A stretch of DNA of 64,000 nucleotides from Luteimonas terricola (GTDB taxonomy: Bacteria; Pseudomonadota; Gammaproteobacteria; Xanthomonadales; Xanthomonadaceae). The notes beneath the pieces are model-generated. The model did no database searches. It saw only the letters and a list, made by a program, of their open reading frames with translations, and was not told the DNA's origin. The translations under genes were made by a program, and so were the position numbers. Location of the stretch: the NCBI RefSeq assembly GCF_004352845.1, contig NZ_SJRX01000008.1, positions 1 to 64,000 of the forward strand, written 5' to 3'. Positions 1 to 64,000 of the stretch are shown one piece after another. Numbering within the stretch: the stretch's first letter is position 1; each line of letters starts with the position of its first letter.

Positions 1-307
1 GCCTTCGCGGCTCATGTCCCCCGGCATCCGCCTGGCGGCGGATGCCTCCTCCTTTACTTCCCCGCGAAGGCCTTCCGGCCACGACGGGGCTCGGCGTTGC
101 TGCGGGTTCGCGGGATACCGGCTTTGCCCTTGGGGGCGCCGCGTACTGCTGCGCACCGGGTGCCAAGGCCCTTGAGAGCGAAGTCAAGGAGGAGGCGATG
201 GCCGCAGGCCAGCGCCGGGGGACATGAGCACTCAAGGGCCTTGGCACCCGGCGCCCGAGAGGATCAATGGCGCGCCATTCCCTCAGTTGGGAGAAGAACC
301 TTCTTTT
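1..307. repeat. Composite nested-palindrome repeat, copy 1
   Basis: This block of about 300 bp reappears as its reverse complement at 37992-38306. It carries two hairpin units in opposite orientation: unit A (1 to about 72, cut by the window start) and unit B (156-251, with perfect 21-bp outer arms at 156-176 and 231-251). A spacer at 73-155 separates them. On the right there is a flank with the palindrome TGGCGCGCCA (268-277) followed by a stretch that matches the second copy up to about 307. Each unit has outer arms, two constant linkers and an inner hairpin. No transposase is present. It ends about 50 bp upstream of the hutU start. Confidence 0.85.
156..251 (+). repeat. Hairpin unit B of composite repeat
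   Basis: The outer arms (156-176 and 231-251) are perfectly complementary over 21 bp. Inside are a constant left linker at 180-196 (containing AAGGAGG), an inner imperfect hairpin at about 195-215, and a constant right linker at 214-228 (ending ACATGAG). The linkers are identical to those of unit D (38239-38255 and 38274-38288), while arm and inner-stem sequences differ but keep pairing. By chance or not, AAGGAGG followed by ATG at 198 would open a nine-residue reading frame here; unit D lacks that ATG. Confidence 0.8.
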
Positions 308-317
308 CGCGCGATGC

Positions 318-323
318 GATAAT
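318..323 (+). promoter_or_regulatory. Possible extended -10 for hutU
   Basis: GATAAT at 318-323 is preceded by TGC (315-317), giving an extended -10 shape about 33 bp upstream of the chosen hutU start and just past the edge of the composite repeat. No convincing -35 hexamer is visible. This is an inference from pattern only. Confidence 0.3.
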
Positions 324-355
324 CCGGCGTCCAGTCCTGTGTGGATGCCCCGCCG

Positions 356-2020
<1,665 letters not shown>

Positions 2021-2095
2021 GCGGCGCCGGCTCGGCATCGCTTCACGGCAGGATGAACAGGAAAGCGGGATGATTGCGGCAGTCCACCCTCAGGT

Positions 2096-2353
2096 ATGGA
2101 GCAACATTCGATGGTCAACGGACAAGGTTCCACCGGCAACGTCATCGCCGCCATCTGCAGCCTCATCGTCCCCGGCCTGGGCCAGCTGGTGCAGGGACGC
2201 GTGCTCTCGGCGATCCTGTGGTTCGCGGCCGGCTGCATCGCCGGCGGCCTGACCTGGATCCTGACCCTGTCGCTGTTCCCGTTCGGCTGGTTCGTGGTCA
2301 GCCTGTTTTCCTGCATCAGCGCGGCCCTGTACCGGCGGCCTGTGCAACGGTAA
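2096..2353 (+). CDS. Small two-helix membrane protein
   Basis: This is an 85-residue protein with two hydrophobic segments (about residues 17-50 and 52-75). The first contains a PGLGQ motif reminiscent of TM2-type small membrane proteins. The C-terminus is basic (YRRPVQR). An alternative start at 2111 (MVNGQG) has GGAG about ten bases upstream and may be the true start. Its position 75 bp after hutU does not suggest a shared role. Function unknown; the membrane location is inferred from hydrophobicity only. Confidence 0.65.
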   Translation: MEQHSMVNGQGSTGNVIAAICSLIVPGLGQLVQGRVLSAILWFAAGCIAGGLTWILTLSLFPFGWFVVSLFSCISAALYRRPVQR

Positions 2354-2360
2354 GCGTGCC

Positions 2361-2384
2361 GCCCTCCAGCGCAACGCGGAGGGC
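2361..2384. terminator. Hairpin after small membrane gene
   Basis: GCCCTCC (2361-2367) and GGAGGGC (2378-2384) pair around a ten-base loop whose ends (GCG/CGC) could extend the stem, eight bases after the stop codon of the upstream gene. There is no T-run, so termination strength is uncertain. Confidence 0.45.
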
Positions 2385-2407
2385 ATCCGATGCCGCAGGT
2401 CCGTTGC

Positions 2408-2512
2408 TTACGAAGCGACGATGGCGGCGCGCGCCGCCACGGTGGCCTCGTCCGGATGCTGCGCCGAATCCGCGTGCTCCAGACCGGCGAGGACGGTGCG
2501 GACGCGCGACAT
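2408..2512 (-). CDS. Possible 34-residue protein
   Basis: A short frame begins at an ATG (complement 2510-2512) just after an AGAAGG run and ends at TAA (2408-2410). It has strong G/C third-position bias, like real genes here, and is alanine- and valine-rich near its end. No family is recognised. It lies in a 266-bp stretch between the small membrane protein and the next gene that otherwise holds only a hairpin and a promoter. Confidence 0.3.
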   Translation of the reverse strand: MSRVRTVLAGLEHADSAQHPDEATVAARAAIVAS

Positions 2513-2561
2513 GCCTTCTGGGCGTCCAAGCTCCCAAGGCCTATTCATAAATGTCTAAACG

Positions 2562-2570
2562 TGCTATACT
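2562..2570 (+). promoter_or_regulatory. Extended -10 promoter for the basic small protein
   Basis: TGC-TATACT (2562-2570) is a near-consensus extended -10 element in an AT-rich island (about 2540-2610) that stands out strongly from the surrounding high-GC DNA. A TTCATA at 2544-2549 is a poor and too-close -35, so the extended -10 probably carries recognition. It would drive the gene starting at about 2620, leaving a 5' leader of roughly 40 bases. Confidence 0.6.
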
Positions 2571-2619
2571 TTGCTCCGTAAGTCACTGTAAACATTAAAT
2601 TTATTTGTGGAGGATCAAA

Positions 2620-2880
2620 ATCACCAGCCAGATCAAGCACTCAATCCTGTCCCTTTTCTTCCCTCGCCGCCCTTCCCGGACCACGCGCTCCCGCGCCAGG
2701 TCGAAGCCGGCCACGAGCCTCACGCGCATCCAGGCCGGCCTGCCGCAGGCACGCTCCGCGCCCGCCCATCACGTGCCTCGCCGCCGCAGCAGCCCGCACG
2801 TCGCCTATATCCACGGCAGCTATCGTTTGCGGCCGCGCCGCGACTCCCACATCGGCCAGCGGATGTTCCGCATCAGCTGA
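2620..2880 (+). CDS. Basic Arg/Ser-rich small protein, apparent ATC start
   Basis: This frame encodes about 86 residues with nearly all codons ending in G or C, as in real genes here. The product is rich in Arg, Ser and His and starts with a short hydrophobic stretch (SILSLFF). No ATG or GTG lies in frame at the start. The only good translation signal is GGAGG at 2609-2613, which is six bases before an ATC at 2620. An upstream in-frame TTG at 2605 precedes the GGAGG and has no ribosome site. The promoter at 2562-2570 fits. Its last eight bases overlap the end of the convergent DUF3037 gene. No function is recognised; the basic composition could suit nucleic-acid or ribosome binding, but that is speculation. 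Confidence 0.6.
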   Translation: MTSQIKHSILSLFFPRRPSRTTRSRARSKPATSLTRIQAGLPQARSAPAHHVPRRRSSPHVAYIHGSYRLRPRRDSHIGQRMFRIS

Positions 2881-3262
2881 CCCGCACCATCCTGTCCATC
2901 AGGTGCTCGACGATGGCGTCCATGTCGCCGCAACGGCCCATGTGCACCTGCGAGGTCTGGATGACGGCACTCCGTTTTGCGGTCAGCCAATGAAAGCGCG
3001 CGCGCTGCGGGAGCAGGCCGATCGGGCCGCCCCCGGGGCCGCCTTCGCAGATGCGCCGGATGGCGTCGAGGTGGCGCCGCAGGGTCGGCAGGTCGATCCG
3101 CGGATCCAGTGCGCGCAGGCGGGCCTCGTCGAGTTCGACGACCGCCTTGAGGTACCCCGTCTTCTCGCAGGAGACGATCACGCCCACGTTGATGAACTCG
3201 CCGCGCTCCACGCGCGGCACCACCCGGATGACGGCGTAGTCGTAGCTGTCATGCGCGCGCAT
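2873..3262 (-). CDS. DUF3037 family protein
   Basis: This 129-residue protein has the DUF3037 N-terminal pattern (YDYAVIRVVPRVERGEFINVG), followed by the conserved segment about LDxRIDLPTLRRHLDAI. Its start overlaps the end of the HipA-like kinase gene by 14 bp, so the two are almost certainly co-transcribed and translationally coupled. The pairing of a HipA-like kinase domain gene with DUF3037 is a recurring arrangement in bacteria; the joint function is not established. The gene ends convergently against the small basic protein. Confidence 0.85.
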   Translation of the reverse strand: MRAHDSYDYAVIRVVPRVERGEFINVGVIVSCEKTGYLKAVVELDEARLRALDPRIDLPTLRRHLDAIRRICEGGPGGGPIGLLPQRARFHWLTAKRSAVIQTSQVHMGRCGDMDAIVEHLMDRMVRVS

Positions 3263-4019
3263 GGATGGCCTCCTGCACGAAGGCATGCGGCAGCGCCAGG
3301 CGCTGCTGCAGATAACTGGTGTAGGCGTCGCGCTGCTGCTGCGGGCTGGCAAAGCCGTCGCCGCCCTGGAGCCATGGGTCCGGGACCAGCGCCACGATCT
3401 GCGCCAGCCGCTCCGGCGGCAGCAGGGCGCTGAGGCGCACGTCCGCCTGCTCCAGTTCGCTGGCCCAGGGAAGCAGGACGTGGTCGCGGATGAGCGGGAA
3501 GGGCTTCCCGGCACCCGAGGTGTCGCCGTCCCAGCCGTGGTGGAAGTACAGCGACGCGCCGTGGTCGATCAGGGTCAGCTGGCCGTGCCACACCAGCAAA
3601 TTGGGGTTGCGCGCGCTGCGGTCGACGTTGCTGGTGAACGCATCGAGCCAGACGATCGCCGAAGCGAGTCCGGCCGACGGCTGTTCCGCCACGGGGTCGA
3701 AGTTCACCGCGCCGGGAAGGTAGTCGAGCGCGATGTTGAGGCCCGCGCTGGCCTGGATCAGCTGCTGGATCTCGGGATCGCCTTCGGTGCGGGCCAGTCC
3801 GGCATCGAGTTCGATGAAGACGATCTCCGGAACCGGGAGGCCCAGCGCGCGTGCGATCTCGCCGGAGACCAGCTCCGCCACCAGCGCCCGCGGCCCCTGG
3901 CCGGCGCCGCGGAACTTGAGCACGTACATACCGTCGTCGTCGGCCTCGACGATGGCGGGCATCGAGCCGCCTTCGCGCAGGGGCGTGACGTAGCGGGTGG
4001 CGTGGACGGTGCGTGGCAT
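3249..4019 (-). CDS. HipA-like kinase domain protein
   Basis: This 256-residue protein resembles the HipA-like kinase family (HipA_2). It has an N-terminal loop with REGGSMP, a lysine-containing strand (MYVLKFRGAGQGPRAL, possible ATP contact), a catalytic-loop-like segment (WLDAFTSNVDRSARNPNLL) and a metal-binding-like LIDHGASLYFHH. These match the N-D and D-H-G order expected of a protein-kinase fold. It lacks the HipB-type DNA-binding partner of classical HipBA toxin systems and is instead coupled to DUF3037. It is transcribed divergently from the permease across a 144-bp gap. Kinase activity and target are inferred, not shown. Confidence 0.8.
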   Translation of the reverse strand: MPRTVHATRYVTPLREGGSMPAIVEADDDGMYVLKFRGAGQGPRALVAELVSGEIARALGLPVPEIVFIELDAGLARTEGDPEIQQLIQASAGLNIALDYLPGAVNFDPVAEQPSAGLASAIVWLDAFTSNVDRSARNPNLLVWHGQLTLIDHGASLYFHHGWDGDTSGAGKPFPLIRDHVLLPWASELEQADVRLSALLPPERLAQIVALVPDPWLQGGDGFASPQQQRDAYTSYLQQRLALPHAFVQEAIHARA

Positions 4020-4163
4020 CGGGCAAGGATAGCGTCCGGCGTGCCGGAGTGGCTCTTTCGGCATTGTCCCGCCCTCGGCCTGCGGCGTAGTCTGGCGAAC
4101 CGCTTCGTGCGGCCGGCCCGGCCGGTGCGCGAGCCGCCCCGCCGTCACGCGAGCCGTATCCGA

Positions 4164-5675
4164 ATGAGCCAGCCGCCAAGCCCACAGCCCGGTCCGTCGC
4201 GCAGCCTGTTCCGCACCAAATCCATCGAGCAGACCATCGCCGACAGCCACGAGCCCGGCCGCGAACTCAAGCGCACGCTCACCGCCTGGGACCTGATGAT
4301 CCTGGGCGTGGCGGTGGCAGTGGGCGCGGGCATCTTCTCGGTGGGCGCGCGTGCGGCGGGCAGCTTCGCGGGGCCGGCGGTCACGGTGTCCTTCATGCTC
4401 GCGGCGCTGGCCTGCGCGCTGGCGATCATGTGCTACGCGGAGTTCGCCTCCAGCATCCCGGTCGCCGGCAGCGCCTATACCTACACTTACGCCACGCTCG
4501 GCGAGTTCCTGGCCTGGATCATCGGCTGGGACCTGATCCTCGAACTGCTCACCGCGGGCGCCGTGATCGCCAAGTACTGGGGCATCTACCTGGCGATGGT
4601 GTTCGAGCTGCTGGATGTCCACATACCCACCACCATCGACGTGCTGGGCATCGGCGTGGACTGGGGACCGCTGTTCATCGTCAGCGTGTTCACGGCGCTG
4701 CTGATCATGGGCACCAAGATGTCGGCACGGGTCAACAACGTCTTCACCATCATCAAGGTCGGCATCGTGCTGTTCGTGATCGTGGTCGGGCTGACCTATT
4801 TCAACGCCGACAACCTCACGCCCTTCATCCCGCCGGCCGTACCTGCCGAAGGCGGCGGCGCGGACGCCTGGTCGCAGTCGCTGTTCTCGTGGATGACGGG
4901 CGCGGAGCCGGCGAAGTACGGCGTGGCCGGCGTGCTGTCGGGTGCGGCCCTGGTGTTCTTCGCCTTCATCGGCTTCGATGTGGTCGCGACCTCGGCCGAA
5001 GAGGTCAAGGATCCGCAGCGCACGCTGCCGCTGGGCATCTTCGGCGGCCTGGCCCTGGTCACGCTGCTGTACATCGGCGTGGCCTTCGCGCTGACCGGCA
5101 TGGTGCCGTACACGCTGCTGGCCGAAGCCGAGAATCCTTCGCTGGCCACGGCCTTCGTGGCCGTCGGCGCGGGCTGGGCGGCGCAGGTGATCTCGATCGG
5201 CATCCTGGTCGGCCTCACCACGGTGATCATGGTGTTGCTGATGGGCCTGTCACGCGTGCTGCTGGCCATGAGCCGCGACGGCCTGCTGCCGCGCTGGCTC
5301 AGCGTCACCTCGGAAACGCGCAAGACGCCGGTGCGGCTGCAGCTGATCAGCGGCGCGGCCGTGGCGCTGCTGGCCGGCTTCACCCAGGTCGAGATCCTGG
5401 AGGAGATGATCAACATCGGCACGCTGTCGGCCTTCGTGCTGGTGAGCATCGCGGTGGTGGTGCTGCGCCACAAGCGCCCGGACCTGCCGCGCGCCTACCG
5501 GGTGCCGTTCTCGCCGGTGCTGCCGATCGTCTCGGCCGCGCTGTGCTTCTACCTGATGCTCAACCTGACCACGCTGACCTGGGTGCGCTTCGCGGTGTGG
5601 CTGGCGATTGGTGCGGCGATCTATTTCGCCTACGGGCGGCGGCACGCGCGGGTCGGGTTGCCGTCGGCCCCGTGA
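4164..5675 (+). CDS. APC-family cationic amino-acid permease
   Basis: This 503-residue inner-membrane transporter has about 12-14 hydrophobic helices and belongs to the amino acid-polyamine-organocation superfamily, close to the CAT/YfnA branch. Helix 1 has the substrate-binding glycine motif (VGAGIFSVGARAA), the middle has FFAFIGFDVVATSAEEVKDPQR, and the C-terminal half keeps the R-x-x-x-AMSRDGLLP loop typical of this family. The chosen ATG (MSQPPSP) follows a region shared with the divergent HipA-like gene. Substrate is inferred to be an amino acid; exact specificity cannot be read. The next gene starts 10 bp downstream, suggesting co-transcription. Confidence 0.9.
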   Translation: MSQPPSPQPGPSRSLFRTKSIEQTIADSHEPGRELKRTLTAWDLMILGVAVAVGAGIFSVGARAAGSFAGPAVTVSFMLAALACALAIMCYAEFASSIPVAGSAYTYTYATLGEFLAWIIGWDLILELLTAGAVIAKYWGIYLAMVFELLDVHIPTTIDVLGIGVDWGPLFIVSVFTALLIMGTKMSARVNNVFTIIKVGIVLFVIVVGLTYFNADNLTPFIPPAVPAEGGGADAWSQSLFSWMTGAEPAKYGVAGVLSGAALVFFAFIGFDVVATSAEEVKDPQRTLPLGIFGGLALVTLLYIGVAFALTGMVPYTLLAEAENPSLATAFVAVGAGWAAQVISIGILVGLTTVIMVLLMGLSRVLLAMSRDGLLPRWLSVTSETRKTPVRLQLISGAAVALLAGFTQVEILEEMINIGTLSAFVLVSIAVVVLRHKRPDLPRAYRVPFSPVLPIVSAALCFYLMLNLTTLTWVRFAVWLAIGAAIYFAYGRRHARVGLPSAP

Positions 5676-5685
5676 TGGAACCCGC

Positions 5686-6570
5686 ATGACCGATATCGCC
5701 ATCCTCACGCCCGATCCCGCGGACCAGAGCTATCGGGATCTGTGGCAGAAGGTGCTGGCGCGGCTGCAGGACGCGCTGTCTTCACAGGGCATCGTGGCGG
5801 TGCCGACGCCCTGGACCGCGCACGTGGACGCTGCCGATGGCCTGCGGCGCTTCGCGCGCGTGCTGCCGCTGCTGGTCTGGGGCTACCACTGCGACCACGC
5901 ACGCTGGCTGCGGGCCTGCGCGACCTGGCGGCAGGCCGGTATTCCGATGTCCAACCCCGCCGACGTGCTGGCGTGGAACTCCGACAAGCGCTACCTGCTC
6001 GAACTGGCCGCGCGCGGCGTGGCGGTGCCGCCGACGGTGCTGATGAGCGAGGTGACGGGCGCGCAGCTGCGGCGGGTCTTCGCCGAGACCGGCGCCGACG
6101 AATTGATCGTGAAGCCGACGGTGTCCGGCGGCGCCTGGAGGACGCGGCGCGTGCATCGCGACGCGGCCCTCGACGAGGTGCCGGCGGGCGACGCGCATGG
6201 CGGGGACATGCTGGTCCAGCCCTATCTGCCGACCATCGCCAGCGAAGGCGAAACCTCGCTGCTGTTCTTCGGTGGCACGCTGAGCCACGTGGTGAACAAG
6301 CGGCCACCGGCCGGCGAGTTCCGCGTCCAGGAGCAGTTCGGCGGTGTCTACACGTCGCTGCCGGCGCCGCCGGCCGGTGCGCTGGCGCTTGCCGAACGCA
6401 CCTTGGCCGCCATCGACGCGCCACTGCTGTATGCCCGCATCGACACCGTGCCCGATGCCGAGGGCAACTGGCTGCTGATGGAAGCGGAACTGATCGAGCC
6501 GGATTTCTATCTCGGCGCGGATCCGCGACGGGGTGAGGGCTTCGCCGCGGCCCTGCAAGGGCTGCTGTAG
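5686..6570 (+). CDS. ATP-grasp (RimK/glutathione synthetase-like) protein
   Basis: This 294-residue protein has the ATP-grasp layout: an N-terminal pre-ATP domain (MTDIAILTPDP), a central lysine-bearing strand (ELIVKPTVSGGAW), the hinge DMLVQPYLPTIASEGETS and a C-terminal metal-binding segment ending in LMEAELIEPDFYL. Such proteins join a carboxylate to an amine or thiol by an acyl-phosphate. The substrates cannot be told from sequence. It begins 10 bp after the permease stop and may be co-transcribed with it. A strong hairpin follows the stop. Confidence 0.8.
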   Translation: MTDIAILTPDPADQSYRDLWQKVLARLQDALSSQGIVAVPTPWTAHVDAADGLRRFARVLPLLVWGYHCDHARWLRACATWRQAGIPMSNPADVLAWNSDKRYLLELAARGVAVPPTVLMSEVTGAQLRRVFAETGADELIVKPTVSGGAWRTRRVHRDAALDEVPAGDAHGGDMLVQPYLPTIASEGETSLLFFGGTLSHVVNKRPPAGEFRVQEQFGGVYTSLPAPPAGALALAERTLAAIDAPLLYARIDTVPDAEGNWLLMEAELIEPDFYLGADPRRGEGFAAALQGLL

Positions 6571-6586
6571 CCGTTAACGGGCGCCG

Positions 6587-6609
6587 GCTGTCGCAGGGGC
6601 TGCGACAGC
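6587..6609. terminator. Hairpin after ATP-grasp gene
   Basis: GCTGTCGCA (6587-6595) and TGCGACAGC (6601-6609) form a perfect nine-base stem around GGGGC, 17 bases after the ATP-grasp stop codon. No T-run follows, so it may be a weak terminator or an mRNA-stabilising stem. Confidence 0.55.
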
Positions 6610-6654
6610 GACGACGCAGCATGCGGGCCCAGCCGCCGCCGGAGCCTGCAGTCC

Positions 6655-9054
6655 TTGAACGCCATCCTCAAGCCCGGGAAGGGCCTTGCCGCCGCGACCG
6701 GCAGCGACGCCCTGGCCGCGAAGCTCGCGGCCAAGTATCCCGGCCGGATCACCGGCAGCCTGTTGCAGCCGGGGCAGGGAGGCGAGTACGCACCGTTCCC
6801 GGACGGCCTGCCGGAACCGCTGGCGCGGGCGCTGCGTGCGCGCGGCATCGAGCGGCTGTACAGCCACCAGGCACGCGCCTGGCAGGCGACGCAGGCCGGT
6901 CGCCACCTGGTCGTCGCCACGCCCACGGCCTCCGGAAAGTCGTTGTGCTACACGCTGCCCGTGGTGGCCAGCGCGCTGCGCGAGCGCGGCAAGGCGCTGT
7001 ACCTGTTCCCGACCAAGGCCCTGGCGCAGGACCAGGTGTCCGAGCTGCTGGAACTCAACGCCGCCGGCGACCTCGGCCTGCGCGCGGCGACTTTCGACGG
7101 CGACACGCCCGGCGACGCGCGCCGCGCGATCCGGGTCAGCGGCGACATCGTGGTCAGCAATCCCGACATGCTCCACCAGGGCATCCTGCCGCACCACACC
7201 AAGTGGGCGCAGTTCTTCGAGAACCTGCGCTACGTGGTGATCGATGAAGTGCATACCTACCGCGGGGTGTTCGGCAGCCACGCCGCCAACGTCATCCGGC
7301 GGCTGAAGCGGGTGTGTGCGTTCTACGGCGCATCGCCGCGCTTCATCCTGTGCTCGGCGACCATCGGCAACGCCGGCGCGCACGGCCGCGCGCTGATCGA
7401 AGCTGCGCTCGACGAGGTCGAGGTCATCGAGCACAGCGGCGCGCCGCGCGGCGACAGGCACGTGCTGCTGTGGAACCCGCCGGTGGTCAATCCCGACCTC
7501 GGCATCCGCGCGTCCGCGCGTTCGCAGTCCAACCGCATCGCGCGGCTGGCGATCCGCGCCGGGCTGAAGACGCTGGTGTTCTGCCAGTCGCGGTCGATGG
7601 TCGAAGTGCTCACCAAATACCTCAAGGAAGTCTTCGACCACGACCCGCGCAAGCCGCGCCGCATCCGCGCCTACCGCGGGGGCTACCTGCCGACCGAGCG
7701 CCGCGCGGTGGAGCAGGACATGCGCGCGGGTCGCATCGACGGCATCGTCAGCACCTCGGCGCTGGAGCTGGGCGTCGACATCGGCAGCCTGGACGTCGTG
7801 GTGCTCAACGGCTATCCCGGCAGCATCTCCGCGACCTGGCAGCGCTTCGGCCGCGCCGGGCGCCGGCAGCAGCCCTCGCTGGGCGTGCTGGTGGCGAGCT
7901 CCGAGGCGCTGGACCAGTACGTGGTGCGGCACCCGGAGTTCTTCGCCGCGGCCAGCCCCGAGCAGGCGCGCATCGAGCCCGACCAGCCGCTGATCCTGCT
8001 CGACCACATCCGCTGCGCGGCCTTCGAGCTGCCGTTCCGCAACGGCGACGGCTTCGGCCCGGTGGATCCGGGCCCGTGGCTGGAAGTGCTCGCGGAAAGC
8101 GGCGTGCTGCACCATGAAGGCGAGCGCTGGGAGTGGATCGCCGACAGCTATCCTGCGCAGGCGGTGAACCTGCGCTCGGTGGCCGACGGCAACTTCGTGG
8201 TGGTCGACAGAACCGATGGCCGCCAGAAGATCATCGCCGAGGTCGACTATTCCGCCGCCGCGCTGACGCTGTACGAGGGCGCGATCCACATGGTGCAGTC
8301 CGAGCCCTTCCAGGTGGAGCGCCTGGACTGGGAGGGCCGCAAGGCCTACGTGCAGCGCACGCACGTCGACTACTACACCGACGCCATCGACTACACGAAG
8401 CTGAAGGTGCTCGATGACGCCGAGCAGGCGCCGGCGGGCCAGGGCTCGGCGCACCTGGGCGAGGTGCACGTCGTGCGCCGCGTGTCGGGCTACAAGAAGA
8501 TCCGTTTTCACACCCACGAGAACATCGGCTACGGCCCGGTGACGCTGCCCGACCAGGAGCTGCACACCAGCGCCGTGTGGTGGCAGCTGCCGCAGCGGGT
8601 GCTGGAGGATGCGTTCGCGATGCGCCACGAGGCGCTGGACGGCTTCCTCGGCGCGGCGCATGCGCTGCACCTGGTGGCGCAGGTGGCGGTGATGGCGGAG
8701 TCGCGCGACCTGCTGAAGTCGGTGGGAAGCGGTGATGGTGCGTGGTTCGCGAACCGCGACGCGCGCGGTGCTGGAAACGACCCTGGTGACGGCGTGATGG
8801 TGCTCGCCGGGGCCGGACGCTTCACGCCCACGCTGTATCTCTACGACAACTATCCCGGCGGCGTCGGCCTCTCGTCGCCACTGTACGAGCGCCGGGCCGA
8901 ACTGGTCGCGCAGGCGCGCGCGGTAGTGGCGAGCTGCGACTGCCACGGCGGCTGCCCGGCCTGTGTGGGCCCGATCCTGGCCACCGACGAGGACGCCGCG
9001 CGGACGCCACGGCAGCTGGCGCTGCGCGTGCTGGATCTGCTGGTGACCGGATGA
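6655..9054 (+). CDS. mrfA: MrfA-like DEAD/DEAH helicase with C-terminal zinc motif (DUF1998)
   Basis: This 799-residue superfamily-2 helicase matches the MrfA/YprA family, a DNA-damage helicase acting in mitomycin-lesion repair in Bacillus. Visible motifs are the Q-like YSHQARAW, Walker A ATPTASGKS (near 88-96), DEVH (near 197-200), SATIGN, the domain-2 STSALELGVDIG and the arginine finger QRFGRAGRR. The C-terminus carries the four-cysteine zinc motif CDCHGGCPAC (near 761-770) of DUF1998. The start is a TTG at 6655 with GGAG about ten bases upstream; no better in-frame start exists. It overlaps the next gene by four bases, and that gene is the matching exonuclease. Confidence 0.9.
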   Translation: MNAILKPGKGLAAATGSDALAAKLAAKYPGRITGSLLQPGQGGEYAPFPDGLPEPLARALRARGIERLYSHQARAWQATQAGRHLVVATPTASGKSLCYTLPVVASALRERGKALYLFPTKALAQDQVSELLELNAAGDLGLRAATFDGDTPGDARRAIRVSGDIVVSNPDMLHQGILPHHTKWAQFFENLRYVVIDEVHTYRGVFGSHAANVIRRLKRVCAFYGASPRFILCSATIGNAGAHGRALIEAALDEVEVIEHSGAPRGDRHVLLWNPPVVNPDLGIRASARSQSNRIARLAIRAGLKTLVFCQSRSMVEVLTKYLKEVFDHDPRKPRRIRAYRGGYLPTERRAVEQDMRAGRIDGIVSTSALELGVDIGSLDVVVLNGYPGSISATWQRFGRAGRRQQPSLGVLVASSEALDQYVVRHPEFFAAASPEQARIEPDQPLILLDHIRCAAFELPFRNGDGFGPVDPGPWLEVLAESGVLHHEGERWEWIADSYPAQAVNLRSVADGNFVVVDRTDGRQKIIAEVDYSAAALTLYEGAIHMVQSEPFQVERLDWEGRKAYVQRTHVDYYTDAIDYTKLKVLDDAEQAPAGQGSAHLGEVHVVRRVSGYKKIRFHTHENIGYGPVTLPDQELHTSAVWWQLPQRVLEDAFAMRHEALDGFLGAAHALHLVAQVAVMAESRDLLKSVGSGDGAWFANRDARGAGNDPGDGVMVLAGAGRFTPTLYLYDNYPGGVGLSSPLYERRAELVAQARAVVASCDCHGGCPACVGPILATDEDAARTPRQLALRVLDLLVTG

Positions 9055-9992
9055 GCGCGCTGGCGAAGAGGCTCGCCGGACTGCGCAGGCAGGCGGGTTC
9101 GGCGGCGCCAGCGGCCGCCCTTTCCACGGGCGATGTTTCGGGGGGTGGATCGGATCCCGCCCGCGCGCTGCGCGAAACGGGGGGCGCGTATCGCAACGAC
9201 GCCAGCGCCGCGAAGGCTTCGCGCGAAGCCACGATCGCCCAGCTCCGCAGCCTGTTGAAGATCCGCACCGCGCCGCCGCCGGCACCGCGCAGTCTCGACC
9301 GCGCACTCCCCGGCGAAGAAATCGCCCCCGGACTGCGCTACCACGAGCAATGGACGCCGTGGCCTGCAGGCGAGGACACGCTGCCGCTCCACGGCATCGG
9401 CCAGGACGACATCCCGCGCGCGCACCTGCTCGCCTTCGACACCGAGACCACCGGCCTCGCCGGCGGCACCGGCACCCGCGCCTTCATGATCGGCGCCGCC
9501 GACTGGCGCGATGTTGGCCTGCGCATCCGCCAGCTGTGCATCACCAGGCTGGCGGCGGAGGAGGCGATGCTCGCGGCCTTCGCCGGTTGGCTGGAGCCGG
9601 AGACGGTGCTGGTCAGCTACAACGGCAAGAGCTACGACCGTCCGCTGCTGTCCACGCGCTACCGCCTTGCGCGGCTGCGCGATCCGCTGCCTGAGCTTCG
9701 CCACGTCGACCTGCTGCACCCGGTGCGGCGACGCTACCGCGGCGTCTGGGCGAACTGTCGCCTGGCCACCGTCGAACGCGAGCTCCTGGGCGTGCTGCGC
9801 GAGGACGACCTGCCGGGCTCGGAAGCGCCAGGCGCGTGGCTGGCCTACCTGCGCGGCGGCAGCGCCTCCAAACTGCGCCGCGTTGGCCTGCACAACGCGC
9901 AGGACCTGCGCAGCCTCTGCGGCCTGCTGGAGGCGCTGCAGGACGTGGCCGAAGGCGATTCAAGGGTCTGCACGCTGCCGGTGATCGCCTGA
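9051..9992 (+). CDS. mrfB: MrfB/YprB-like RNase H-fold exonuclease
   Basis: This 313-residue protein has an RNase H-like exonuclease domain. The first DEDD acidic motif is FDTETTGLAGG (near residues 129-139), the second is VSYNGKSYDRPLL, and later motifs lie around DLLHPVRRRY. In the family this nuclease partners with the MrfA helicase to process lesions. The start ATG overlaps the mrfA stop (ATGA), so the pair is translationally coupled. The N-terminal 75 residues are low-complexity and Ala-rich, and look like a flexible linker. Confidence 0.88.
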   Translation: MSALAKRLAGLRRQAGSAAPAAALSTGDVSGGGSDPARALRETGGAYRNDASAAKASREATIAQLRSLLKIRTAPPPAPRSLDRALPGEEIAPGLRYHEQWTPWPAGEDTLPLHGIGQDDIPRAHLLAFDTETTGLAGGTGTRAFMIGAADWRDVGLRIRQLCITRLAAEEAMLAAFAGWLEPETVLVSYNGKSYDRPLLSTRYRLARLRDPLPELRHVDLLHPVRRRYRGVWANCRLATVERELLGVLREDDLPGSEAPGAWLAYLRGGSASKLRRVGLHNAQDLRSLCGLLEALQDVAEGDSRVCTLPVIA

Positions 9993-10039
9993 GGGCAGGC
10001 ATACTCCCCGGCTGCACGATTCACATCCGGGAGCCCAAC

Positions 10040-11833
10040 ATGTCCGCAACAGGCCGAGTCCGCCTGCGTCTTTCCACCCTCTGTCTCCTGATGCTGGGCG
10101 CATGCGCGGCCGCCGGTATCGCGCTGGCGCTGCCTGGCGTCGTGCCGCAGGACGCCGTGCGCGACAACGTCGCGGCCACGCGGCTGCATGCGCTGTTCGA
10201 TGCCGACGGCGCATGGCGCCGGCAGGAATACGGCTATACCGAAGTCGACGGCCGCTGGCGGCAGTCGGCGCGCTTGCCCTCGAACACGCCCGAAGCCTGG
10301 GAGCGCCGCGCGGCGCACTGGTCCGACACCCTGGCGAAGCTGGACGCCATCCCTGCCGATGCGCTCACGCGCGAGGACCAGGTCAACCTGGCGGTGTTCC
10401 GCACCGCGATGCAGGCCGATGTCGAGAACGCCGTGCGCCGCACCTGGGAGGCGCCGTTCAACAGCGACACCTTCTTCTGGACGGGCTTCGCGCCGCGCCA
10501 GCCGTACCAGAGCGAGCAGGAGTGGCGCGACTACATTGGCCGCCTGGGCGACATCCCGCGCGTCTTCGACGAGCACATCGACAACATGGAGCGCGGCCTG
10601 GCGCGCGGCTGGAGCGTGCCCCTCGCGTCGCTCGACAACCGCGACAACACCATCGTGCCGTACACGCTGGATGACGCCGCCAACCCGCTGCTCGCGGCCT
10701 TCGACACGATCCCGGCGACCCTCCCCGAAGCGGTGCGCGCACAGCTGCGCGCGGACGGGCGCAAGGTGGTGCTGGAGGAGGCCGTGCCGGCCTACCGCCG
10801 GCTGCTGTCCTATATGCGCAAGGACTACCTGCCGCGCACCCGCACGTCGATTTCGGCCGCGGACCTGCCCGACGGCGCGGCGTTCTACCGCGGCCAGATC
10901 CGGGAGTACGTGACCCGCGACATGGATCCGCGCGAGATCCACGAGCTCGGCCTGGCCGAGGTCGCGCGCATCTCGGCGGAAATGCGCGAAGTGATGGCGC
11001 GCGCCGGATTCGAGGGCTCGTTCGAAGAATTCCTGGCCTACCTGCGGAGCGATCCGAAGTTCTACGCCAGGAGCCCGCACGAACTGCTCGCCACCGCCGC
11101 CTACGTGGCGAAGAAGGTCGACGGCCAGCTCAAGCACGTGCTCGGCACCCTGCCGCGCTACCGCTTCACCATCCTGCCGGTGGCCGACGACATCGCGCCC
11201 AACTACACCGCTGGCCGTGGCGGGCTGGAGGCCTGCTGGTTCAACACCTACGACCTGCCGTCGCGGCCGCTGTACAACCTGCCGGCGCTGACCCTGCACG
11301 AATGTTCGCCCGGCCACAGCCTGCAGGCCGCGCTGGCGCTGGAGGCGCCGGAGCGGCCGGACTTCCGCCAGCGCACCTACTTCTCCGGCTACGGCGAGGG
11401 CTGGGCGCTGTATACGGAATGGCTGGGCACGCTGATGGGCATCTACGAGACGCCCTACGAGGACTTCGGCCGCCTGAGCTTCGAGATGTGGCGCGCCGCG
11501 CGGCTGGTGATCGACACCGGCCTGCACGAATACGGCTGGAGCCGCGAGCAGGCGATCGAGTACCTGGCCAGCCACGCCGCGCTGTCGCGGCCGGACATCG
11601 TCAACGAGGTCGACCGCTACATTTCATGGCCGGGCCAGGCGCTGTCGTACTACATCGGCTACAAGACCATCCGCGACCTGCGCGTGGAGGCCGAGCTGGA
11701 ACTGGGCGCGGACTTCGACCAGAAGACCTTCCACGACACGATCCTGCGACTGGGATCGGTGCCGCTGCCGGTGCTGGAGGAAGAGGTCCGCGGCTTCATC
11801 GCGGAACAGAAGGCCGCGCTCTCCGAAGTTTAG
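10040..11833 (+). CDS. DUF885 family peptidase-like protein, exported
   Basis: This 597-residue protein has an N-terminal signal or anchor (LSTLCLLMLGACAAAGIALA) and a DUF885 body. The zinc-peptidase-like motif HECSPGH (near 420-426) matches the HExxPGH pattern of the family, and the downstream GYGEGWALYTEWL helix supplies a further Glu. Members are thought to be metallopeptidases; activity here is inferred. GGAG sits eight bases before the ATG. A second, clearly diverged DUF885 gene is at 38482-40296. It ends against the convergent BON-domain gene with a four-base overlap. Confidence 0.85.
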   Translation: MSATGRVRLRLSTLCLLMLGACAAAGIALALPGVVPQDAVRDNVAATRLHALFDADGAWRRQEYGYTEVDGRWRQSARLPSNTPEAWERRAAHWSDTLAKLDAIPADALTREDQVNLAVFRTAMQADVENAVRRTWEAPFNSDTFFWTGFAPRQPYQSEQEWRDYIGRLGDIPRVFDEHIDNMERGLARGWSVPLASLDNRDNTIVPYTLDDAANPLLAAFDTIPATLPEAVRAQLRADGRKVVLEEAVPAYRRLLSYMRKDYLPRTRTSISAADLPDGAAFYRGQIREYVTRDMDPREIHELGLAEVARISAEMREVMARAGFEGSFEEFLAYLRSDPKFYARSPHELLATAAYVAKKVDGQLKHVLGTLPRYRFTILPVADDIAPNYTAGRGGLEACWFNTYDLPSRPLYNLPALTLHECSPGHSLQAALALEAPERPDFRQRTYFSGYGEGWALYTEWLGTLMGIYETPYEDFGRLSFEMWRAARLVIDTGLHEYGWSREQAIEYLASHAALSRPDIVNEVDRYISWPGQALSYYIGYKTIRDLRVEAELELGADFDQKTFHDTILRLGSVPLPVLEEEVRGFIAEQKAALSEV

Positions 11834-12291
11834 GGGGCAGCATCGAGCGGCGGCGCGCCGGGGACGACGTCCGAAGGCGGGATCCCCACGTGCAGCGCAT
11901 TCTCCACGTCGCGCACGCCGCCGCAGCCCTCGACGAGGTCCTCGGCCAGGCGCTTCATCATGCGGTGCGGCACCGAACCGGACAGGCGGACCACGCCTTC
12001 GCGCACCTCCACGCTGATATCGCTGGCGTCCAGCGAATCGTCGTCCGCGAGGGCGTCGCAGACATCGTCATGGATGCGCGCGTCGTCGCGGCGGTAAGCC
12101 CGTGGACCGACGCCGCGGTAGCCATGGACGGAGACATCGGACGCGCCGGCCGCACGGCCCTGGTTGAACTCGTCGCGCTTCTCGCCCAGCCAGTCGCGCG
12201 CGGCGCCGACGCAGCGTCCGCCGAGCTTCATCGCATCGCGCGCCACATCGCGGAATTCCTCGCTGGCGCTGCCGGTGGTGGATCGGGTCAT
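11830..12291 (-). CDS. BON-domain protein
   Basis: This 153-residue protein has a C-terminal BON domain (about residues 80-140). Its signature strand-helix pattern is DDVCDALADDDSLDASDISVEVREGVVRLSGSV, followed by a helix with MMKRLAEDLVEGCGGVRDVENAL. No signal peptide is evident at this start. The upstream GGAGG (in ccatGGAGGcttgacgATG) supports the chosen start over a longer frame. BON domains bind phospholipids or peptidoglycan-related ligands in envelope stress proteins; whether that holds for a non-exported form is uncertain. Confidence 0.82.
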   Translation of the reverse strand: MTRSTTGSASEEFRDVARDAMKLGGRCVGAARDWLGEKRDEFNQGRAAGASDVSVHGYRGVGPRAYRRDDARIHDDVCDALADDDSLDASDISVEVREGVVRLSGSVPHRMMKRLAEDLVEGCGGVRDVENALHVGIPPSDVVPGAPPLDAAP

Positions 12292-12424
12292 CGTCAAGCC
12301 TCCATGGAGTTGGCGGGCGGAGTGCGTCGCCTTGGAGGCAGTGTCGGACGCGGCGTGTTCAAGCCGCGTTACGCCGGGATGACGCCGCGAAGGCGCGCGA
12401 TCCCGGAGGGGCGTCGAAGCCGGC

Positions 12425-13264
12425 TCAGCCGGCGTCCATCGGATAGACCGCGCGGATCGGGCATCCCGACTTCGCACCCAGGATCTGCATGCGGTCGGAG
12501 CCGGTCATGAGGAATTCCGTGGACCTGCCATCGGCCAGGAACAAGGGCTGCCCCGGGCCGCTCCCTGCGCTGCCGACAGAGGCGGTTCCGCGGGTGCCGG
12601 TCCTGATGTCGTCGCCCGGGTTGCCGCAGATCAGGCCGATGCCCACGCCCGAGCGGAACGAGATTCCCACTGGCCCCGAAAGATGCGGGCAGGAACGCAC
12701 CAGCTCCACGCGGTAGTAGCGGTTGCCGCCCGAGCGGCGCGGGTTCACCTCCACCACCACGCCCCTGGGATCCTCGGACCAGCCGCGCACGTGCCTGGGG
12801 TTGAAGCAGTAGTTGTGGGATGCCGCGAACCCGTGCCGGCGCTCGCCCTTGACCACCACGGTCGCCAGCGTGGTGCTGCCGTCGGCGCCGGTCTGGCTGG
12901 CGCGCGCGTGCTGCGCGTACTCGGCCGAAGTGATCGGCGCCACCGCGGCCACCGGACACAGCTGCGAGTCCACCGACACGTACTCGTTGCCGGTGCCGCA
13001 CATCCAGCCGTTGGCGGCCAGCATGCGGGTGTTGCTGGTGGCGGTGACATCAGGGCACGCGGCACCCAGTTCCACGCGGAAGCGCTGGCCGTCCGACTGC
13101 ACCATTGCCAGCGTGCGTGCGTCGGACTGGAACACCTCGCTGACCTCGCGGGCGTCCAGGCAGTGCGGCGCCGGTGGCGTGCGGGATTCGGCCGCGACGG
13201 ACAGCGGGGCGAGCAGGGCGAGGGCAGCGGTGACGAGGGTCGCGCGCGAGGTTGACGTGACCAT
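12425..13264 (-). CDS. Exported protein with two tandem cysteine-rich modules
   Basis: This 279-residue protein has a clear Sec signal peptide (TLVTAALALLAPLSVAA, cleavage near AAE). The mature part is two copies of a module of about 110 residues. Copy 1 has HCLDAREV..., FRVELGAACPDV, GWMCGTG and LCPVAAVAPI. Copy 2 has YCFNPRHV..., YYRVELVRSCPHL, GLICGNPGDD and GCPIRAVYPM. Four cysteines sit in matching places in each copy, suggesting two disulfides per module. It resembles small Xanthomonadaceae secreted or DUF6491-like domains, but I cannot name a function. It is divergent from the DUF6165 gene. Confidence 0.7.
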   Translation of the reverse strand: MVTSTSRATLVTAALALLAPLSVAAESRTPPAPHCLDAREVSEVFQSDARTLAMVQSDGQRFRVELGAACPDVTATSNTRMLAANGWMCGTGNEYVSVDSQLCPVAAVAPITSAEYAQHARASQTGADGSTTLATVVVKGERRHGFAASHNYCFNPRHVRGWSEDPRGVVVEVNPRRSGGNRYYRVELVRSCPHLSGPVGISFRSGVGIGLICGNPGDDIRTGTRGTASVGSAGSGPGQPLFLADGRSTEFLMTGSDRMQILGAKSGCPIRAVYPMDAG

Positions 13265-13391
13265 GGGGTCCATTCCGGTCGGGATCTTCGCGAGTCTAAG
13301 GCAGCGGTATTGCATTTGCGACGCGGTGTCCCGCCTTGCCGTGCGGCCATCGAAGTTCCACGATGGCGCGAACGAACATGCCGGAGCCCCC

Positions 13392-13784
13392 ATGCAGACC
13401 ATTTCCGTCCCCGTATCCGTTGGCGAACTGGCCGACAAGATCTCGATCCTGCACATCAAGCACGAACGCATCGCCGACGCCGACAAGCGCGCGCACGTCG
13501 CGGTCGAGCTCGAAGGACTGCGTCCGATCTGGCGGAAGCTCGTGGACGCGGCGCCCGAACTCGACGGCTTCTACGACCGCCTGAAAGCGGTCAACGAGCT
13601 GATGTGGGACGTGCAGGACGGCCTGCGCGCCCGGGAAGCCGCCAAGTTGTTCGATGACGCATTCATCGAGTTGGCGCGCGCCGTCGCGGCACGCAACGGC
13701 GAGCGGGTGGCGATCAAGAACGAGATCAATCGCCTGGCGGGTTCCGAGTTCATCGAGGAAAAGCAGTACCAGGGAGGCGCGTGA
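13392..13784 (+). CDS. DUF6165 family protein
   Basis: This 130-residue protein has the family opening (ISVPVSVGELADKISILHIKHERI) and a helical body with KAVNELMWDVQDGLR and a C-terminal RLAGSEFIEEKQY. GGAG lies eight bases before the ATG. The fold looks all-helical and soluble. The family is often found near surface-polysaccharide genes, but nothing here confirms that. Its stop codon overlaps a relic GGDEF tail (next feature). Confidence 0.8.
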   Translation: MQTISVPVSVGELADKISILHIKHERIADADKRAHVAVELEGLRPIWRKLVDAAPELDGFYDRLKAVNELMWDVQDGLRAREAAKLFDDAFIELARAVAARNGERVAIKNEINRLAGSEFIEEKQYQGGA

Positions 13785-13846
13785 TGCCCGACGCGCTGTA
13801 TGCGGCGAAGAGGGCGGGGCGCAACGGGTATCACGTGGGCGCGTAG
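13784..13846 (+). pseudogene. Relic C-terminal tail of a GGDEF domain
   Basis: The frame from 13784 to the TAG at 13844-13846 encodes about 20 residues including ALYAAKRAGRNGY, which is the characteristic end of diguanylate cyclase GGDEF domains (A-L-Y-x-A-K-x-x-G-R-N). No upstream GGDEF sequence remains, as the DUF6165 gene abuts directly. It is best read as the leftover tail of a deleted diguanylate cyclase gene. Confidence 0.7.
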
Positions 13847-13895
13847 CAGGCCGGTTCCCTGCCGGCGCGGCGTCCGCCCTCGGCAACCGAGACCT

Positions 13896-14150
13896 GATTG
13901 ACCGAACTCGCGATCACCGACAAGCGCGTGATCGCAAGTTCGGCCTGGTCCGCAGGCAGACAGTCGAGCTCCTGCACGGCAAGGTCGAGGGATTGACCGT
14001 GGACCAGGGCATCCTGGGTCGCATCCTCAATTTCGGCACCGTCATGGTGAATGGCACGGGTTCGGGGCGCACTCCGATTCGCGGAATCTCGGAGCCGTTG
14101 GAGTTCCGAAGTCCGCACTGGCCGAGATCGAAAGCAAGGCCTGACCGAGC
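13896..14150 (+). pseudogene. Truncated, frameshifted bacterial PH-domain (bPH2) gene
   Basis: Two frames together read as a bPH2 domain: TELAITDKRVIA in one frame, then KFGLVRRQTVEL, KVEGLTVDQGILGRILNFG and TVMVNGTG in the next. The join needs one extra base near 13934-13938, so a single-base deletion has broken the gene. The usual N-terminal membrane helices are missing and the end degrades after ISEPLEFR. With the GGDEF tail just upstream, this marks a decaying stretch. The remaining 200 bp to 14350 show no gene on either strand apart from the hairpin that follows the minus-strand gene. Confidence 0.75.
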
Positions 14151-14316
14151 GTATCGCCGGGGCTTGATGCCTCGGCTTTCCCTGCGTGGCCCCATTTTCA
14201 TCGAGGGATGTCATCACCAGCACCGCCGCTTGTTTCCGGGCCTGGTCGCTGGCGACGGCAACCGAGCCCGGCGTTAGGTCCGGCCGCAGCCGGTAGCCGA
14301 CCTTGGGCGGAACAAG

Positions 14317-14342
14317 CAGGGCCCCGCGCGTGCGGGACCCTG
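14317..14342 (-). terminator. Hairpin downstream of unknown exported gene
   Basis: CAGGG and CCCTG at the ends of 14317-14342 enclose a second paired segment (CCCGC with GCGGG), with one mismatch between them. It lies nine bases beyond the stop codon of the minus-strand gene and would terminate it. Any T-run on that strand is weak. Confidence 0.55.
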
Positions 14343-14350
14343 CCCCTGGC

Positions 14351-15535
14351 TTACTCCGTCGACGCCTCGTCTGGAGTTTCTTCCTCGGGGTACCACGAGT
14401 AGCGCCAACCGAGTGGCGCGTCGGCATCGACCGCGCGTGCGACGTACTGTCCATCTGGCAGCGCCTGTACAACACGATCGGTATCGTCGCGCAGTGGCGC
14501 CTCCGTCACGTCCGTTTCTACGCGGGCGGGGAGTGAGCCGGCAAACAGGCGGCTCAGCAGCGTCTCGATGTCGGTCGCACCTTGCGTGAGCGCGGAACGA
14601 ACCAGGCTGCAGTCGTCGGCCGTCCATGCGCGCGCGCGCGCAGCCGCCGCTTCGCGCGGTGTCCACTCAAGTCTCTTGGCCTCGCGCATGCGCGCTTGGT
14701 GGGTCCTGAGCAATCCGCTGGCGGCGCGGCGGGCCGTACGATCGCCCGCGTTGGCGGCTTGGATCAGCTTGTACGCGCCAGTGTCCGCGAAGCGCGTGGT
14801 CTCGCGGGAGATTGCGGCTTCCACGTCTGCCGGGGTCTTCCTGGCCAATGGGACGATGTCTGACACCACGACAAGGTCATCGCTCCACGCTGGCTTCTTC
14901 TGCCAGCGCGTCGGCGCCCCTGGCAGTTGCGCCGAGTACGCGGCCAGCGCGACCGAGGTGACCAGCGCGGAATAGTCCGGCGTCATGCTGTAGGTCGCCA
15001 CCAGCTCGTAACGCGGCTCGTCCTGCGGCACCAGATCGTCCACCGAATGATCTGGCGCGAGCACATGCCGTTGGACGCTTCGTCCCGCACCCCATGGCGT
15101 GCCACCAACGCTGCGCTCGATCGCCCCCAACAGTGCGTCGGTGTTCGACAGCTTGCACTGGGCACGGTCGAACTCCGTGTTCGCATCCCGGACCTGGTTC
15201 TTGGCTGAGGCTTTGGCTTCGGCATTGATGAGTACCGAGGCGATCAGGCCACCGGCGAGGCCAGCGGCAGCCGCGCTGCCGTACGACAGTCCGGGCGTGC
15301 TCGCGTATAGGTTGTTTGTGGCGTTGGCGGCGGTGGCACCCACGTTGATGTACCCGTAGGTGATCTGGCTCTTGAGCCGGTCATGCGCGGCGACGGCGTG
15401 CACTGCCATGCCCGAGAGTAGTTCGTCTTGCGATGGATCGTGGCCCCCCGGCCTTTCCTTCGCCGCGTGCGCGGAACCGCATGCGCAGGCAAGAACCGCC
15501 GCCGCGAGCGGCAGCCCAATGCTTCGACTCGTCAT
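14351..15535 (-). CDS. Unrecognised exported protein
   Basis: This 394-residue protein starts with a signal sequence (LPLAAAVLACACGSAHA); cleavage at HA-AKE is likely, but a cysteine at about 17 also makes a lipoprotein possible. A glycine/alanine-rich hydrophobic stretch (SAAAAGLAGGLIASVLI, about residues 85-102) looks like a membrane-inserting or glycine-zipper segment. The C-terminal half is charged and helical, and ends acidic (PEEETPDEASTE). I do not recognise a family. It sits alone in the accessory-looking stretch, with a DnaA-box-like site and inverted repeats upstream. Confidence 0.7.
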   Translation of the reverse strand: MTSRSIGLPLAAAVLACACGSAHAAKERPGGHDPSQDELLSGMAVHAVAAHDRLKSQITYGYINVGATAANATNNLYASTPGLSYGSAAAAGLAGGLIASVLINAEAKASAKNQVRDANTEFDRAQCKLSNTDALLGAIERSVGGTPWGAGRSVQRHVLAPDHSVDDLVPQDEPRYELVATYSMTPDYSALVTSVALAAYSAQLPGAPTRWQKKPAWSDDLVVVSDIVPLARKTPADVEAAISRETTRFADTGAYKLIQAANAGDRTARRAASGLLRTHQARMREAKRLEWTPREAAAARARAWTADDCSLVRSALTQGATDIETLLSRLFAGSLPARVETDVTEAPLRDDTDRVVQALPDGQYVARAVDADAPLGWRYSWYPEEETPDEASTE

Positions 15536-15577
15536 TTCTTCCCCTTTCCCCTGAATGCGCGAACGCGCCGCGAGAGC

Positions 15578-15586
15578 TTATCCACA
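15578..15586 (+). other. DnaA-box consensus sequence
   Basis: TTATCCACA is an exact match to the consensus DnaA box. It is a single copy with no neighbouring boxes or AT-rich unwinding element, and dnaA/dnaN are absent, so this is not an origin. It lies 43 bp upstream of the start of the unrecognised minus-strand gene and could be a DnaA-responsive site or a chance match. Confidence 0.35.
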
Positions 15587-15710
15587 AGCCGCAAAGCTCG
15601 TAAAGTGGGTTTGGCTTAGGGCAGGTGAGTCCGACCGCGTGGGTTTACGGAACGGCAGCTGGGCAAGCTCGGATCCAGGGCGTGGCCGGAAGGCACGCAG
15701 CCCCCAATCC

Positions 15711-15755
15711 GCTGATATCGATCAGCCGATGTCCGCTTCCAACCCGAGCGGACAT
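15711..15755. repeat. Two adjacent inverted repeats in intergenic region
   Basis: GCTGAT (15711-15716) pairs with ATCAGC (15721-15726) across ATCG. Immediately after it, ATGTCCGCT (15729-15737) pairs perfectly with AGCGGACAT (15747-15755) across nine bases. The 345-bp gap 15536-15880 otherwise holds the DnaA-box match and no coding signal. The second palindrome resembles widespread short intergenic palindromes and could be a regulator site or a small repeat. Confidence 0.55.
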
Positions 15756-15880
15756 TGCGCGCGGTGCAGTAGTGATGCCGGGAGAGACTATGTCGACCGC
15801 CCGGTTGCCACATCTTCACAAACCATCTACGTATTCCAACGCCAGACTGGTCCTGATACCCCAGACGAAGGACGATTGAA

Positions 15881-16150
15881 ATGCTTCTGACCAAACAACA
15901 TCTGGTGATGGCGCGTACGCTCGGCGTGGCGATCATCGCCATCGCGGGACTTGCCGGCTGCGCAACCTATGCTGACGAGTTTGCGGGGATCAACTCACGC
16001 CTCGATCGACTCGACACGGAGGTGCAGAACGCGGCCCAGAGCGCCGAATCCGCCAATCAGTCCGCGCAGCAGGCCAACCAGCGGCTGGATCAGATCGAAA
16101 GCCGCGTCCAGCAGCTCGAAACGAAGCCGGGCCGCCCGCCGCGGGGTTAA
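15881..16150 (+). CDS. Small Lpp-like coiled-coil lipoprotein
   Basis: This 89-residue protein has a lipoprotein signal ending in LAGC (modified Cys at 27). A heptad-rich coiled coil follows (about 38-80), with Ala, Asn and Gln at spacing typical of Lpp/OprI alanine zippers (SAESANQSAQQANQRLDQIE). It should sit in the outer membrane as a trimeric rod. Unlike Braun lipoprotein it ends in PGRPPRG, with no terminal lysine for attachment to peptidoglycan. GAAGGA lies about eight bases before the ATG. An L,D-transpeptidase gene follows after 11 bp, which is suggestive, but the missing Lys argues against classical cross-linking. Confidence 0.8.
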   Translation: MLLTKQHLVMARTLGVAIIAIAGLAGCATYADEFAGINSRLDRLDTEVQNAAQSAESANQSAQQANQRLDQIESRVQQLETKPGRPPRG

Positions 16151-16161
16151 AGGAATATCCC

Positions 16162-16863
16162 ATCCGTACGTATACACACCCTGCGATCCGGGCCGTTTAT
16201 GGCGTGCTCGCGCTGGGGCTGGCTTTTTCGAGCTTCGGCGTGGCCAGCGCCGAGGATGCCGCTGCGAAACCGGTCGCCGCCGTCGACCAGCTTCCGCAAG
16301 GCCAGGATGTGTCCGGCACGGTCATTGAGCTCGCGGGCTGGGTTGTCGCAGCCAGGGACAGCGAAGGCTATCCGTTCGCGGTCATGGACAAGGCCGCCGC
16401 ACAGATCTTCGTGTTCGGCGGCGACGGCCGGCTTCGCGGCGCGGCGCCCGGGCTATTTGGCTCGGCGGTCGGCGATCATACGGCGCCCGGCATCGCCGGT
16501 CTCGCGCTTCGCGAGATTCCGGGCCGGGATCGCACGACGCCTGCTGGTCGCTTCGTGGGCGGTTACGGTCCGTCAATCGACGCTGGGCGGGTGCTGTGGG
16601 TGGACTACGATTCCGCGGTCTCCATCCACCCGACCGCTACTGGCGTCCCGGCCGAGAGACGCCCGGAACGCCTTGCATCGCCTTCGCCGGACGACAACCG
16701 CGTCACTCATGGTTGCATCAACGTCTCGCCCGAGTTCTACGAGCAGGTCATCCGTCCGACGTTCGCGCGGGGCGGGGTGTTCTACATCCTGCCGGATGCG
16801 GCGCCGATAGCGGAGACCTTCCCGGAGTTCGCGCAAAGCGCGACTACGCAAGGCAACGATTGA
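16162..16863 (+). CDS. L,D-transpeptidase (YkuD-like), apparent ATC start
   Basis: The catalytic motif is THGCIN with Cys about residue 185 and a preceding SIHPT histidine, as in YkuD-fold L,D-transpeptidases that form 3-3 cross-links or attach lipoproteins in the periplasm. Reading from ATC at 16162 gives a complete signal peptide with a basic n-region (RTYTHPAIRAV, then LALGLAFSSFGVASA). AAAGGA at 16149-16154 is seven bases upstream. The first in-frame GTG (16204) would strip the charged n-region and has no ribosome site. It is the second gene of a pair with the Lpp-like lipoprotein. A stem (16957-16963 with 16970-16976) follows before lexA. Confidence 0.72.
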   Translation: MRTYTHPAIRAVYGVLALGLAFSSFGVASAEDAAAKPVAAVDQLPQGQDVSGTVIELAGWVVAARDSEGYPFAVMDKAAAQIFVFGGDGRLRGAAPGLFGSAVGDHTAPGIAGLALREIPGRDRTTPAGRFVGGYGPSIDAGRVLWVDYDSAVSIHPTATGVPAERRPERLASPSPDDNRVTHGCINVSPEFYEQVIRPTFARGGVFYILPDAAPIAETFPEFAQSATTQGND

Positions 16864-16956
16864 GGACGCGCACGGCCCGCCCGCCAGTAAAAGGCGCGTC
16901 GACGTGTTGCCTTCGCCCTTGACCCAGACATCCGTCTCCTCGGCATTGCTCCGTAA

Positions 16957-16976
16957 GCGGCTGCAGAGTCAGCCGC
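16957..16976. terminator. Hairpin between L,D-transpeptidase and lexA2
   Basis: GCGGCTG (16957-16963) pairs perfectly with CAGCCGC (16970-16976) around CAGAGT. No T-run follows. The remaining sequence from 16864 to 17063 holds no recognisable gene. Confidence 0.4.
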
Positions 16977-17063
16977 AAGCGATTGATCTGAAACCCCCTC
17001 TCATCCCCTGAGACCGCCCGGCGCTGGAATCTTCCGACCGCCGGGCTTGCTTATGCCCGCCAA

Positions 17064-17081
17064 GGTAAATAGATTTTTACC
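17064..17081. promoter_or_regulatory. Probable LexA2 operator overlapping the lexA2 start region
   Basis: GGTAAA (17064-17069), six bases, then TTTACC (17076-17081) form a perfect 6+6 inverted repeat that ends one base before the lexA2 ATG (17083). It does not match the E. coli SOS box (CTG-N10-CAG). Position suggests autoregulation of the whole lexA2-imuA-imuB-dnaE2 operon. Binding is inferred from symmetry and location only. Confidence 0.55.
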
Positions 17082-17082
17082 C

Positions 17083-17754
17083 ATGACCGATGACCTCACC
17101 CCCCGACAGCGCGACGTGCTCGGCTTCATCCAGGCCCATGCCGGGGCCGAGGGCGCGCCGCCCACGCTGCAGCAGATCGCCGACGCCTTCGGTTTCCGCC
17201 AGGCCTGCGCGGCGCACAAGCACGTGCGCCGGCTGCAGCAGGCGGGCTACCTGGAGGTGCGGCCGAACGAGGCGCGCGGCATCCGCGTGGTCGGGGGGAT
17301 GGCCGGCGCCGGGAAGGCACGGCGGAGCGGGGTGGGGCATGTGCCCGGGACGCGACTGAAGGTGCGCGACGACCGACTGGAGCTGCCGGTGCTCGGCCGC
17401 GTGGCCGCGGGTGCGCCGATCGGTGCCGATGCCGGCATCGAGCGTCATGTGCTGCTGGACCGCGCGCTGTTCACCAGCAAGCCGGACTACCTGCTGCGGG
17501 TGAAGGGCGACTCGATGCGCGACGACGGCATCTTCGACGGCGACCTGGTGGCGGTGCAGCGCGCCAGCGATGCGCGCAACGGGCAGGTGGTGGTGGCGCG
17601 CGTGGAGGGCGAGATCACCATCAAGCGGCTGGAGCGCACGCGCAGCCGGATCCGCCTGCTGCCGCGCAATCCCGACTACGCGCCGATCGAGGTGCCGGCA
17701 GGCGCGGACTTCGCCATCGAAGGCCTGTACTGCGGACTGGTGCGCACGGCGTGA
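17083..17754 (+). CDS. lexA: LexA repressor (LexA2 type), SOS regulator
   Basis: This 223-residue LexA has an N-terminal winged helix (TPRQRDVLGFIQ, PTLQQIADAFGF). It also has the self-cleavage site A109-G110 (GRVAAGAPIG), the catalytic serine in GDSMRDDGI (near 144) and the catalytic lysine in EITIKRL (near 181). RecA-stimulated cleavage should release the operon after DNA damage. The linker (GGMAGAGKARRSGVGHVPG) is longer than in E. coli LexA. An in-frame ATG at 17053 and a TTG/ATG start at 17047 would place the operator inside the coding sequence, so 17083 is preferred even though no Shine-Dalgarno is visible. imuA starts five bases after the stop. Confidence 0.93.
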   Translation: MTDDLTPRQRDVLGFIQAHAGAEGAPPTLQQIADAFGFRQACAAHKHVRRLQQAGYLEVRPNEARGIRVVGGMAGAGKARRSGVGHVPGTRLKVRDDRLELPVLGRVAAGAPIGADAGIERHVLLDRALFTSKPDYLLRVKGDSMRDDGIFDGDLVAVQRASDARNGQVVVARVEGEITIKRLERTRSRIRLLPRNPDYAPIEVPAGADFAIEGLYCGLVRTA

Positions 17755-17758
17755 GGGC

Positions 17759-18448
17759 ATGGCGATGACCTCCGTGACCGCGCTCGCACCCTTGCCCAGC
17801 CTCGACGCCATGCTGTCGGCGCGCACCGTGTGGCGCGGCGGTCACACGCCGGTGGTGGCCGCCGGCGGCGAGCCTACCGGCCATGCCGGACTCGACGCGC
17901 TGCTGCCGCAGGGCGGCTGGCCGCGCGCTGCGCTGACCGAACTGCTGCTGCCGGCCGACGGCGTGGGCGAATTGTCGCTGCTGCTGCCGTCGCTGGCGCG
18001 GCTGACGCAGGCCGGCAGCGTGGTCGCGGTGGTGGCGCCGCCGTACCTGCCCTACGCGCCGGCGTGGCAGGCGGGAGGCGTGGACCTGCGCTATCTCGAG
18101 ATCATCGCCGCCGACGCGCGCGGTGCGCTGTGGGCCTTCGAACAGTGCCTGCGCAGCGCGGCCTGCGCAGCGGTGCTGGGCTGGCCGCTGCAGGCCGATG
18201 CGCAGGCGCTGCGGCGACTGCAGGTGGCAGCCGACAGCGGCGATTGCCTGGGCTTTGCATTCCGCGATGCGAAGCACGCGACCAATCCGTCGCCGTCGGC
18301 GCTGCGGCTGGAGTACGCCAGGACAAGCACGGGTGAGAACGCGTGGCATGTGCGCAAATGCCGCGGCGGCAGCGTGCCTACCCGCACGTTCGCAGCAACC
18401 CTTGCTGTAGCTGCTCCTGCAGACAGCCGCCTGCGCGCCTGGTCGTAG
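17759..18448 (+). CDS. imuA: ImuA, RecA-like translesion-synthesis accessory protein
   Basis: This 229-residue protein matches ImuA (SulA/RecA-like) of the mutagenesis cassette: TGHAGLDALLPQGGWPRAALTELL near the start and WPLQADAQALRRLQVAADSG in the core, ending with RKCRGG. It is needed with ImuB and DnaE2 for damage-induced mutagenesis. The last 15 or so codons derive from a REP-like sequence (GCTCCTGC at 18413-18420, GTAGGAGC at 18445-18452), and the stop TAG is part of GTAGGAGC. The normal conserved C-terminus may thus be replaced. Confidence 0.9.
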   Translation: MAMTSVTALAPLPSLDAMLSARTVWRGGHTPVVAAGGEPTGHAGLDALLPQGGWPRAALTELLLPADGVGELSLLLPSLARLTQAGSVVAVVAPPYLPYAPAWQAGGVDLRYLEIIAADARGALWAFEQCLRSAACAAVLGWPLQADAQALRRLQVAADSGDCLGFAFRDAKHATNPSPSALRLEYARTSTGENAWHVRKCRGGSVPTRTFAATLAVAAPADSRLRAWS

Positions 18449-18452
18449 GAGC
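18413..18452. repeat. REP-like palindrome across the imuA stop codon
   Basis: GCTCCTGC (18413-18420) is nearly complementary to GTAGGAGC (18445-18452), the ends typical of Xanthomonad REP units. The TAG of GTAGGAGC is the imuA stop, and GGAG (18449-18452) sits five bases before the imuB ATG, so the remnant also supplies the imuB ribosome site. Confidence 0.5.
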
Positions 18453-18457
18453 ACGCA

Positions 18458-19933
18458 ATGCTCTGGGCCTGCATCGCGCTGCCGCGGCTGGCGCTGGACG
18501 CCGTCCTCCGCCGTACGCCGGATCCGTCGCGGCCGCTGGCGCTGGTCTCGGGGCCGGCGCAGCTGCGCCACCTGCACGCGGTCAACGCATCGGCGGCCGC
18601 CGCAGGGCTGAAGTCGGGCATGCGGCTGTCGGCCGCGCACGCGCTGCTGTCCGACGTGGCCATGGTCGAGCACGATCCGGCGTCCGAGGCGCGCTGGCAG
18701 CGCTTCCTCGCCGCCTGGGCCTATCGGCACAGCTCGCAGGTCAGCGCGCAGTGGCCGGGCGCGATCGTGCTGGAAGTGCGCGCCAGCTTCCGCCTGTTCG
18801 GGCCCTGGCCGCGCTTCGAGGCGCGGCTGCGCGAGGAGCTGGACGGCCTCGGCTTCAGCCACCGCATCGCACTGGCACCGACGCCGCGCGCGGCGCGGGT
18901 GTTCGCGGGGCTGCGCGACGGTTTCGCGGTCACCAGTGCGGAAGCGATGCGCGAAGCCCTGGCGCGGGTGCCGGTGCGCCGCGCGGCGCTGCCCGACGAC
19001 GCCGGCGAGCGCCTGCATCGCATGGGCGTGCGCACGTTCGGTGCGCTGAAGGCGATGCCGCGTGATGGTTTGCGGCGGCGCTTCGGCATTGCGCTGCTCG
19101 ACCACATCGACCGCCTGCACGGTGACGCCGACGATCCGTTGGAGTGCTACGCGCCGCCGGACCATTTCGACGGCCGCATCGAGCTGGGCTTCGAGGTCGA
19201 GAGCCACCAGGCGCTGCTGTTCCCGCTGCGCCGGTTGATTGCCGACCTCGCCACGTATCTGTCCGCGCGCGATGGCGGCGTGCAACGTTTCACCCTGCGC
19301 CTGGAGCACGAGGCGCGGCACGCGCTGCCTTCGCACGAGGCCGATCGCGAGCAGGAGGCCGGCCCCGCGCATACCGACGTGCCGGTCGGCCTGCTGGCCG
19401 CCGAGCGCGATGCGGCGGTGCTGTTCGACCTCACCCGCAACCGTCTCGAGCAGGCGGCGCTGCCGGCGCCGGTGATCGCTGTGCGCCTGCTGGCGCGCGA
19501 GCTGCCGCCCTTCGTGCCGGCCGCGCGCGATCTGTTCGACACCCGACCGGCACAGGCGGTGCCGTGGCCGCAGCTGCGGGAGCGCCTGCGCGCGCGGCTG
19601 GGCGACGAGGCGGTGCATCGGGTGGCGCCCTCGGGCGATCCGCGGCCGGAGCGTGCCTGGCGCCGCGCCGGCGTCGATGACGACGCGGCCTGCGCGGCAC
19701 CGGCGCCGCCACGCCCGCCGCGTCCGGCCTGGCTCTTGCCGCGCCCGGTGCCGCTGCGCGATCCGCGGCTGCGCATCGTGTCGGGTCCCGAGCGCCTGGA
19801 AAGCGGCTGGTGGGATGGCGACGACGCGCGCCGCGACTACTACGTGCTGGAGACTTCGCGCGGGCAGCGCGCCTGGGCCTTCGCGCCACCGGGCGTGCAG
19901 GGCGACTGGATGCTGCACGGGTGGTTCGCATGA
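18458..19933 (+). CDS. imuB: ImuB, catalytically inactive Y-family polymerase homologue
   Basis: This 491-residue protein is a DinB/UmuC-fold protein of the mutagenesis cassette. It keeps the palm and finger order ([32 protein letters not shown], then a helix-hairpin-helix-like [21 protein letters not shown]) but lacks the acidic catalytic residues of true Y-family polymerases, as expected for ImuB. It acts as an adaptor to the beta clamp and to DnaE2. The C-terminus has a Pro-rich linker (PAPPRPPRP). It starts 9 bp after imuA and overlaps dnaE2 by four bases (ATGA). Confidence 0.92.
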
Positions 19934-22900
19934 GCCACGATGACGACTACGGTCTCCCGCCCGGCGTCGCGCCCGATACCCCCGGCGCGCGGGCGCCGCG
20001 GATCGTGCGCATGCAGCAGCAGATGGCGCTGGGGCTGCGGCGGGCGACCGGTGTTGGAATGGGCGCGGCCAACGATGCTTTCGCCGCGGTGGCGGGTTCC
20101 ACCGGAAAGGGCCGCCAGTCCGAACTCTTCGGCGGCGGTGACCGTGGACGCGGCCCGGCCCACGATGCCGCCCCGGCTTATGCCGAACTCCACTGCCTCT
20201 CCGACTTCACCTTCCTCCGCGGCGCCGCCAGCGCCGAGGAGCTGTTCATGCGCGCCGCGCAATGTGGCTACGAAGCGCTGGCGATCACCGACGAGTGCTC
20301 GCTGTCGGGCATCGTGCGCGCGCACGAGGCGGCGAAGATCACCGGGGTGAAGCTGATCGTCGGCGCCGGGTTCCGGCTCGACGACGGTTTGCGCCTGGTG
20401 CTGCTGGTGGAAAACGCCGCCGGCTACGCGCAGCTGTGCCGGCTGATCACCACCGCGCGCCGCGCCGCGGCCAAGGGCGAATACCGCCTGTCCCGCGCCG
20501 ATGTCGAAGCCCTCTGTGGGAGCGGCTATAGCCGCGATAAAAGCACCATCACCGCGGATGGCTCGCCAATCGCGGCTGTAGCCGCTCCCACAGAAGCCAC
20601 GGCAAGCGGGCTGTTCGCGGAAGCTGCGGAATGCGGCCTGTTCGCACTGTGGCTGCCGGGTGTCGAGCCCGACGCCGGCGAGGGCGCCTGGCTGCGCAGC
20701 GTGTTCGGTGATCGCGCATACCTCGCCGTCGAACTGCATCGCGAACAGGACGATGACGCGCGGCTCCGTCGGCTGCTGGCGCTGGCCGCGAACCTCGGTC
20801 TGACACCGCTGGCCAGCGGCGACGTGCACATGGCGACCCGTCGGCAGCGCGTGCTGCAGGACACCGTCACTGCCATCCGCCACGGCCTGGCCCTGGCGGA
20901 GGCGGGCGCGCATCTGTTCCGCAACGGCGAGCGCCACCTGCGCACGCGCCGCGCGCTGGGAAACATCCATCCGCACGGGCTGCTGGCCAATGCGGTGGAG
21001 CTCGCAGGGCGCTGCAACTTCTCGATGTCCGAGGTGAAGTACACGTACCCGGCCGAGCTGGTGCCCGAGGGCGAGACTCCGGCCAGCCGGCTGCGCAATC
21101 TGACCGAAGCCGGCATGCGCAATCGCTGGCCGGAAGGAACGCCCCCGAAGACCGTCCAGCAGATCGAGGACGAGCTGGCACTGATCGCCGAGCTGGAGTA
21201 CGAAGCCTTCTTCCTCACCGTCGAGGACATCGTCCGCTTCGCCCGGAGCCGCGGGATCCTCTGCCAGGGCCGCGGCTCCTCGGCCAACTCCGCGGTCTGC
21301 TACGCGCTGGGCATCACCGCGGTGAACCCGGTGGAAAGCCGGCTGCTGATGGCGCGCTTCCTGTCGAAGGAGCGCAAGGAACCGCCCGACATCGATGTCG
21401 ACTTCGAGCACGAGCGGCGCGAGGAGGTCATGCAGTACGTCTACGGCAAGTACGGCCGCGAACGCGCCGCGCTGGCCGCCACCGTGATCCGCTACCGCGG
21501 CAAGAGCGCCGTGCGCGACGTGGCCAAGGCCTTCGGCCTGCCGCCCGACCAGGTCGCCCTGCTGGCCGGCTGCTTCGGCTGGGGCAACGGCGAGACGCCG
21601 ATGGAGCTGCGCCTGCGCGACGCCGGCTTCGACATCGACAACCCGCTGGTCGCGCGCATCCTGGGCGTCACCGCGATGCTGCGCGGCAAGCCGCGGCACC
21701 TGTCGCAGCACGTCGGCGGCTTCGTCATCTCCGATGCGCCGCTGTGGCAGATGGTGCCGGTGGAGAACGCGGCCATGGACGATCGCACGATCATCCAGTG
21801 GGAGAAGGACGACCTCGAATCGCTGGGCCTGCTCAAGGTCGACTGCCTGGCGCTGGGCATGCTCACCTGCATCCGCAAGGCACTGGACCTGGTGCGCGTG
21901 CACCGCGGCCGCGACCTTGAGCTCGCCACGATCCCCGCCGAGGACACGCCGACCTACGACATGATCCAGCTTGCCGATACCGTCGGCGTGTTCCAGATCG
22001 AGTCGCGCGCGCAGATGGCGATGCTGCCGCGGCTGAAGCCGAAGACCTTCTATGACCTGGTGGTCGAGGTCGCGATCGTGCGTCCGGGGCCGATCCAGGG
22101 CGACATGGTGCATCCCTATCTGCGCCGGCGCATGCAGCAGGAAGCCGTGACGTATCCGTCGCCGGGCATCGAGGAAATCCTCGGGCCGACGCTGGGCGTG
22201 CCGCTGTTCCAGGAGCAGGTGATGGAGCTGGTGATCCATGCGGGCTATACGCCCGAAGAGGCCGACCACCTGCGCCGGTCCATGGCCGCCTGGCGCCACG
22301 GCGGCGACATGGAGCCGCACCGCCAGCGCATCCGCGAGCTGATGGAGAAGAAAAACTACGCGTCGGAGTTCATCGACCAGATCTTCGAGCAGATCAAGGG
22401 CTTCGGATCCTATGGCTTCCCGCAGAGCCACGCGGCTTCGTTCGCCAAGCTGGTGTACGCGAGCTGCTGGCTGAAGCGCCACGAGCCGGCGGCCTTCGCC
22501 TGCGCGCTGCTGAATTCGCAGCCGATGGGGTTCTATTCGCCGAGCCAGATCGTGCAGGACGCGCGGCGGGGGAAGGCGGCGCGGCCGGGGGTGGAGGTGC
22601 TGGCGGTGGATGTGATGTGCAGCGATTGGGATTGCACGCTGGAGGGAAATCCCCATCCAGCCATCCGCCTCGGCCTCCGCCAGATCAACGGCCTCTCCAA
22701 AGCCGCGGGCGACGCCATCCCCGCCGCCCGCGCCCAGCGCCCCTTCCGCGACATCCCCGACCTCTGCCGCCGCGCCAGCCTCGACGAGAAGGCGCGCAGC
22801 GCGCTCGCCGAAGCCGGCGCCCTGCAGGCACTCGCCGGCCACCGCCACGACGCGCGCTGGACCGTGGCCGGCATCGAGCGCCAGCGGCCGCTGCTGCCGG

Positions 22901-23358
22901 GCAGCCCGGACGAGGATGCGGTGGCGCTGCCGGCCCCCGGCGCGGGCGAGGACGTGCTGTCGGACTACCGCGCGCTCGGCCTGAGCCTGCGCCAGCATCC
23001 GCTGGCGCTGCTGCGCGACCAGCTGCGCGTGCGCCGGCTGCTGTCGTCGCACGAGCTGCGCGGTCGCCGCCACGGCAGCCACGTGGCCGTGGCCGGTCTG
23101 GTCACCCAGCGCCAGCGGCCGCAGACCGCCAGCGGCACCATTTTCGTGACCCTGGAAGATGAGGCGGGCATGGTCAACGTGATCGTGTGGCCGCGGGTGG
23201 CCGAGCGCCGGCGCAAGGCGCTGCTGGGCTCGACGCTGCTGGTCGTCCGCGGGCGCTGGGAGCGGGTGGACGGGGTGGAGCACCTGGTAGCCGGGGACCT
23301 CGAGGACCTGTCGCCGCTGCTCGGCGGCCTGCGCACCGAATCCCGCGATTTCCATTGA
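19930..23358 (+). CDS. dnaE2: Error-prone DNA polymerase DnaE2 (ImuC)
   Basis: This 1142-residue C-family polymerase has an N-terminal PHP-type domain ([18 protein letters not shown]) and a palm with the catalytic carboxylates in [14 protein letters not shown]. The middle section carries QCRGSSAN-type and [17 protein letters not shown] motifs, and a C-terminal OB fold is present ([11 protein letters not shown]...[15 protein letters not shown]). It is the polymerase of the SOS mutagenesis cassette. About 90 extra low-complexity residues precede the PHP domain. Residues about 195-222 are encoded by a REP doublet inserted in frame (next feature). The start overlaps the imuB stop. Confidence 0.95.
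20514..20593. repeat. REP doublet inserted in frame in dnaE2
   Basis: Left arm 20514-20538 and right arm 20569-20593 are 25-base inverted copies (one mismatch) of the CTGTGGGAGCGGCT...CCGCGAT REP sequence, separated by 30 bases. The reading frame runs through it without a stop, encoding about 28 residues (LCGSGYSRD... and [10 protein letters not shown]). Codon choice and composition of this peptide are unlike the rest of the polymerase. The insertion falls between the PHP-domain segment [10 protein letters not shown] and [11 protein letters not shown]. Confidence 0.88.
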
Positions 23359-23359
23359 C

Positions 23360-23374
23360 GTCCCCTGCAGGGAC
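23360..23374. terminator. Short palindrome after dnaE2
   Basis: GTCCC and GGGAC flank CTGCA at 23360-23374, immediately after the dnaE2 stop. The stem is short and lacks a T-run; it may mark the operon end. Confidence 0.35.
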
Positions 23375-23428
23375 AGGTTCACCCGGCGTTCCTTTCGGGG
23401 GCGCGGCCAGGCCATAGACTGTGCAGCC

Positions 23429-24622
23429 ATGCCCACGCCGTTCGACTCCATGCCGATCCTGCTCCGTGCGTTCGCCCTGTGTGTCCTGCTCGCCGGCTGT
23501 GGCGCGCAGTCGCCCCCAGCGTTTCCCGAGCCGGAGCCCGATGCGATCGCCGAGGCCAATGGCACGGGCGAATTCATCAGTACGCCGGTCGAAGCGCCGC
23601 CCAGGGCCTACGACGTGCGCAAGGGCACCGACTGGCCTGAGGCGGATCTGGCCGACGGCACAGCCTCGATCAGCTGTGAACTCGACTACGCCAACCTGGG
23701 CGACGGCGAACCGCTGGCCAACCTGTCCTTCCTCGGCGTGGCCGACGCGCTGACGCCCTGCCAGGAAGTTGGCCTGGTGCGCCTGCGCTACGAGGGCAAG
23801 ATCAACGCCGGCTTCCACGCCCTGGTCGAGCGCGTGGCCGCGATCGCCGACCGCATGGAGATCGGCAAGCGCGTGCTCGACATCGATTCCAGCGGCGGCC
23901 AGGTGGAGGATGCGATCAAGGCCGGCGACGCCATCGGCGCTTCGGGCTGGACGATCTGGGTGCGCGAAGGCGCGAGCTGCCACAGCGCCTGCGTGCTGAT
24001 CCTCGGCGCCGGCGACGTGCGCATGATCTCGGGGCCGGTCGGCATCCACCGCATCATCCGCATGAGCTCCACCGCGACTTCGCGTGCGCAGCTCAACGAA
24101 GAGCTGCAGGCGGTCTACGGGCGGGTCAAGGAATACCTGGCGCGCAACGGGGTGGCGGTGGCGGTGGCCGACATGATGATGGCCGTGCCCAATCGCAACC
24201 TGCGCCTGCTGACCGCCGACGAGCTGCTTGAATACGGCCTGGACGGTACCAACCCGGCGCAGGACGACCTCGACCGGCTGCAGCTGATGCGCAAGTGCGG
24301 CGAGGATTTCGTGCGCCGCCGCGATGCGTTCCAGCGCAACTTCGACTACCACTGCAAGGTGCCCGACCGCGAGCTCGAGGAGCTCACCGACTGCGGCCTG
24401 GCATTGCGCGACCAGTACGGCTTCCCGGACGAGACCTGCCCGGACGACAGTCCGATGAGCGAGTTCGACATGGTGCGCAGTGCGTTCTTCCGCCAGCGCG
24501 CGCCGGTGCCGGTTGTGCCGGAGGACGTGCCCCAGGGAGGCGACGAATCCGCGTCGACACAGACCGAGTCTGCCGGTCCCACCGCCTCGATGCCGGAGCA
24601 GGCCGCAAGCGGATCGCTGTAG
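23429..24622 (+). CDS. ClpP/SDH-fold lipoprotein (COG3904-like)
   Basis: This 397-residue protein has a lipoprotein signal ending in LLAGC (Cys about 25). The body has a crotonase/ClpP-like serine-protease layout: VLDIDSSGGQVEDAIKAGDAI, then GASCHSACVLILGAGDVR with a conserved C-x-S-A-C, then GVG-like HRII and a helical end. Proteins of this type are predicted periplasmic peptidases of unknown role. The C-terminus is Pro/Ser/Gln-rich. A TAGACT sits eight bases before the ATG and may be the -10. An in-frame ATG at 23450 (MPILLRAF) would give a shorter signal. Confidence 0.78.
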   Translation: MPTPFDSMPILLRAFALCVLLAGCGAQSPPAFPEPEPDAIAEANGTGEFISTPVEAPPRAYDVRKGTDWPEADLADGTASISCELDYANLGDGEPLANLSFLGVADALTPCQEVGLVRLRYEGKINAGFHALVERVAAIADRMEIGKRVLDIDSSGGQVEDAIKAGDAIGASGWTIWVREGASCHSACVLILGAGDVRMISGPVGIHRIIRMSSTATSRAQLNEELQAVYGRVKEYLARNGVAVAVADMMMAVPNRNLRLLTADELLEYGLDGTNPAQDDLDRLQLMRKCGEDFVRRRDAFQRNFDYHCKVPDRELEELTDCGLALRDQYGFPDETCPDDSPMSEFDMVRSAFFRQRAPVPVVPEDVPQGGDESASTQTESAGPTASMPEQAASGSL

Positions 24623-24663
24623 GAAGGCACGAGGTGGGAAGGCGCGCGGTGCGGCGGGTTGGC

Positions 24664-24714
24664 GGGTACTCCGTGGGCGTAAAGACCACCACGTGGTCAG
24701 CCGGCGGAGTACCC
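24664..24714. terminator. Bidirectional hairpin between convergent genes
   Basis: GGGTACTCCG (24664-24673) pairs with CGGAGTACCC (24705-24714) in the gap between the ClpP-like lipoprotein and the ABC exporter, which converge here. The loop is 31 bases and itself contains CCACCACGTGG. It may serve both directions. Confidence 0.5.
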
Positions 24715-24745
24715 ACCCACCCTCAGCCCCGGCGACCCCAGCCGC

Positions 24746-26603
<1,858 letters not shown>

Positions 26604-26614
<11 letters not shown>

Positions 26615-28364
26615 CGCCACCTCCACCGCCGCCACCGCCTCCGGAGAAGCCACCGCCGCCGGCGCCCGACCCGCTTCCCGGCGTCGCGGACGAGGTGGTG
26701 ATCTGGCTGCTGAGCGCGCTGCCGATCGAGCCGGTGAACGTGCCGAGGTCGCCGACGTTCCCGCTGCCGTGGTACCAGGCGATGCCGGCCGTGGCCGCGG
26801 CCGCCGTGGCGGAGCCCACGGCGATGGTGAACTTCTTCGTCCAGGCCTCTTCGACGTCGAGCGCCACGGCATAGGGCAGCAATGCCTCGAAGCGCTTGCC
26901 GTCGAGCGGCGGGGGACGGCCGCTGGCGGGCCCCTGGATGCGCGCGAGGTCGTCCTGCTCGGCCACCGCCAGATAGCGCTTGAAGCCTTCGATCTCGTCG
27001 AGCAGCCGGCGCCCCTCCGGGGTCGGCGCGCCCACCGTGAATGCAAACACCAGCGCGACCGCCAGCCCCAGCGCCAGTGGCGCCAGCGCCCAGGGCATGC
27101 CGCCGCCGTTGCTGGCTGCGGTCAGCAGCAGGGTCGTCACCGTGGTGACGACGAAGATCAGGAAGGCGATCGCGATGCTGCCGCCGTTGTGCCGGAACAT
27201 CGCCGGCTGGAAGCGCTTGGCCAGCGCCTTGCTGTGCTTTGCGATCGCGGCCTGGATGTGGGCGGCGTTCTCCTTGTCCAGCTCCAGGCGCGGACGCGAG
27301 GGCGGCAGCAGGGCCTCGAGCAGGCGTCGTTCGTCGCCGTTGGCGATCGCGGAGGCGGGTACGCCGCTGCGGCGCAGCGTCCAGCGGTCGCCCGGCATCC
27401 GCTTCTCGTGTTCGATGGACAGCGCGCCCTTCACCGCGCAGGCGAGCAGGTCGGCGGACATGCAGGTGGTGTCGTAGCGGCGGCGCAGCATGTAGCGCAG
27501 CGCCGCCGGCGACTCGCCGCGCGGCGGCTCGTAGCGGGCGATGACCACGCCGGGCTTGGGGTCGCGGCCGACGCGCTGCCAGCGCTTCACGCAGAAGCCC
27601 AGCAGCACGATCAGGCCCGAGAGCGCCGCCAGCAGCGACAGGTTGTCGCGCAGCAGCCACATCGCGCTGGCGGCGCGGGAGGGCACCTCGACGATGCCCT
27701 TGGGGAAGGACAGCACGATGGTCAGCCCCTCGCGCGCCGCCAGCGGGTGGGTGAGCGCCCAGCGCACCACGCCGGGGGCCGTCACCGTCGCCTGGAAGTC
27801 GCCTCCGCGCATGCCGTAGCGGCCGGAATAGCCCTCGGCGGAGAGCAGCGCTTCCGGTACCGGTTCGGGCAGGCGCACCTCGACGCTGCCCGAATCGATG
27901 GGGAACTCCCAGAACTGACCGATGGCGTTCCAGTAGAGCTCGTCGTGGTCGTCGAAGAAGCGGAGCTGGCGCGTGGTCCGGTAGCGCAGGGTGTAGGTGG
28001 TGTCGAACGGCACCGGCAACAGGTCGTCGCTCCCGAAGTTCACCCGCACGGCGTTGTGCAGGCCCTCGGTGAACCAGGGTTCGGGCCGCCCGTCGCGCTC
28101 GACGCCAAGCACGTCGAAGCCGACGACGATGTTGTTGCCTTGCTTGTTCTTGTAGCGGATCGGGAAGTCGCGATAGATGCCGCGGCGGATGTTCCGGCCC
28201 TCGGCACGCACGCGGATGCGTTCGGTGACGTCGAGGCTGCCGTCGGCCTGGACGTCGACCGTGATGTCGTAGGCGAGGATGCGCTCGGATGCGGCCGCAC
28301 ACGCTGGCAGCAGCAGCGCGGCCGCCAGCAGCCAGGCCAGCAGCGGCACACGCCGGCGGTTCAT
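26604..28364 (-). CDS. DUF2207 membrane protein with Gly-rich tail
   Basis: This 586-residue protein has a signal (LLAWLLAAALLLPACAA) and a large extracytoplasmic DUF2207 domain (about 30-235, with ITVDVQADGSLDVTERIRV and RGIYRDFPIRYK). It also has a membrane helix near 245, a cytoplasmic region and two more helices near 400-445. The tail ends in a run of glycines after GFSGGGGG, as in most DUF2207 proteins. The start ATG overlaps the lemA stop (ATGA). Function unknown; LemA plus DUF2207 is a common pair in envelope contexts. Confidence 0.9.
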
Positions 28365-28918
28365 TCCCGGAATTCCACCGTGGGCGCCGCGCGGCTGTCG
28401 GCGGCGGCCTGGAAGAACGCGGCCTGGCCAAAGCCGAAGGTGCGCGCGACCAGCACGTCGGGCACGCGCTGCACGGCGTCGTTGAGGTCGCGCACGGCGC
28501 CGTTGTAGTAGCGCCGTGCGTACTGCAGATGTTCCTCGACGTCGACCAGGTCGTCCTGCAGGCGGACGAAGTTCTCGCTGGCCTTCAGGTCCGGATAGGC
28601 CTCGCGAAGCAGCACCAGGCGGCCCAGCGCCTGCTCGAGTTCGGTTTCCACCTGGCCGAGCTCGGCCGGGTCGCGCAGGCCGAGCGCGCGCGCGCGCAGC
28701 GCGGTGACGGCTTCCAGCACCGCGCCCTCGTGCGTGGCGTAGCCCTGCACCGATGCCACCAGCTGCGGCACCAGGTCGTGGCGGCGCTGCAGCTGCACGT
28801 CGATGTCCGACCAGGCGGTTGCCGCCTGGTTGCGCAGGCGCACCAGGCGGTTGTAGGCGATCACGGCCCAGGCCAGCACCGCGGCCGTGAGCATCCCGGC
28901 CAGGATCGGCGCGATCAC
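28361..28918 (-). CDS. lemA: LemA family protein
   Basis: This 185-residue protein has one N-terminal helix (ILAGMLTAAVLAWAVIAYNRLV) and a LemA four-helix body with the family motif WSDIDVQLQRRHDLVPQLV and DLKASENFVRLQDDL. The start is GTG (complement 28916-28918) in a GTGA overlap with the upstream S4 gene; GGAAG lies upstream. LemA proteins have an extracytoplasmic N-terminus and cytoplasmic helical bundle; role unclear. It is followed by DUF2207 with a four-base overlap, forming a tightly coupled operon. Confidence 0.92.
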   Translation of the reverse strand: MIAPILAGMLTAAVLAWAVIAYNRLVRLRNQAATAWSDIDVQLQRRHDLVPQLVASVQGYATHEGAVLEAVTALRARALGLRDPAELGQVETELEQALGRLVLLREAYPDLKASENFVRLQDDLVDVEEHLQYARRYYNGAVRDLNDAVQRVPDVLVARTFGFGQAAFFQAAADSRAAPTVEFRE

Positions 28919-29142
28919 GAGGGCGCTTCCGCGTGGACATGGACCTCGATGTCGCCCAGCGCCACCACCTGGCCGGCGCGGATCTTGGCGGTCTTGCGCG
29001 ACTCCACCGCGCCGTCCACGCGCACCGCGCCCGAGGCCACCAGTGCCTTGCCGGCGCCGCCGCTGTCGCACAGGCCCGACAGCTTCAGCAGCTGGTTGAG
29101 CTCCACGTGTTCGCCTTCGAGCTCGAAATCGATCTGCTGCAT
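28915..29142 (-). CDS. YbcJ-like S4 RNA-binding protein
   Basis: This 75-residue protein is almost entirely an S4 domain: VELNQLLKLSGLCDSGGAGKALVASG, then VRVDGAVESRKTAKIRAGQVV, matching E. coli YbcJ in length and order. It likely binds structured RNA. An alternative start at 29160 adds six residues. The stop overlaps the lemA GTG start (GTGA), making it first in the S4-lemA-DUF2207-ABC operon. Confidence 0.88.
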   Translation of the reverse strand: MQQIDFELEGEHVELNQLLKLSGLCDSGGAGKALVASGAVRVDGAVESRKTAKIRAGQVVALGDIEVHVHAEAPS

Positions 29143-29243
29143 GGGGGTTCCGTGATCCATCAGCCTGCGAGCGTAACCCAGCACGCCGGACCGGGTTAAT
29201 CTCGGCGCGAGCGTCCCGCCGGGACGCGCAGGGAGACCACCGC

Positions 29244-29633
29244 ATGGGTACCGAACTGCAGATGCTGGCCTGGGCGATCGCGCTGGGCCTGTTCCACCTG
29301 ATGCTCGACGCCACTCTCAAGACCTCGCAGCGCGGGCTGGCCTGGAACGCCAGCGCCCGCGACGGCGTGCCGAAGCCGCTGGACGGGGTCGCGGGGCGGG
29401 TCAACCGCGGATTCCAGAATTTCCTGGAAACGTTCCCGCTGTTCGCCGCGGCGGTGCTGGCGGTGGTCGCCGTCGGCCGCGGCGACGCGCAGACCGCACT
29501 GGGCGCGCAGCTCTATTTCTGGGCGCGCCTGGCCTACATCCCGGCCTATGCCTCCGGCATCCCCTACGTGCGCAGCCTGATCTGGGCCGTGTCGCTGGTC
29601 GGCATCCTGATGGTGCTGCTGGCGCTGTTCTGA
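29244..29633 (+). CDS. MAPEG family membrane protein
   Basis: This 129-residue protein has four hydrophobic helices and the MAPEG pattern (RVNRGFQNFLETFPLFAAAVLAVVAVGR, then ARLAYIPAYASGIPYVRS). MAPEG proteins are membrane glutathione-dependent enzymes in eukaryotes; the role of the bacterial ones is poorly known. GGGAG precedes the ATG. It is divergent from the S4 operon and convergent with the GspB-like gene. Confidence 0.85.
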   Translation: MGTELQMLAWAIALGLFHLMLDATLKTSQRGLAWNASARDGVPKPLDGVAGRVNRGFQNFLETFPLFAAAVLAVVAVGRGDAQTALGAQLYFWARLAYIPAYASGIPYVRSLIWAVSLVGILMVLLALF

Positions 29634-29634
29634 A

Positions 29635-30333
29635 TCAGGGAAGCGGGACGCGCACCCGGCGGCCGTCGAGATCCAGCAGGACGCCGTCGCGGTCGATGGC
29701 GGCGATGGTGGCTTCGCCGATGCGGTCGCCATCGACCTTGCGCTGGCCATCGATGACCACGAAGCGGCGCGCGGGATCCTCGTTCCACATGTGCATGCTG
29801 AGCTTCATTGCCGGCAGGCGCTGGCGCTGCGCGGAAGCGAGTTCGGTGATACGCGGGATGTCGGCATCCGGCCGTGGATCAGGTCGCGGTGCTGCGGCGA
29901 TGGAAGGTTCCGTGGAAGCGGGCCCGGCCGCGGCAAGCGGAGCTGCAGGGATTGCCGGCGCAGGGTCCGGAGCCGATGGAGCCACGGGGTTGGCAGGCGC
30001 GATGCGCTCGACGCGTGGGAATGCGCCTTCGCCTTCGCCTGCGGTGCCGGTGTCGGAACGCTCCGCAGGTCCGGTTGCGGGCGGCGCCACGGCCGTCTCG
30101 TTGCCGGTTGGCGCCCCGTCCCCGCGATCATCGACATCGGAACCGGTTCCGGGTGGCCATGGCAGGGCGAGCGTTGCCAGCAACACGACCGCCGCGCCGG
30201 CGATCCACGCCCACGCGGGCACGGCGGAGCGTTTGGGCACGGCCACCGGCGGCAGCTCCACGCGCAGGCCGGGCGCTTCGCCGCGGCGACGTTCGGCTTC
30301 TGATTTGCGCAGGGCTTCGAGAATCAGGGACAT
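29635..30333 (-). CDS. gspB: GspB-like type II secretion assembly protein
   Basis: This 232-residue protein has the start MSLILEALRKSEAERRRG, a single helix (about residues 39-62), a long Pro/Ala-rich periplasmic linker and a C-terminal GspB domain (MKLSMHMWNEDPARRFVVIDGQRK...). GspA/GspB complexes help insert or anchor the type II secretin through the peptidoglycan. It follows the GspA-like ATPase by nine bases. No other type II secretion gene lies in the window. Confidence 0.88.
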   Translation of the reverse strand: MSLILEALRKSEAERRRGEAPGLRVELPPVAVPKRSAVPAWAWIAGAAVVLLATLALPWPPGTGSDVDDRGDGAPTGNETAVAPPATGPAERSDTGTAGEGEGAFPRVERIAPANPVAPSAPDPAPAIPAAPLAAAGPASTEPSIAAAPRPDPRPDADIPRITELASAQRQRLPAMKLSMHMWNEDPARRFVVIDGQRKVDGDRIGEATIAAIDRDGVLLDLDGRRVRVPLP

Positions 30334-30342
30334 GCGCGTGCC

Positions 30343-32061
30343 TCAGTCCAGGGTCCGGGCCAGGCGCGGGCCGGCGTCATTGGAGGCGAGCGCGAACAGC
30401 GTCTCCGGACCGACCACGCCGTCGACAGCGAGGCCGCGCGCACGCTGGAAGCGGCGCACCGACTCCGTCAGCGCGGCGTCGTAGGGCGTGCCCGGCGCCG
30501 CCTCGGCGGCCACGCCTTCGCGCACCAGGCGCTCGCGCAGCCAGTCCACCGGAGCGCCCCTGCCGCCGCGCGCAGGCGCAGGCACGAGGTCCCCGGATGC
30601 ACGCCACACCGCGGCATAGCGCCCGGGCCAGGCGCGCTGCAGCGCGGCGCGATCGACATCGACCGGGGTATCTCCGAGCAGCAGGCGTGCGCGACGGCCG
30701 TCCGAACCCTGCAGCAGCGCCCAGGCGCTGCCATCGCCGGCTTCGAGCAGGAGCAGGGCCGGCCGGCCGATGGCGGCCAGGCGATCGAGGTGCGCGGTGG
30801 CGGTCACGCAGTAGGTGCCGGGCGCGAGCATCGGCGCGCAGCCGCTGGCCGCGCGTGCGTCTTCCACGGTGTGCGGCAGCGACCAGGTGTTCAACAATGC
30901 CTGCCAGGCGACAGCGCGCGCGGCGCCGGTGGATGCGGCGCCGATGCGTGAGGCAAGGCCGGCATCGTCGAGCGTGATTGCAGGCAGTGCGTCCGCGTCG
31001 CTTCCGTCCGTCGCCGTCGCAGCGTCGCTCATGCCGCTGGCTCCGTCTGCGACTGCTCGGGAGCCCGGAGCAGACGCCGTGGCGCCGTTCGCCGCGCCCG
31101 TCGCGATCCCCTCCGCGAGCGGCAAAGCATCCGGCTGCACATTCGGGCGCGGCCACAGCGCCGCGGTCGCGATCGCAACAACAGCCGCGGCACCGATGCC
31201 GGCGGCCGCCAGCAGCCAGGGCCGCGGCCGACCGTGCATGGAGGCCTGCGGCTGCAGCGCTTCGCGCGCGGCTTCCTCAACCAGCGCGGCATCGATCGTG
31301 GCCCGGTCGCGCGCGTAGCCGGCGAGCAGTGCACGTTCGGCGATCACGTTGACCAGGCGCGGGATGCCGCCGCTGCGCAGGTGGATGCGCTGCACCGCGC
31401 CGGCATCGAAGGGGAAGTGCTGGCCGCCGGCGACGCGGAAGCGGTGGCGCAGGTAGTCGGCGGTGCCGGCGGCGTCGAGCGGGGTGAGGTGGAAGCGCGC
31501 GGTGATGCGCTGCGCCAGCTGCCGCAGGCCGGGCTCGGCGAGCATGTCGCGCAGTTCCGGCTGGCCGATCAGGATCACCTGCAGCAGCTTCTGGGTGTCG
31601 GTCTCGAGGTTGGTGAGCAGGCGCACCTGCTCCAGCGTTTCCACCGGCAGCGCCTGCGCCTCATCGACCAGCAGCACCACGCGCAATCCCTGCGCATAGG
31701 CCTCGAGCAGGTGGGCGTTGAGCGCGTCGACCAGGGCCTTGGCATTGCCGCGCCGGCCGTCGAGGTCGATGCGCAGCTCTTCGCACACGGTCTCCAGCAG
31801 CTGCACCGGATCCTGGCGCGGGTTGAGCACCAGGGCCACGCGCGCGTTGTCAGGGAGCTGCCCCAGCAGCAGCCGGCTGAGCGTGGTCTTGCCGGTGCCG
31901 ACCTCGCCGGTGAGCTGTACGAAGCCGCCGCCGCCGCCCTGGGTGATGCCGAACAGCAGGTGCGCGAGCGCGTCGCGGTGGCGTTCGCCGAGGAAGACGA
32001 AGCGCGGATCCGGCGTGATCGAGAACGGTGGCTCGGCGAGTCCGTAGTGCTCGAGGTACAT
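30343..32061 (-). CDS. exeA: GspA/ExeA-like AAA ATPase with peptidoglycan-binding domain
   Basis: This 572-residue protein has an N-terminal AAA+ domain (Walker A GEVGTGKTT at 52-60, Walker B VVLLVDEAQAL), one membrane helix (about 277-299) and a periplasmic C-terminus. That part ends in a peptidoglycan-binding fold (ALTESVRRFQRARGLAVDGVVGPETLFAL). This is the ExeA/GspA arrangement: energy from the cytoplasm acts on peptidoglycan so the type II secretin can assemble. It sits four bases after the EamA transporter gene and nine bases before gspB. Confidence 0.9.
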   Translation of the reverse strand: MYLEHYGLAEPPFSITPDPRFVFLGERHRDALAHLLFGITQGGGGGFVQLTGEVGTGKTTLSRLLLGQLPDNARVALVLNPRQDPVQLLETVCEELRIDLDGRRGNAKALVDALNAHLLEAYAQGLRVVLLVDEAQALPVETLEQVRLLTNLETDTQKLLQVILIGQPELRDMLAEPGLRQLAQRITARFHLTPLDAAGTADYLRHRFRVAGGQHFPFDAGAVQRIHLRSGGIPRLVNVIAERALLAGYARDRATIDAALVEEAAREALQPQASMHGRPRPWLLAAAGIGAAAVVAIATAALWPRPNVQPDALPLAEGIATGAANGATASAPGSRAVADGASGMSDAATATDGSDADALPAITLDDAGLASRIGAASTGAARAVAWQALLNTWSLPHTVEDARAASGCAPMLAPGTYCVTATAHLDRLAAIGRPALLLLEAGDGSAWALLQGSDGRRARLLLGDTPVDVDRAALQRAWPGRYAAVWRASGDLVPAPARGGRGAPVDWLRERLVREGVAAEAAPGTPYDAALTESVRRFQRARGLAVDGVVGPETLFALASNDAGPRLARTLD

Positions 32062-32065
32062 GCGA

Positions 32066-33007
32066 TCAGTCTGTCACGTCGCGCGATTCCCCCACGGCCA
32101 GGGCCTCGGGGTGGGTGATGCGCCGCGGCCGGGTCAGCACCGGATGCACCAGAACCGCGGCGAGGATGATCACCACGCCCAGGTAGAAGGGCAGGCTCAG
32201 CTCCTGCTGTTCGGACAGCAGCACGATGGCCAGCAGGATGGCATAGACCGGCTCCAGGTTGACCGCCAACTGCGCCGAGAACGCGCTCATGTGGCGCAGC
32301 GCCACCAGGGACAGTGCGAACGGGAACAGCGTGCAGGCAAAGGCCAGCAGCAGCAGGTAGCCGGCGTCGGACGCACCGGGCAGGGTGAACAGCGGTCCGG
32401 CCAGGGCCGGGAACACGAACGGCATCAGCGGTGCCAGCAGGGTGAGTGCGATGGTGCCGGCGCCGAGTTCGACCGCGGTCACGACCAGCGGATCCGCGTG
32501 CTCCACCAGGCGCTTGTTGAGCGAGCCGAACAGGGCCACGAACAGCGCCGACACCGCGCCCACCGCCACCCCGATGCGCATGCCGTCGGGAATGCCGCCG
32601 ACCACCAGGGCGACGCCCGGGAGCACCGAGATGCCCAGGGCGAGCTCGGCGCGCGAGAAGCGCCGCTTCGAGAGTCGCGGCTCGATCATGGCCACGAACA
32701 CGGTGGCCAGGGCCATGCAGGTCGCCGCCACCGAGGCGTTGGCGAGCTTCACCGCGCCATAGAAGGTCAGCCAGTGCAGGGCCACCAGCACGCCGATGCC
32801 GGCATAGGACAGCAGCAGCCTGCGCGGTAGCGCGCGCAGCCCGCGCCACACCCGCGGCACCAGCGCCAGCGCCGCGACCACCAGCAGCATGCGCCACCAC
32901 ACCAGGGGCAGCGCCTGCAGCGTGATCAGCTTGCCGAGGATCGCGGTGAAGCCCCAGAGCAGCACGCACAGGTGGACCTGCAGCTGGGCCTTGGTTGTCG
33001 GGGTCAT
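32066..33007 (-). CDS. EamA (drug/metabolite) family transporter
   Basis: This 313-residue protein has about ten membrane helices in two EamA repeats (HLCVLLWGFTAILGKLITL in the first; VSALFVALFGSLNKRL in the second). EamA proteins export metabolites or amino acids; substrate unknown. It reads into the ExeA-like gene with a four-base gap, so they are probably co-transcribed although functionally unrelated. A degenerate TGCCC-TTCG-GGCA repeat lies upstream (33078-33091). Confidence 0.85.
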   Translation of the reverse strand: MTPTTKAQLQVHLCVLLWGFTAILGKLITLQALPLVWWRMLLVVAALALVPRVWRGLRALPRRLLLSYAGIGVLVALHWLTFYGAVKLANASVAATCMALATVFVAMIEPRLSKRRFSRAELALGISVLPGVALVVGGIPDGMRIGVAVGAVSALFVALFGSLNKRLVEHADPLVVTAVELGAGTIALTLLAPLMPFVFPALAGPLFTLPGASDAGYLLLLAFACTLFPFALSLVALRHMSAFSAQLAVNLEPVYAILLAIVLLSEQQELSLPFYLGVVIILAAVLVHPVLTRPRRITHPEALAVGESRDVTD

Positions 33008-33126
33008 GGGGCATCGCCAAGGGTGGTGAGGCGATTATCGGCGGGAGTGGGGGGCGGTGGCGAGGTTGCCCCCATCTGCCCTTCGGGCATCTTCCCCAGT
33101 AGGCGACGAAGAGGGTCGGCTTCGGG

Positions 33127-34407
33127 TCAGGGGGAGGGGGAAGTGCGACGCTGGGCCCGTGCAAGCCAGGCGCCGTTGGCGGCCCAGACCAGGGCGATGC
33201 CGGAGCCGATCACCATCGCCACCGCCGGCTGCTGGGCCACCATGTCGATGCCGGCCTTGACCCAGCCGCTGACCGCGTCGGCGCCGCGGTAGACCACGGT
33301 GTCGTTGAAGTTCTTGGCCTTGTACTTGGCTTCCGGCGCGACCACGGTATAGAGCATCTCGCGGCCTGGGCGCACGAAGGCGTACTCGCCGGCGCGGCGC
33401 ACCACCATCACCACCGCCAGTACCGCGAACACCGGCGCGAACGCCAGCCACAGGAAGCCCGCGGCCACCACCAGCGGCACCGCCACCAGCAGCACGCCCA
33501 CGCCCAGCGACTTCGCCACGCGCCCGGTGATGAACAGCTGCGACAGGATCGCCAGCGTCTGCACCAGGGTGTCGATGATCCCGAACACGCGGGTCTGGTC
33601 CTTGGGGTCCGGGAAGCGGGCCTCCACCAGTGCCGCCTGTTCGAAATAGAGGAAGGTCGTGACGCTGGCCAGCAGCAGGACGAAGCTGGCGATGCCGAGC
33701 AGGTAGGGGGACCCCAGCACATCGGTGGCGCCGGCCAGGGGGCTGCCGCCGAGCGCGCGCTGGCGCGGCATGTCGGCGTCCCCGGGCAGCGGCCTCGCGT
33801 CGCGCCAGCGGTGCACGCGCCAGGCCGCCAGCGCGGCCGCGGCCAGCAGCGCCGCCGACAGCAGCGACAGTCCCGCATAGCCCAGCGGCCCGACCAGGAA
33901 CACGCCGAGCAGCGGCCCCACCAGGCCACCGAGGCTGGCGCCGGCGGCCATCAGCGCGAACAGGCGTTTGGACTGCGCCGTGGTGAACACGTCCACCAGC
34001 ACGCTCCAGGCCACCGAGATCGCGATCATGTTGAACACCGACAGCCAGATGTAGAACGCGCGCGCGATCCAGGGATCACCGGGCTTCAACGCGAAGCAGG
34101 CGGCGAAGGCCAGCAGGTTGGTGATGAAGAATCCGTACACCCAGTACAGGATCCGCCGCCGGCGTACGCGGCCCGCGACCCACCCGAACAGCGGCATCGC
34201 CGCCAGCGTGGCGACGAAGGTGCCGGTGAACAGCCACTGCAGGTTGTGCACGCCGCCGGCGATGCCCATGGTCTCGCGCACCGGCCGCAGCATGAAATAG
34301 CCCGCGAACAGCAGGAAGAACATGGCGAAGCCGGCGACCACCGCGCCGGCTTCGTCGTCTTCCACGCTGAAGGCGCGCTGCAGCCAGCGCGCGCTGCCGG
34401 TGGCCAT
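33127..34407 (-). CDS. MFS transporter, NTP/NDP exchanger-like
   Basis: This 426-residue protein has about 12 membrane helices. The sequence (FMLRPVRETMGIAGG, RAFYIWLSVFNMIAISVAWSVLVDVFT, SKRLFALMAAGASLGGLVGP) resembles the Npt/ADP-ATP-type carriers grouped with MFS in free-living bacteria. Function there is unknown, as they need not import ATP. It starts three bases after the aldo/keto reductase stop, so the two are one transcript. Confidence 0.8.
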   Translation of the reverse strand: MATGSARWLQRAFSVEDDEAGAVVAGFAMFFLLFAGYFMLRPVRETMGIAGGVHNLQWLFTGTFVATLAAMPLFGWVAGRVRRRRILYWVYGFFITNLLAFAACFALKPGDPWIARAFYIWLSVFNMIAISVAWSVLVDVFTTAQSKRLFALMAAGASLGGLVGPLLGVFLVGPLGYAGLSLLSAALLAAAALAAWRVHRWRDARPLPGDADMPRQRALGGSPLAGATDVLGSPYLLGIASFVLLLASVTTFLYFEQAALVEARFPDPKDQTRVFGIIDTLVQTLAILSQLFITGRVAKSLGVGVLLVAVPLVVAAGFLWLAFAPVFAVLAVVMVVRRAGEYAFVRPGREMLYTVVAPEAKYKAKNFNDTVVYRGADAVSGWVKAGIDMVAQQPAVAMVIGSGIALVWAANGAWLARAQRRTSPSP

Positions 34408-34410
34408 CGA

Positions 34411-35376
34411 TCAGCTGAACATGGCGACGAGTTCGTCTTGCTGGGACGACGTGAGCAACTCGCCATGGCCGGCGCGGAGCTGGTCGGCCTGGCGGTCCGG
34501 CTTGCCGGTGGCCGGGATGACCACGGTGACCGCGGGATGGCTGATCGCGAACTTCAGGAACATCTGCGACCACGAGGTGATGCCGGCCTCCGCGGCCCAG
34601 TCCGGAAGCGCGCGTCCACCCACGCGACCGAACAGCTTGCCGTCGTCGAAGGCGCGGTTGACCATCACCGCCACGCCCTGGTCGCGGGCGGCCGGGAACA
34701 GCCTCGACGCCGCGGCCGGGGAGTTCACCGAGTAGTTGATCTGGATGAAGTCCGGCTTCTCGTCCTGCATCGCCTGCCGCAGCGCGTTGTGCGCGCTGGT
34801 CTGGTAGTGGGTGAGGCCGATGTACTTCACCAGCCCCTGCTCCTTCAGCTCCCGGGCATAGGCCAGGGCCTCGGCCATGTTGCGCATGTTGTGCACGGCC
34901 AGCAGTTCGACGCGGTTGGTGCGCAGGCGTCGCAGCGAGTCCGCCCACTGTGCCTCGAGCTCGGCGCGGCTGTCGGCGGCGAGCTTGGTGGCGAGGAAAC
35001 AGCGGTCGCGCCAGCCGCCTTCGTCGAGCAGGGCCCCGACCACGTCCTCGGCGTTGGAATAGTTGGGCGAGGTGTCGATGACGCTGCCGCCGCCTTCGAA
35101 GAAAATGCGCGCGACCTCCTTCAAGGCGTCGTATTCCGGCGAACCCGCAGCGACCTCGTAGCTGCCCGAGGTGCCGGCGCCGATCACCGGCAACTGCTCG
35201 CCGGTGGACGGGATCGCGCGGGTCAGCATCGGGCCGGTGGACGCAGCGGGAACGGGCGCGGCCGCTGTCTGTGAACCGGGGGGCGTCGCCTCGCGACTGC
35301 ATCCGGCCAGCGGTGAAAGCACGATCCCGGTGGCGGCGAGCGAGGCGACGGACAGGAATTCACGTCGTGACGTCAT
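34411..35376 (-). CDS. Exported aldo/keto reductase with Tat signal
   Basis: This 321-residue protein has a twin-arginine signal (SRREFL) and also a lipobox-like SPLAGC with Cys at 26. The body is an aldo/keto reductase barrel: VIDTSPNY with Asp and Tyr, FLATKLA with Lys and LAVHNM with His form the usual tetrad. AGGAGG sits upstream of the ATG. Tat export of a folded NADPH-dependent reductase implies cofactor loading before transport. It is followed by the NTP-exchanger-like gene and preceded by DUF72. Confidence 0.87.
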   Translation of the reverse strand: MTSRREFLSVASLAATGIVLSPLAGCSREATPPGSQTAAAPVPAASTGPMLTRAIPSTGEQLPVIGAGTSGSYEVAAGSPEYDALKEVARIFFEGGGSVIDTSPNYSNAEDVVGALLDEGGWRDRCFLATKLAADSRAELEAQWADSLRRLRTNRVELLAVHNMRNMAEALAYARELKEQGLVKYIGLTHYQTSAHNALRQAMQDEKPDFIQINYSVNSPAAASRLFPAARDQGVAVMVNRAFDDGKLFGRVGGRALPDWAAEAGITSWSQMFLKFAISHPAVTVVIPATGKPDRQADQLRAGHGELLTSSQQDELVAMFS

Positions 35377-35452
35377 GGGCGAATCCTCCTGCTGGAGCGG
35401 GCTCGCCAGGCAAGGCTTGGCGAGCATGGGCCAAGGTGCGTGAGGGTCGCGC

Positions 35453-36283
35453 TCAGCTTCGCACAAGCAGGGCGTGCAGCGCCATTGCGGCGGCCGGGTT
35501 GCGCTCCTTGGCGGCGGAAATGAAGAACACGAACACGTCGCGCGGTCCGGCCGGCGCGGCTTCGGCCGCAGCGATGCGGGGCAGGTCGTCGGGTTCGCTG
35601 CCGGCTGCCCAGGCGCGTGCGCGCTCGGCCCAGCGCGCAAGCTCGGGCTCCGGGTAGCCGGTCGCGATCCCGGGGCGCGAGCGCATCAGCCGCGCATAGA
35701 CGAAGCCGGCGGTGATGTCGGCGAAGGTGGGATGCTCGTCGGAATCCGTGAACACGGTCGCCATGCCGTATTCACGCGCAAGCGCGATGTAGTCGGCATC
35801 GACGAAGCCGGGGTCGCGCACGTCGAGCACGTGCCGCAGGCTGCGTCCGCCGGACTCGCGCGGCAGCAGCGCGAGGAAGGCGGTGAAGTCGTCGCGGGCG
35901 ATGCGGGTGCCGCGGTCGAACTGCCACACCAGCGGGCCGAGACGGTCGCCGAGTTCAACGATGCCGCCGATGAAATCCTCGACCTGCGGCCCGGTCTTCG
36001 CCAGCGTTCGCGACTGCATGATCCGCTTCGGTGCCTTTGCGGAAAACACGAAGCCCTGCGGCGTCTCGTCGCGCCATCTGGCGTACGTCGCCGGCTTCTG
36101 GGTTCCGTAGTAGGTGCCGTTGACCTCGATCGCGGACAGGCGGCGGCTGGCGTATTCCAGCTCCCGTCGCTGCACCAGGCCCTTGGGATAGAAGTTGTCG
36201 CGCCAGGGCGCGAAGGTCCAGCCACCGATGCCGGTGCGGATGCCGTCGACCGGCGGCACTGCGTTGTCGAAGAGGCTGTCCAT
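35453..36283 (-). CDS. DUF72 family protein
   Basis: This 276-residue protein has the DUF72 pattern: GIGGWTFAPWRDNFYPKG, the strand IEVNGTYYGTQKPATYARW, PQGFVFSAKAPKRI, the WQFDRGTRI region and a C-terminal DVFVFFISAAKERNPAAAM. The fold is TIM-barrel-like. Function unknown. It lies 76 bp upstream of the aldo/keto reductase and is divergent from the serine hydrolase (112-bp gap). Confidence 0.88.
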   Translation of the reverse strand: MDSLFDNAVPPVDGIRTGIGGWTFAPWRDNFYPKGLVQRRELEYASRRLSAIEVNGTYYGTQKPATYARWRDETPQGFVFSAKAPKRIMQSRTLAKTGPQVEDFIGGIVELGDRLGPLVWQFDRGTRIARDDFTAFLALLPRESGGRSLRHVLDVRDPGFVDADYIALAREYGMATVFTDSDEHPTFADITAGFVYARLMRSRPGIATGYPEPELARWAERARAWAAGSEPDDLPRIAAAEAAPAGPRDVFVFFISAAKERNPAAAMALHALLVRS

Positions 36284-36395
36284 GGTGCCGATGCCCGCCG
36301 CCGGCGGGGCCGGCTGGAGCCCGATCATAGCTGCGTGTTCCGATGCGCCGCGTCGTGGCCGATACTGCCCGACAGTCCAGACAGGTGCCTTGCCC

Positions 36396-38015
36396 ATGCG
36401 CAGACCGACCCTTGCCCTAGCCCTTTCGCTGCTGCTGCTCCCGATCGCCAACGCAACGCATGCCGCGGATGCCGCGCCTCCTGCGCCGCTCACCGGGCTC
36501 GATGCGCAGGTCGAGTCGGTGCGCGAAGCCTTCAAGGTGCCCGGCGTCGCAGTGGCGGTGGTGAAGGATGGCGAGCTGGTGTTCGCCGGCGGCTGGGGCG
36601 AACGCGAGGTCGGCAAGGCCGAAGTCGTCGACGCCGACACGCTGTTCTCGATCGCCTCCATCACCAAGGCCTTCACCTCGGCCTCGCTGTCGATCCTTGC
36701 CGACGAAGGCAAGCTCGACATGGACGATCGCGTGATCGACCACCTGCCCTGGTTCCGCATGGACGACGCCTACGTCACCCGCGAGATGCGCATCCGCGAC
36801 CTGCTGGTGCACCGCAGCGGACTTGGCCTGGGCGCCGGCGACCTGCTGTTCTGGCCGCCGAGCGACTACAGCACGCGCGACGTCGTCGAACGCCTGGCGC
36901 GCGTGCCCATCGCCGGCGGCTTCCGCGACCGCTACGCCTACGACAACGTGCTCTACGCCGTGGCCCAGCTGGTGATCGAAGGCGTTTCAGGCCAGGCCTA
37001 CGCGGATTTCGTGCGCGAGCGCCTGTTCCAGCCGGTGGGCATGGGCGACACCCGCATCGACAGCAACGCACTGCGCCCCACCGACACCAACGTCGCCACC
37101 GGCCACGCGCGCGCCGGCTTCACCGGTGAGCCCGAGCCGGTGCCGGCGATGTCCTGGTCGAACAACACCGCGGCCGGCGGCATCTATTCCAGCGTCAACG
37201 ACATGGCGAAGTGGATGCGCGTGCAGCTGGACGGCGGCGTGCTGGAGGGCGAGGGCGAGGATGCGAAGCGACTGTTCAGCGAGAAGCGGCACGAGGCGAT
37301 GTGGTCGCTGGTGACGCCGATCCCGATCCGCAAGCCGACGGTGCCCGAGCTTGCGGCCACGAAGCCGAACTTCGCCGGCTACGGCGAGGCCTGGAGCCTG
37401 AGCGACTACCGCGGCCGCAGGCTGGTCTGGCACACCGGCGGCTGGCCGGGCATGGTTTCGCGGCTGACGCTGGTGCCCGAACTCGACCTGGGCGTGGTGG
37501 TGCTGACCAACCAGGAAACCGGCGCGGCTTTCAACGCCATCACCATGCACGTGCTCGACGCCTACATGGAGGCGCCGGCCACGGACTGGGTCGCGGCCTA
37601 CGCCGCGGCCATCGCCAAGGGCGGCGACAGGGCGGACGAAGACTGGAAGAAGCACGTCGCGGCGCGGGACGCGCGGTCGAAGCCTGCGCTGCCGCTGAGT
37701 GGCTACGCGGCCACTTACCGCGACCCGTGGTACGGCGATGTGGTGTTGGCCCAGGGCAGCAAGGGCCTGGAGATGCGCTTCGCCCGCACCCCGCAGCTGG
37801 TCGGCGACCTCGAGCACTGGCAGCACGACAGCTTCATCGTGCGCTGGCGCGACCGCACCCTGAACGCCGACGCCTTCGTCGACTTCAGCCTCGATCATGA
37901 CGGCAAGGTGCGTGAGGCCAGGATGGAGGCGGTGTCGCCGCTGACGGACTTCAGCTTCGACTTCCACGACCTGCGGCTGAAGCCGGTAGAGAAAAAAGGT
38001 TCATCTCCCAACTGA
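36396..38015 (+). CDS. Serine hydrolase (class C beta-lactamase/PBP-like fold), exported
   Basis: This 539-residue protein has a signal peptide (TLALALSLLLLPIANATHA), SxxK motif S88-ITK91, a YxN-type motif (AYDNVL, about residue 182), an HTGGWPG motif and a C-terminal domain like DUF3471. Related proteins include estB-type esterases and peptidases of the beta-lactamase fold; substrate unknown. The last residues (KKGSSPN) and the stop codon derive from the composite repeat starting at 37992. The original gene end has thus been replaced or trimmed by the repeat. Confidence 0.85.
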   Translation: MRRPTLALALSLLLLPIANATHAADAAPPAPLTGLDAQVESVREAFKVPGVAVAVVKDGELVFAGGWGEREVGKAEVVDADTLFSIASITKAFTSASLSILADEGKLDMDDRVIDHLPWFRMDDAYVTREMRIRDLLVHRSGLGLGAGDLLFWPPSDYSTRDVVERLARVPIAGGFRDRYAYDNVLYAVAQLVIEGVSGQAYADFVRERLFQPVGMGDTRIDSNALRPTDTNVATGHARAGFTGEPEPVPAMSWSNNTAAGGIYSSVNDMAKWMRVQLDGGVLEGEGEDAKRLFSEKRHEAMWSLVTPIPIRKPTVPELAATKPNFAGYGEAWSLSDYRGRRLVWHTGGWPGMVSRLTLVPELDLGVVVLTNQETGAAFNAITMHVLDAYMEAPATDWVAAYAAAIAKGGDRADEDWKKHVAARDARSKPALPLSGYAATYRDPWYGDVVLAQGSKGLEMRFARTPQLVGDLEHWQHDSFIVRWRDRTLNADAFVDFSLDHDGKVREARMEAVSPLTDFSFDFHDLRLKPVEKKGSSPN

Positions 38016-38306
38016 GGGAATGGCGCGCCATAGCTACAGCGCGGGCGCCGGATGCCAAGGCCCTTGAGTGCTCATGTCCCCCGGCGCTGGCCTGCGGCCA
38101 TCGCCTCCTCCTTGACTTCGCCCTCAAGGGCCTTGGCACCCGGTGCGCAGCAGTACGCGGTGGCCGGGAGCAAAGCCGGGGATCTCGCGCATCTGCGGCC
38201 GAAGCCAAGCCCCGTCGTGGCCGGGAGGCCTTCGCGGGGAAGTCAAGGAGGAGGCATCCGCCGCCAGGCGGATGCCGGGGGACATGAGCCGCGAAGGCCT
38301 CCCGGC
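37992..38306. repeat. Composite nested-palindrome repeat, copy 2 (inverted)
   Basis: This is the reverse complement of 1-307. It has unit C (38048-38143; 20 of 21 arm bases pair), a spacer at 38144-38220 and unit D (38221-38305; perfect 17-base arms at 38221-38237 and 38289-38305). Unit D holds an inner hairpin of ten pairs, 38253-38262 with 38267-38276. Linkers at 38239-38255 and 38274-38288 are identical to those of unit B. It overlaps the 3' end of the serine hydrolase gene. Confidence 0.88.
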
Positions 38307-38413
38307 CGCGGCGGGGCCCTCCAGGTCTCCGCGAGGCGTAGCGAAAGAAGCACACACTCCTCGTCGAACCGGTTCCCCGGAATTCGGAGATGAACCAAAA
38401 AATTAGGCGATAC

Positions 38414-38441
38414 CCTCTTCCCCCGCTTGCGGGGGAAGAGG
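38414..38441. terminator. CCTCTTCCCCCGC hairpin between convergent genes
   Basis: CCTCTTCCCCCGC (38414-38426) pairs with GCGGGGGAAGAGG (38429-38441), a 13-bp stem. It is downstream of both the serine hydrolase and the second DUF885 gene, which converge here. A close relative lies at 52764-52792. Bases 38307-38413 hold no gene. Confidence 0.65.
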
Positions 38442-38481
38442 CCCGAAGGGCAGCTGGCGGCGAGCTTGCGGGAATGTCCCG

Positions 38482-40296
38482 TTACTGGATCGCCTCTCCC
38501 AGCAACAACTGCCGCGCAAACCTCACCGGCGGCGCGCCCGTCGCCAGCACGGCATCGTGGTAGCGCTTCATGTCGAAAGCCTCTCCCTTCTTCGCTTCCA
38601 CCGCGCGGCGCATGTCGAAATGCTCCTGCGCACCGACGAAGTACGTCGCCAGCTGCGTCGACGACAGCTGCGCGCGGATCCACTTGCCCTCGGCTTCGCT
38701 CTGCTGCTGGAAGGTCTGGCGGACCATCAGGTCCATCGCCTGTTCCTTCGTCCAGTTGTCGACGTGGATGCCCTGGTCGAGGATCGCGTTGCCCACCGAG
38801 CGGGCGTAGAACTTCAGCTGCATCAGGCGGAACAGCGGGTCGTTGTCGAGGTAGCCGGCATCGGCGACCACGCGCTCGGTGTATACCGCCCAGCCTTCGG
38901 CGAAGGGACCCGAGCGTAGCGCCGCGCGCAGCGTCGAGGGATGCTTGGCCGAATGCGCGCCTTCCAGATAGTGGCCCGGCATCGCCTCGTGGATGCTGAG
39001 CACGTGGATCATGCGCTTGTTGTACTCGCGCAGGAACGAGGTCACCTGGGCGTCGTCCCAGTCCTCGGGGATCGGCGAGATCGCGTAGTAGGTGTCCAGG
39101 CCCTTGTCGAGCGGGCCGGGCGAATCGCAGTAGGCGACCGCGAAGCCGCGCTGGAACTCGGGCATCAGGATGATCTTCACCGGGTCGTCGGGCACGGTGA
39201 CGATGTCGTGCCCGCGCACGAAGTCCGTGGCCACCTCGAGCGTGTACTTGGCGAAATCGACCACTTCGTCGCGGCCGGGGCGGTCCTCGTTGGCAAGCTC
39301 CATCGCCGCTTCGATCGCGGCCTGGCGCTGGTCTTCGCTGGGCTGTTCCGGCGTGTCCGGTGCGCCGTCGAGATCGGCCAGCACCACGTTCGCCACCTCG
39401 TACATTTCGTCGCGGACGCGGGCCAGTTCGGCCTCGGCGCGGCGGCGGATCTCCTCGCGCCCCAGCGAGGAGTTCAGCGAGAAGCGCAGCTTCTGGTCGT
39501 AGCGCTCGGCGCCGATGCGGAACTCGCCCTTCGCGTTCGGCACCAGGGTGCCGTCCAGCCATGCCTGGTGTTCGCCCACCGCCGGGCGCAGGGCGGCGAT
39601 GGCGGCGTCCAGGCGCTCGCGATCGGCGCCCTCGAGCAGGTCCGCGTTCGGGGTGATGAAGGTGTCGATCAGGGTGAACAGGCCCTGGTTCTGGCGGGCG
39701 ACGGTCTCGGCGTGGGTCCTGGGCACGCGCGCCGGATCGAGGTTCTCGCGGGCCTGTGCCAGCAGCGCCGGGATCTTCTCCATGCGTGCGGTGGCGGATT
39801 TCAGGCGCTCGGGCAGCGGTGCGAACTCGCGCGCCATCAGGCTGTAGATCGCGCCGCCGGCCAGGCCGCTGTAGACCTGCGGATCCCAGGCCCAGCTCTG
39901 CATGGTTTCCAGGTCCCACAGCGAACCTTCAAGGGTGTTGCGCAGGATCAGCGCATCGACCTGGTTCTCGCGGGACAGCGCGCTGGCTTCGAGGGCGTCG
40001 AGGGCGTCGAGCATCCCGCGCGTCCACTCGACCGACTTCTGCCGCCCCGCCGCGCCGAGGTCGTCGAGCTCGGCGTCGAAGCGGTGGTCGCCCACCTGGG
40101 TGGCCGACACGGGTGACAGCGCCAGGCCCTCATCGAGGAAGCGGGCGGCGAGCGCTGCGAACGCGCGGTCCTGTTCGCTTTCGGCGACGGTCGCGGCGGT
40201 CGTGGCCGCATCGCCCGCGGGCGTGGGCACGGTCTGCCCCTGGCAGGCGGCGAGGGCGAGCGTGAGCAGGGATGCGGCGAGCAGTGGACGGGACAT
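38482..40296 (-). CDS. DUF885 family peptidase-like lipoprotein
   Basis: This 604-residue protein has a lipoprotein signal (SLLTLALAACQG, lipobox Cys about 18) and a DUF885 body with the zinc motif HEAMPGH (near 436-442) and a downstream FAEGWAVYTE helix. It is a diverged paralogue of the gene at 10040. It likely acts in the periplasm as a metallopeptidase; substrate unknown. The ATG is preceded by a basic, G-rich leader with no clear ribosome site. Confidence 0.87.
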   Translation of the reverse strand: MSRPLLAASLLTLALAACQGQTVPTPAGDAATTAATVAESEQDRAFAALAARFLDEGLALSPVSATQVGDHRFDAELDDLGAAGRQKSVEWTRGMLDALDALEASALSRENQVDALILRNTLEGSLWDLETMQSWAWDPQVYSGLAGGAIYSLMAREFAPLPERLKSATARMEKIPALLAQARENLDPARVPRTHAETVARQNQGLFTLIDTFITPNADLLEGADRERLDAAIAALRPAVGEHQAWLDGTLVPNAKGEFRIGAERYDQKLRFSLNSSLGREEIRRRAEAELARVRDEMYEVANVVLADLDGAPDTPEQPSEDQRQAAIEAAMELANEDRPGRDEVVDFAKYTLEVATDFVRGHDIVTVPDDPVKIILMPEFQRGFAVAYCDSPGPLDKGLDTYYAISPIPEDWDDAQVTSFLREYNKRMIHVLSIHEAMPGHYLEGAHSAKHPSTLRAALRSGPFAEGWAVYTERVVADAGYLDNDPLFRLMQLKFYARSVGNAILDQGIHVDNWTKEQAMDLMVRQTFQQQSEAEGKWIRAQLSSTQLATYFVGAQEHFDMRRAVEAKKGEAFDMKRYHDAVLATGAPPVRFARQLLLGEAIQ

Positions 40297-40373
40297 GCGG
40301 GTCTCGGGTTGGCGGGGACGCGGCAGCATAGGCCGGACGAAGGCAACGCGCAGATGCCGTGCCGACACCGGCC

Positions 40374-40670
40374 TCAGCCGTCGTCGTCCTCGTCGAACTC
40401 GACCAGCGCATCCAGGTCGAAGGCCAGCGCCTCCACCGCCTCGCGCACCCGGCGCGCGGTGGAGGGGTTGGGCGCATCGATCTCGATGGTATGGCCCTGC
40501 GGGCCGTCGACGTCACTGAGACCTGCGGAGCTCGAGTCGGCGTCGTCGAGTTCGGGCATCAGGTCGCCGACCTCCTCGACATGCTCGATCCCGTCGAGGC
40601 TCTGCAGCAGGTTGATGATGGCGCGCGCGGTGTCGTCGCTGCCGGTGAGGCGGATGCGGAGCAGGGCCAT
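40374..40670 (-). CDS. Small acidic hypothetical protein
   Basis: This 98-residue protein has [36 protein letters not shown], a predicted beta-alpha-beta start like a ferredoxin-like fold, and a very acidic C-terminus (FDEDDDG). It has strong G/C third-position bias and so is a real gene. No named family is recognised. GGAGG lies near its start. It is 77 bp upstream of the DUF885 gene and same-strand. Confidence 0.65.
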
Positions 40671-40770
40671 CGTGGGGTCCTCGGGAGGTCTGCCGGGCGG
40701 GCGGGGGAGGGGCAAGCCCCGGATGCAGGCTAGGAAGCCGCCGGCAAAGACCGCGTGACGACTCCCGCAC

Positions 40771-41706
40771 TCACTCCGCGATGCGCACCGGCACGGAGAT
40801 GTTGCACAGGTCGATGTGGCCGGCCGGCTGCAGGTACCAGTCGTCGCGGCGGTTGCGGCGCGACTCGACCACGGCGTCGAACAGCGGCGTGTCGGTGCGC
40901 AGCACGCGGACGTCGCTGCGCTCGGCTTCGGGGACCTCGGATGCCAGGCGCAGGGCCTTGATCGGAACGCGCTGCGCCGCCTCCTCGTGGAAGCCCAGCG
41001 GGCCGGTGCCGCGCGGCACCACGCTCAGCAGTTCCATGCCCTGCAGCACCCGGCCGACCTGGGTGATGTTGCGGTCGAGCTGGCGTGGCGCCTGGCCGAT
41101 GACGACATAGAGTTCGGTGCCGTTGCTGGAGTCGGCGGTCATGTCGCGACCGGCGCCGAGGGTGCCGTAGCAGTGCGCCATCCAGGCCTCGCCGGTGTCC
41201 GGGTCACGCGCGGCGGGAAAGCCTTCGGCAAAACCGGTCTCCGGCGCCCAGCCGTCGCGATCCGGCAGCGCGTGGAAGGCGAGGCCTTCGGCGGGGCGGG
41301 CGAACTCCGCCGGCAGGGTCGGCTTGGCGCTGCCGATCGGCTTCGGCGCTTCGCCCTCGCCGGTGAGGTCGCCGAACTGGACCACGAAGTTGTCCTGCGA
41401 GCGGTAGATCGTCAGCCCGTCCCAGAAGCCCTCTTTCGCCAGCGTGCGGATGTTGGCGACGTGTCCGGGGGCGAAGGTTGGCGCGAGCTCGATCACCACG
41501 CGACCGCCGGCGAGCTCCATGTACAGGGTGTTGCCCGGGTCGGGGCTGCGCCAGTCGGTGGGGAGGGACGCGTCGAGCAGCTCCTGCGTGGTCTTCGGTC
41601 GTTCGGCTTCGGCGGCCGGTTCCGCCGCAGCGGCAGCGGTCGCGGCGGCGGCACACAGCAGGGCAAGGAACAGGGGCAGGGGACGGAAACGGTGGTCTGT
41701 GCGCAC
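40771..41706 (-). CDS. Exported cyclophilin-type peptidyl-prolyl isomerase
   Basis: This 311-residue protein has a signal peptide ([18 protein letters not shown]) and a cyclophilin domain ([71 protein letters not shown]). It is longer than bacterial PpiA, with an extra C-terminal segment of about 80 residues after the core. It probably assists folding of exported proteins. It is divergent from the PadR gene. Confidence 0.87.
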
Positions 41707-41806
41707 GTTGGAACTCCGGTCGGGTTGTCCCGATTGTTGCCGATCCGGTGGTCGGACTGACTATCGGCACATTCGCTATATGGAAGTTCGTAATAGCATC
41801 GCTTCC

Positions 41807-42187
41807 ATGGCCGAACCCCTGCCCCCGCCGGACATCGATGCCGCCCTGCGCAAGTTCCAGCGCGAGCTGAGCACGGGCACGGTGGCGCTGACCTTGCTCG
41901 CGGTGCTGTCGCGTGCGCAGGAGCCGATGTACGGCTACCAGATCGCCAAGACCCTGGAGCGCTTCGGCGATGGCGTGCTCAGCGGCAAGCAGAGCGCGCT
42001 GTACCCGGTGTTGCGCAACCTGGAAGGCACGGGCCTGCTGGCCAGCCATGTCGGGCCTTCCGATGCCGGTCCGCCGCGGCGCTATTACGAGATCACCGAC
42101 GCAGGGCACGCCACCCTGCGCGAATGGGCCGCCGCCTGGCGCGCCACCCGCGATTCCGTCGACACCGTCCTGGAGGGGACCCCGTGA
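41807..42187 (+). CDS. PadR-family transcriptional regulator
   Basis: This 126-residue protein has a PadR winged helix (GTVALTLLAVLSRAQEPMYGYQIAKTLERFG, SGKQSALYPVLRNLEGTGLL, GPPRRYYEITDAGHATL). An in-frame ATG at 41780 adds nine residues; neither start has a clear ribosome site. A TATATG at 41777-41782 could be a -10. The stop overlaps the start of the next gene, a HAAS/sensor membrane protein, the usual partner of such regulators. It probably represses its own operon. Confidence 0.85.
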   Translation: MAEPLPPPDIDAALRKFQRELSTGTVALTLLAVLSRAQEPMYGYQIAKTLERFGDGVLSGKQSALYPVLRNLEGTGLLASHVGPSDAGPPRRYYEITDAGHATLREWAAAWRATRDSVDTVLEGTP

Positions 42188-43107
42188 TGAACACACTGCC
42201 GCGCACCATTCCCGAGTACCTCGAGCAGCTGCGGCGCTCCCTGGCCGGTGCAGACCCGGCGATGATCCAGGACGCGCTCTACGATGCCGAGGAATACCTG
42301 CGCTCCGAACTCGCCGAGAATTCCGGCCGGTCCGAGGCCGAGGTCATCGCCGCGGTCGCGTCGAGCTACGGCGCGCCGGACGAAGTGGCCGACATCTACC
42401 GCGACACCGAGGTGACGGTGCAGACCGCGCTGCGCTCGCCGGCGCCGCCGCGGCGCAAGTCGCTGCCGGGCCGCTTCTTCGGCGTGGTCGCCGATCCCCG
42501 CACCTACGCCTCGCTGTTCTACATGGTGCTGGCGCTGGCCACCGGCATCTTCTACTTCACCTGGGTGGTGGCCGGCTTCTCCACGACGGCGGGCCTGTCG
42601 ATCACGATCGTCGGCATCCCGCTGCTGATCCTGTTCTTCGGATCGGTGCGGGTGCTGTCGCTGGTGGAGGGGCGGATCGTGGAAGTGATGCTTGGCGAGC
42701 GCATGCCGCGGCGGCCGCTGTACTCGGTGCGCGGGCGCAGCATCTGGCAGCGCATCGTCGACATGTTCACCGACCCGCGCACCTGGAGCACGATGCTGTA
42801 CTTCCTGCTGATGCTGCCGCTGGGGATCGTCTACTTCACGCTGGCGGTGACGCTGCTGGCGATCGGGATCAGCTTCGTGCTTGCGCCGATCGCGGTCTGG
42901 ACGGGGATCGGCGGGGACTGGCTCGACCTCAACGACGTGGTGCTGGTCGGCATCAACGGCGTGCCGCTGCAGGGCTGGGAGCTGGTGCCGATGCTGGTGG
43001 TCGGCGTGCTGCTGCTGTTCGCCACCCTGCACCTGGCGCGCGCCATCGGCCGCGGCCACGGCCTGCTGGCCAAGCACCTGCTGGTGAAGACCGCCCAGTA
43101 CTCCTGA
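42187..43107 (+). CDS. Membrane protein with HAAS-like and putative-sensor domains
   Basis: This 306-residue protein has an N-terminal helical HAAS-like segment (about residues 9-65: EYLEQLRRSLAGADPAMIQDALYDAEEYLRSEL) and four to six hydrophobic helices resembling the putative-sensor (DUF1700-type) family. It overlaps the PadR stop by one base, so the two are coupled. The PadR plus HAAS pairing suggests that the membrane protein senses an envelope signal and the regulator responds; this is inferred from gene order. Confidence 0.78.
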   Translation: MNTLPRTIPEYLEQLRRSLAGADPAMIQDALYDAEEYLRSELAENSGRSEAEVIAAVASSYGAPDEVADIYRDTEVTVQTALRSPAPPRRKSLPGRFFGVVADPRTYASLFYMVLALATGIFYFTWVVAGFSTTAGLSITIVGIPLLILFFGSVRVLSLVEGRIVEVMLGERMPRRPLYSVRGRSIWQRIVDMFTDPRTWSTMLYFLLMLPLGIVYFTLAVTLLAIGISFVLAPIAVWTGIGGDWLDLNDVVLVGINGVPLQGWELVPMLVVGVLLLFATLHLARAIGRGHGLLAKHLLVKTAQYS

Positions 43108-43122
43108 GCGGTCGCGCCGGAC

Positions 43123-44433
43123 TCAGCGGCGCTTCGCACCCGTGCGGCCCGCCTTGGCGGCGCGTGCGGGCGCGGCGCGTTTCGCCGTTGAAACATCGTG
43201 CCTGGCGATGAAGTCGCGCACCTGCGGATACACCTGCGTGCGCCAGCGCCGCCCGCTGAAGATGCCGTAGTGGCCGGCGCCCTCGACGGTCAGGTGCGCG
43301 CGGTCGCGCTCGGCGACGCCGGTGCACAGCGCATGCGCGGCGCGGGTCTGGCCCAGGCCGGAGATGTCGTCGAGTTCGCCCTCGATGGTCATCAGCGCGC
43401 AGCCCTTGATCGCCGCCGGGTCGACGTGTTCGCCGGCCACGTCCCAGGCGCCGCGCGGCAGCAGGTGGTCCTGGAACACCACGCGGATGGTGTCGAGGTA
43501 GTACTCGGCGGGCATGTCGAGCACGGCGTTGTATTCGTCGTAGAAGCGGCGGTGCGACTCGGCGTCTTCCATGTCGCCCTTCACCAGGTCCTGGTAGAAG
43601 TCCCAGTGCGACATGAAGTGGCGCTCCGGGTTCATGGCCATGAACCCGGAGTGCTGCAGGAAGCCCGGGTACACGCGGCGGCCGCTGCCGGGATAGTTCT
43701 GCGGCACCACGTGGGTGACGTTGTTCTCGAACCACCACAGCGGCTTCGTGGTGGCGAGGTTGTTGACCGCGGTCGGCGACTCGCGGGTGTCGATCGGCCC
43801 GCCCATCATCACCATCGACCGCGGCAGCTGTTCGCCGCGCGCGGCCATCAGCGAGATCGCGGCCAGCACCGGCACGGTGGGCTGGCAGACGCTCATCACG
43901 TGCAGGCGTTCGGCGCCGATGTGGCGGATGAACTCCTGGATATAGGCGACGTAATCGTCGAGGGTGAAGGCTCCGGCGCCCTTGGGCACCATGCGCGCGT
44001 CGACCCAGTCGGTGATGTAGACCTTGTGGTCGGGCAGCAGGGTGCGCACGGTGTCGCGCAGCAGCGTGGAGTGGTGGCCCGACAGCGGCGCGACCACCAG
44101 CACGGTGGGCTGGTCCTTCATGCCGAGGATGTTCTCGGCGTCGTCGGTGTAGCGCTTGAAGCGCAGCAGGCGGCAGAAGGACTTGTCGAGCGCCACCTTC
44201 TCCACCACCGGCACGTCATGGCCGTCCTTGACCACCTGGTGGATGGCGAAGGGCGGCTTTTCGTAGTCCTTGCCGATCCGGTGCAGGAGCTCGTTGCTTG
44301 CGGCCACCCGGGCGGCGCCGGGAAGCGAGGACAGCCAGGTGCCGTCGGTGCCGAAGATCTTCGCGTTCGCCTGGGCCATCTCGGTGAAGGGCGCAAGCAG
44401 GTTGCGATTGAGTTCGTGCAGTTGGTAGATCAT
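43123..44433 (-). CDS. phaZ: Intracellular polyhydroxyalkanoate depolymerase
   Basis: This 436-residue alpha/beta-hydrolase matches the intracellular PHB depolymerase family. The nucleophile is Cys183 in SVCQPTVP, the same position reported for the Ralstonia PhaZ1 enzyme. The enzyme releases 3-hydroxybutyrate from storage granules in the cytoplasm. The C-terminus is very basic and Ala-rich (AAPARAAKAGRTGAKRR), possibly binding granule or nucleic acid. No PHA synthase or phasin gene lies in the window. Confidence 0.9.
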   Translation of the reverse strand: MIYQLHELNRNLLAPFTEMAQANAKIFGTDGTWLSSLPGAARVAASNELLHRIGKDYEKPPFAIHQVVKDGHDVPVVEKVALDKSFCRLLRFKRYTDDAENILGMKDQPTVLVVAPLSGHHSTLLRDTVRTLLPDHKVYITDWVDARMVPKGAGAFTLDDYVAYIQEFIRHIGAERLHVMSVCQPTVPVLAAISLMAARGEQLPRSMVMMGGPIDTRESPTAVNNLATTKPLWWFENNVTHVVPQNYPGSGRRVYPGFLQHSGFMAMNPERHFMSHWDFYQDLVKGDMEDAESHRRFYDEYNAVLDMPAEYYLDTIRVVFQDHLLPRGAWDVAGEHVDPAAIKGCALMTIEGELDDISGLGQTRAAHALCTGVAERDRAHLTVEGAGHYGIFSGRRWRTQVYPQVRDFIARHDVSTAKRAAPARAAKAGRTGAKRR

Positions 44434-44548
44434 CGGCGGTGGGTGCCCCGGTTTCTGATGCGCCGCAGCATAACGCAGCGGGCCGTGGGCGACAGGTGGC
44501 CATTGGTCACAGGGGCGAGGGGGCTGTTCAGGCGCTGCGGGCGCCGTT

Positions 44549-45139
44549 TCAGGCCAGTTCGAGCGCGGTGGCCCCCGGCGCCAGCGCCGGCGAGAGCCAG
44601 CAATGCGAGCCCAGGGCGCGGAATCCCGCGGCCTCGAAGCGGCGGCGATAGAAGGCGCCCGGGCGGCCGATGAAGCCGTCCTCGTCGCCCTCGGCGGCGT
44701 CCTCGCGGGCGAAGGTTTCAAGGAAGGCGACGCCGCCGCACAGCTCGGCCAGGCCCGGCAGGCCGCGGTCGATCTCGCGCGCCTGCAGGTAGTGCAGCAC
44801 GTCGCTGCACACCACCAGGTCGGCGGGCGCGCAGGGGCGCAGCTCGGCGAAGTCCGAGAAGCGCGCGTGGTGCAGGTTGCGGCGCCCGCCGTGGCGCTCG
44901 ATCGCATACACGCTGCTGTCGAAGCCGAGGTAGTGCGTCTTCGGGCGCAGCTTCAGCAGCGGTGCGCGCCAGGCGCCTTCGCCGCAGCCGATGTCGAGCA
45001 CGCTGCGCAGCGGGCGTTCGAGGTGGTATTCGGCCGTGGCCACCGCCAGCGCCACCTTGCGCGCCAGTCGCTGCTGCCCGCCGATGCCGCCGCGGCGGTA
45101 CCAGCGGTCGAAATAGGCCTGATCGTAGGTCTTGTCCAT
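44549..45139 (-). CDS. Class I SAM-dependent methyltransferase
   Basis: This 196-residue protein has the SAM motif SVLDIGCGEGAWRAPLL (motif I), the acidic loop YLGFDSSVYA (motif II) and LVVCSDVLHYL (motif IV). Substrate is unknown. The N-terminal MDKTYDQAYFDRWYRR suits the small YXDRW-type methyltransferases. It lies 115 bp upstream of phaZ on the same strand and is divergent from the HemJ-like gene. Confidence 0.85.
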   Translation of the reverse strand: MDKTYDQAYFDRWYRRGGIGGQQRLARKVALAVATAEYHLERPLRSVLDIGCGEGAWRAPLLKLRPKTHYLGFDSSVYAIERHGGRRNLHHARFSDFAELRPCAPADLVVCSDVLHYLQAREIDRGLPGLAELCGGVAFLETFAREDAAEGDEDGFIGRPGAFYRRRFEAAGFRALGSHCWLSPALAPGATALELA

Positions 45140-45210
45140 GGGCGGGCACGATACCGGCTGCGGTGCGCGCCGTGCGATCCTGTAGGCCATCGACAGACTG
45201 GCGGGAAGCA

Positions 45211-45663
45211 ATGCAGACCTATTTCTGGATCAAATCGCTGCACATCGTGTTCGTGATGGCCTGGATCGCGGGGGCGTTCTACCTGCCGCGCATCCTGATC
45301 AACATCGTGGAGGACGGCGGCAACCCCGCAGTGCGCGAGCGCCTGCTGCTGATGGGGCGGCGGCTGTACCGATTCGGCCACGTGATGTTCGGGCTGGCGG
45401 TGGTCGCAGGCCTCGTGCTGTGGATGGGGTATCGCGTGATCCCCGACTTCCCGACGATGGTCGGCAGCGGCACCGGCTGGATGCACGCCAAGCTGCTGCT
45501 GGTGGCGGTGATGTTCGCGATGTACATCCTCGAGGGCCGCCAGCTGAAGGCCGTGGCACGCGGCGGCGCGATGCCATCGACGAAGCTGCTGCGCATCCGC
45601 AACGAGCTGCCGGTGCTGATCCTGCTGGTGATCGTCTGGCTTGTGCTCGCCAAGCCGTTCTGA
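45211..45663 (+). CDS. hemJ: HemJ-like (CopD family) membrane protein
   Basis: This 150-residue protein has four helices and a HemJ-like opening (FWIKSLHIVFVMAWIAGAFYLPRILI), plus GWMHAKLLLV and an ending KLLRIRNELPVLILLVIVWLVLAKP. In proteobacteria HemJ oxidises protoporphyrinogen IX. The conserved His and Lys of the family are present. GGGAA precedes the ATG by about five bases. It is divergent from the methyltransferase and convergent with the alkaline phosphatase. Confidence 0.8.
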   Translation: MQTYFWIKSLHIVFVMAWIAGAFYLPRILINIVEDGGNPAVRERLLLMGRRLYRFGHVMFGLAVVAGLVLWMGYRVIPDFPTMVGSGTGWMHAKLLLVAVMFAMYILEGRQLKAVARGGAMPSTKLLRIRNELPVLILLVIVWLVLAKPF

Positions 45664-45709
45664 GCCGGACCTGCCGCGGCCGCCTGCTGGCGGCCACGGA
45701 CAGTCGTTT

Positions 45710-47407
45710 TCAGCGGGTCTTTGCCCCGTCCACCGGCGGCAGGTCCACCGGCACGCCCGACGCGTCGCAGTTGCCCCCCGCGCACAGCTGCTCCCGCAGC
45801 TTCGGCGTGGCCTGCACGATCACGTGGTAGATCGCGTTCTGCTCCAGCGTGCCGCGGAAGGCCTGGCTGCCGGGGCCGCGCGCCCAGATGCCGACGTCTT
45901 CGCCACCGTGGGTTTCCGAACCCAGCGGCACCATCGCTTCCTGCATGTAGTCGGGATGGGTGGTGTCGACGTCCGAGAGGTCGGGCCGGCCGGCGGCCAC
46001 CTGGATGCCCCTCGGTTCGTGGAAGTGGCGCTTCGGGCCTTCGGGCTGGGTGGCGCTGGCGCCGGGATAGCCCGGGCCGTTGGCATAGCCGAGCGTGGTG
46101 TAGGGCAGGCCCAGGGCATCCAGCGCGGGGCCGTCGCCGCGCCCGCGCACCTTGCCGAGGATCGGGTTGCCGCGGCGCGGATAGCCGGCGAAATTCAGCA
46201 CGTGCGAATGGTCGGCGGTGACCACGATCAGGGTGTCGTGGGCCGAGGTCATGTCGACCGCGGCCTGCACCGCGCGCGACATCGCCACGGTCTCGTCCAG
46301 GGCGCGGTAGGCGTTGCCCTCGTGGTTGGCGTGGTCGATGCGGCCGCTTTCCACCAGCAGCACGTAGCCTTCGGGGCGCTGTGACAGCGACTCGATCGCG
46401 AAGCGGGTCATGGCTTCGATGTCGGGCTCGCCATCCGGTCCACGGTCGCGGTCGTGCTCGTACTGCATGTGGCTGAGTCCGAAGAGTCCCAGCACCGACG
46501 GCGCGCCGCGCGCCGCTTCGAACTGGCGGTTCGTGTACACGAAGGCACCGTCCGGATTCAGGGCCTGCCATTCCTCGACCAGGTTGCGCCCGTCCTTGCG
46601 CTTGCCGCGCACGCCGGGCAGCACCTCCGCGTCCGGCAGGAACTCCCGGGCGCCGCCGGCCAGCACCACCTGCGGTGCGCCGTGCCTGCGCGCGAAATCG
46701 ATGAACTGGCTGGCGATGTCGCTGCAGCCGGCCTCCTTCGCCGCCGCCGGGGTCGACGCGTCGCTTTCCCAGTTGCGGTTCGGCACGTGGGCGTAGGTGG
46801 CGGCCGGCGTGGCATGGGTCAGGCGCGTGGTGGTGACGATGCCGGTGCCCATGCCGGCGTCGCTGGCCAGCGCCAGCCAGCTCTGCAGGCGGTTGCCGTG
46901 CGACTGCGCGCAGTCGTCGATGCCGCCGGCGCTGACCCCGACCGCGCCGATGTGGCTTTTCACGCCGGTGGCCATCGCAGTCATGGTGCCGGCCGAATCC
47001 GGCGTCTGGGCGTCGGTGTTGTAGGTCTTGGAGAAGGCGGTCGCCGGGAAGTGCTCCCAGGACAGCAGGTTCTCTTCGCCCGGCTGCCCGGCCTGCTGTC
47101 CGGCGAAGATCCGCGCTGCGGCAACCGTGGTCAGGCTCATGCCGTCGCCGACGAACAGGATCACGTTCTTCGCGCGCCCGGACATGGCGCCGTTGGCCGC
47201 GGCCGCGGAAGCGCCGCTGCGGTACCACCAGACGGGGGTCTCGCCGTCAGGGCGGCGGATGGCGGGTACGTCGATATGGATCGCTCCGGGCGCGGCGGCT
47301 GCGGCTGTGCCTGCGGCGGGGGTGGCGTTGCCGGCGGGCTCGGTGGCGCAGGCGGTGGCGAGGCAGGCGGCAAGGACTGACAGGAACAGTCGGGGGCTGG
47401 GAGTCAT
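45710..47407 (-). CDS. Alkaline phosphatase family lipoprotein
   Basis: This 565-residue protein has a lipoprotein signal (VLAACLATACAT, Cys about 21) and the alkaline phosphatase fold: LFVGDGMSLTT with metal Asp, QTPDSAGTMTAMATG with the phosphorylated Ser, ESGRIDHANHEG, VTADHSHV and the later ETHGGEDVG. It should act on the outer face of the envelope. It is divergent from the dicarboxylate symporter gene. Confidence 0.9.
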   Translation of the reverse strand: MTPSPRLFLSVLAACLATACATEPAGNATPAAGTAAAAAPGAIHIDVPAIRRPDGETPVWWYRSGASAAAANGAMSGRAKNVILFVGDGMSLTTVAAARIFAGQQAGQPGEENLLSWEHFPATAFSKTYNTDAQTPDSAGTMTAMATGVKSHIGAVGVSAGGIDDCAQSHGNRLQSWLALASDAGMGTGIVTTTRLTHATPAATYAHVPNRNWESDASTPAAAKEAGCSDIASQFIDFARRHGAPQVVLAGGAREFLPDAEVLPGVRGKRKDGRNLVEEWQALNPDGAFVYTNRQFEAARGAPSVLGLFGLSHMQYEHDRDRGPDGEPDIEAMTRFAIESLSQRPEGYVLLVESGRIDHANHEGNAYRALDETVAMSRAVQAAVDMTSAHDTLIVVTADHSHVLNFAGYPRRGNPILGKVRGRGDGPALDALGLPYTTLGYANGPGYPGASATQPEGPKRHFHEPRGIQVAAGRPDLSDVDTTHPDYMQEAMVPLGSETHGGEDVGIWARGPGSQAFRGTLEQNAIYHVIVQATPKLREQLCAGGNCDASGVPVDLPPVDGAKTR

Positions 47408-47558
47408 AGGGTCTGCGCGGTCCGGATGGCCATTAAGGAACGCGCATTGTCGCCGACGCGCAGTGTCCCGGGTATGACATCCCGGCGTTCCGTCGCCGTG
47501 ATCGCCGGCTGCCGGGGCATCGGCTAAGGTGCTCCATTGCGGTTTTCGCTGGATTCCG

Positions 47559-48824
47559 ATGAAGCTTGTCAAAGCCTGGTTCAAGATCCCGTTCTGGCAG
47601 CGCGTGGCCGCCGGCTTCGTGCTCGGCGCGCTGGCCGGCTGGGCCTTCGGGCCGGCCGCGGACACGTGGTTCAAGCCGCTGGGCGACGTCTACGTCAACC
47701 TGATCCGGATGATCGCGACGCCGTTGGTGTTCTTCGCCGTCACCAGCGCCATTTCCAGCCTGCACGGGCAGAAGTCGATGGTCTCGCTGGGCGGCCGCAC
47801 CTTCGCCTGGTTCGCGATCACCGCAGTGCTGGCGGTCTGCGTGGGCCTGGGCGTGGGCCTGGTGCTGCAGCCGGGCACCGGCGTCACCGGGCTGGTGGCG
47901 GCGCCGGATTACGTGGTGCGCGAGGTGCCGGGGCCGGTGCAGGTGCTGGTCGATCTGGTGCCCACCAACCCCTTCCGCGCGCTGACCGAAGGGAAGATCC
48001 TGCAGGTGATCTTCTTCGCCGCGCTGCTCGGCTTTGCCCTGGTGAAGCTGGGCGAGCGCACGCAGCGCCTGCGCGCGCTGATGGCCGAAGGCAGCGAGGC
48101 GATGATCCAGATCACCCGCTTCGTGCTCGAGATGACCCCGCTGGGCACCTTCGGCCTGATCGCGGCCCTGGTCGGTACCTACGGCTTCGAGAAGCTGCTG
48201 CCACTGGGCAGCTACATCGGCGCGCTGTACCTGGCCTGTGCGATCCATATCGTGTTCGTCTACAGCAGCCTGCTGCTGGCGCACGGGCTCAACCCGGTGA
48301 AGTTCTTCCGCGGCGCCGCGCCGGCGATGCAGGTCGCGTTCGCGGCCTCGTCGAGCTTTGCCGCGCTGCCGGCCAGCCTGCGCAGCGCCACCCACAACCT
48401 GGGCGTCGACAAGGACTACGCGGCCTTCGCCGTGCCGCTGGGCGCGAGCGTCAAGATGGACGGCTGCGGCGCGATCTACCCGGCGTTGACCGCGGTGTTC
48501 GTGGCGCAGTACTTCGGCATCGACCTCGACATGTCGCAGTACTTCATCATCCTGCTGGCATCGGTGCTCGGCAGCTTCGGCACCGCCGGCGTGCCGGGCA
48601 CGGCGATCGTGATGGTCACCCTGGTGCTGAGCGCCGCCGGGCTGCCGCTGGAGGGCATCGGCTACCTGGTCGCCATCGACCGCATCCTCGACATGATGCG
48701 CACCATGACCAACGTCACCGGCCAGGTGCTGGTGCCGGTGCTGGTGGCGAAGCAGACCGGGATCCTCGACCAGGAGGTGTACGACGCGGCTTCGAGCAAC
48801 GTCGGAGTCGAGACGCAGTCGTAG
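47559..48824 (+). CDS. Dicarboxylate/amino-acid:cation symporter (DAACS)
   Basis: This 421-residue transporter has about eight helices with the hairpin loops of the glutamate/dicarboxylate:cation family: ASSSFAALPASL (HP1 serine-rich), GASVKMDGCGAIYPAL (TM7) and GTAGVPGTAIVM (HP2). Substrate is likely C4-dicarboxylate or glutamate/aspartate. It is divergent from the alkaline phosphatase. Confidence 0.93.
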   Translation: MKLVKAWFKIPFWQRVAAGFVLGALAGWAFGPAADTWFKPLGDVYVNLIRMIATPLVFFAVTSAISSLHGQKSMVSLGGRTFAWFAITAVLAVCVGLGVGLVLQPGTGVTGLVAAPDYVVREVPGPVQVLVDLVPTNPFRALTEGKILQVIFFAALLGFALVKLGERTQRLRALMAEGSEAMIQITRFVLEMTPLGTFGLIAALVGTYGFEKLLPLGSYIGALYLACAIHIVFVYSSLLLAHGLNPVKFFRGAAPAMQVAFAASSSFAALPASLRSATHNLGVDKDYAAFAVPLGASVKMDGCGAIYPALTAVFVAQYFGIDLDMSQYFIILLASVLGSFGTAGVPGTAIVMVTLVLSAAGLPLEGIGYLVAIDRILDMMRTMTNVTGQVLVPVLVAKQTGILDQEVYDAASSNVGVETQS

Positions 48825-48907
48825 CGGCCGTGCCCCCGCCGCCATGCCCCCCCGGCCGCGGGCATCGCATCCCGACGGCACGGCACTGTGCCGCACCCGG
48901 CCGGCGA

Positions 48908-49780
<873 letters not shown>

Positions 49781-49917
49781 TCACCGGTAGGGCGGCAGGC
49801 GGGTGCGAAGTATCGCCCGGTAGGGGGCGCTCCGGCACCGGCATGACTTCCGGCGGGCCACCGACGCGGGCGGCCGGGTTATGTTCGCAGTCCGTCCACA
49901 AGGGAAATGGGGGACAC

Positions 49918-51324
49918 ATGAAGCTTTCCAGGCCTGCGGCATGGCTGTGTGCGTTGCTCTTCGCAGCACCGGCCTTCGCCGCCGATACCGGCCGCTGGGA
50001 CATCCCGGTGGCCACGAGAACGCTCGACAACGGCCTCACCGTGGTCGTCTCCGAAGACCGCAGCGCGCCGGTGGTCGGCGTGAGCGTGGTCTACGGCATC
50101 GGCATGCGGCTCGAGCCGCGCAACCGTACCGGCTTCGCGCACCTGTTCGAGCACCTGATGTTCGAGGGCTCGGCCAACGCGCCCGAGGGCGTGTTCGACC
50201 GCGTGATCACCGGTGGCGGCGGGCGCAACAACGGCTCCACCCGCGCCGACTTCACCAACTACATCGAGATCGCGCCCTCGTCGGCGATCGAGCCCATCCT
50301 GTGGCTCGAGGCCGACCGCATGCGCATGCTGGACTTCAGCGAGAGCACGCTGAAAAACCAGCAGGACGTGGTGAAGGAAGAGATCCGCAACAACGTGCAG
50401 AACCAGCCCTACGGCGGTTTCATGTGGATCGACATCGGCATGCAGGCCTTCCAGAAGTGGGAGAACAACCACGACGGCTACGGCAGCTTCGAGGACCTGG
50501 AGAACGCCGACCTCGATGACGTCAAGGCTTTCCACCGCGACTTCTACGGTCCGAACAACGCGATCCTGTCGATGGCCGGCGACATCTCGCCCGAAGAAGG
50601 GTTCGCGCTGGCCGAGAAGTACTTCGGCGACATCGCCTCGCGCCCCACGCCGCCGGCACCGGACTTCAGCGAGGGCCTCAACACGCAGGAGAAGCGGATC
50701 CAGCAGGGCGACAAGCTGGCCCAGGTGCCGGCGATCGCCGTGGCCTGGAAGATGCCCGACCGCGGCAGCGCCGACCAGGCGCCGATGGCGGTGCTGGGCG
50801 CGCTGCTCGCCAACGGCGATGCCTCGCGCCTGTACCAGGGCCTGGTGAAAGGCCGCGAACTGGCGCTCAACGTCGATTCGCTCTACGGCCTGACCAGCGA
50901 GTGGGAGTACGACGGCCCGACGCTGTTCACCGTGTTCGCGCTGTACAAGCCGGGCACCGACGCCGATGCGATGCTTGCGGCCATCGACGAGGAGATCGCG
51001 AAGGTCGTCGCCGACGGCGTCGATGACGCCACGCTCGCGCGCGTCAAGACCCGCATGCTCGCCGACTGGTACAACGGCCTGGAGTCCTTCATCTCGCGCG
51101 CCGACGCCCTGGCCAAGCTGCAGCTGATGTGGGACGACGCCGAAGTCGTCAACGTGATTCCCGGCTGGATCGATGCGGTGACCTCGGCCGACGTGCAGCG
51201 CGCCGCGCGTACCTACCTGACCCGCGACAACCGCACGGTCATCGACCGCAAGCCCGAGGCCATGCTGCAGGCCGCCGCGGCCGATGTCGAAGCCGATGCC
51301 GATGCCGGCGCGCCCCGGGACTGA
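49918..51324 (+). CDS. M16 zinc peptidase, catalytic subunit
   Basis: This 468-residue exported protein (signal AWLCALLFAAPAFAA) has the inverted zinc motif H75-LFE-H79, Glu of the catalytic helix, and the downstream VVKEEIRNN Glu ligand region. It is a pitrilysin-type peptidase that should cleave small peptides in the periplasm. It is followed 10 bp later by a catalytically dead M16 partner, the usual heterodimer arrangement. GGGGG runs lie near the ATG. Confidence 0.92.
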   Translation: MKLSRPAAWLCALLFAAPAFAADTGRWDIPVATRTLDNGLTVVVSEDRSAPVVGVSVVYGIGMRLEPRNRTGFAHLFEHLMFEGSANAPEGVFDRVITGGGGRNNGSTRADFTNYIEIAPSSAIEPILWLEADRMRMLDFSESTLKNQQDVVKEEIRNNVQNQPYGGFMWIDIGMQAFQKWENNHDGYGSFEDLENADLDDVKAFHRDFYGPNNAILSMAGDISPEEGFALAEKYFGDIASRPTPPAPDFSEGLNTQEKRIQQGDKLAQVPAIAVAWKMPDRGSADQAPMAVLGALLANGDASRLYQGLVKGRELALNVDSLYGLTSEWEYDGPTLFTVFALYKPGTDADAMLAAIDEEIAKVVADGVDDATLARVKTRMLADWYNGLESFISRADALAKLQLMWDDAEVVNVIPGWIDAVTSADVQRAARTYLTRDNRTVIDRKPEAMLQAAAADVEADADAGAPRD

Positions 51325-51334
51325 GGACACCACC

Positions 51335-52756
51335 ATGACGATCTTCAAGCACACCCTGCTCGCCCTGGCCGTTTCCGCGCTGGCCTGCGGCGCCGTCGTC
51401 GCCGGCCCCGCCGCCGACCTGCCGAAAGACCTGCCGCCGTACGCGGCCGACAAGCCGCTGCCGGTGCCCGATATCGCGAAGAAGACCCTGGCCAACGGCC
51501 TCGAGGTCTGGGTGGTGCCGCGCGATGGCATCCCGCGCGTGGACTACGTGCTCGCGGTGCGCAACGCCGGCTACGTCGCCGACGCGTCCGATGCGCCCGG
51601 CTTCGCCTCGCTGATGGCAGGACTGCTCACCGAGGGCACCGCCAGCCGCGACTCCCGCGAGATCGCCGAATTCGCGCAGGGCCAGGGCGGCAGCGTCGGT
51701 GCCTCGGTCAGCAGCGACGGCGCGCTTGTCTACGGCAATGCGCTGGCCGCCAATGCCGGGCCGATGCTGTCGCTGCTCGCGGACGTGGCGCGCACGCCGG
51801 CCTTCCCCGACAGCGAGGTCAAGCTGGCGCAGGCCAACGCCCTGCAGGCGCTGAAGGCCGCCGAGGCACAGCCCGGCTTCCGTGCCAACCGCGCCCTGCT
51901 GTCCGCGGTCTACGGCGACCACCCCTATGCGCGCACCCAGCCGACCGAGGCCTCGATCATGGCGGTGACGCCCGCGGCGCTGCGCAGCGAGCACCAGCGC
52001 CGCTTCCATCCCGACCGCAGCCTGCTCGTGGTCGCCGGCCGCATCGATGCCGACGACGCCTTCCGGCTGGCCGAGCAGGCCTTCGGCGACTGGGACGCCT
52101 CCGGCGCGGCCGACGTCCCGGCCACGCCGCCCGCGCGCCGCGACGCGACGGCGCAGCGACTGCTGCTGCAGCGCGACGGCAGCGTGCAGTCGACGCTGCG
52201 CCTGGCGAGTCCCGCGGTCCCGGCCACCGATCCCGATGCGATCCCGCTGCAGCTCGCCGGCACCGTGCTCGGCGGCAGCTTCTCCAGCCGCGTGATGCAG
52301 AACCTGCGCGAAGAGAAGGGCTACACCTACGGCGCCCGCGCGGGCCTTGCGACCGCGGCCGAGGGCGGCTACGTCAGCGGCTCCGCGGACGTGCGCAACG
52401 AAGTCACGGGCGCATCGCTCACCGAGTTCTTCAAGGAGTACGCGCGCATCGGCAGCGAGCCGGTGCCCGTCACCGAGCTCGACGACACCAAGCGCTACGT
52501 CGCCGGCGGCTACCTGATCGGCAACCAGATGCAGGCCTCGGTGGCCGCCACGCTGGCGTCGAACTGGCTGGTCGGCCTGCCGCCCGGTTACCTCGGCGAG
52601 TACGTGCCCAAGGTGCGCGCGGTGAGCGCGGACCAGGTGCAGGCGATGGCGGCGAAATACTTCGCGCCGGAGCGGCAGAGCATCATCGTGGTCGGCGATG
52701 GCGGGGCGATCGCGGAGCAGCTGGCGGAGTGGGGCGAGTTCCGAACGGTCGACTAA
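51335..52756 (+). CDS. M16 family protein lacking the zinc motif
   Basis: This 473-residue exported protein (signal LLALAVSALACGAVVA) has the M16 fold but reads APGFASLMAGLL where the HxxEH should be, so it cannot bind catalytic zinc. It keeps the C-terminal substrate-contact motif NLREEKGYTYGA. It is therefore the non-catalytic half of a two-subunit peptidase with the gene just upstream. Confidence 0.92.
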   Translation: MTIFKHTLLALAVSALACGAVVAGPAADLPKDLPPYAADKPLPVPDIAKKTLANGLEVWVVPRDGIPRVDYVLAVRNAGYVADASDAPGFASLMAGLLTEGTASRDSREIAEFAQGQGGSVGASVSSDGALVYGNALAANAGPMLSLLADVARTPAFPDSEVKLAQANALQALKAAEAQPGFRANRALLSAVYGDHPYARTQPTEASIMAVTPAALRSEHQRRFHPDRSLLVVAGRIDADDAFRLAEQAFGDWDASGAADVPATPPARRDATAQRLLLQRDGSVQSTLRLASPAVPATDPDAIPLQLAGTVLGGSFSSRVMQNLREEKGYTYGARAGLATAAEGGYVSGSADVRNEVTGASLTEFFKEYARIGSEPVPVTELDDTKRYVAGGYLIGNQMQASVAATLASNWLVGLPPGYLGEYVPKVRAVSADQVQAMAAKYFAPERQSIIVVGDGGAIAEQLAEWGEFRTVD

Positions 52757-52763
52757 GGCCGAC

Positions 52764-52792
52764 CCCCTTTCCCCGCGTTGCGGGGAAAGGGG
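52764..52792. terminator. CCCCTTTCCCCGC hairpin between convergent genes
   Basis: CCCCTTTCCCCGC (52764-52776) pairs with GCGGGGAAAGGGG (52780-52792), 13 bp, seven bases after the second M16 stop. It lies between that gene and the convergent bile-acid symporter gene. It is related to the element at 38414-38441. Confidence 0.7.
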
Positions 52793-52832
52793 AGTTGCGG
52801 TCTGTTGGTGCCGTCGCAATCCTGCGAAGGGG

Positions 52833-53705
52833 TTACGCGGTCACCGGCACGTCGCGCGGCCTGTTGAGCCAGTACGCGAACCCTCCCGCCGTGAAGAACA
52901 TCAGCAGGCTGTACACCGCCGCGGGGATCGACATCACCGCGCTGCCCAGCACGTTGAGGCCGATGAAGATCGCCAGCGTTCCGTTGTGGATGCCGATTTC
53001 CATCGAGATCGCGATCGCCTGCGGCCGCGGCAGTTTCAGCGCCAGCGGTGCGGCATAGCCGACGCCCAGGCTGGCGAGGTTGAACAGCAGGCAGGCGAGT
53101 CCGACCGTGGCGATCGACGCCAGCAGCACTTCGTAGGACTGCGCCACCGCGACCGCGACCAGCAGCGCCAGCACCAGCACCGACAGCAGCCGCAGCGGCT
53201 TGGCGGAGGCCGCCGCGAAGGCCGGGGCGAAATGGCGCACGACCATGCCCGCGGCCACCGGCAGCAGGATGATCATCCCGACCTCGACCACCTTCGCCAC
53301 CGGCGGCGGCACGTACTGGCCGGCGCCCATGAAGTATTCCAGCGAGAGGTTGAGGATCACCGGCAGGGTCAGCAGGCAGAGCAGGCTGTTGATCGCGGTG
53401 AGGGTGATGTTGAGCGCGACATCGCCGCGTGCGAGGTGGCTGTAGATGTTGGCCGTGGCACCGCCCGGCGAGGCTGCCAGCAGCATCAGCCCGACCGCCA
53501 GTCCGGGCGACAGCCCCAGGCCCAATGCCAGGCCGAAGGCCACCCAGGGCAGCACCAGGGTCTGCAGCCCGAGGCCGACGAGCACTGCTTTTGGGTAGCG
53601 CGCCACGCGCCGGAAGTCGTCGATGGTGAGGCCCATGCCGAGCCCGAGCATGATCACGCCCAGCGCCAGCGGCAGGAGCAGGTTGGTCAGCAGCGAAGCC
53701 TGCAT
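52833..53705 (-). CDS. Bile-acid:sodium symporter family (SBF) transporter
   Basis: This 290-residue protein has ten hydrophobic helices and the SBF motifs LLAASPGGATANIYSHLARGD and ISMEIGIHNGTLAI with conserved Glu, Asn and Gly residues. Substrate of the bacterial members is varied (bile acids, organic anions); not predictable here. It is convergent with the second M16 gene. Confidence 0.88.
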   Translation of the reverse strand: MQASLLTNLLLPLALGVIMLGLGMGLTIDDFRRVARYPKAVLVGLGLQTLVLPWVAFGLALGLGLSPGLAVGLMLLAASPGGATANIYSHLARGDVALNITLTAINSLLCLLTLPVILNLSLEYFMGAGQYVPPPVAKVVEVGMIILLPVAAGMVVRHFAPAFAAASAKPLRLLSVLVLALLVAVAVAQSYEVLLASIATVGLACLLFNLASLGVGYAAPLALKLPRPQAIAISMEIGIHNGTLAIFIGLNVLGSAVMSIPAAVYSLLMFFTAGGFAYWLNRPRDVPVTA

Positions 53706-53803
53706 CGGTCTCCCTTCCGTCCTTGTGTCCAGTCAGGGCGAGCTTCGCCCGCTGCCCCCGTGTCGTGCACGCCGCGCTGCAGCGCGGGCGCGGCGGATAC
53801 GAA

Positions 53804-53825
53804 AAGGCCGCCCTGGGGCGGCCTT
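53804..53825 (-). terminator. Terminator after the first NlpC/P60 gene
   Basis: AAGGCCGCC (53804-53812) pairs with GGCGGCCTT (53817-53825) around CTGG. It lies 29 bases beyond the minus-strand NlpC stop, with short A/T ends on both sides. It is a strong stem-loop. Confidence 0.75.
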
Positions 53826-53853
53826 CGAAACAGCGCTTTGCCGGGGGCGTGCC

Positions 53854-54504
53854 TCAGCTGTGCAGGCCTTCGACCCGACGCGCCTGCAGGAACCTGCCGG
53901 CCCAGTAGCCGGTGTCCAGGCGCGAGACGGTCACGTCGCGGCCGCTGCGCGGGGCGTGCACGAACTGGCCGTCGCCGACGTAGATGCCGACGTGGTCGAC
54001 GCGCTTGCCGCGGCGGCCGAAGAACACCAGGTCGCCGGCGACCAGCGCGGCGCGATCGATCTTCTCGCCGTTGCTCGCCATCTCGCGCGAAACGCGGGGC
54101 AGTTCGATGCCCAGGGTGGTGCGGAACACGTAGTTCACCAGGCCGCTGCAGTCGAAGCCGGAGTCCGGCGAGGTGCCGCCCCAGCGGTAGGGCGTGCCGA
54201 GCAGGCCCTTGGCGCGGCGCAGCAGGGCCTGGATGCGGCTCGGCGGCTCGTCCTGCCCGGCGGCGGCCCCGGCCTCGATCAGCTGGTTGACGTCGGCGGC
54301 GCTGAGCATGTTGCGGTCGGGTGCCAGGGTGCTGCCCACCAGTGCCTGGCTGGTGGAGCCGCCGAGCATCTGGTCGGCGGAATCAGCCGCCAGCGGGGCG
54401 GCCAATGCAGGCGCCGCGGCGAATGGCAGCAGGAGTGCGAACAGGATGGAGTGCACCCGCGGGGCGGGGCGGCGACGGAGTCCGGTCGGTGCGGAAGAGG
54501 TCAC
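53854..54504 (-). CDS. NlpC/P60 peptidoglycan hydrolase, exported
   Basis: This 216-residue protein has a signal peptide (FALLLPFAAAPALA) and an NlpC/P60 domain with Cys119 (FDCSGLV), His171 (DHVGIYVG) and a polar third residue near His183 (VHAPRSG). It should cut peptide stems in peptidoglycan. The start is a GTG. Minus-strand sequences TTCACG and TAACAA with a 17-base spacer upstream (about 54554-54585) may be its promoter. It is followed upstream by a related gene in the same orientation. Confidence 0.9.
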   Translation of the reverse strand: MTSSAPTGLRRRPAPRVHSILFALLLPFAAAPALAAPLAADSADQMLGGSTSQALVGSTLAPDRNMLSAADVNQLIEAGAAAGQDEPPSRIQALLRRAKGLLGTPYRWGGTSPDSGFDCSGLVNYVFRTTLGIELPRVSREMASNGEKIDRAALVAGDLVFFGRRGKRVDHVGIYVGDGQFVHAPRSGRDVTVSRLDTGYWAGRFLQARRVEGLHS

Positions 54505-54615
54505 GCGGTTTTCACAAGTCAGAGCAGCAGCGCGGGATGGTGACCGAGAGCGCAGTCCTGTTTGTTAATTTTTCGTGCATCGAGCGTGAATGCGGTCGTG
54601 CCCGGTGTCCGCGAT

Positions 54616-55167
54616 TCAGCGCAGGATCCGTTTTGCGCCGCTGTAGTTGCGCCGCCAATAGCTGCCGTCCAGGTGGTCCAGTCGCACCGTGCCTCCGGTG
54701 CTGGGGGCGTGGACGAAGCGTCCCTCGCCGACGTAGATCCCGACGTGGGTGACGTTGCCGCCGCTGCCGAAGAACACCAGGTCGGCGGTGGCCAGCTTCC
54801 GCGGTTCGATCTTCGGCCCCTGGTAGGCGGCCAGGTCGCGCGAGGTGCGTGGAAGCTTCAGGTCGAGCATGTCGTTGTAGACGTAGTTGACGAGGCCGGA
54901 GCAGTCGAAGCCGCCGTCGGGCGTGTTGCCACCGTAGCGGTAGGGCGTGCCGACCAGGCTGATGGCACGCATCAGCACCGAGTTGGCCGCGGCCGGGTCG
55001 GCCGGCGTGACCTGCGGCCACTCGCGCTGGCCGACCACGCCGGCCTGCGGCGGGGCGGGTCGGATGTCGTCGCGACCGCAGCCCGCGGCGAGGAGCACGA
55101 CCACCAGGCCCGCGAGTGCGATTGGCGCCCGGTGGCCGGTGTCTGGATAATGCGTGGCCTTGCCCAT
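54616..55167 (-). CDS. NlpC/P60 peptidoglycan hydrolase, lipoprotein
   Basis: This 183-residue protein has a lipobox LAAGC (Cys30) and an NlpC/P60 domain with Cys89 (FDCSGLV), His141 (THVGIYVG) and His153 (VHAPSTGG). It is a shorter relative of the next gene downstream and likely works at the inner or outer membrane on the same substrate. The intergenic gap is 111 bp, so the two may be separately controlled. It is divergent from slyD. Confidence 0.9.
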   Translation of the reverse strand: MGKATHYPDTGHRAPIALAGLVVVLLAAGCGRDDIRPAPPQAGVVGQREWPQVTPADPAAANSVLMRAISLVGTPYRYGGNTPDGGFDCSGLVNYVYNDMLDLKLPRTSRDLAAYQGPKIEPRKLATADLVFFGSGGNVTHVGIYVGEGRFVHAPSTGGTVRLDHLDGSYWRRNYSGAKRILR

Positions 55168-55239
55168 CGGTCGGCATCTTGGCCGAACCCCTGCCTTCCT
55201 TACAAGCGGCCGCGTGTCGCGCCACCGGATCCATTACCC

Positions 55240-55797
55240 ATGAAGATCGAGAAAGACCGCGTCGTCCGCTTCCACTACACCGTGTCCGAACAGGGCGGCG
55301 AGCCGGTGGAGAGTTCGAAGGACAGCGGCCAGCCGCTGGCCATCCTGCTGGGCCACGGCAACATCATCCCCGGTCTTGAGAAGGCGATGGAAGGCCGGGT
55401 GGCCGGCGACAGCTTCGGCGCCGACGTGCCGGCCGCCGAGGCCTATGGCGAGCGTCGCGACGGGCTCACCCAGCGCGTGCCGAAGAAGCATTTCACCGGC
55501 CAGAAGCTCTCCGTCGGCGACCAGGTGGTGCTCAACACCAACTTCGGCCCGCGCGCGGTGACCATCCAGAAGGTCGGCATGAGCGTGGTCGACGTCGACC
55601 TCAACCATCCGATGGCCGGCAAGGACCTGCACTTCGACGTCGAGATCGTCGACGTGCGCGAGGCGCAAAAGGTCGAGATCGAGCACGGCCACGTGCACGG
55701 CGACGGCGGCCATGACCATGGTGACGATGCCGGACGCGCGGACCCGGCCGACGCCGCTGCAGACGACGCCGGTACCGGCGCCGACAAGGCCGACTGA
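55240..55797 (+). CDS. slyD: FKBP-type peptidyl-prolyl isomerase SlyD
   Basis: This 185-residue protein has an FKBP core (VVRFHYTVSE, PLAILLGHGNIIPGLEKAMEG), an inserted-in-flap domain (about 75-130) and a His-rich tail (HGHVHGDGGHDHGDD) that could bind nickel or other metal, as in SlyD. The tail is followed by an Asp/Ala-rich end. It works as a cytoplasmic chaperone and isomerase. No strong ribosome site is visible before the ATG. Confidence 0.88.
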   Translation: MKIEKDRVVRFHYTVSEQGGEPVESSKDSGQPLAILLGHGNIIPGLEKAMEGRVAGDSFGADVPAAEAYGERRDGLTQRVPKKHFTGQKLSVGDQVVLNTNFGPRAVTIQKVGMSVVDVDLNHPMAGKDLHFDVEIVDVREAQKVEIEHGHVHGDGGHDHGDDAGRADPADAAADDAGTGADKAD

Positions 55798-55813
55798 CGG
55801 GACCGGGCGCCGC

Positions 55814-55819
55814 TACAAT
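55814..55819 (+). promoter_or_regulatory. TACAAT -10 just before the DadA-like start
   Basis: TACAAT at 55814-55819 is near-consensus and ends only six bases before the ATG at 55826. If used, transcription would start at or next to the ATG, giving a leaderless or near-leaderless message. No ribosome site precedes this ATG. A CTGACG at 55794 is a possible but closely spaced -35. Confidence 0.45.
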
Positions 55820-55825
55820 TCCGCC

Positions 55826-57076
55826 ATGGACGAACGTGTCGATGTGGTGGTGGTGGGTGGCGGCGTCATCGGACTGTGCACGGCGCTGTGCCTGGCCGAG
55901 GCCGGGCGCAGCGTGCGCGTGCTGGAGGCGAAGACGGTCGGCAGCGGCAGTTCGCACGGCAACTGCGGGACCCTGACGCCCAGCCACGCCGCGCCGCTGG
56001 CCGCGCCCGGCGCGATCACCCAGGCGCTGCGCTGGATGCTGACGCCCGATGCGCCGTTCTACGTGGCGCCGCGGCTGGACCCGGGACTGTGGCGCTGGCT
56101 GTTCGGCTTTGCCCGGCGCTGCAACGCCCGCGACTGGCGCACGGCGCTGGCCGCGCGCGCGGCCATCCTCAACGATTCGATCACCGCCTATCCCGACTGG
56201 GTGGCGCGCCACGCGCCGGACGCGGAATACGCGGGGGAGGGCGTGGATTACCTCTTCCGGACCGCGTCGGGATTCGACGAGGCCGCACGCGACATCCCGC
56301 ACCTGGCCGAGGTCGGCATCGCCGCCGAGGTGATCGCCGGCAGCGACTACGAGCGTTCGGATCCCGCGCTGAAGCCCGGCCTCCACGCCGTGATCCGCTT
56401 CCCCGGCGATGCCAGCCTGCGCCCGGACCGCTATGTCGCCGGCCTGGCGCGCTCGCTGCGCGCGCTCGGCGGCGTGATCGAGGACGGCTGGGAAGTGCAG
56501 GGCATCGACGAGGACGCCGACGGCGTGGTCGTGCACGGCAGCCGCGGCAGGCTGCGCGCGCGCGACGTGGTCCTGGCCACCGGCGCCTGGTCACCCACGC
56601 TGATGCGTTCGGCCGGCCTGGGCGCGCTGCCGGTGCAGCCGGGCAAGGGCTACTCGATCACCTACGACCGGCCGGCGCGGGTGCCGCGGCGCGCGCTGTC
56701 GCTGCACGAGCCCGGCGTCTGCGTCACCGCCTGGGGCAGCGGCTACCGCCTCGGCAGCACGATGGAGTTCTCCGGCTACAGCACCGATCTCAACCGCCGC
56801 CGGCTCGACGCGCTGGAGCGCGGCGCGGCGGCCTTCCTGCACGAGCCCGTGGGCCCGGTGAAGCATGAAGAGTGGTACGGCTGGCGCCCGCTGAGCATCG
56901 ACGACGTGCCGATCATCGGCCGCGTGCCGGGGCGCCGTCACGCCTGGGTCGCGACCGGCCATGGCATGCTCGGGGTCAGCATGAGCCCTTCCACCGGACA
57001 ACTCGTCGCCGACCTGGTCTGCGGTCGCGAACCGCGGATCGATCCGGCCCCGTACTCCCCCGAGCGCTTCCGGTGA
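55826..57076 (+). CDS. FAD-dependent oxidoreductase, DadA-like D-amino-acid dehydrogenase
   Basis: This 416-residue protein has the FAD dinucleotide fold VVVVGGGVIGLCTALCLAEAGRSVRVLE at the start and the C-terminal GHGMLGVSMSPSTGQLVADLV of the DadA group. It likely oxidises D-amino acids in the cytoplasmic membrane. No dadX racemase gene is nearby, so substrate is uncertain. The stop overlaps the gor GTG start (GTGA). Confidence 0.85.
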   Translation: MDERVDVVVVGGGVIGLCTALCLAEAGRSVRVLEAKTVGSGSSHGNCGTLTPSHAAPLAAPGAITQALRWMLTPDAPFYVAPRLDPGLWRWLFGFARRCNARDWRTALAARAAILNDSITAYPDWVARHAPDAEYAGEGVDYLFRTASGFDEAARDIPHLAEVGIAAEVIAGSDYERSDPALKPGLHAVIRFPGDASLRPDRYVAGLARSLRALGGVIEDGWEVQGIDEDADGVVVHGSRGRLRARDVVLATGAWSPTLMRSAGLGALPVQPGKGYSITYDRPARVPRRALSLHEPGVCVTAWGSGYRLGSTMEFSGYSTDLNRRRLDALERGAAAFLHEPVGPVKHEEWYGWRPLSIDDVPIIGRVPGRRHAWVATGHGMLGVSMSPSTGQLVADLVCGREPRIDPAPYSPERFR

Positions 57077-58440
57077 GCGGCGCACGCATCCACGTCGACC
57101 TGGCCGTGGTGGGCGGCGGCTCCGGCGGGCTGGCCGCGGCTTTTCGCGCCGCCAACCATGGCGCGCGCGTCGCACTGCTGGAACCGGGCGAACTCGGCGG
57201 CACCTGCGTCAACGTCGGCTGCGTGCCGAAGAAGGCGATGTGGCTGGCCGCGGACCTGGGCGCGCGCATCGGCCTGGCCCAGGCGCTGGGCTTTCCCGTG
57301 GAGCCGGCCTGCCCGGACTGGGAAACGCTGGTTGCGAGCCGCCAGCGCTACATCGCCAACATCCACGCCAGCTACCGCAAGCGCCTGGACGAGGCCGGCA
57401 TCGTGCGGCTGCCCGCGCGCGGCCGCCTGGCCGGCGACGGCCTGGTGGAGTGCGACGATGGCACCCAGCTGCAGGCAGCCCACATCCTGCTGGCGACCGG
57501 TGGGAGCCCGGTGAGGCCGGACATCCCGGGTGTGGAGCTCGGCATCGATTCCGACGGCTTCTTCGCGCTGTCCGCGGCCCCGCGGCGGGTGGCGATCATC
57601 GGCGGTGGCTACATCGGCGTCGAACTCGCCGGCGTGATGCAGGGGCTGGGCTGCCAGGTCGAACTGTTCGTGCGCGGCGACAGCCTGCTCAAGGGCTTCG
57701 ATCCGGACGTGGTCGAGCGCCTGCAGGGCAACATGCACCAGTCGGGCATCGCGCTGCACTTCGGCTATTCCCTGGCCGCGCTGGAGGCTGGCGGCGACAG
57801 CGACGGCGTGCGCCTGCGCGAGAGGGATGGCGACGCGGGCGAGCCCTTCGACGCGGTGATCCTCGCCACCGGACGCCGCCCGAACACCGACGGCCTCGGC
57901 CTGGAAGCGGCCGGCGTGCGCGTTGCCGATGACGGCCGTATCGAGGTCGACGGCTTCCAGTCCACCAGCGCCGAGCAGATCTACGCCGTCGGCGACGTGA
58001 CCGGCCGCCTGGCACTGACGCCGGTGGCGATCGCCGAGGGACGGCGATTGATGGACCGCGTGTTCGGCGGCGAGCCCGGCGCCTGCGTCGACCACGGCAA
58101 CGTGCCCACCGTGGTGTTCTCGCACCCGCCGCTGGGCCGGGTCGGGCTGACCGAGGCCGAGGCCCGCGAGCGCTTCGGCGGCGACGCGGTGAGCTGCCAC
58201 CGCACCACCTTCCGGCCGATGCTGCACGCCCTGGCCGACGTGCAGCAGCACAGCATGTTCAAGGCCGTCTGCGTGGGCGAAGAGAAGCGCGTGGTCGGCC
58301 TGCACCTGGTGGGCGAGGCCGCCGACGAGATCCTGCAGGGCTTCGCGGTGGCGGTGAAGATGGGCGCGACGCTGGCCGACTTCCACGCCACCGTCGCCAT
58401 CCACCCCACCAGCGCCGAAGAGATCGTGCTGCTGCGCTGA
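57073..58440 (+). CDS. gor: Glutathione-disulfide reductase
   Basis: This 455-residue flavoprotein has the redox cysteines C45-VNVG-C50 in GGTCVNVGCVPKK, the NADPH-fold IIGGGYIGVELAG, and the interface motif HPTSAEE near the end with the catalytic His. It reduces glutathione disulfide with NADPH. The GTG start overlaps the DadA-like stop by four bases, so the two are coupled. Confidence 0.92.
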   Translation: MSGARIHVDLAVVGGGSGGLAAAFRAANHGARVALLEPGELGGTCVNVGCVPKKAMWLAADLGARIGLAQALGFPVEPACPDWETLVASRQRYIANIHASYRKRLDEAGIVRLPARGRLAGDGLVECDDGTQLQAAHILLATGGSPVRPDIPGVELGIDSDGFFALSAAPRRVAIIGGGYIGVELAGVMQGLGCQVELFVRGDSLLKGFDPDVVERLQGNMHQSGIALHFGYSLAALEAGGDSDGVRLRERDGDAGEPFDAVILATGRRPNTDGLGLEAAGVRVADDGRIEVDGFQSTSAEQIYAVGDVTGRLALTPVAIAEGRRLMDRVFGGEPGACVDHGNVPTVVFSHPPLGRVGLTEAEARERFGGDAVSCHRTTFRPMLHALADVQQHSMFKAVCVGEEKRVVGLHLVGEAADEILQGFAVAVKMGATLADFHATVAIHPTSAEEIVLLR

Positions 58441-58458
58441 GCGGTTAGGATCGTGGGC

Positions 58459-59235
58459 ATGGATATCTTCACCTTGCACCGCGGCAGCGCGCCGCTGCTC
58501 GTCAGCCTGCCGCACGACGGCACCCACGTCCCGGACGCGATCGCACGGCGCCTGACCGCCAGCGCGCGCGGCGTGCCCGACACCGACTGGCACGTGGCGC
58601 TGCTGTACGACTTCGCGCGCGATCTCGGCGCCTCGATCCTGGTGCCGACGCATTCGCGCTACGTGGTCGACCTCAACCGCAGCGAGGACGACACCTCGCT
58701 CTACCCCGGGCAGAACACCACCGGCCTGTGCCCGGTGCGCCAGTTCGACGGCAGCGCGGTGTACCTGGAGGGACAGGAACCGGTGCCGGAAGAGGTGCGG
58801 CAGCGCGTGGATGCGTACTGGCGGCCCTACCACGCGGCGCTGCGCGGGGAGATCGATCGCCTGAAGCAGGAGCACGGCCGCGTGGTGCTGTGGGAGGCCC
58901 ACTCGATCCGCGGCGAGCTGCCCTGGCTGTTCCCCGGGCGCCTGCCCGACCTCAACCTCGGCACCGCCAGCGGCACCAGCTGTTCGCCGGAGCTGGCCGA
59001 GCGCCTGGCCCTGGTGCTGGCGACGCAGGACGGCTACGACTGGGTCGCCAACGGCCGCTTCAAGGGCGGCCACATCACCCGCCACTACGGCCAGCCCGAA
59101 CAGGGTGTCGAGGCGGTGCAGCTCGAGATCGCGCAGCGCGCATACATGGACGAGGCCACGTTCGACTGGCTGCCCGGGGAGGCTGCCGCGTTGCAGCCGG
59201 TGCTGCGCGCGCTGCTGGAAGCCACACTCCTGTAG
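58459..59235 (+). CDS. hutG: N-formylglutamate deformylase
   Basis: This 258-residue protein has the family features SLPHDGTHVP with a metal His, DLNRSEDD, EAHSIRGELP and FKGGHITRHYGQP. It releases formate and glutamate from N-formylglutamate, the last step of the five-step histidine route. It is 18 bp after gor. The stop TAG belongs to a REP unit (TG-TAG-GAGC), so the natural end may have been overwritten. hutU is about 57 kb away. Confidence 0.92.
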   Translation: MDIFTLHRGSAPLLVSLPHDGTHVPDAIARRLTASARGVPDTDWHVALLYDFARDLGASILVPTHSRYVVDLNRSEDDTSLYPGQNTTGLCPVRQFDGSAVYLEGQEPVPEEVRQRVDAYWRPYHAALRGEIDRLKQEHGRVVLWEAHSIRGELPWLFPGRLPDLNLGTASGTSCSPELAERLALVLATQDGYDWVANGRFKGGHITRHYGQPEQGVEAVQLEIAQRAYMDEATFDWLPGEAAALQPVLRALLEATLL

Positions 59236-59295
59236 GAGCAGCCACGGCTGCGACCATCCGCCTCCCCGGTAGTCGCGGCCATAGCCGCTCCTGCA
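59231..59295. repeat. REP doublet between hutG and parE
   Basis: Arm 1 (59231-59254) and arm 2 (59272-59295) are inverted REP copies of the TGTAGGAGC...GGCTGCGAC type, with several compensating differences, around a 17-base spacer. It lies between convergent genes, the classic place for such palindromes, and supplies the hutG stop codon. Confidence 0.8.
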
Positions 59296-59316
59296 ATGGC
59301 CGGGCGTGCCGCTGGT

Positions 59317-61221
59317 TCAGACCTCGAGACTGGCCAGGTCGCCCTTTTCCTCGAGCCACGACTTGCGGTCGGACGCCCGCTTCTTGGCCAGCAGCATGTC
59401 CATCAGCGAGCGCGTCTGGTCGGCATCGTCGATGGTCAGCTGCACCAGGCGGCGGGTATCGGGGTGGATCGTGGACTCGCGCAGCTGCGGCGGGTTCATT
59501 TCGCCCAGGCCCTTGAAGCGGGTGACGTTGACCGTGCCCTTGGGGCCCTTCTTCGACGTGCCCTCGCGCGCGATCTTTTCCAGCAGCAGGCGCTTTTCTT
59601 CCTCGTCCAGGGCATAGAACACCTGCTTGCCGATGTCGACGCGGTACAGCGGCGGCATCGCCACGAAGATGTGGCCGGCGCGCACCAGCGCCGGGAAGTG
59701 GCGCAGGAACAGCGCCGCCAGCAGGGTGGCGATGTGCAGGCCGTCGGAGTCGGCGTCGGCCAGGATCACCACCTTGCCGTAGCGCAGGCCGGAGATGTCG
59801 TCCTTGCCCGGGTCGCAGCCGATGGCGATGGCGAGGTTGTGCACTTCCTCGGAGGCCAGCACGCTGGTGGACGCGACCTCCCAGGTGTTCAGGATCTTGC
59901 CGCGCAGCGGCAGGATCGCCTGGAAGTCCTTGTCGCGGGCCTGCTTGGCGGAGCCGCCGGCCGAATCGCCCTCGACCAGGAACAGCTCGGTGCGCGACAG
60001 GTCCTGGCTGATGCAGTCGGCCAGCTTGCCGGGCAGGGCCGGGCCCTGGGTGACCTTCTTGCGGGTGATCTGCTTTTCGGTCTTCAGGCGCGCGCTGGCG
60101 CGATCGATCGCCAACTGCGCGATCTTCTCGCCCAGCTCGACGTGCTGGTTGAGCCACAGCGTGAACGCATCTTCGGCGGCGCCCTCGATGAAGCCCGCCG
60201 CCTGGCGCGAACTCAGCCGCTCCTTGGTCTGGCCGCTGAACTGCGGGTCGCTCATCTTCAGGCTGAGCACGAAGGCGACCCGGTCCCAGACGTCTTCGGG
60301 CGCCAGCTTCACGCCGCGCGGCAGCAGGCTGCGGATCTCGCAGAACTTGCGCAGCGCATCGGTGAAGCCGGACCTCAGGCCGTTGACGTGGGTGCCGTGC
60401 TGCGTCGTCGGGATCAGGTTGACGTAGCTTTCCTGCACCAGCTCGCCTTCCGGGATCCAGGCCGCGGCCCAGTCCACGATCTCGGTGTCCTTGCGCAGGC
60501 CGCCCAGGAACAGCTCGGGCGGCAGCGATTCGCGCCCGCTCAGCTCGCCGGCGAGGTAGTCGCGCAGGCCATCGGCGTAGTGCCATTCGTCGCGTTCATC
60601 GCTGGCCTCGTCGAACAGGGTCACGGTCAGGCCGGGGCACAGCACCGCCTTGGCGCGCAGCAGGTGGCGCAGCGAACGCAGGTTGAATTTCGGCGTATCG
60701 AAGTACTTCGGGTCGGGCCAGAAGCGCAGCCGGGTGCCGGTGTTGCGCTTGCCGACCGCGCCCACGACCTCGAGCCCGCTGGCCGGGTCGCCGTCGCGGA
60801 AGGCCATGCGGTACTCGCTGCCGTCGCGCTTGATGTGGATCTCGACCAGGGTCGACAGCGCGTTGACCACGCTGACGCCCACGCCATGCAGGCCGCCGGA
60901 GAACGCGTAGTTGCGGTTGCTGAACTTCCCGCCCGCGTGCAGGCGGGTCAGGATCAGCTCCACGCCCGGCACCTTTTCCTCCGGATGGATGTCCACCGGC
61001 ATGCCGCGGCCGTCATCGGAGACCTCGCAGCTGCCGTCCTTGAACATGGTCACGGCGATCGCGCGCGCGTGGCCGGCCAGGGCCTCGTCGACGGCGTTGT
61101 CGACCACCTCCTGCGCCAGGTGGTTGGGACGGGTGGTGTCGGTGTACATGCCTGGCCGGCGCTTGACCGGGTCCAGGCCGGACAGGACTTCGATGTCGGC
61201 GGCGTCGTAGCGTGAACTCAT
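59317..61221 (-). CDS. parE: DNA topoisomerase IV subunit B
   Basis: This 634-residue protein has GHKL ATPase motifs (VVDNAVDEA, DDGRGMPV, GGLHGVGVSVVNA) and a TOPRIM domain (LVEGDSAGGSAKQ, DADSDGLHI), ending in the GyrB/ParE C-terminal QLTIDD region. The length matches ParE rather than GyrB (about 800). Topoisomerase IV unlinks daughter chromosomes. It is divergent from pyrG. Confidence 0.95.
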   Translation of the reverse strand: MSSRYDAADIEVLSGLDPVKRRPGMYTDTTRPNHLAQEVVDNAVDEALAGHARAIAVTMFKDGSCEVSDDGRGMPVDIHPEEKVPGVELILTRLHAGGKFSNRNYAFSGGLHGVGVSVVNALSTLVEIHIKRDGSEYRMAFRDGDPASGLEVVGAVGKRNTGTRLRFWPDPKYFDTPKFNLRSLRHLLRAKAVLCPGLTVTLFDEASDERDEWHYADGLRDYLAGELSGRESLPPELFLGGLRKDTEIVDWAAAWIPEGELVQESYVNLIPTTQHGTHVNGLRSGFTDALRKFCEIRSLLPRGVKLAPEDVWDRVAFVLSLKMSDPQFSGQTKERLSSRQAAGFIEGAAEDAFTLWLNQHVELGEKIAQLAIDRASARLKTEKQITRKKVTQGPALPGKLADCISQDLSRTELFLVEGDSAGGSAKQARDKDFQAILPLRGKILNTWEVASTSVLASEEVHNLAIAIGCDPGKDDISGLRYGKVVILADADSDGLHIATLLAALFLRHFPALVRAGHIFVAMPPLYRVDIGKQVFYALDEEEKRLLLEKIAREGTSKKGPKGTVNVTRFKGLGEMNPPQLRESTIHPDTRRLVQLTIDDADQTRSLMDMLLAKKRASDRKSWLEEKGDLASLEV

Positions 61222-61301
61222 CGCGGGCGTGGGGCAGGGACTGCGTAGGGGAAGCCGACCAGAATGGCGGCCTGCCGGGGGCGGGTCAAGGCGCATATTG
61301 A

Positions 61302-63041
<1,740 letters not shown>

Positions 63042-63050
63042 GCATTTTTA

Positions 63051-63187
63051 GCCACGGATTTACGCGGATTACGCGGATCAGGCTTCTGCTCTTCCCGATT
63101 GTTACGCAAGTAACCTAGCGTACGGTCTTGCAATGGCGGCAGGAAAGACCTTTACCTTATCCGCTTTTATCCGCGTAAATCCGTGGC
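63051..63187. repeat. 19-bp terminal inverted repeat element between pyrG and kdsA
   Basis: GCCACGGATTTACGCGGAT (63051-63069) and ATCCGCGTAAATCCGTGGC (63169-63187) are perfectly inverted. A second ACGCGGAT follows the left arm and ATCCGC precedes the right. A-rich and T-rich runs flank it (TTTTTA before, AAAAAAA after). Base composition is clearly lower in GC than the neighbours. This ACGGATTTACGCGGAT sequence is a very widespread repeat type. The element may be a small mobile or repeated sequence; no transposase is present. Confidence 0.8.
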
Positions 63188-63203
63188 AAAAAAAGGCTTC
63201 TCA

Positions 63204-64000
<797 letters not shown>

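Follow-up and report, generated by a model that had tools for sequence, protein, structure and literature searches.

A scattered, non-coding element occurs in two copies in the window (the whole 64,000-nucleotide stretch of Luteimonas terricola DNA analysed here, which is the start of contig C17 in a genome of 3.04 Mb and 20 contigs). Each copy comprises two divergent nested-hairpin units of ~105 nt, and the window holds four units, rather than the two compared in the preliminary description, A pairing with B and C with D (Table 1). We give about an even chance to the reading that this is a non-autonomous, REPIN-like mobile element that works through its paired hairpins in single-stranded DNA form and is served by an enzyme other than an adjacent RAYT. 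The strand carrying the linkers in sense is selected to fold, whatever the direction of the neighbouring genes; some genomes have the element at an orthologous site where others lack it; and copies in the L. terricola genome lie between terminal repeats with a target duplication signal of ~8 bp.

Table 1. Coordinates of the element copies and their parts in the window
Feature	Position	Strand	Remarks
Element copy 1	1..300	+	own-genome BLAST family; left part lost at contig start
Nested-hairpin unit A	1..89	-	cut by contig end; outer right arm 10/28 nt present
Nested-hairpin unit B	151..256	+	complete, with outer arms, inner joint and inner hairpin; DNA fold z -8.3
Left linker of B	180..196	+	GAAGTCAAGGAGGAGGC; same as 38239-38255
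Right linker of B	214..228	+	GCCGGGGGACATGAG; same as 38274-38288
Right terminal inverted repeat, copy 1	285..300	-	
Element copy 2, complete	37998..38396	-	399 bp, terminal repeat to terminal repeat
Terminal inverted repeat, copy 2	37998..38013	+	GGTTCATCTCCCAACT
Other terminal inverted repeat, copy 2	38381..38396	-	
Nested-hairpin unit C (B type)	38043..38148	-	z -7.3
Nested-hairpin unit D (A type)	38210..38316	+	z -9.3
Left linker of D	38239..38255	+	GAAGTCAAGGAGGAGGC
Right linker of D	38274..38288	+	GCCGGGGGACATGAG
AAAAAA flank of copy 2	37992..37997	.	partner of 38397-38402; target duplication within A tract
AAAAAA flank of copy 2	38397..38402	.	partner of 37992-37997

As first described, the linkers of B and D are identical (17 bases on the left, 15 on the right), and each unit pairs well within itself: when folded as single strands, neither was equalled by any of its 200 shuffles. 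The three complete units (B, C and D) gave z values of -7.3 to -9.3 and their opposite strands -6.4 to -8.4 (-8.4 for B, -8.1 for D), i.e. nearly equal folding of the two strands in the window copies. Another GC-rich palindromic stretch, at 38415-38450, lies just beyond copy 2.

The anatomy of the fold was drawn from 163 relaxed units with full flanks at named loci, reduced to 138 by dropping 25 that shared a 16-nt arm end; since seed units were picked by their exact linkers, this set is fair for the arms, not for linker conservation. In register d=0, 80% of pairs were Watson-Crick, compared with 27-36% in other registers. Counting from the core, pairs 5-27 were Watson-Crick in 94-133 of the 138 units (42-99 by column when shuffled), pair 28 in 94 (shuffled 55), pair 29 in 59 (49) and pair 30 in 36 (38); the outer stem comprises pairs 5-28, and from pair 30 outwards pairing falls to what shuffling gives. 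When 42 units (from 49 whose inner segment is 18 nt long, after removal of 7 near-duplicates) were aligned without gaps, 94.4% of cells paired, as against 68.3% when shuffled and 33-40% with slid partners, so that the non-pairing arms which the preliminary description had named as fatal to a fold were not found. Both sides had changed in 31 of 39 pairs, and covariation was 0.705 (reached by 0/500 shuffles) against 0.188 when shuffled, which is very strong. The proposal that selection acts on a fold containing sequence-specific inner segments is well supported.

Around an inner hairpin, mostly with a GNA loop, the fold has a non-canonical joint that is purine-rich and conserved and, outside this, an outer stem of 24 bp. 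The linkers, previously taken to be unpaired, contain covarying pairs and are only partly so: core position 0 pairs with -1 (CG in 121 units, TA in 8) and position 3 with -4 (AT in 127, GC in 10). An A.G, present in 134 units, becomes G.A in 3. In 131 units, positions -2/-3 form a tandem G.A/A.G with the G and A opposite them; in the other 7 they are C and T and make Watson-Crick pairs, 6 of these with position 4 changed as well. Covariation is also seen at the base of the inner stem (GC 111, AT 7, CG 6), and the invariant part is the AAGGAGGA/GGGG purine joint; beyond the outer stems no strongly conserved column was seen across genomes. A G-quadruplex is not favoured: it was the minimum-energy choice in 23/138 folds, and in the third GG the second G takes part in a covarying stem pair; an intrinsic terminator was rejected for want of a T-rich column past the stem. 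Nor do the AAGGAGG and ACATGAG pointed out in the linkers look like translation signals: within the ATG, the T differs in 10 and the G in 7 of the 138 units, and the frame opened by that ATG has a median of 45 codons, against 42 in the neighbouring frame.

On the linker-sense strand, wobble pairs were strongly unbalanced, with 283 G.T against 39 A.C across positions 4-24 of the outer stem, and 51 against 3 in the inner stem. Mutation alone would give equal numbers, and one strand is therefore selected to fold. Between copies of unit B in the L. terricola genome, 23 one-sided changes led to G.U and 5 to A.C, alongside 6 other mismatches and 5 two-sided Watson-Crick changes. With neighbouring genes called by our own third-position GC rule, co-directional genes flanked 62 of the 138 units, convergent genes 22 and divergent genes 9; a further 15 lay within predicted genes and 30 at edges. 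The G.T:A.C ratio was 68:7 in the 30 units in sense to co-directional genes and 60:11 in the 32 in antisense; given this equal asymmetry, the fold does not serve the neighbour's mRNA.

The apical loop was a triloop in 120/138 units, of GNA type in 101/120 and closed by C-G in 112/120; of 14 tetraloops, 5 were GNNA. Among background perfect hairpins at the same loci, only 7/145 triloops were GNA, and 7 were of the mirror type. GNA and GNNA loops are described in one account of DNA mini-hairpins as exceptionally stable and nuclease-resistant (PMC4686876). Because such loops dominate here, a single-stranded DNA form is favoured, short of proof. The energy parameters used assign no special value to GNA, in DNA or in RNA. 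GNA triloops and sheared G.A pairs occur in RNA also.

A structured non-coding RNA, its units acting either via their own transcript or by stopping or pausing read-through from either side, is the alternative that fares best, although we think it rather unlikely. The sense unit of a divergent pair would always be distal for each direction of read-through, copies between divergent genes are few (9/138), and the wobble excess, the covariation and the swaps of tandem G.A for Watson-Crick pairs are all RNA-like. Set against this are the absence of orientation bias towards neighbours, with equal fold quality in sense and antisense units, the lack of any conserved promoter-like or T-run column outside the stems, and the GNA preference itself. 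In Rfam, moreover, the window had no match, and no unit at L004 and eight other loci matched above the gathering score; a below-cutoff mir-B6 match covers the unit at L022. Known RNAs were also noted at two of the loci: an RNase P RNA adjoins one element copy (L004:1814-2191), and two divergent xanthine riboswitch matches lie in a Hydrogenophaga MAG (L020:1438-1492, minus strand, and 1574-1631, plus strand).

Searching the genome and its relatives with the linker core, as had been suggested, recovered 77 exact cores in L. terricola (reversed control 0), and a longer core pattern 57 exact matches (reversed control 0), far above chance. Of the 126 matches listed by BLAST of window positions 1-310 on the same genome (40 candidate places scored), ~40 are complete or partial element copies in register. 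Several contigs, among them C2, C4, C11, C12, C16 and C17, start inside or beside an element copy; the assembly thus seems to be interrupted by the element, and the copy count may be too low. Two pairs of copies with one common flank (L007/L157 and L005/L166) are segmental or assembly duplicates. Exact cores were present in 4/37 genomes of the genus (77 in L. terricola, 42 in G036, 9 in G003, 1 in G018), and the other 24 genomes of the order gave a single match, in G048, with an inner segment that does not look like a hairpin; this lone match is probably chance.

Further afield, an exact scan of named genomes found at least 110 stretches, most with Burkholderiales titles. Among the matches listed were the Burkholderiales Hydrogenophaga, Rubrivivax, Rhodoferax, Variovorax, Ideonella and Aquabacterium, some Rhodocyclales (Sulfurisoma) and some Xanthomonadaceae (Luteimonas padinae, Pseudoxanthomonas, Lysobacter); four loci with unpaired arms (L037, L074, L092, L120) look like chance matches. 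One Burkholderiales family, that of G205, carried the core in 74/299 genomes and 48/141 genera (controls 0), including coordinates in Albitalea terrae and Hydrogenophaga flava, with high counts in G749 (71), G679 (65) and G714 (16). In a class-wide draw, a covariance model applied under strict filters, scoring 10 candidates in each genome, detected the element in 4/369 genomes, L. terricola counted. One query against plasmids returned 52 records at E up to 1, the four best all holding units; many Pseudosulfitobacter plasmid matches lay inside a relaxase gene and look like chance. One query of a phage collection gave no match, and in 2 stretches from viral contigs a relaxed search found no unit.

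The paired arrangement is general. Neighbouring units less than 250 bp apart were divergent in 56/58 cases; in 46 of these 56 the cores were separated by 90-119 bp. A partner was detected for 119/167 units. Evidence of movement comes from an operon locus in the genus of G749 (Burkholderiales), which was matched in 27/41 genomes: among 20 loci fetched, 12 were empty, 6 filled (the query genome counted) and 2 rearranged or partly deleted. Filled and empty alleles occur at one locus, and the element is therefore mobile. Locus L316 carries an allele of the operon locus with a rearranged element. A Burkholderia anthina plasmid has one unit between two meta-cleavage genes, at a junction that is not clean; an Achromobacter plasmid (93% identity) and three others have no unit at that site. 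In contig C55 of G749, an IS110-family element (PF02371, PF01548; L267:2093-3594) carrying 12-bp subterminal repeats interrupts one unit within its left linker (GCGAAAT^AAAGGAGG); the nested hairpins can thus also serve as an IS target.

The ends of the element differ between lineages. In L. terricola, where 22 rows with both ends were tested (3 probably spurious pairings kept in), the 8-bp duplication signal had an identity of 0.67, compared with 0.34 when shuffled (z 5.9); insertion sites were A/T tracts, some of them, by eye, near terminator-like hairpins. Eight further terminal-repeat sites in this genome (L215-L222) included several element copies, and frames inspected at two of them revealed no recognisable transposase. 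Tandem repeats noticed at the element ends of L203, L205 and L312 were considered and dropped, since they showed no enrichment over control positions. The ends in G749 are TTCAGGGCG-like, with no direct duplication (17 of 19 copies with both ends) and two weakly inverted flanking bases (z 3.1).

How insertions age was followed in 44 L. terricola copies, two duplicate loci being left out. Non-consensus bases were less frequent in the four linkers (0.6-3.9%), the arms (0.4-5.4%) and the inner hairpins (2.9-3.2%) than in the right terminal repeat (9.35%), the right flank (9.7%) and the gap (15.2%). Private changes numbered 2 in the 1425 linker cells of unit B, compared with 25 in 1525 cells of the right flank plus terminal repeat and 14 in 1717 gap cells. 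The right linker of unit A had 2 in 520 and its left linker 12 in 668, not below the flank, so constraint after insertion does not extend to every unit. At one locus shared by six genomes, identity was 91-98% in linkers, 79-92% in arms, 80% in the gap, 56% in the tail and 49% in the inner hairpin of B. The view that linkers are steadier than arms stands between genomes and at this shared locus, but fails for unit A within L. terricola, where linkers (2.5-3.9%) varied about as much as arms (0.4-5.4%).

These data bear on whether the element is an ordinary DDE-type MITE with the hairpins as passive cargo, e.g. bidirectional terminators, an explanation we consider unlikely. Gene-free copies with GGTTCATCTCCCAACT terminal repeats and a duplication of ~8 bp at A/T tracts do make the L. 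terricola family MITE-like. A parent IS was not recognised at the terminal-repeat sites fetched. However, its internal linkers are better conserved than its ends (compare the right terminal repeat above), the G749 copies depart from the MITE pattern in their want of a direct duplication, and outside L. terricola no common ends are seen beyond the stems; passive cargo, furthermore, would be unlikely to keep sequence-exact joints in two orders.

A transposase substrate like a large REPIN, one of the options first put forward, remains the favoured reading, although the hallmark of REPINs, a TnpA-REP gene beside the repeats, was not found at the loci inspected. The profile PF01797 (RAYT, TnpA-REP, Y1_Tnp) had no match in L. 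terricola or G036, rich genomes of the genus. Searches of 61 genomes of the order, 31 carriers and 10 carriers, from which 8, 28 and 10 loci respectively were fetched, placed it in 20/31 and 8/10 carrier genomes, with no match in 11/31 or in G714 and G742. The 46 loci, with ~1.5 kb flanks, showed no convincing unit: 36 of them lacked GGACATGAG and contained only 3 lone GGAGGAGG, and the 42 loose matches across all 46 looked random on inspection. Four composites used as BLAST queries produced a single match, of 26 bp, at L133 (E 0.003). A RAYT mobiliser was rejected on this ground. The clusters of neighbouring frames inspected looked generic by eye, with no transposase recognised among them.

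A classical REP/REPIN moved by a RAYT (Y1) transposase is therefore very improbable, despite the inverted, mostly intergenic dimers, the strand-specific single-stranded fold of imperfect hairpins and the conserved mismatched region of the stem, all of which recall REP, REPIN and BIME sequences. The unit is a nested hairpin of ~105 nt rather than a palindrome of 20-40 bp, no conserved GTAG or CGTC tag stands at the hairpin foot, and the arms vary between copies around a fixed inner joint. Least credible of all are functionless quasi-palindromes, their arms kept paired only by template-switch correction, since this would predict neither the wobble asymmetry nor the linker conservation observed, even though several inner-hairpin pairs do differ together at one locus.

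Other systems offer partial likenesses. Integron attC sites are recognised as a folded single strand with variable arms; in the present element the centre is conserved, the variable arms lie outside, and no cassettes were seen. The TIRs of TIRYT transposases, so far as the description consulted goes, are long, partly double-palindromic repeats in dimers, with a GGGGWSAS motif that matches GGGGACAT of the right linker at 7/8 positions, and flank tyrosine transposase genes, which our units do not at the loci inspected (Di Nocera 2013, PMC3733652). A Burkholderiales-1 motif (Weinberg 2010) is named in a table of PMC2864571 that gives it no Rfam number, and among the papers listed in searches of the open-access literature by core words and topics, none was recognised as describing the element. 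We conclude that it is a widespread element with REPIN-like logic and an anatomy of its own; the Burkholderiales-1 motif and the RNA option bear on its novelty.

In the favoured, non-autonomous REPIN-like reading, the working parts would be the two ~105-nt nested hairpins, divergent and about 100 bp apart, acting as single-stranded DNA exposed, for example, on the lagging strand. By analogy, the enzyme may read the invariant joint as TnpA-REP reads the mismatched bulge of the E. coli REP, and both hairpins of a pair may be needed, as in REPINs; it would act in trans and would not be an adjacent RAYT. TnpA-REP is described as binding REP as single-stranded DNA, strand-specifically, through bulge and loop (PMC8266576). 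Several points weigh against this reading: no transposase is tied to the element; the L. terricola ends resemble those of a DDE-type MITE, which needs no single-stranded hairpin, while the ends in the genus of G749 differ and show no direct duplication; GNA triloops and sheared G.A pairs are not confined to DNA; the opposite strands of the window copies fold nearly as well; and private changes are not reduced in the left linker of unit A. More tentatively, the element may represent a mobile-DNA class that is new: pairs of folded single-stranded motifs, each having an invariant non-canonical joint set in freely drifting stems, would be read by a non-RAYT enzyme, and the pair, not tied to any one vector, would have been carried by different ends in Xanthomonadaceae and Burkholderiales.

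To our knowledge, DNA or RNA structures proven by one-strand compensatory change in a mobile repeat are uncommon. More than 100 differing stems around a fixed joint make a recognised motif readable from sequence alone; the fixed joint points to a binding partner common to two bacterial orders, and raises the question of what keeps old copies intact after insertion.
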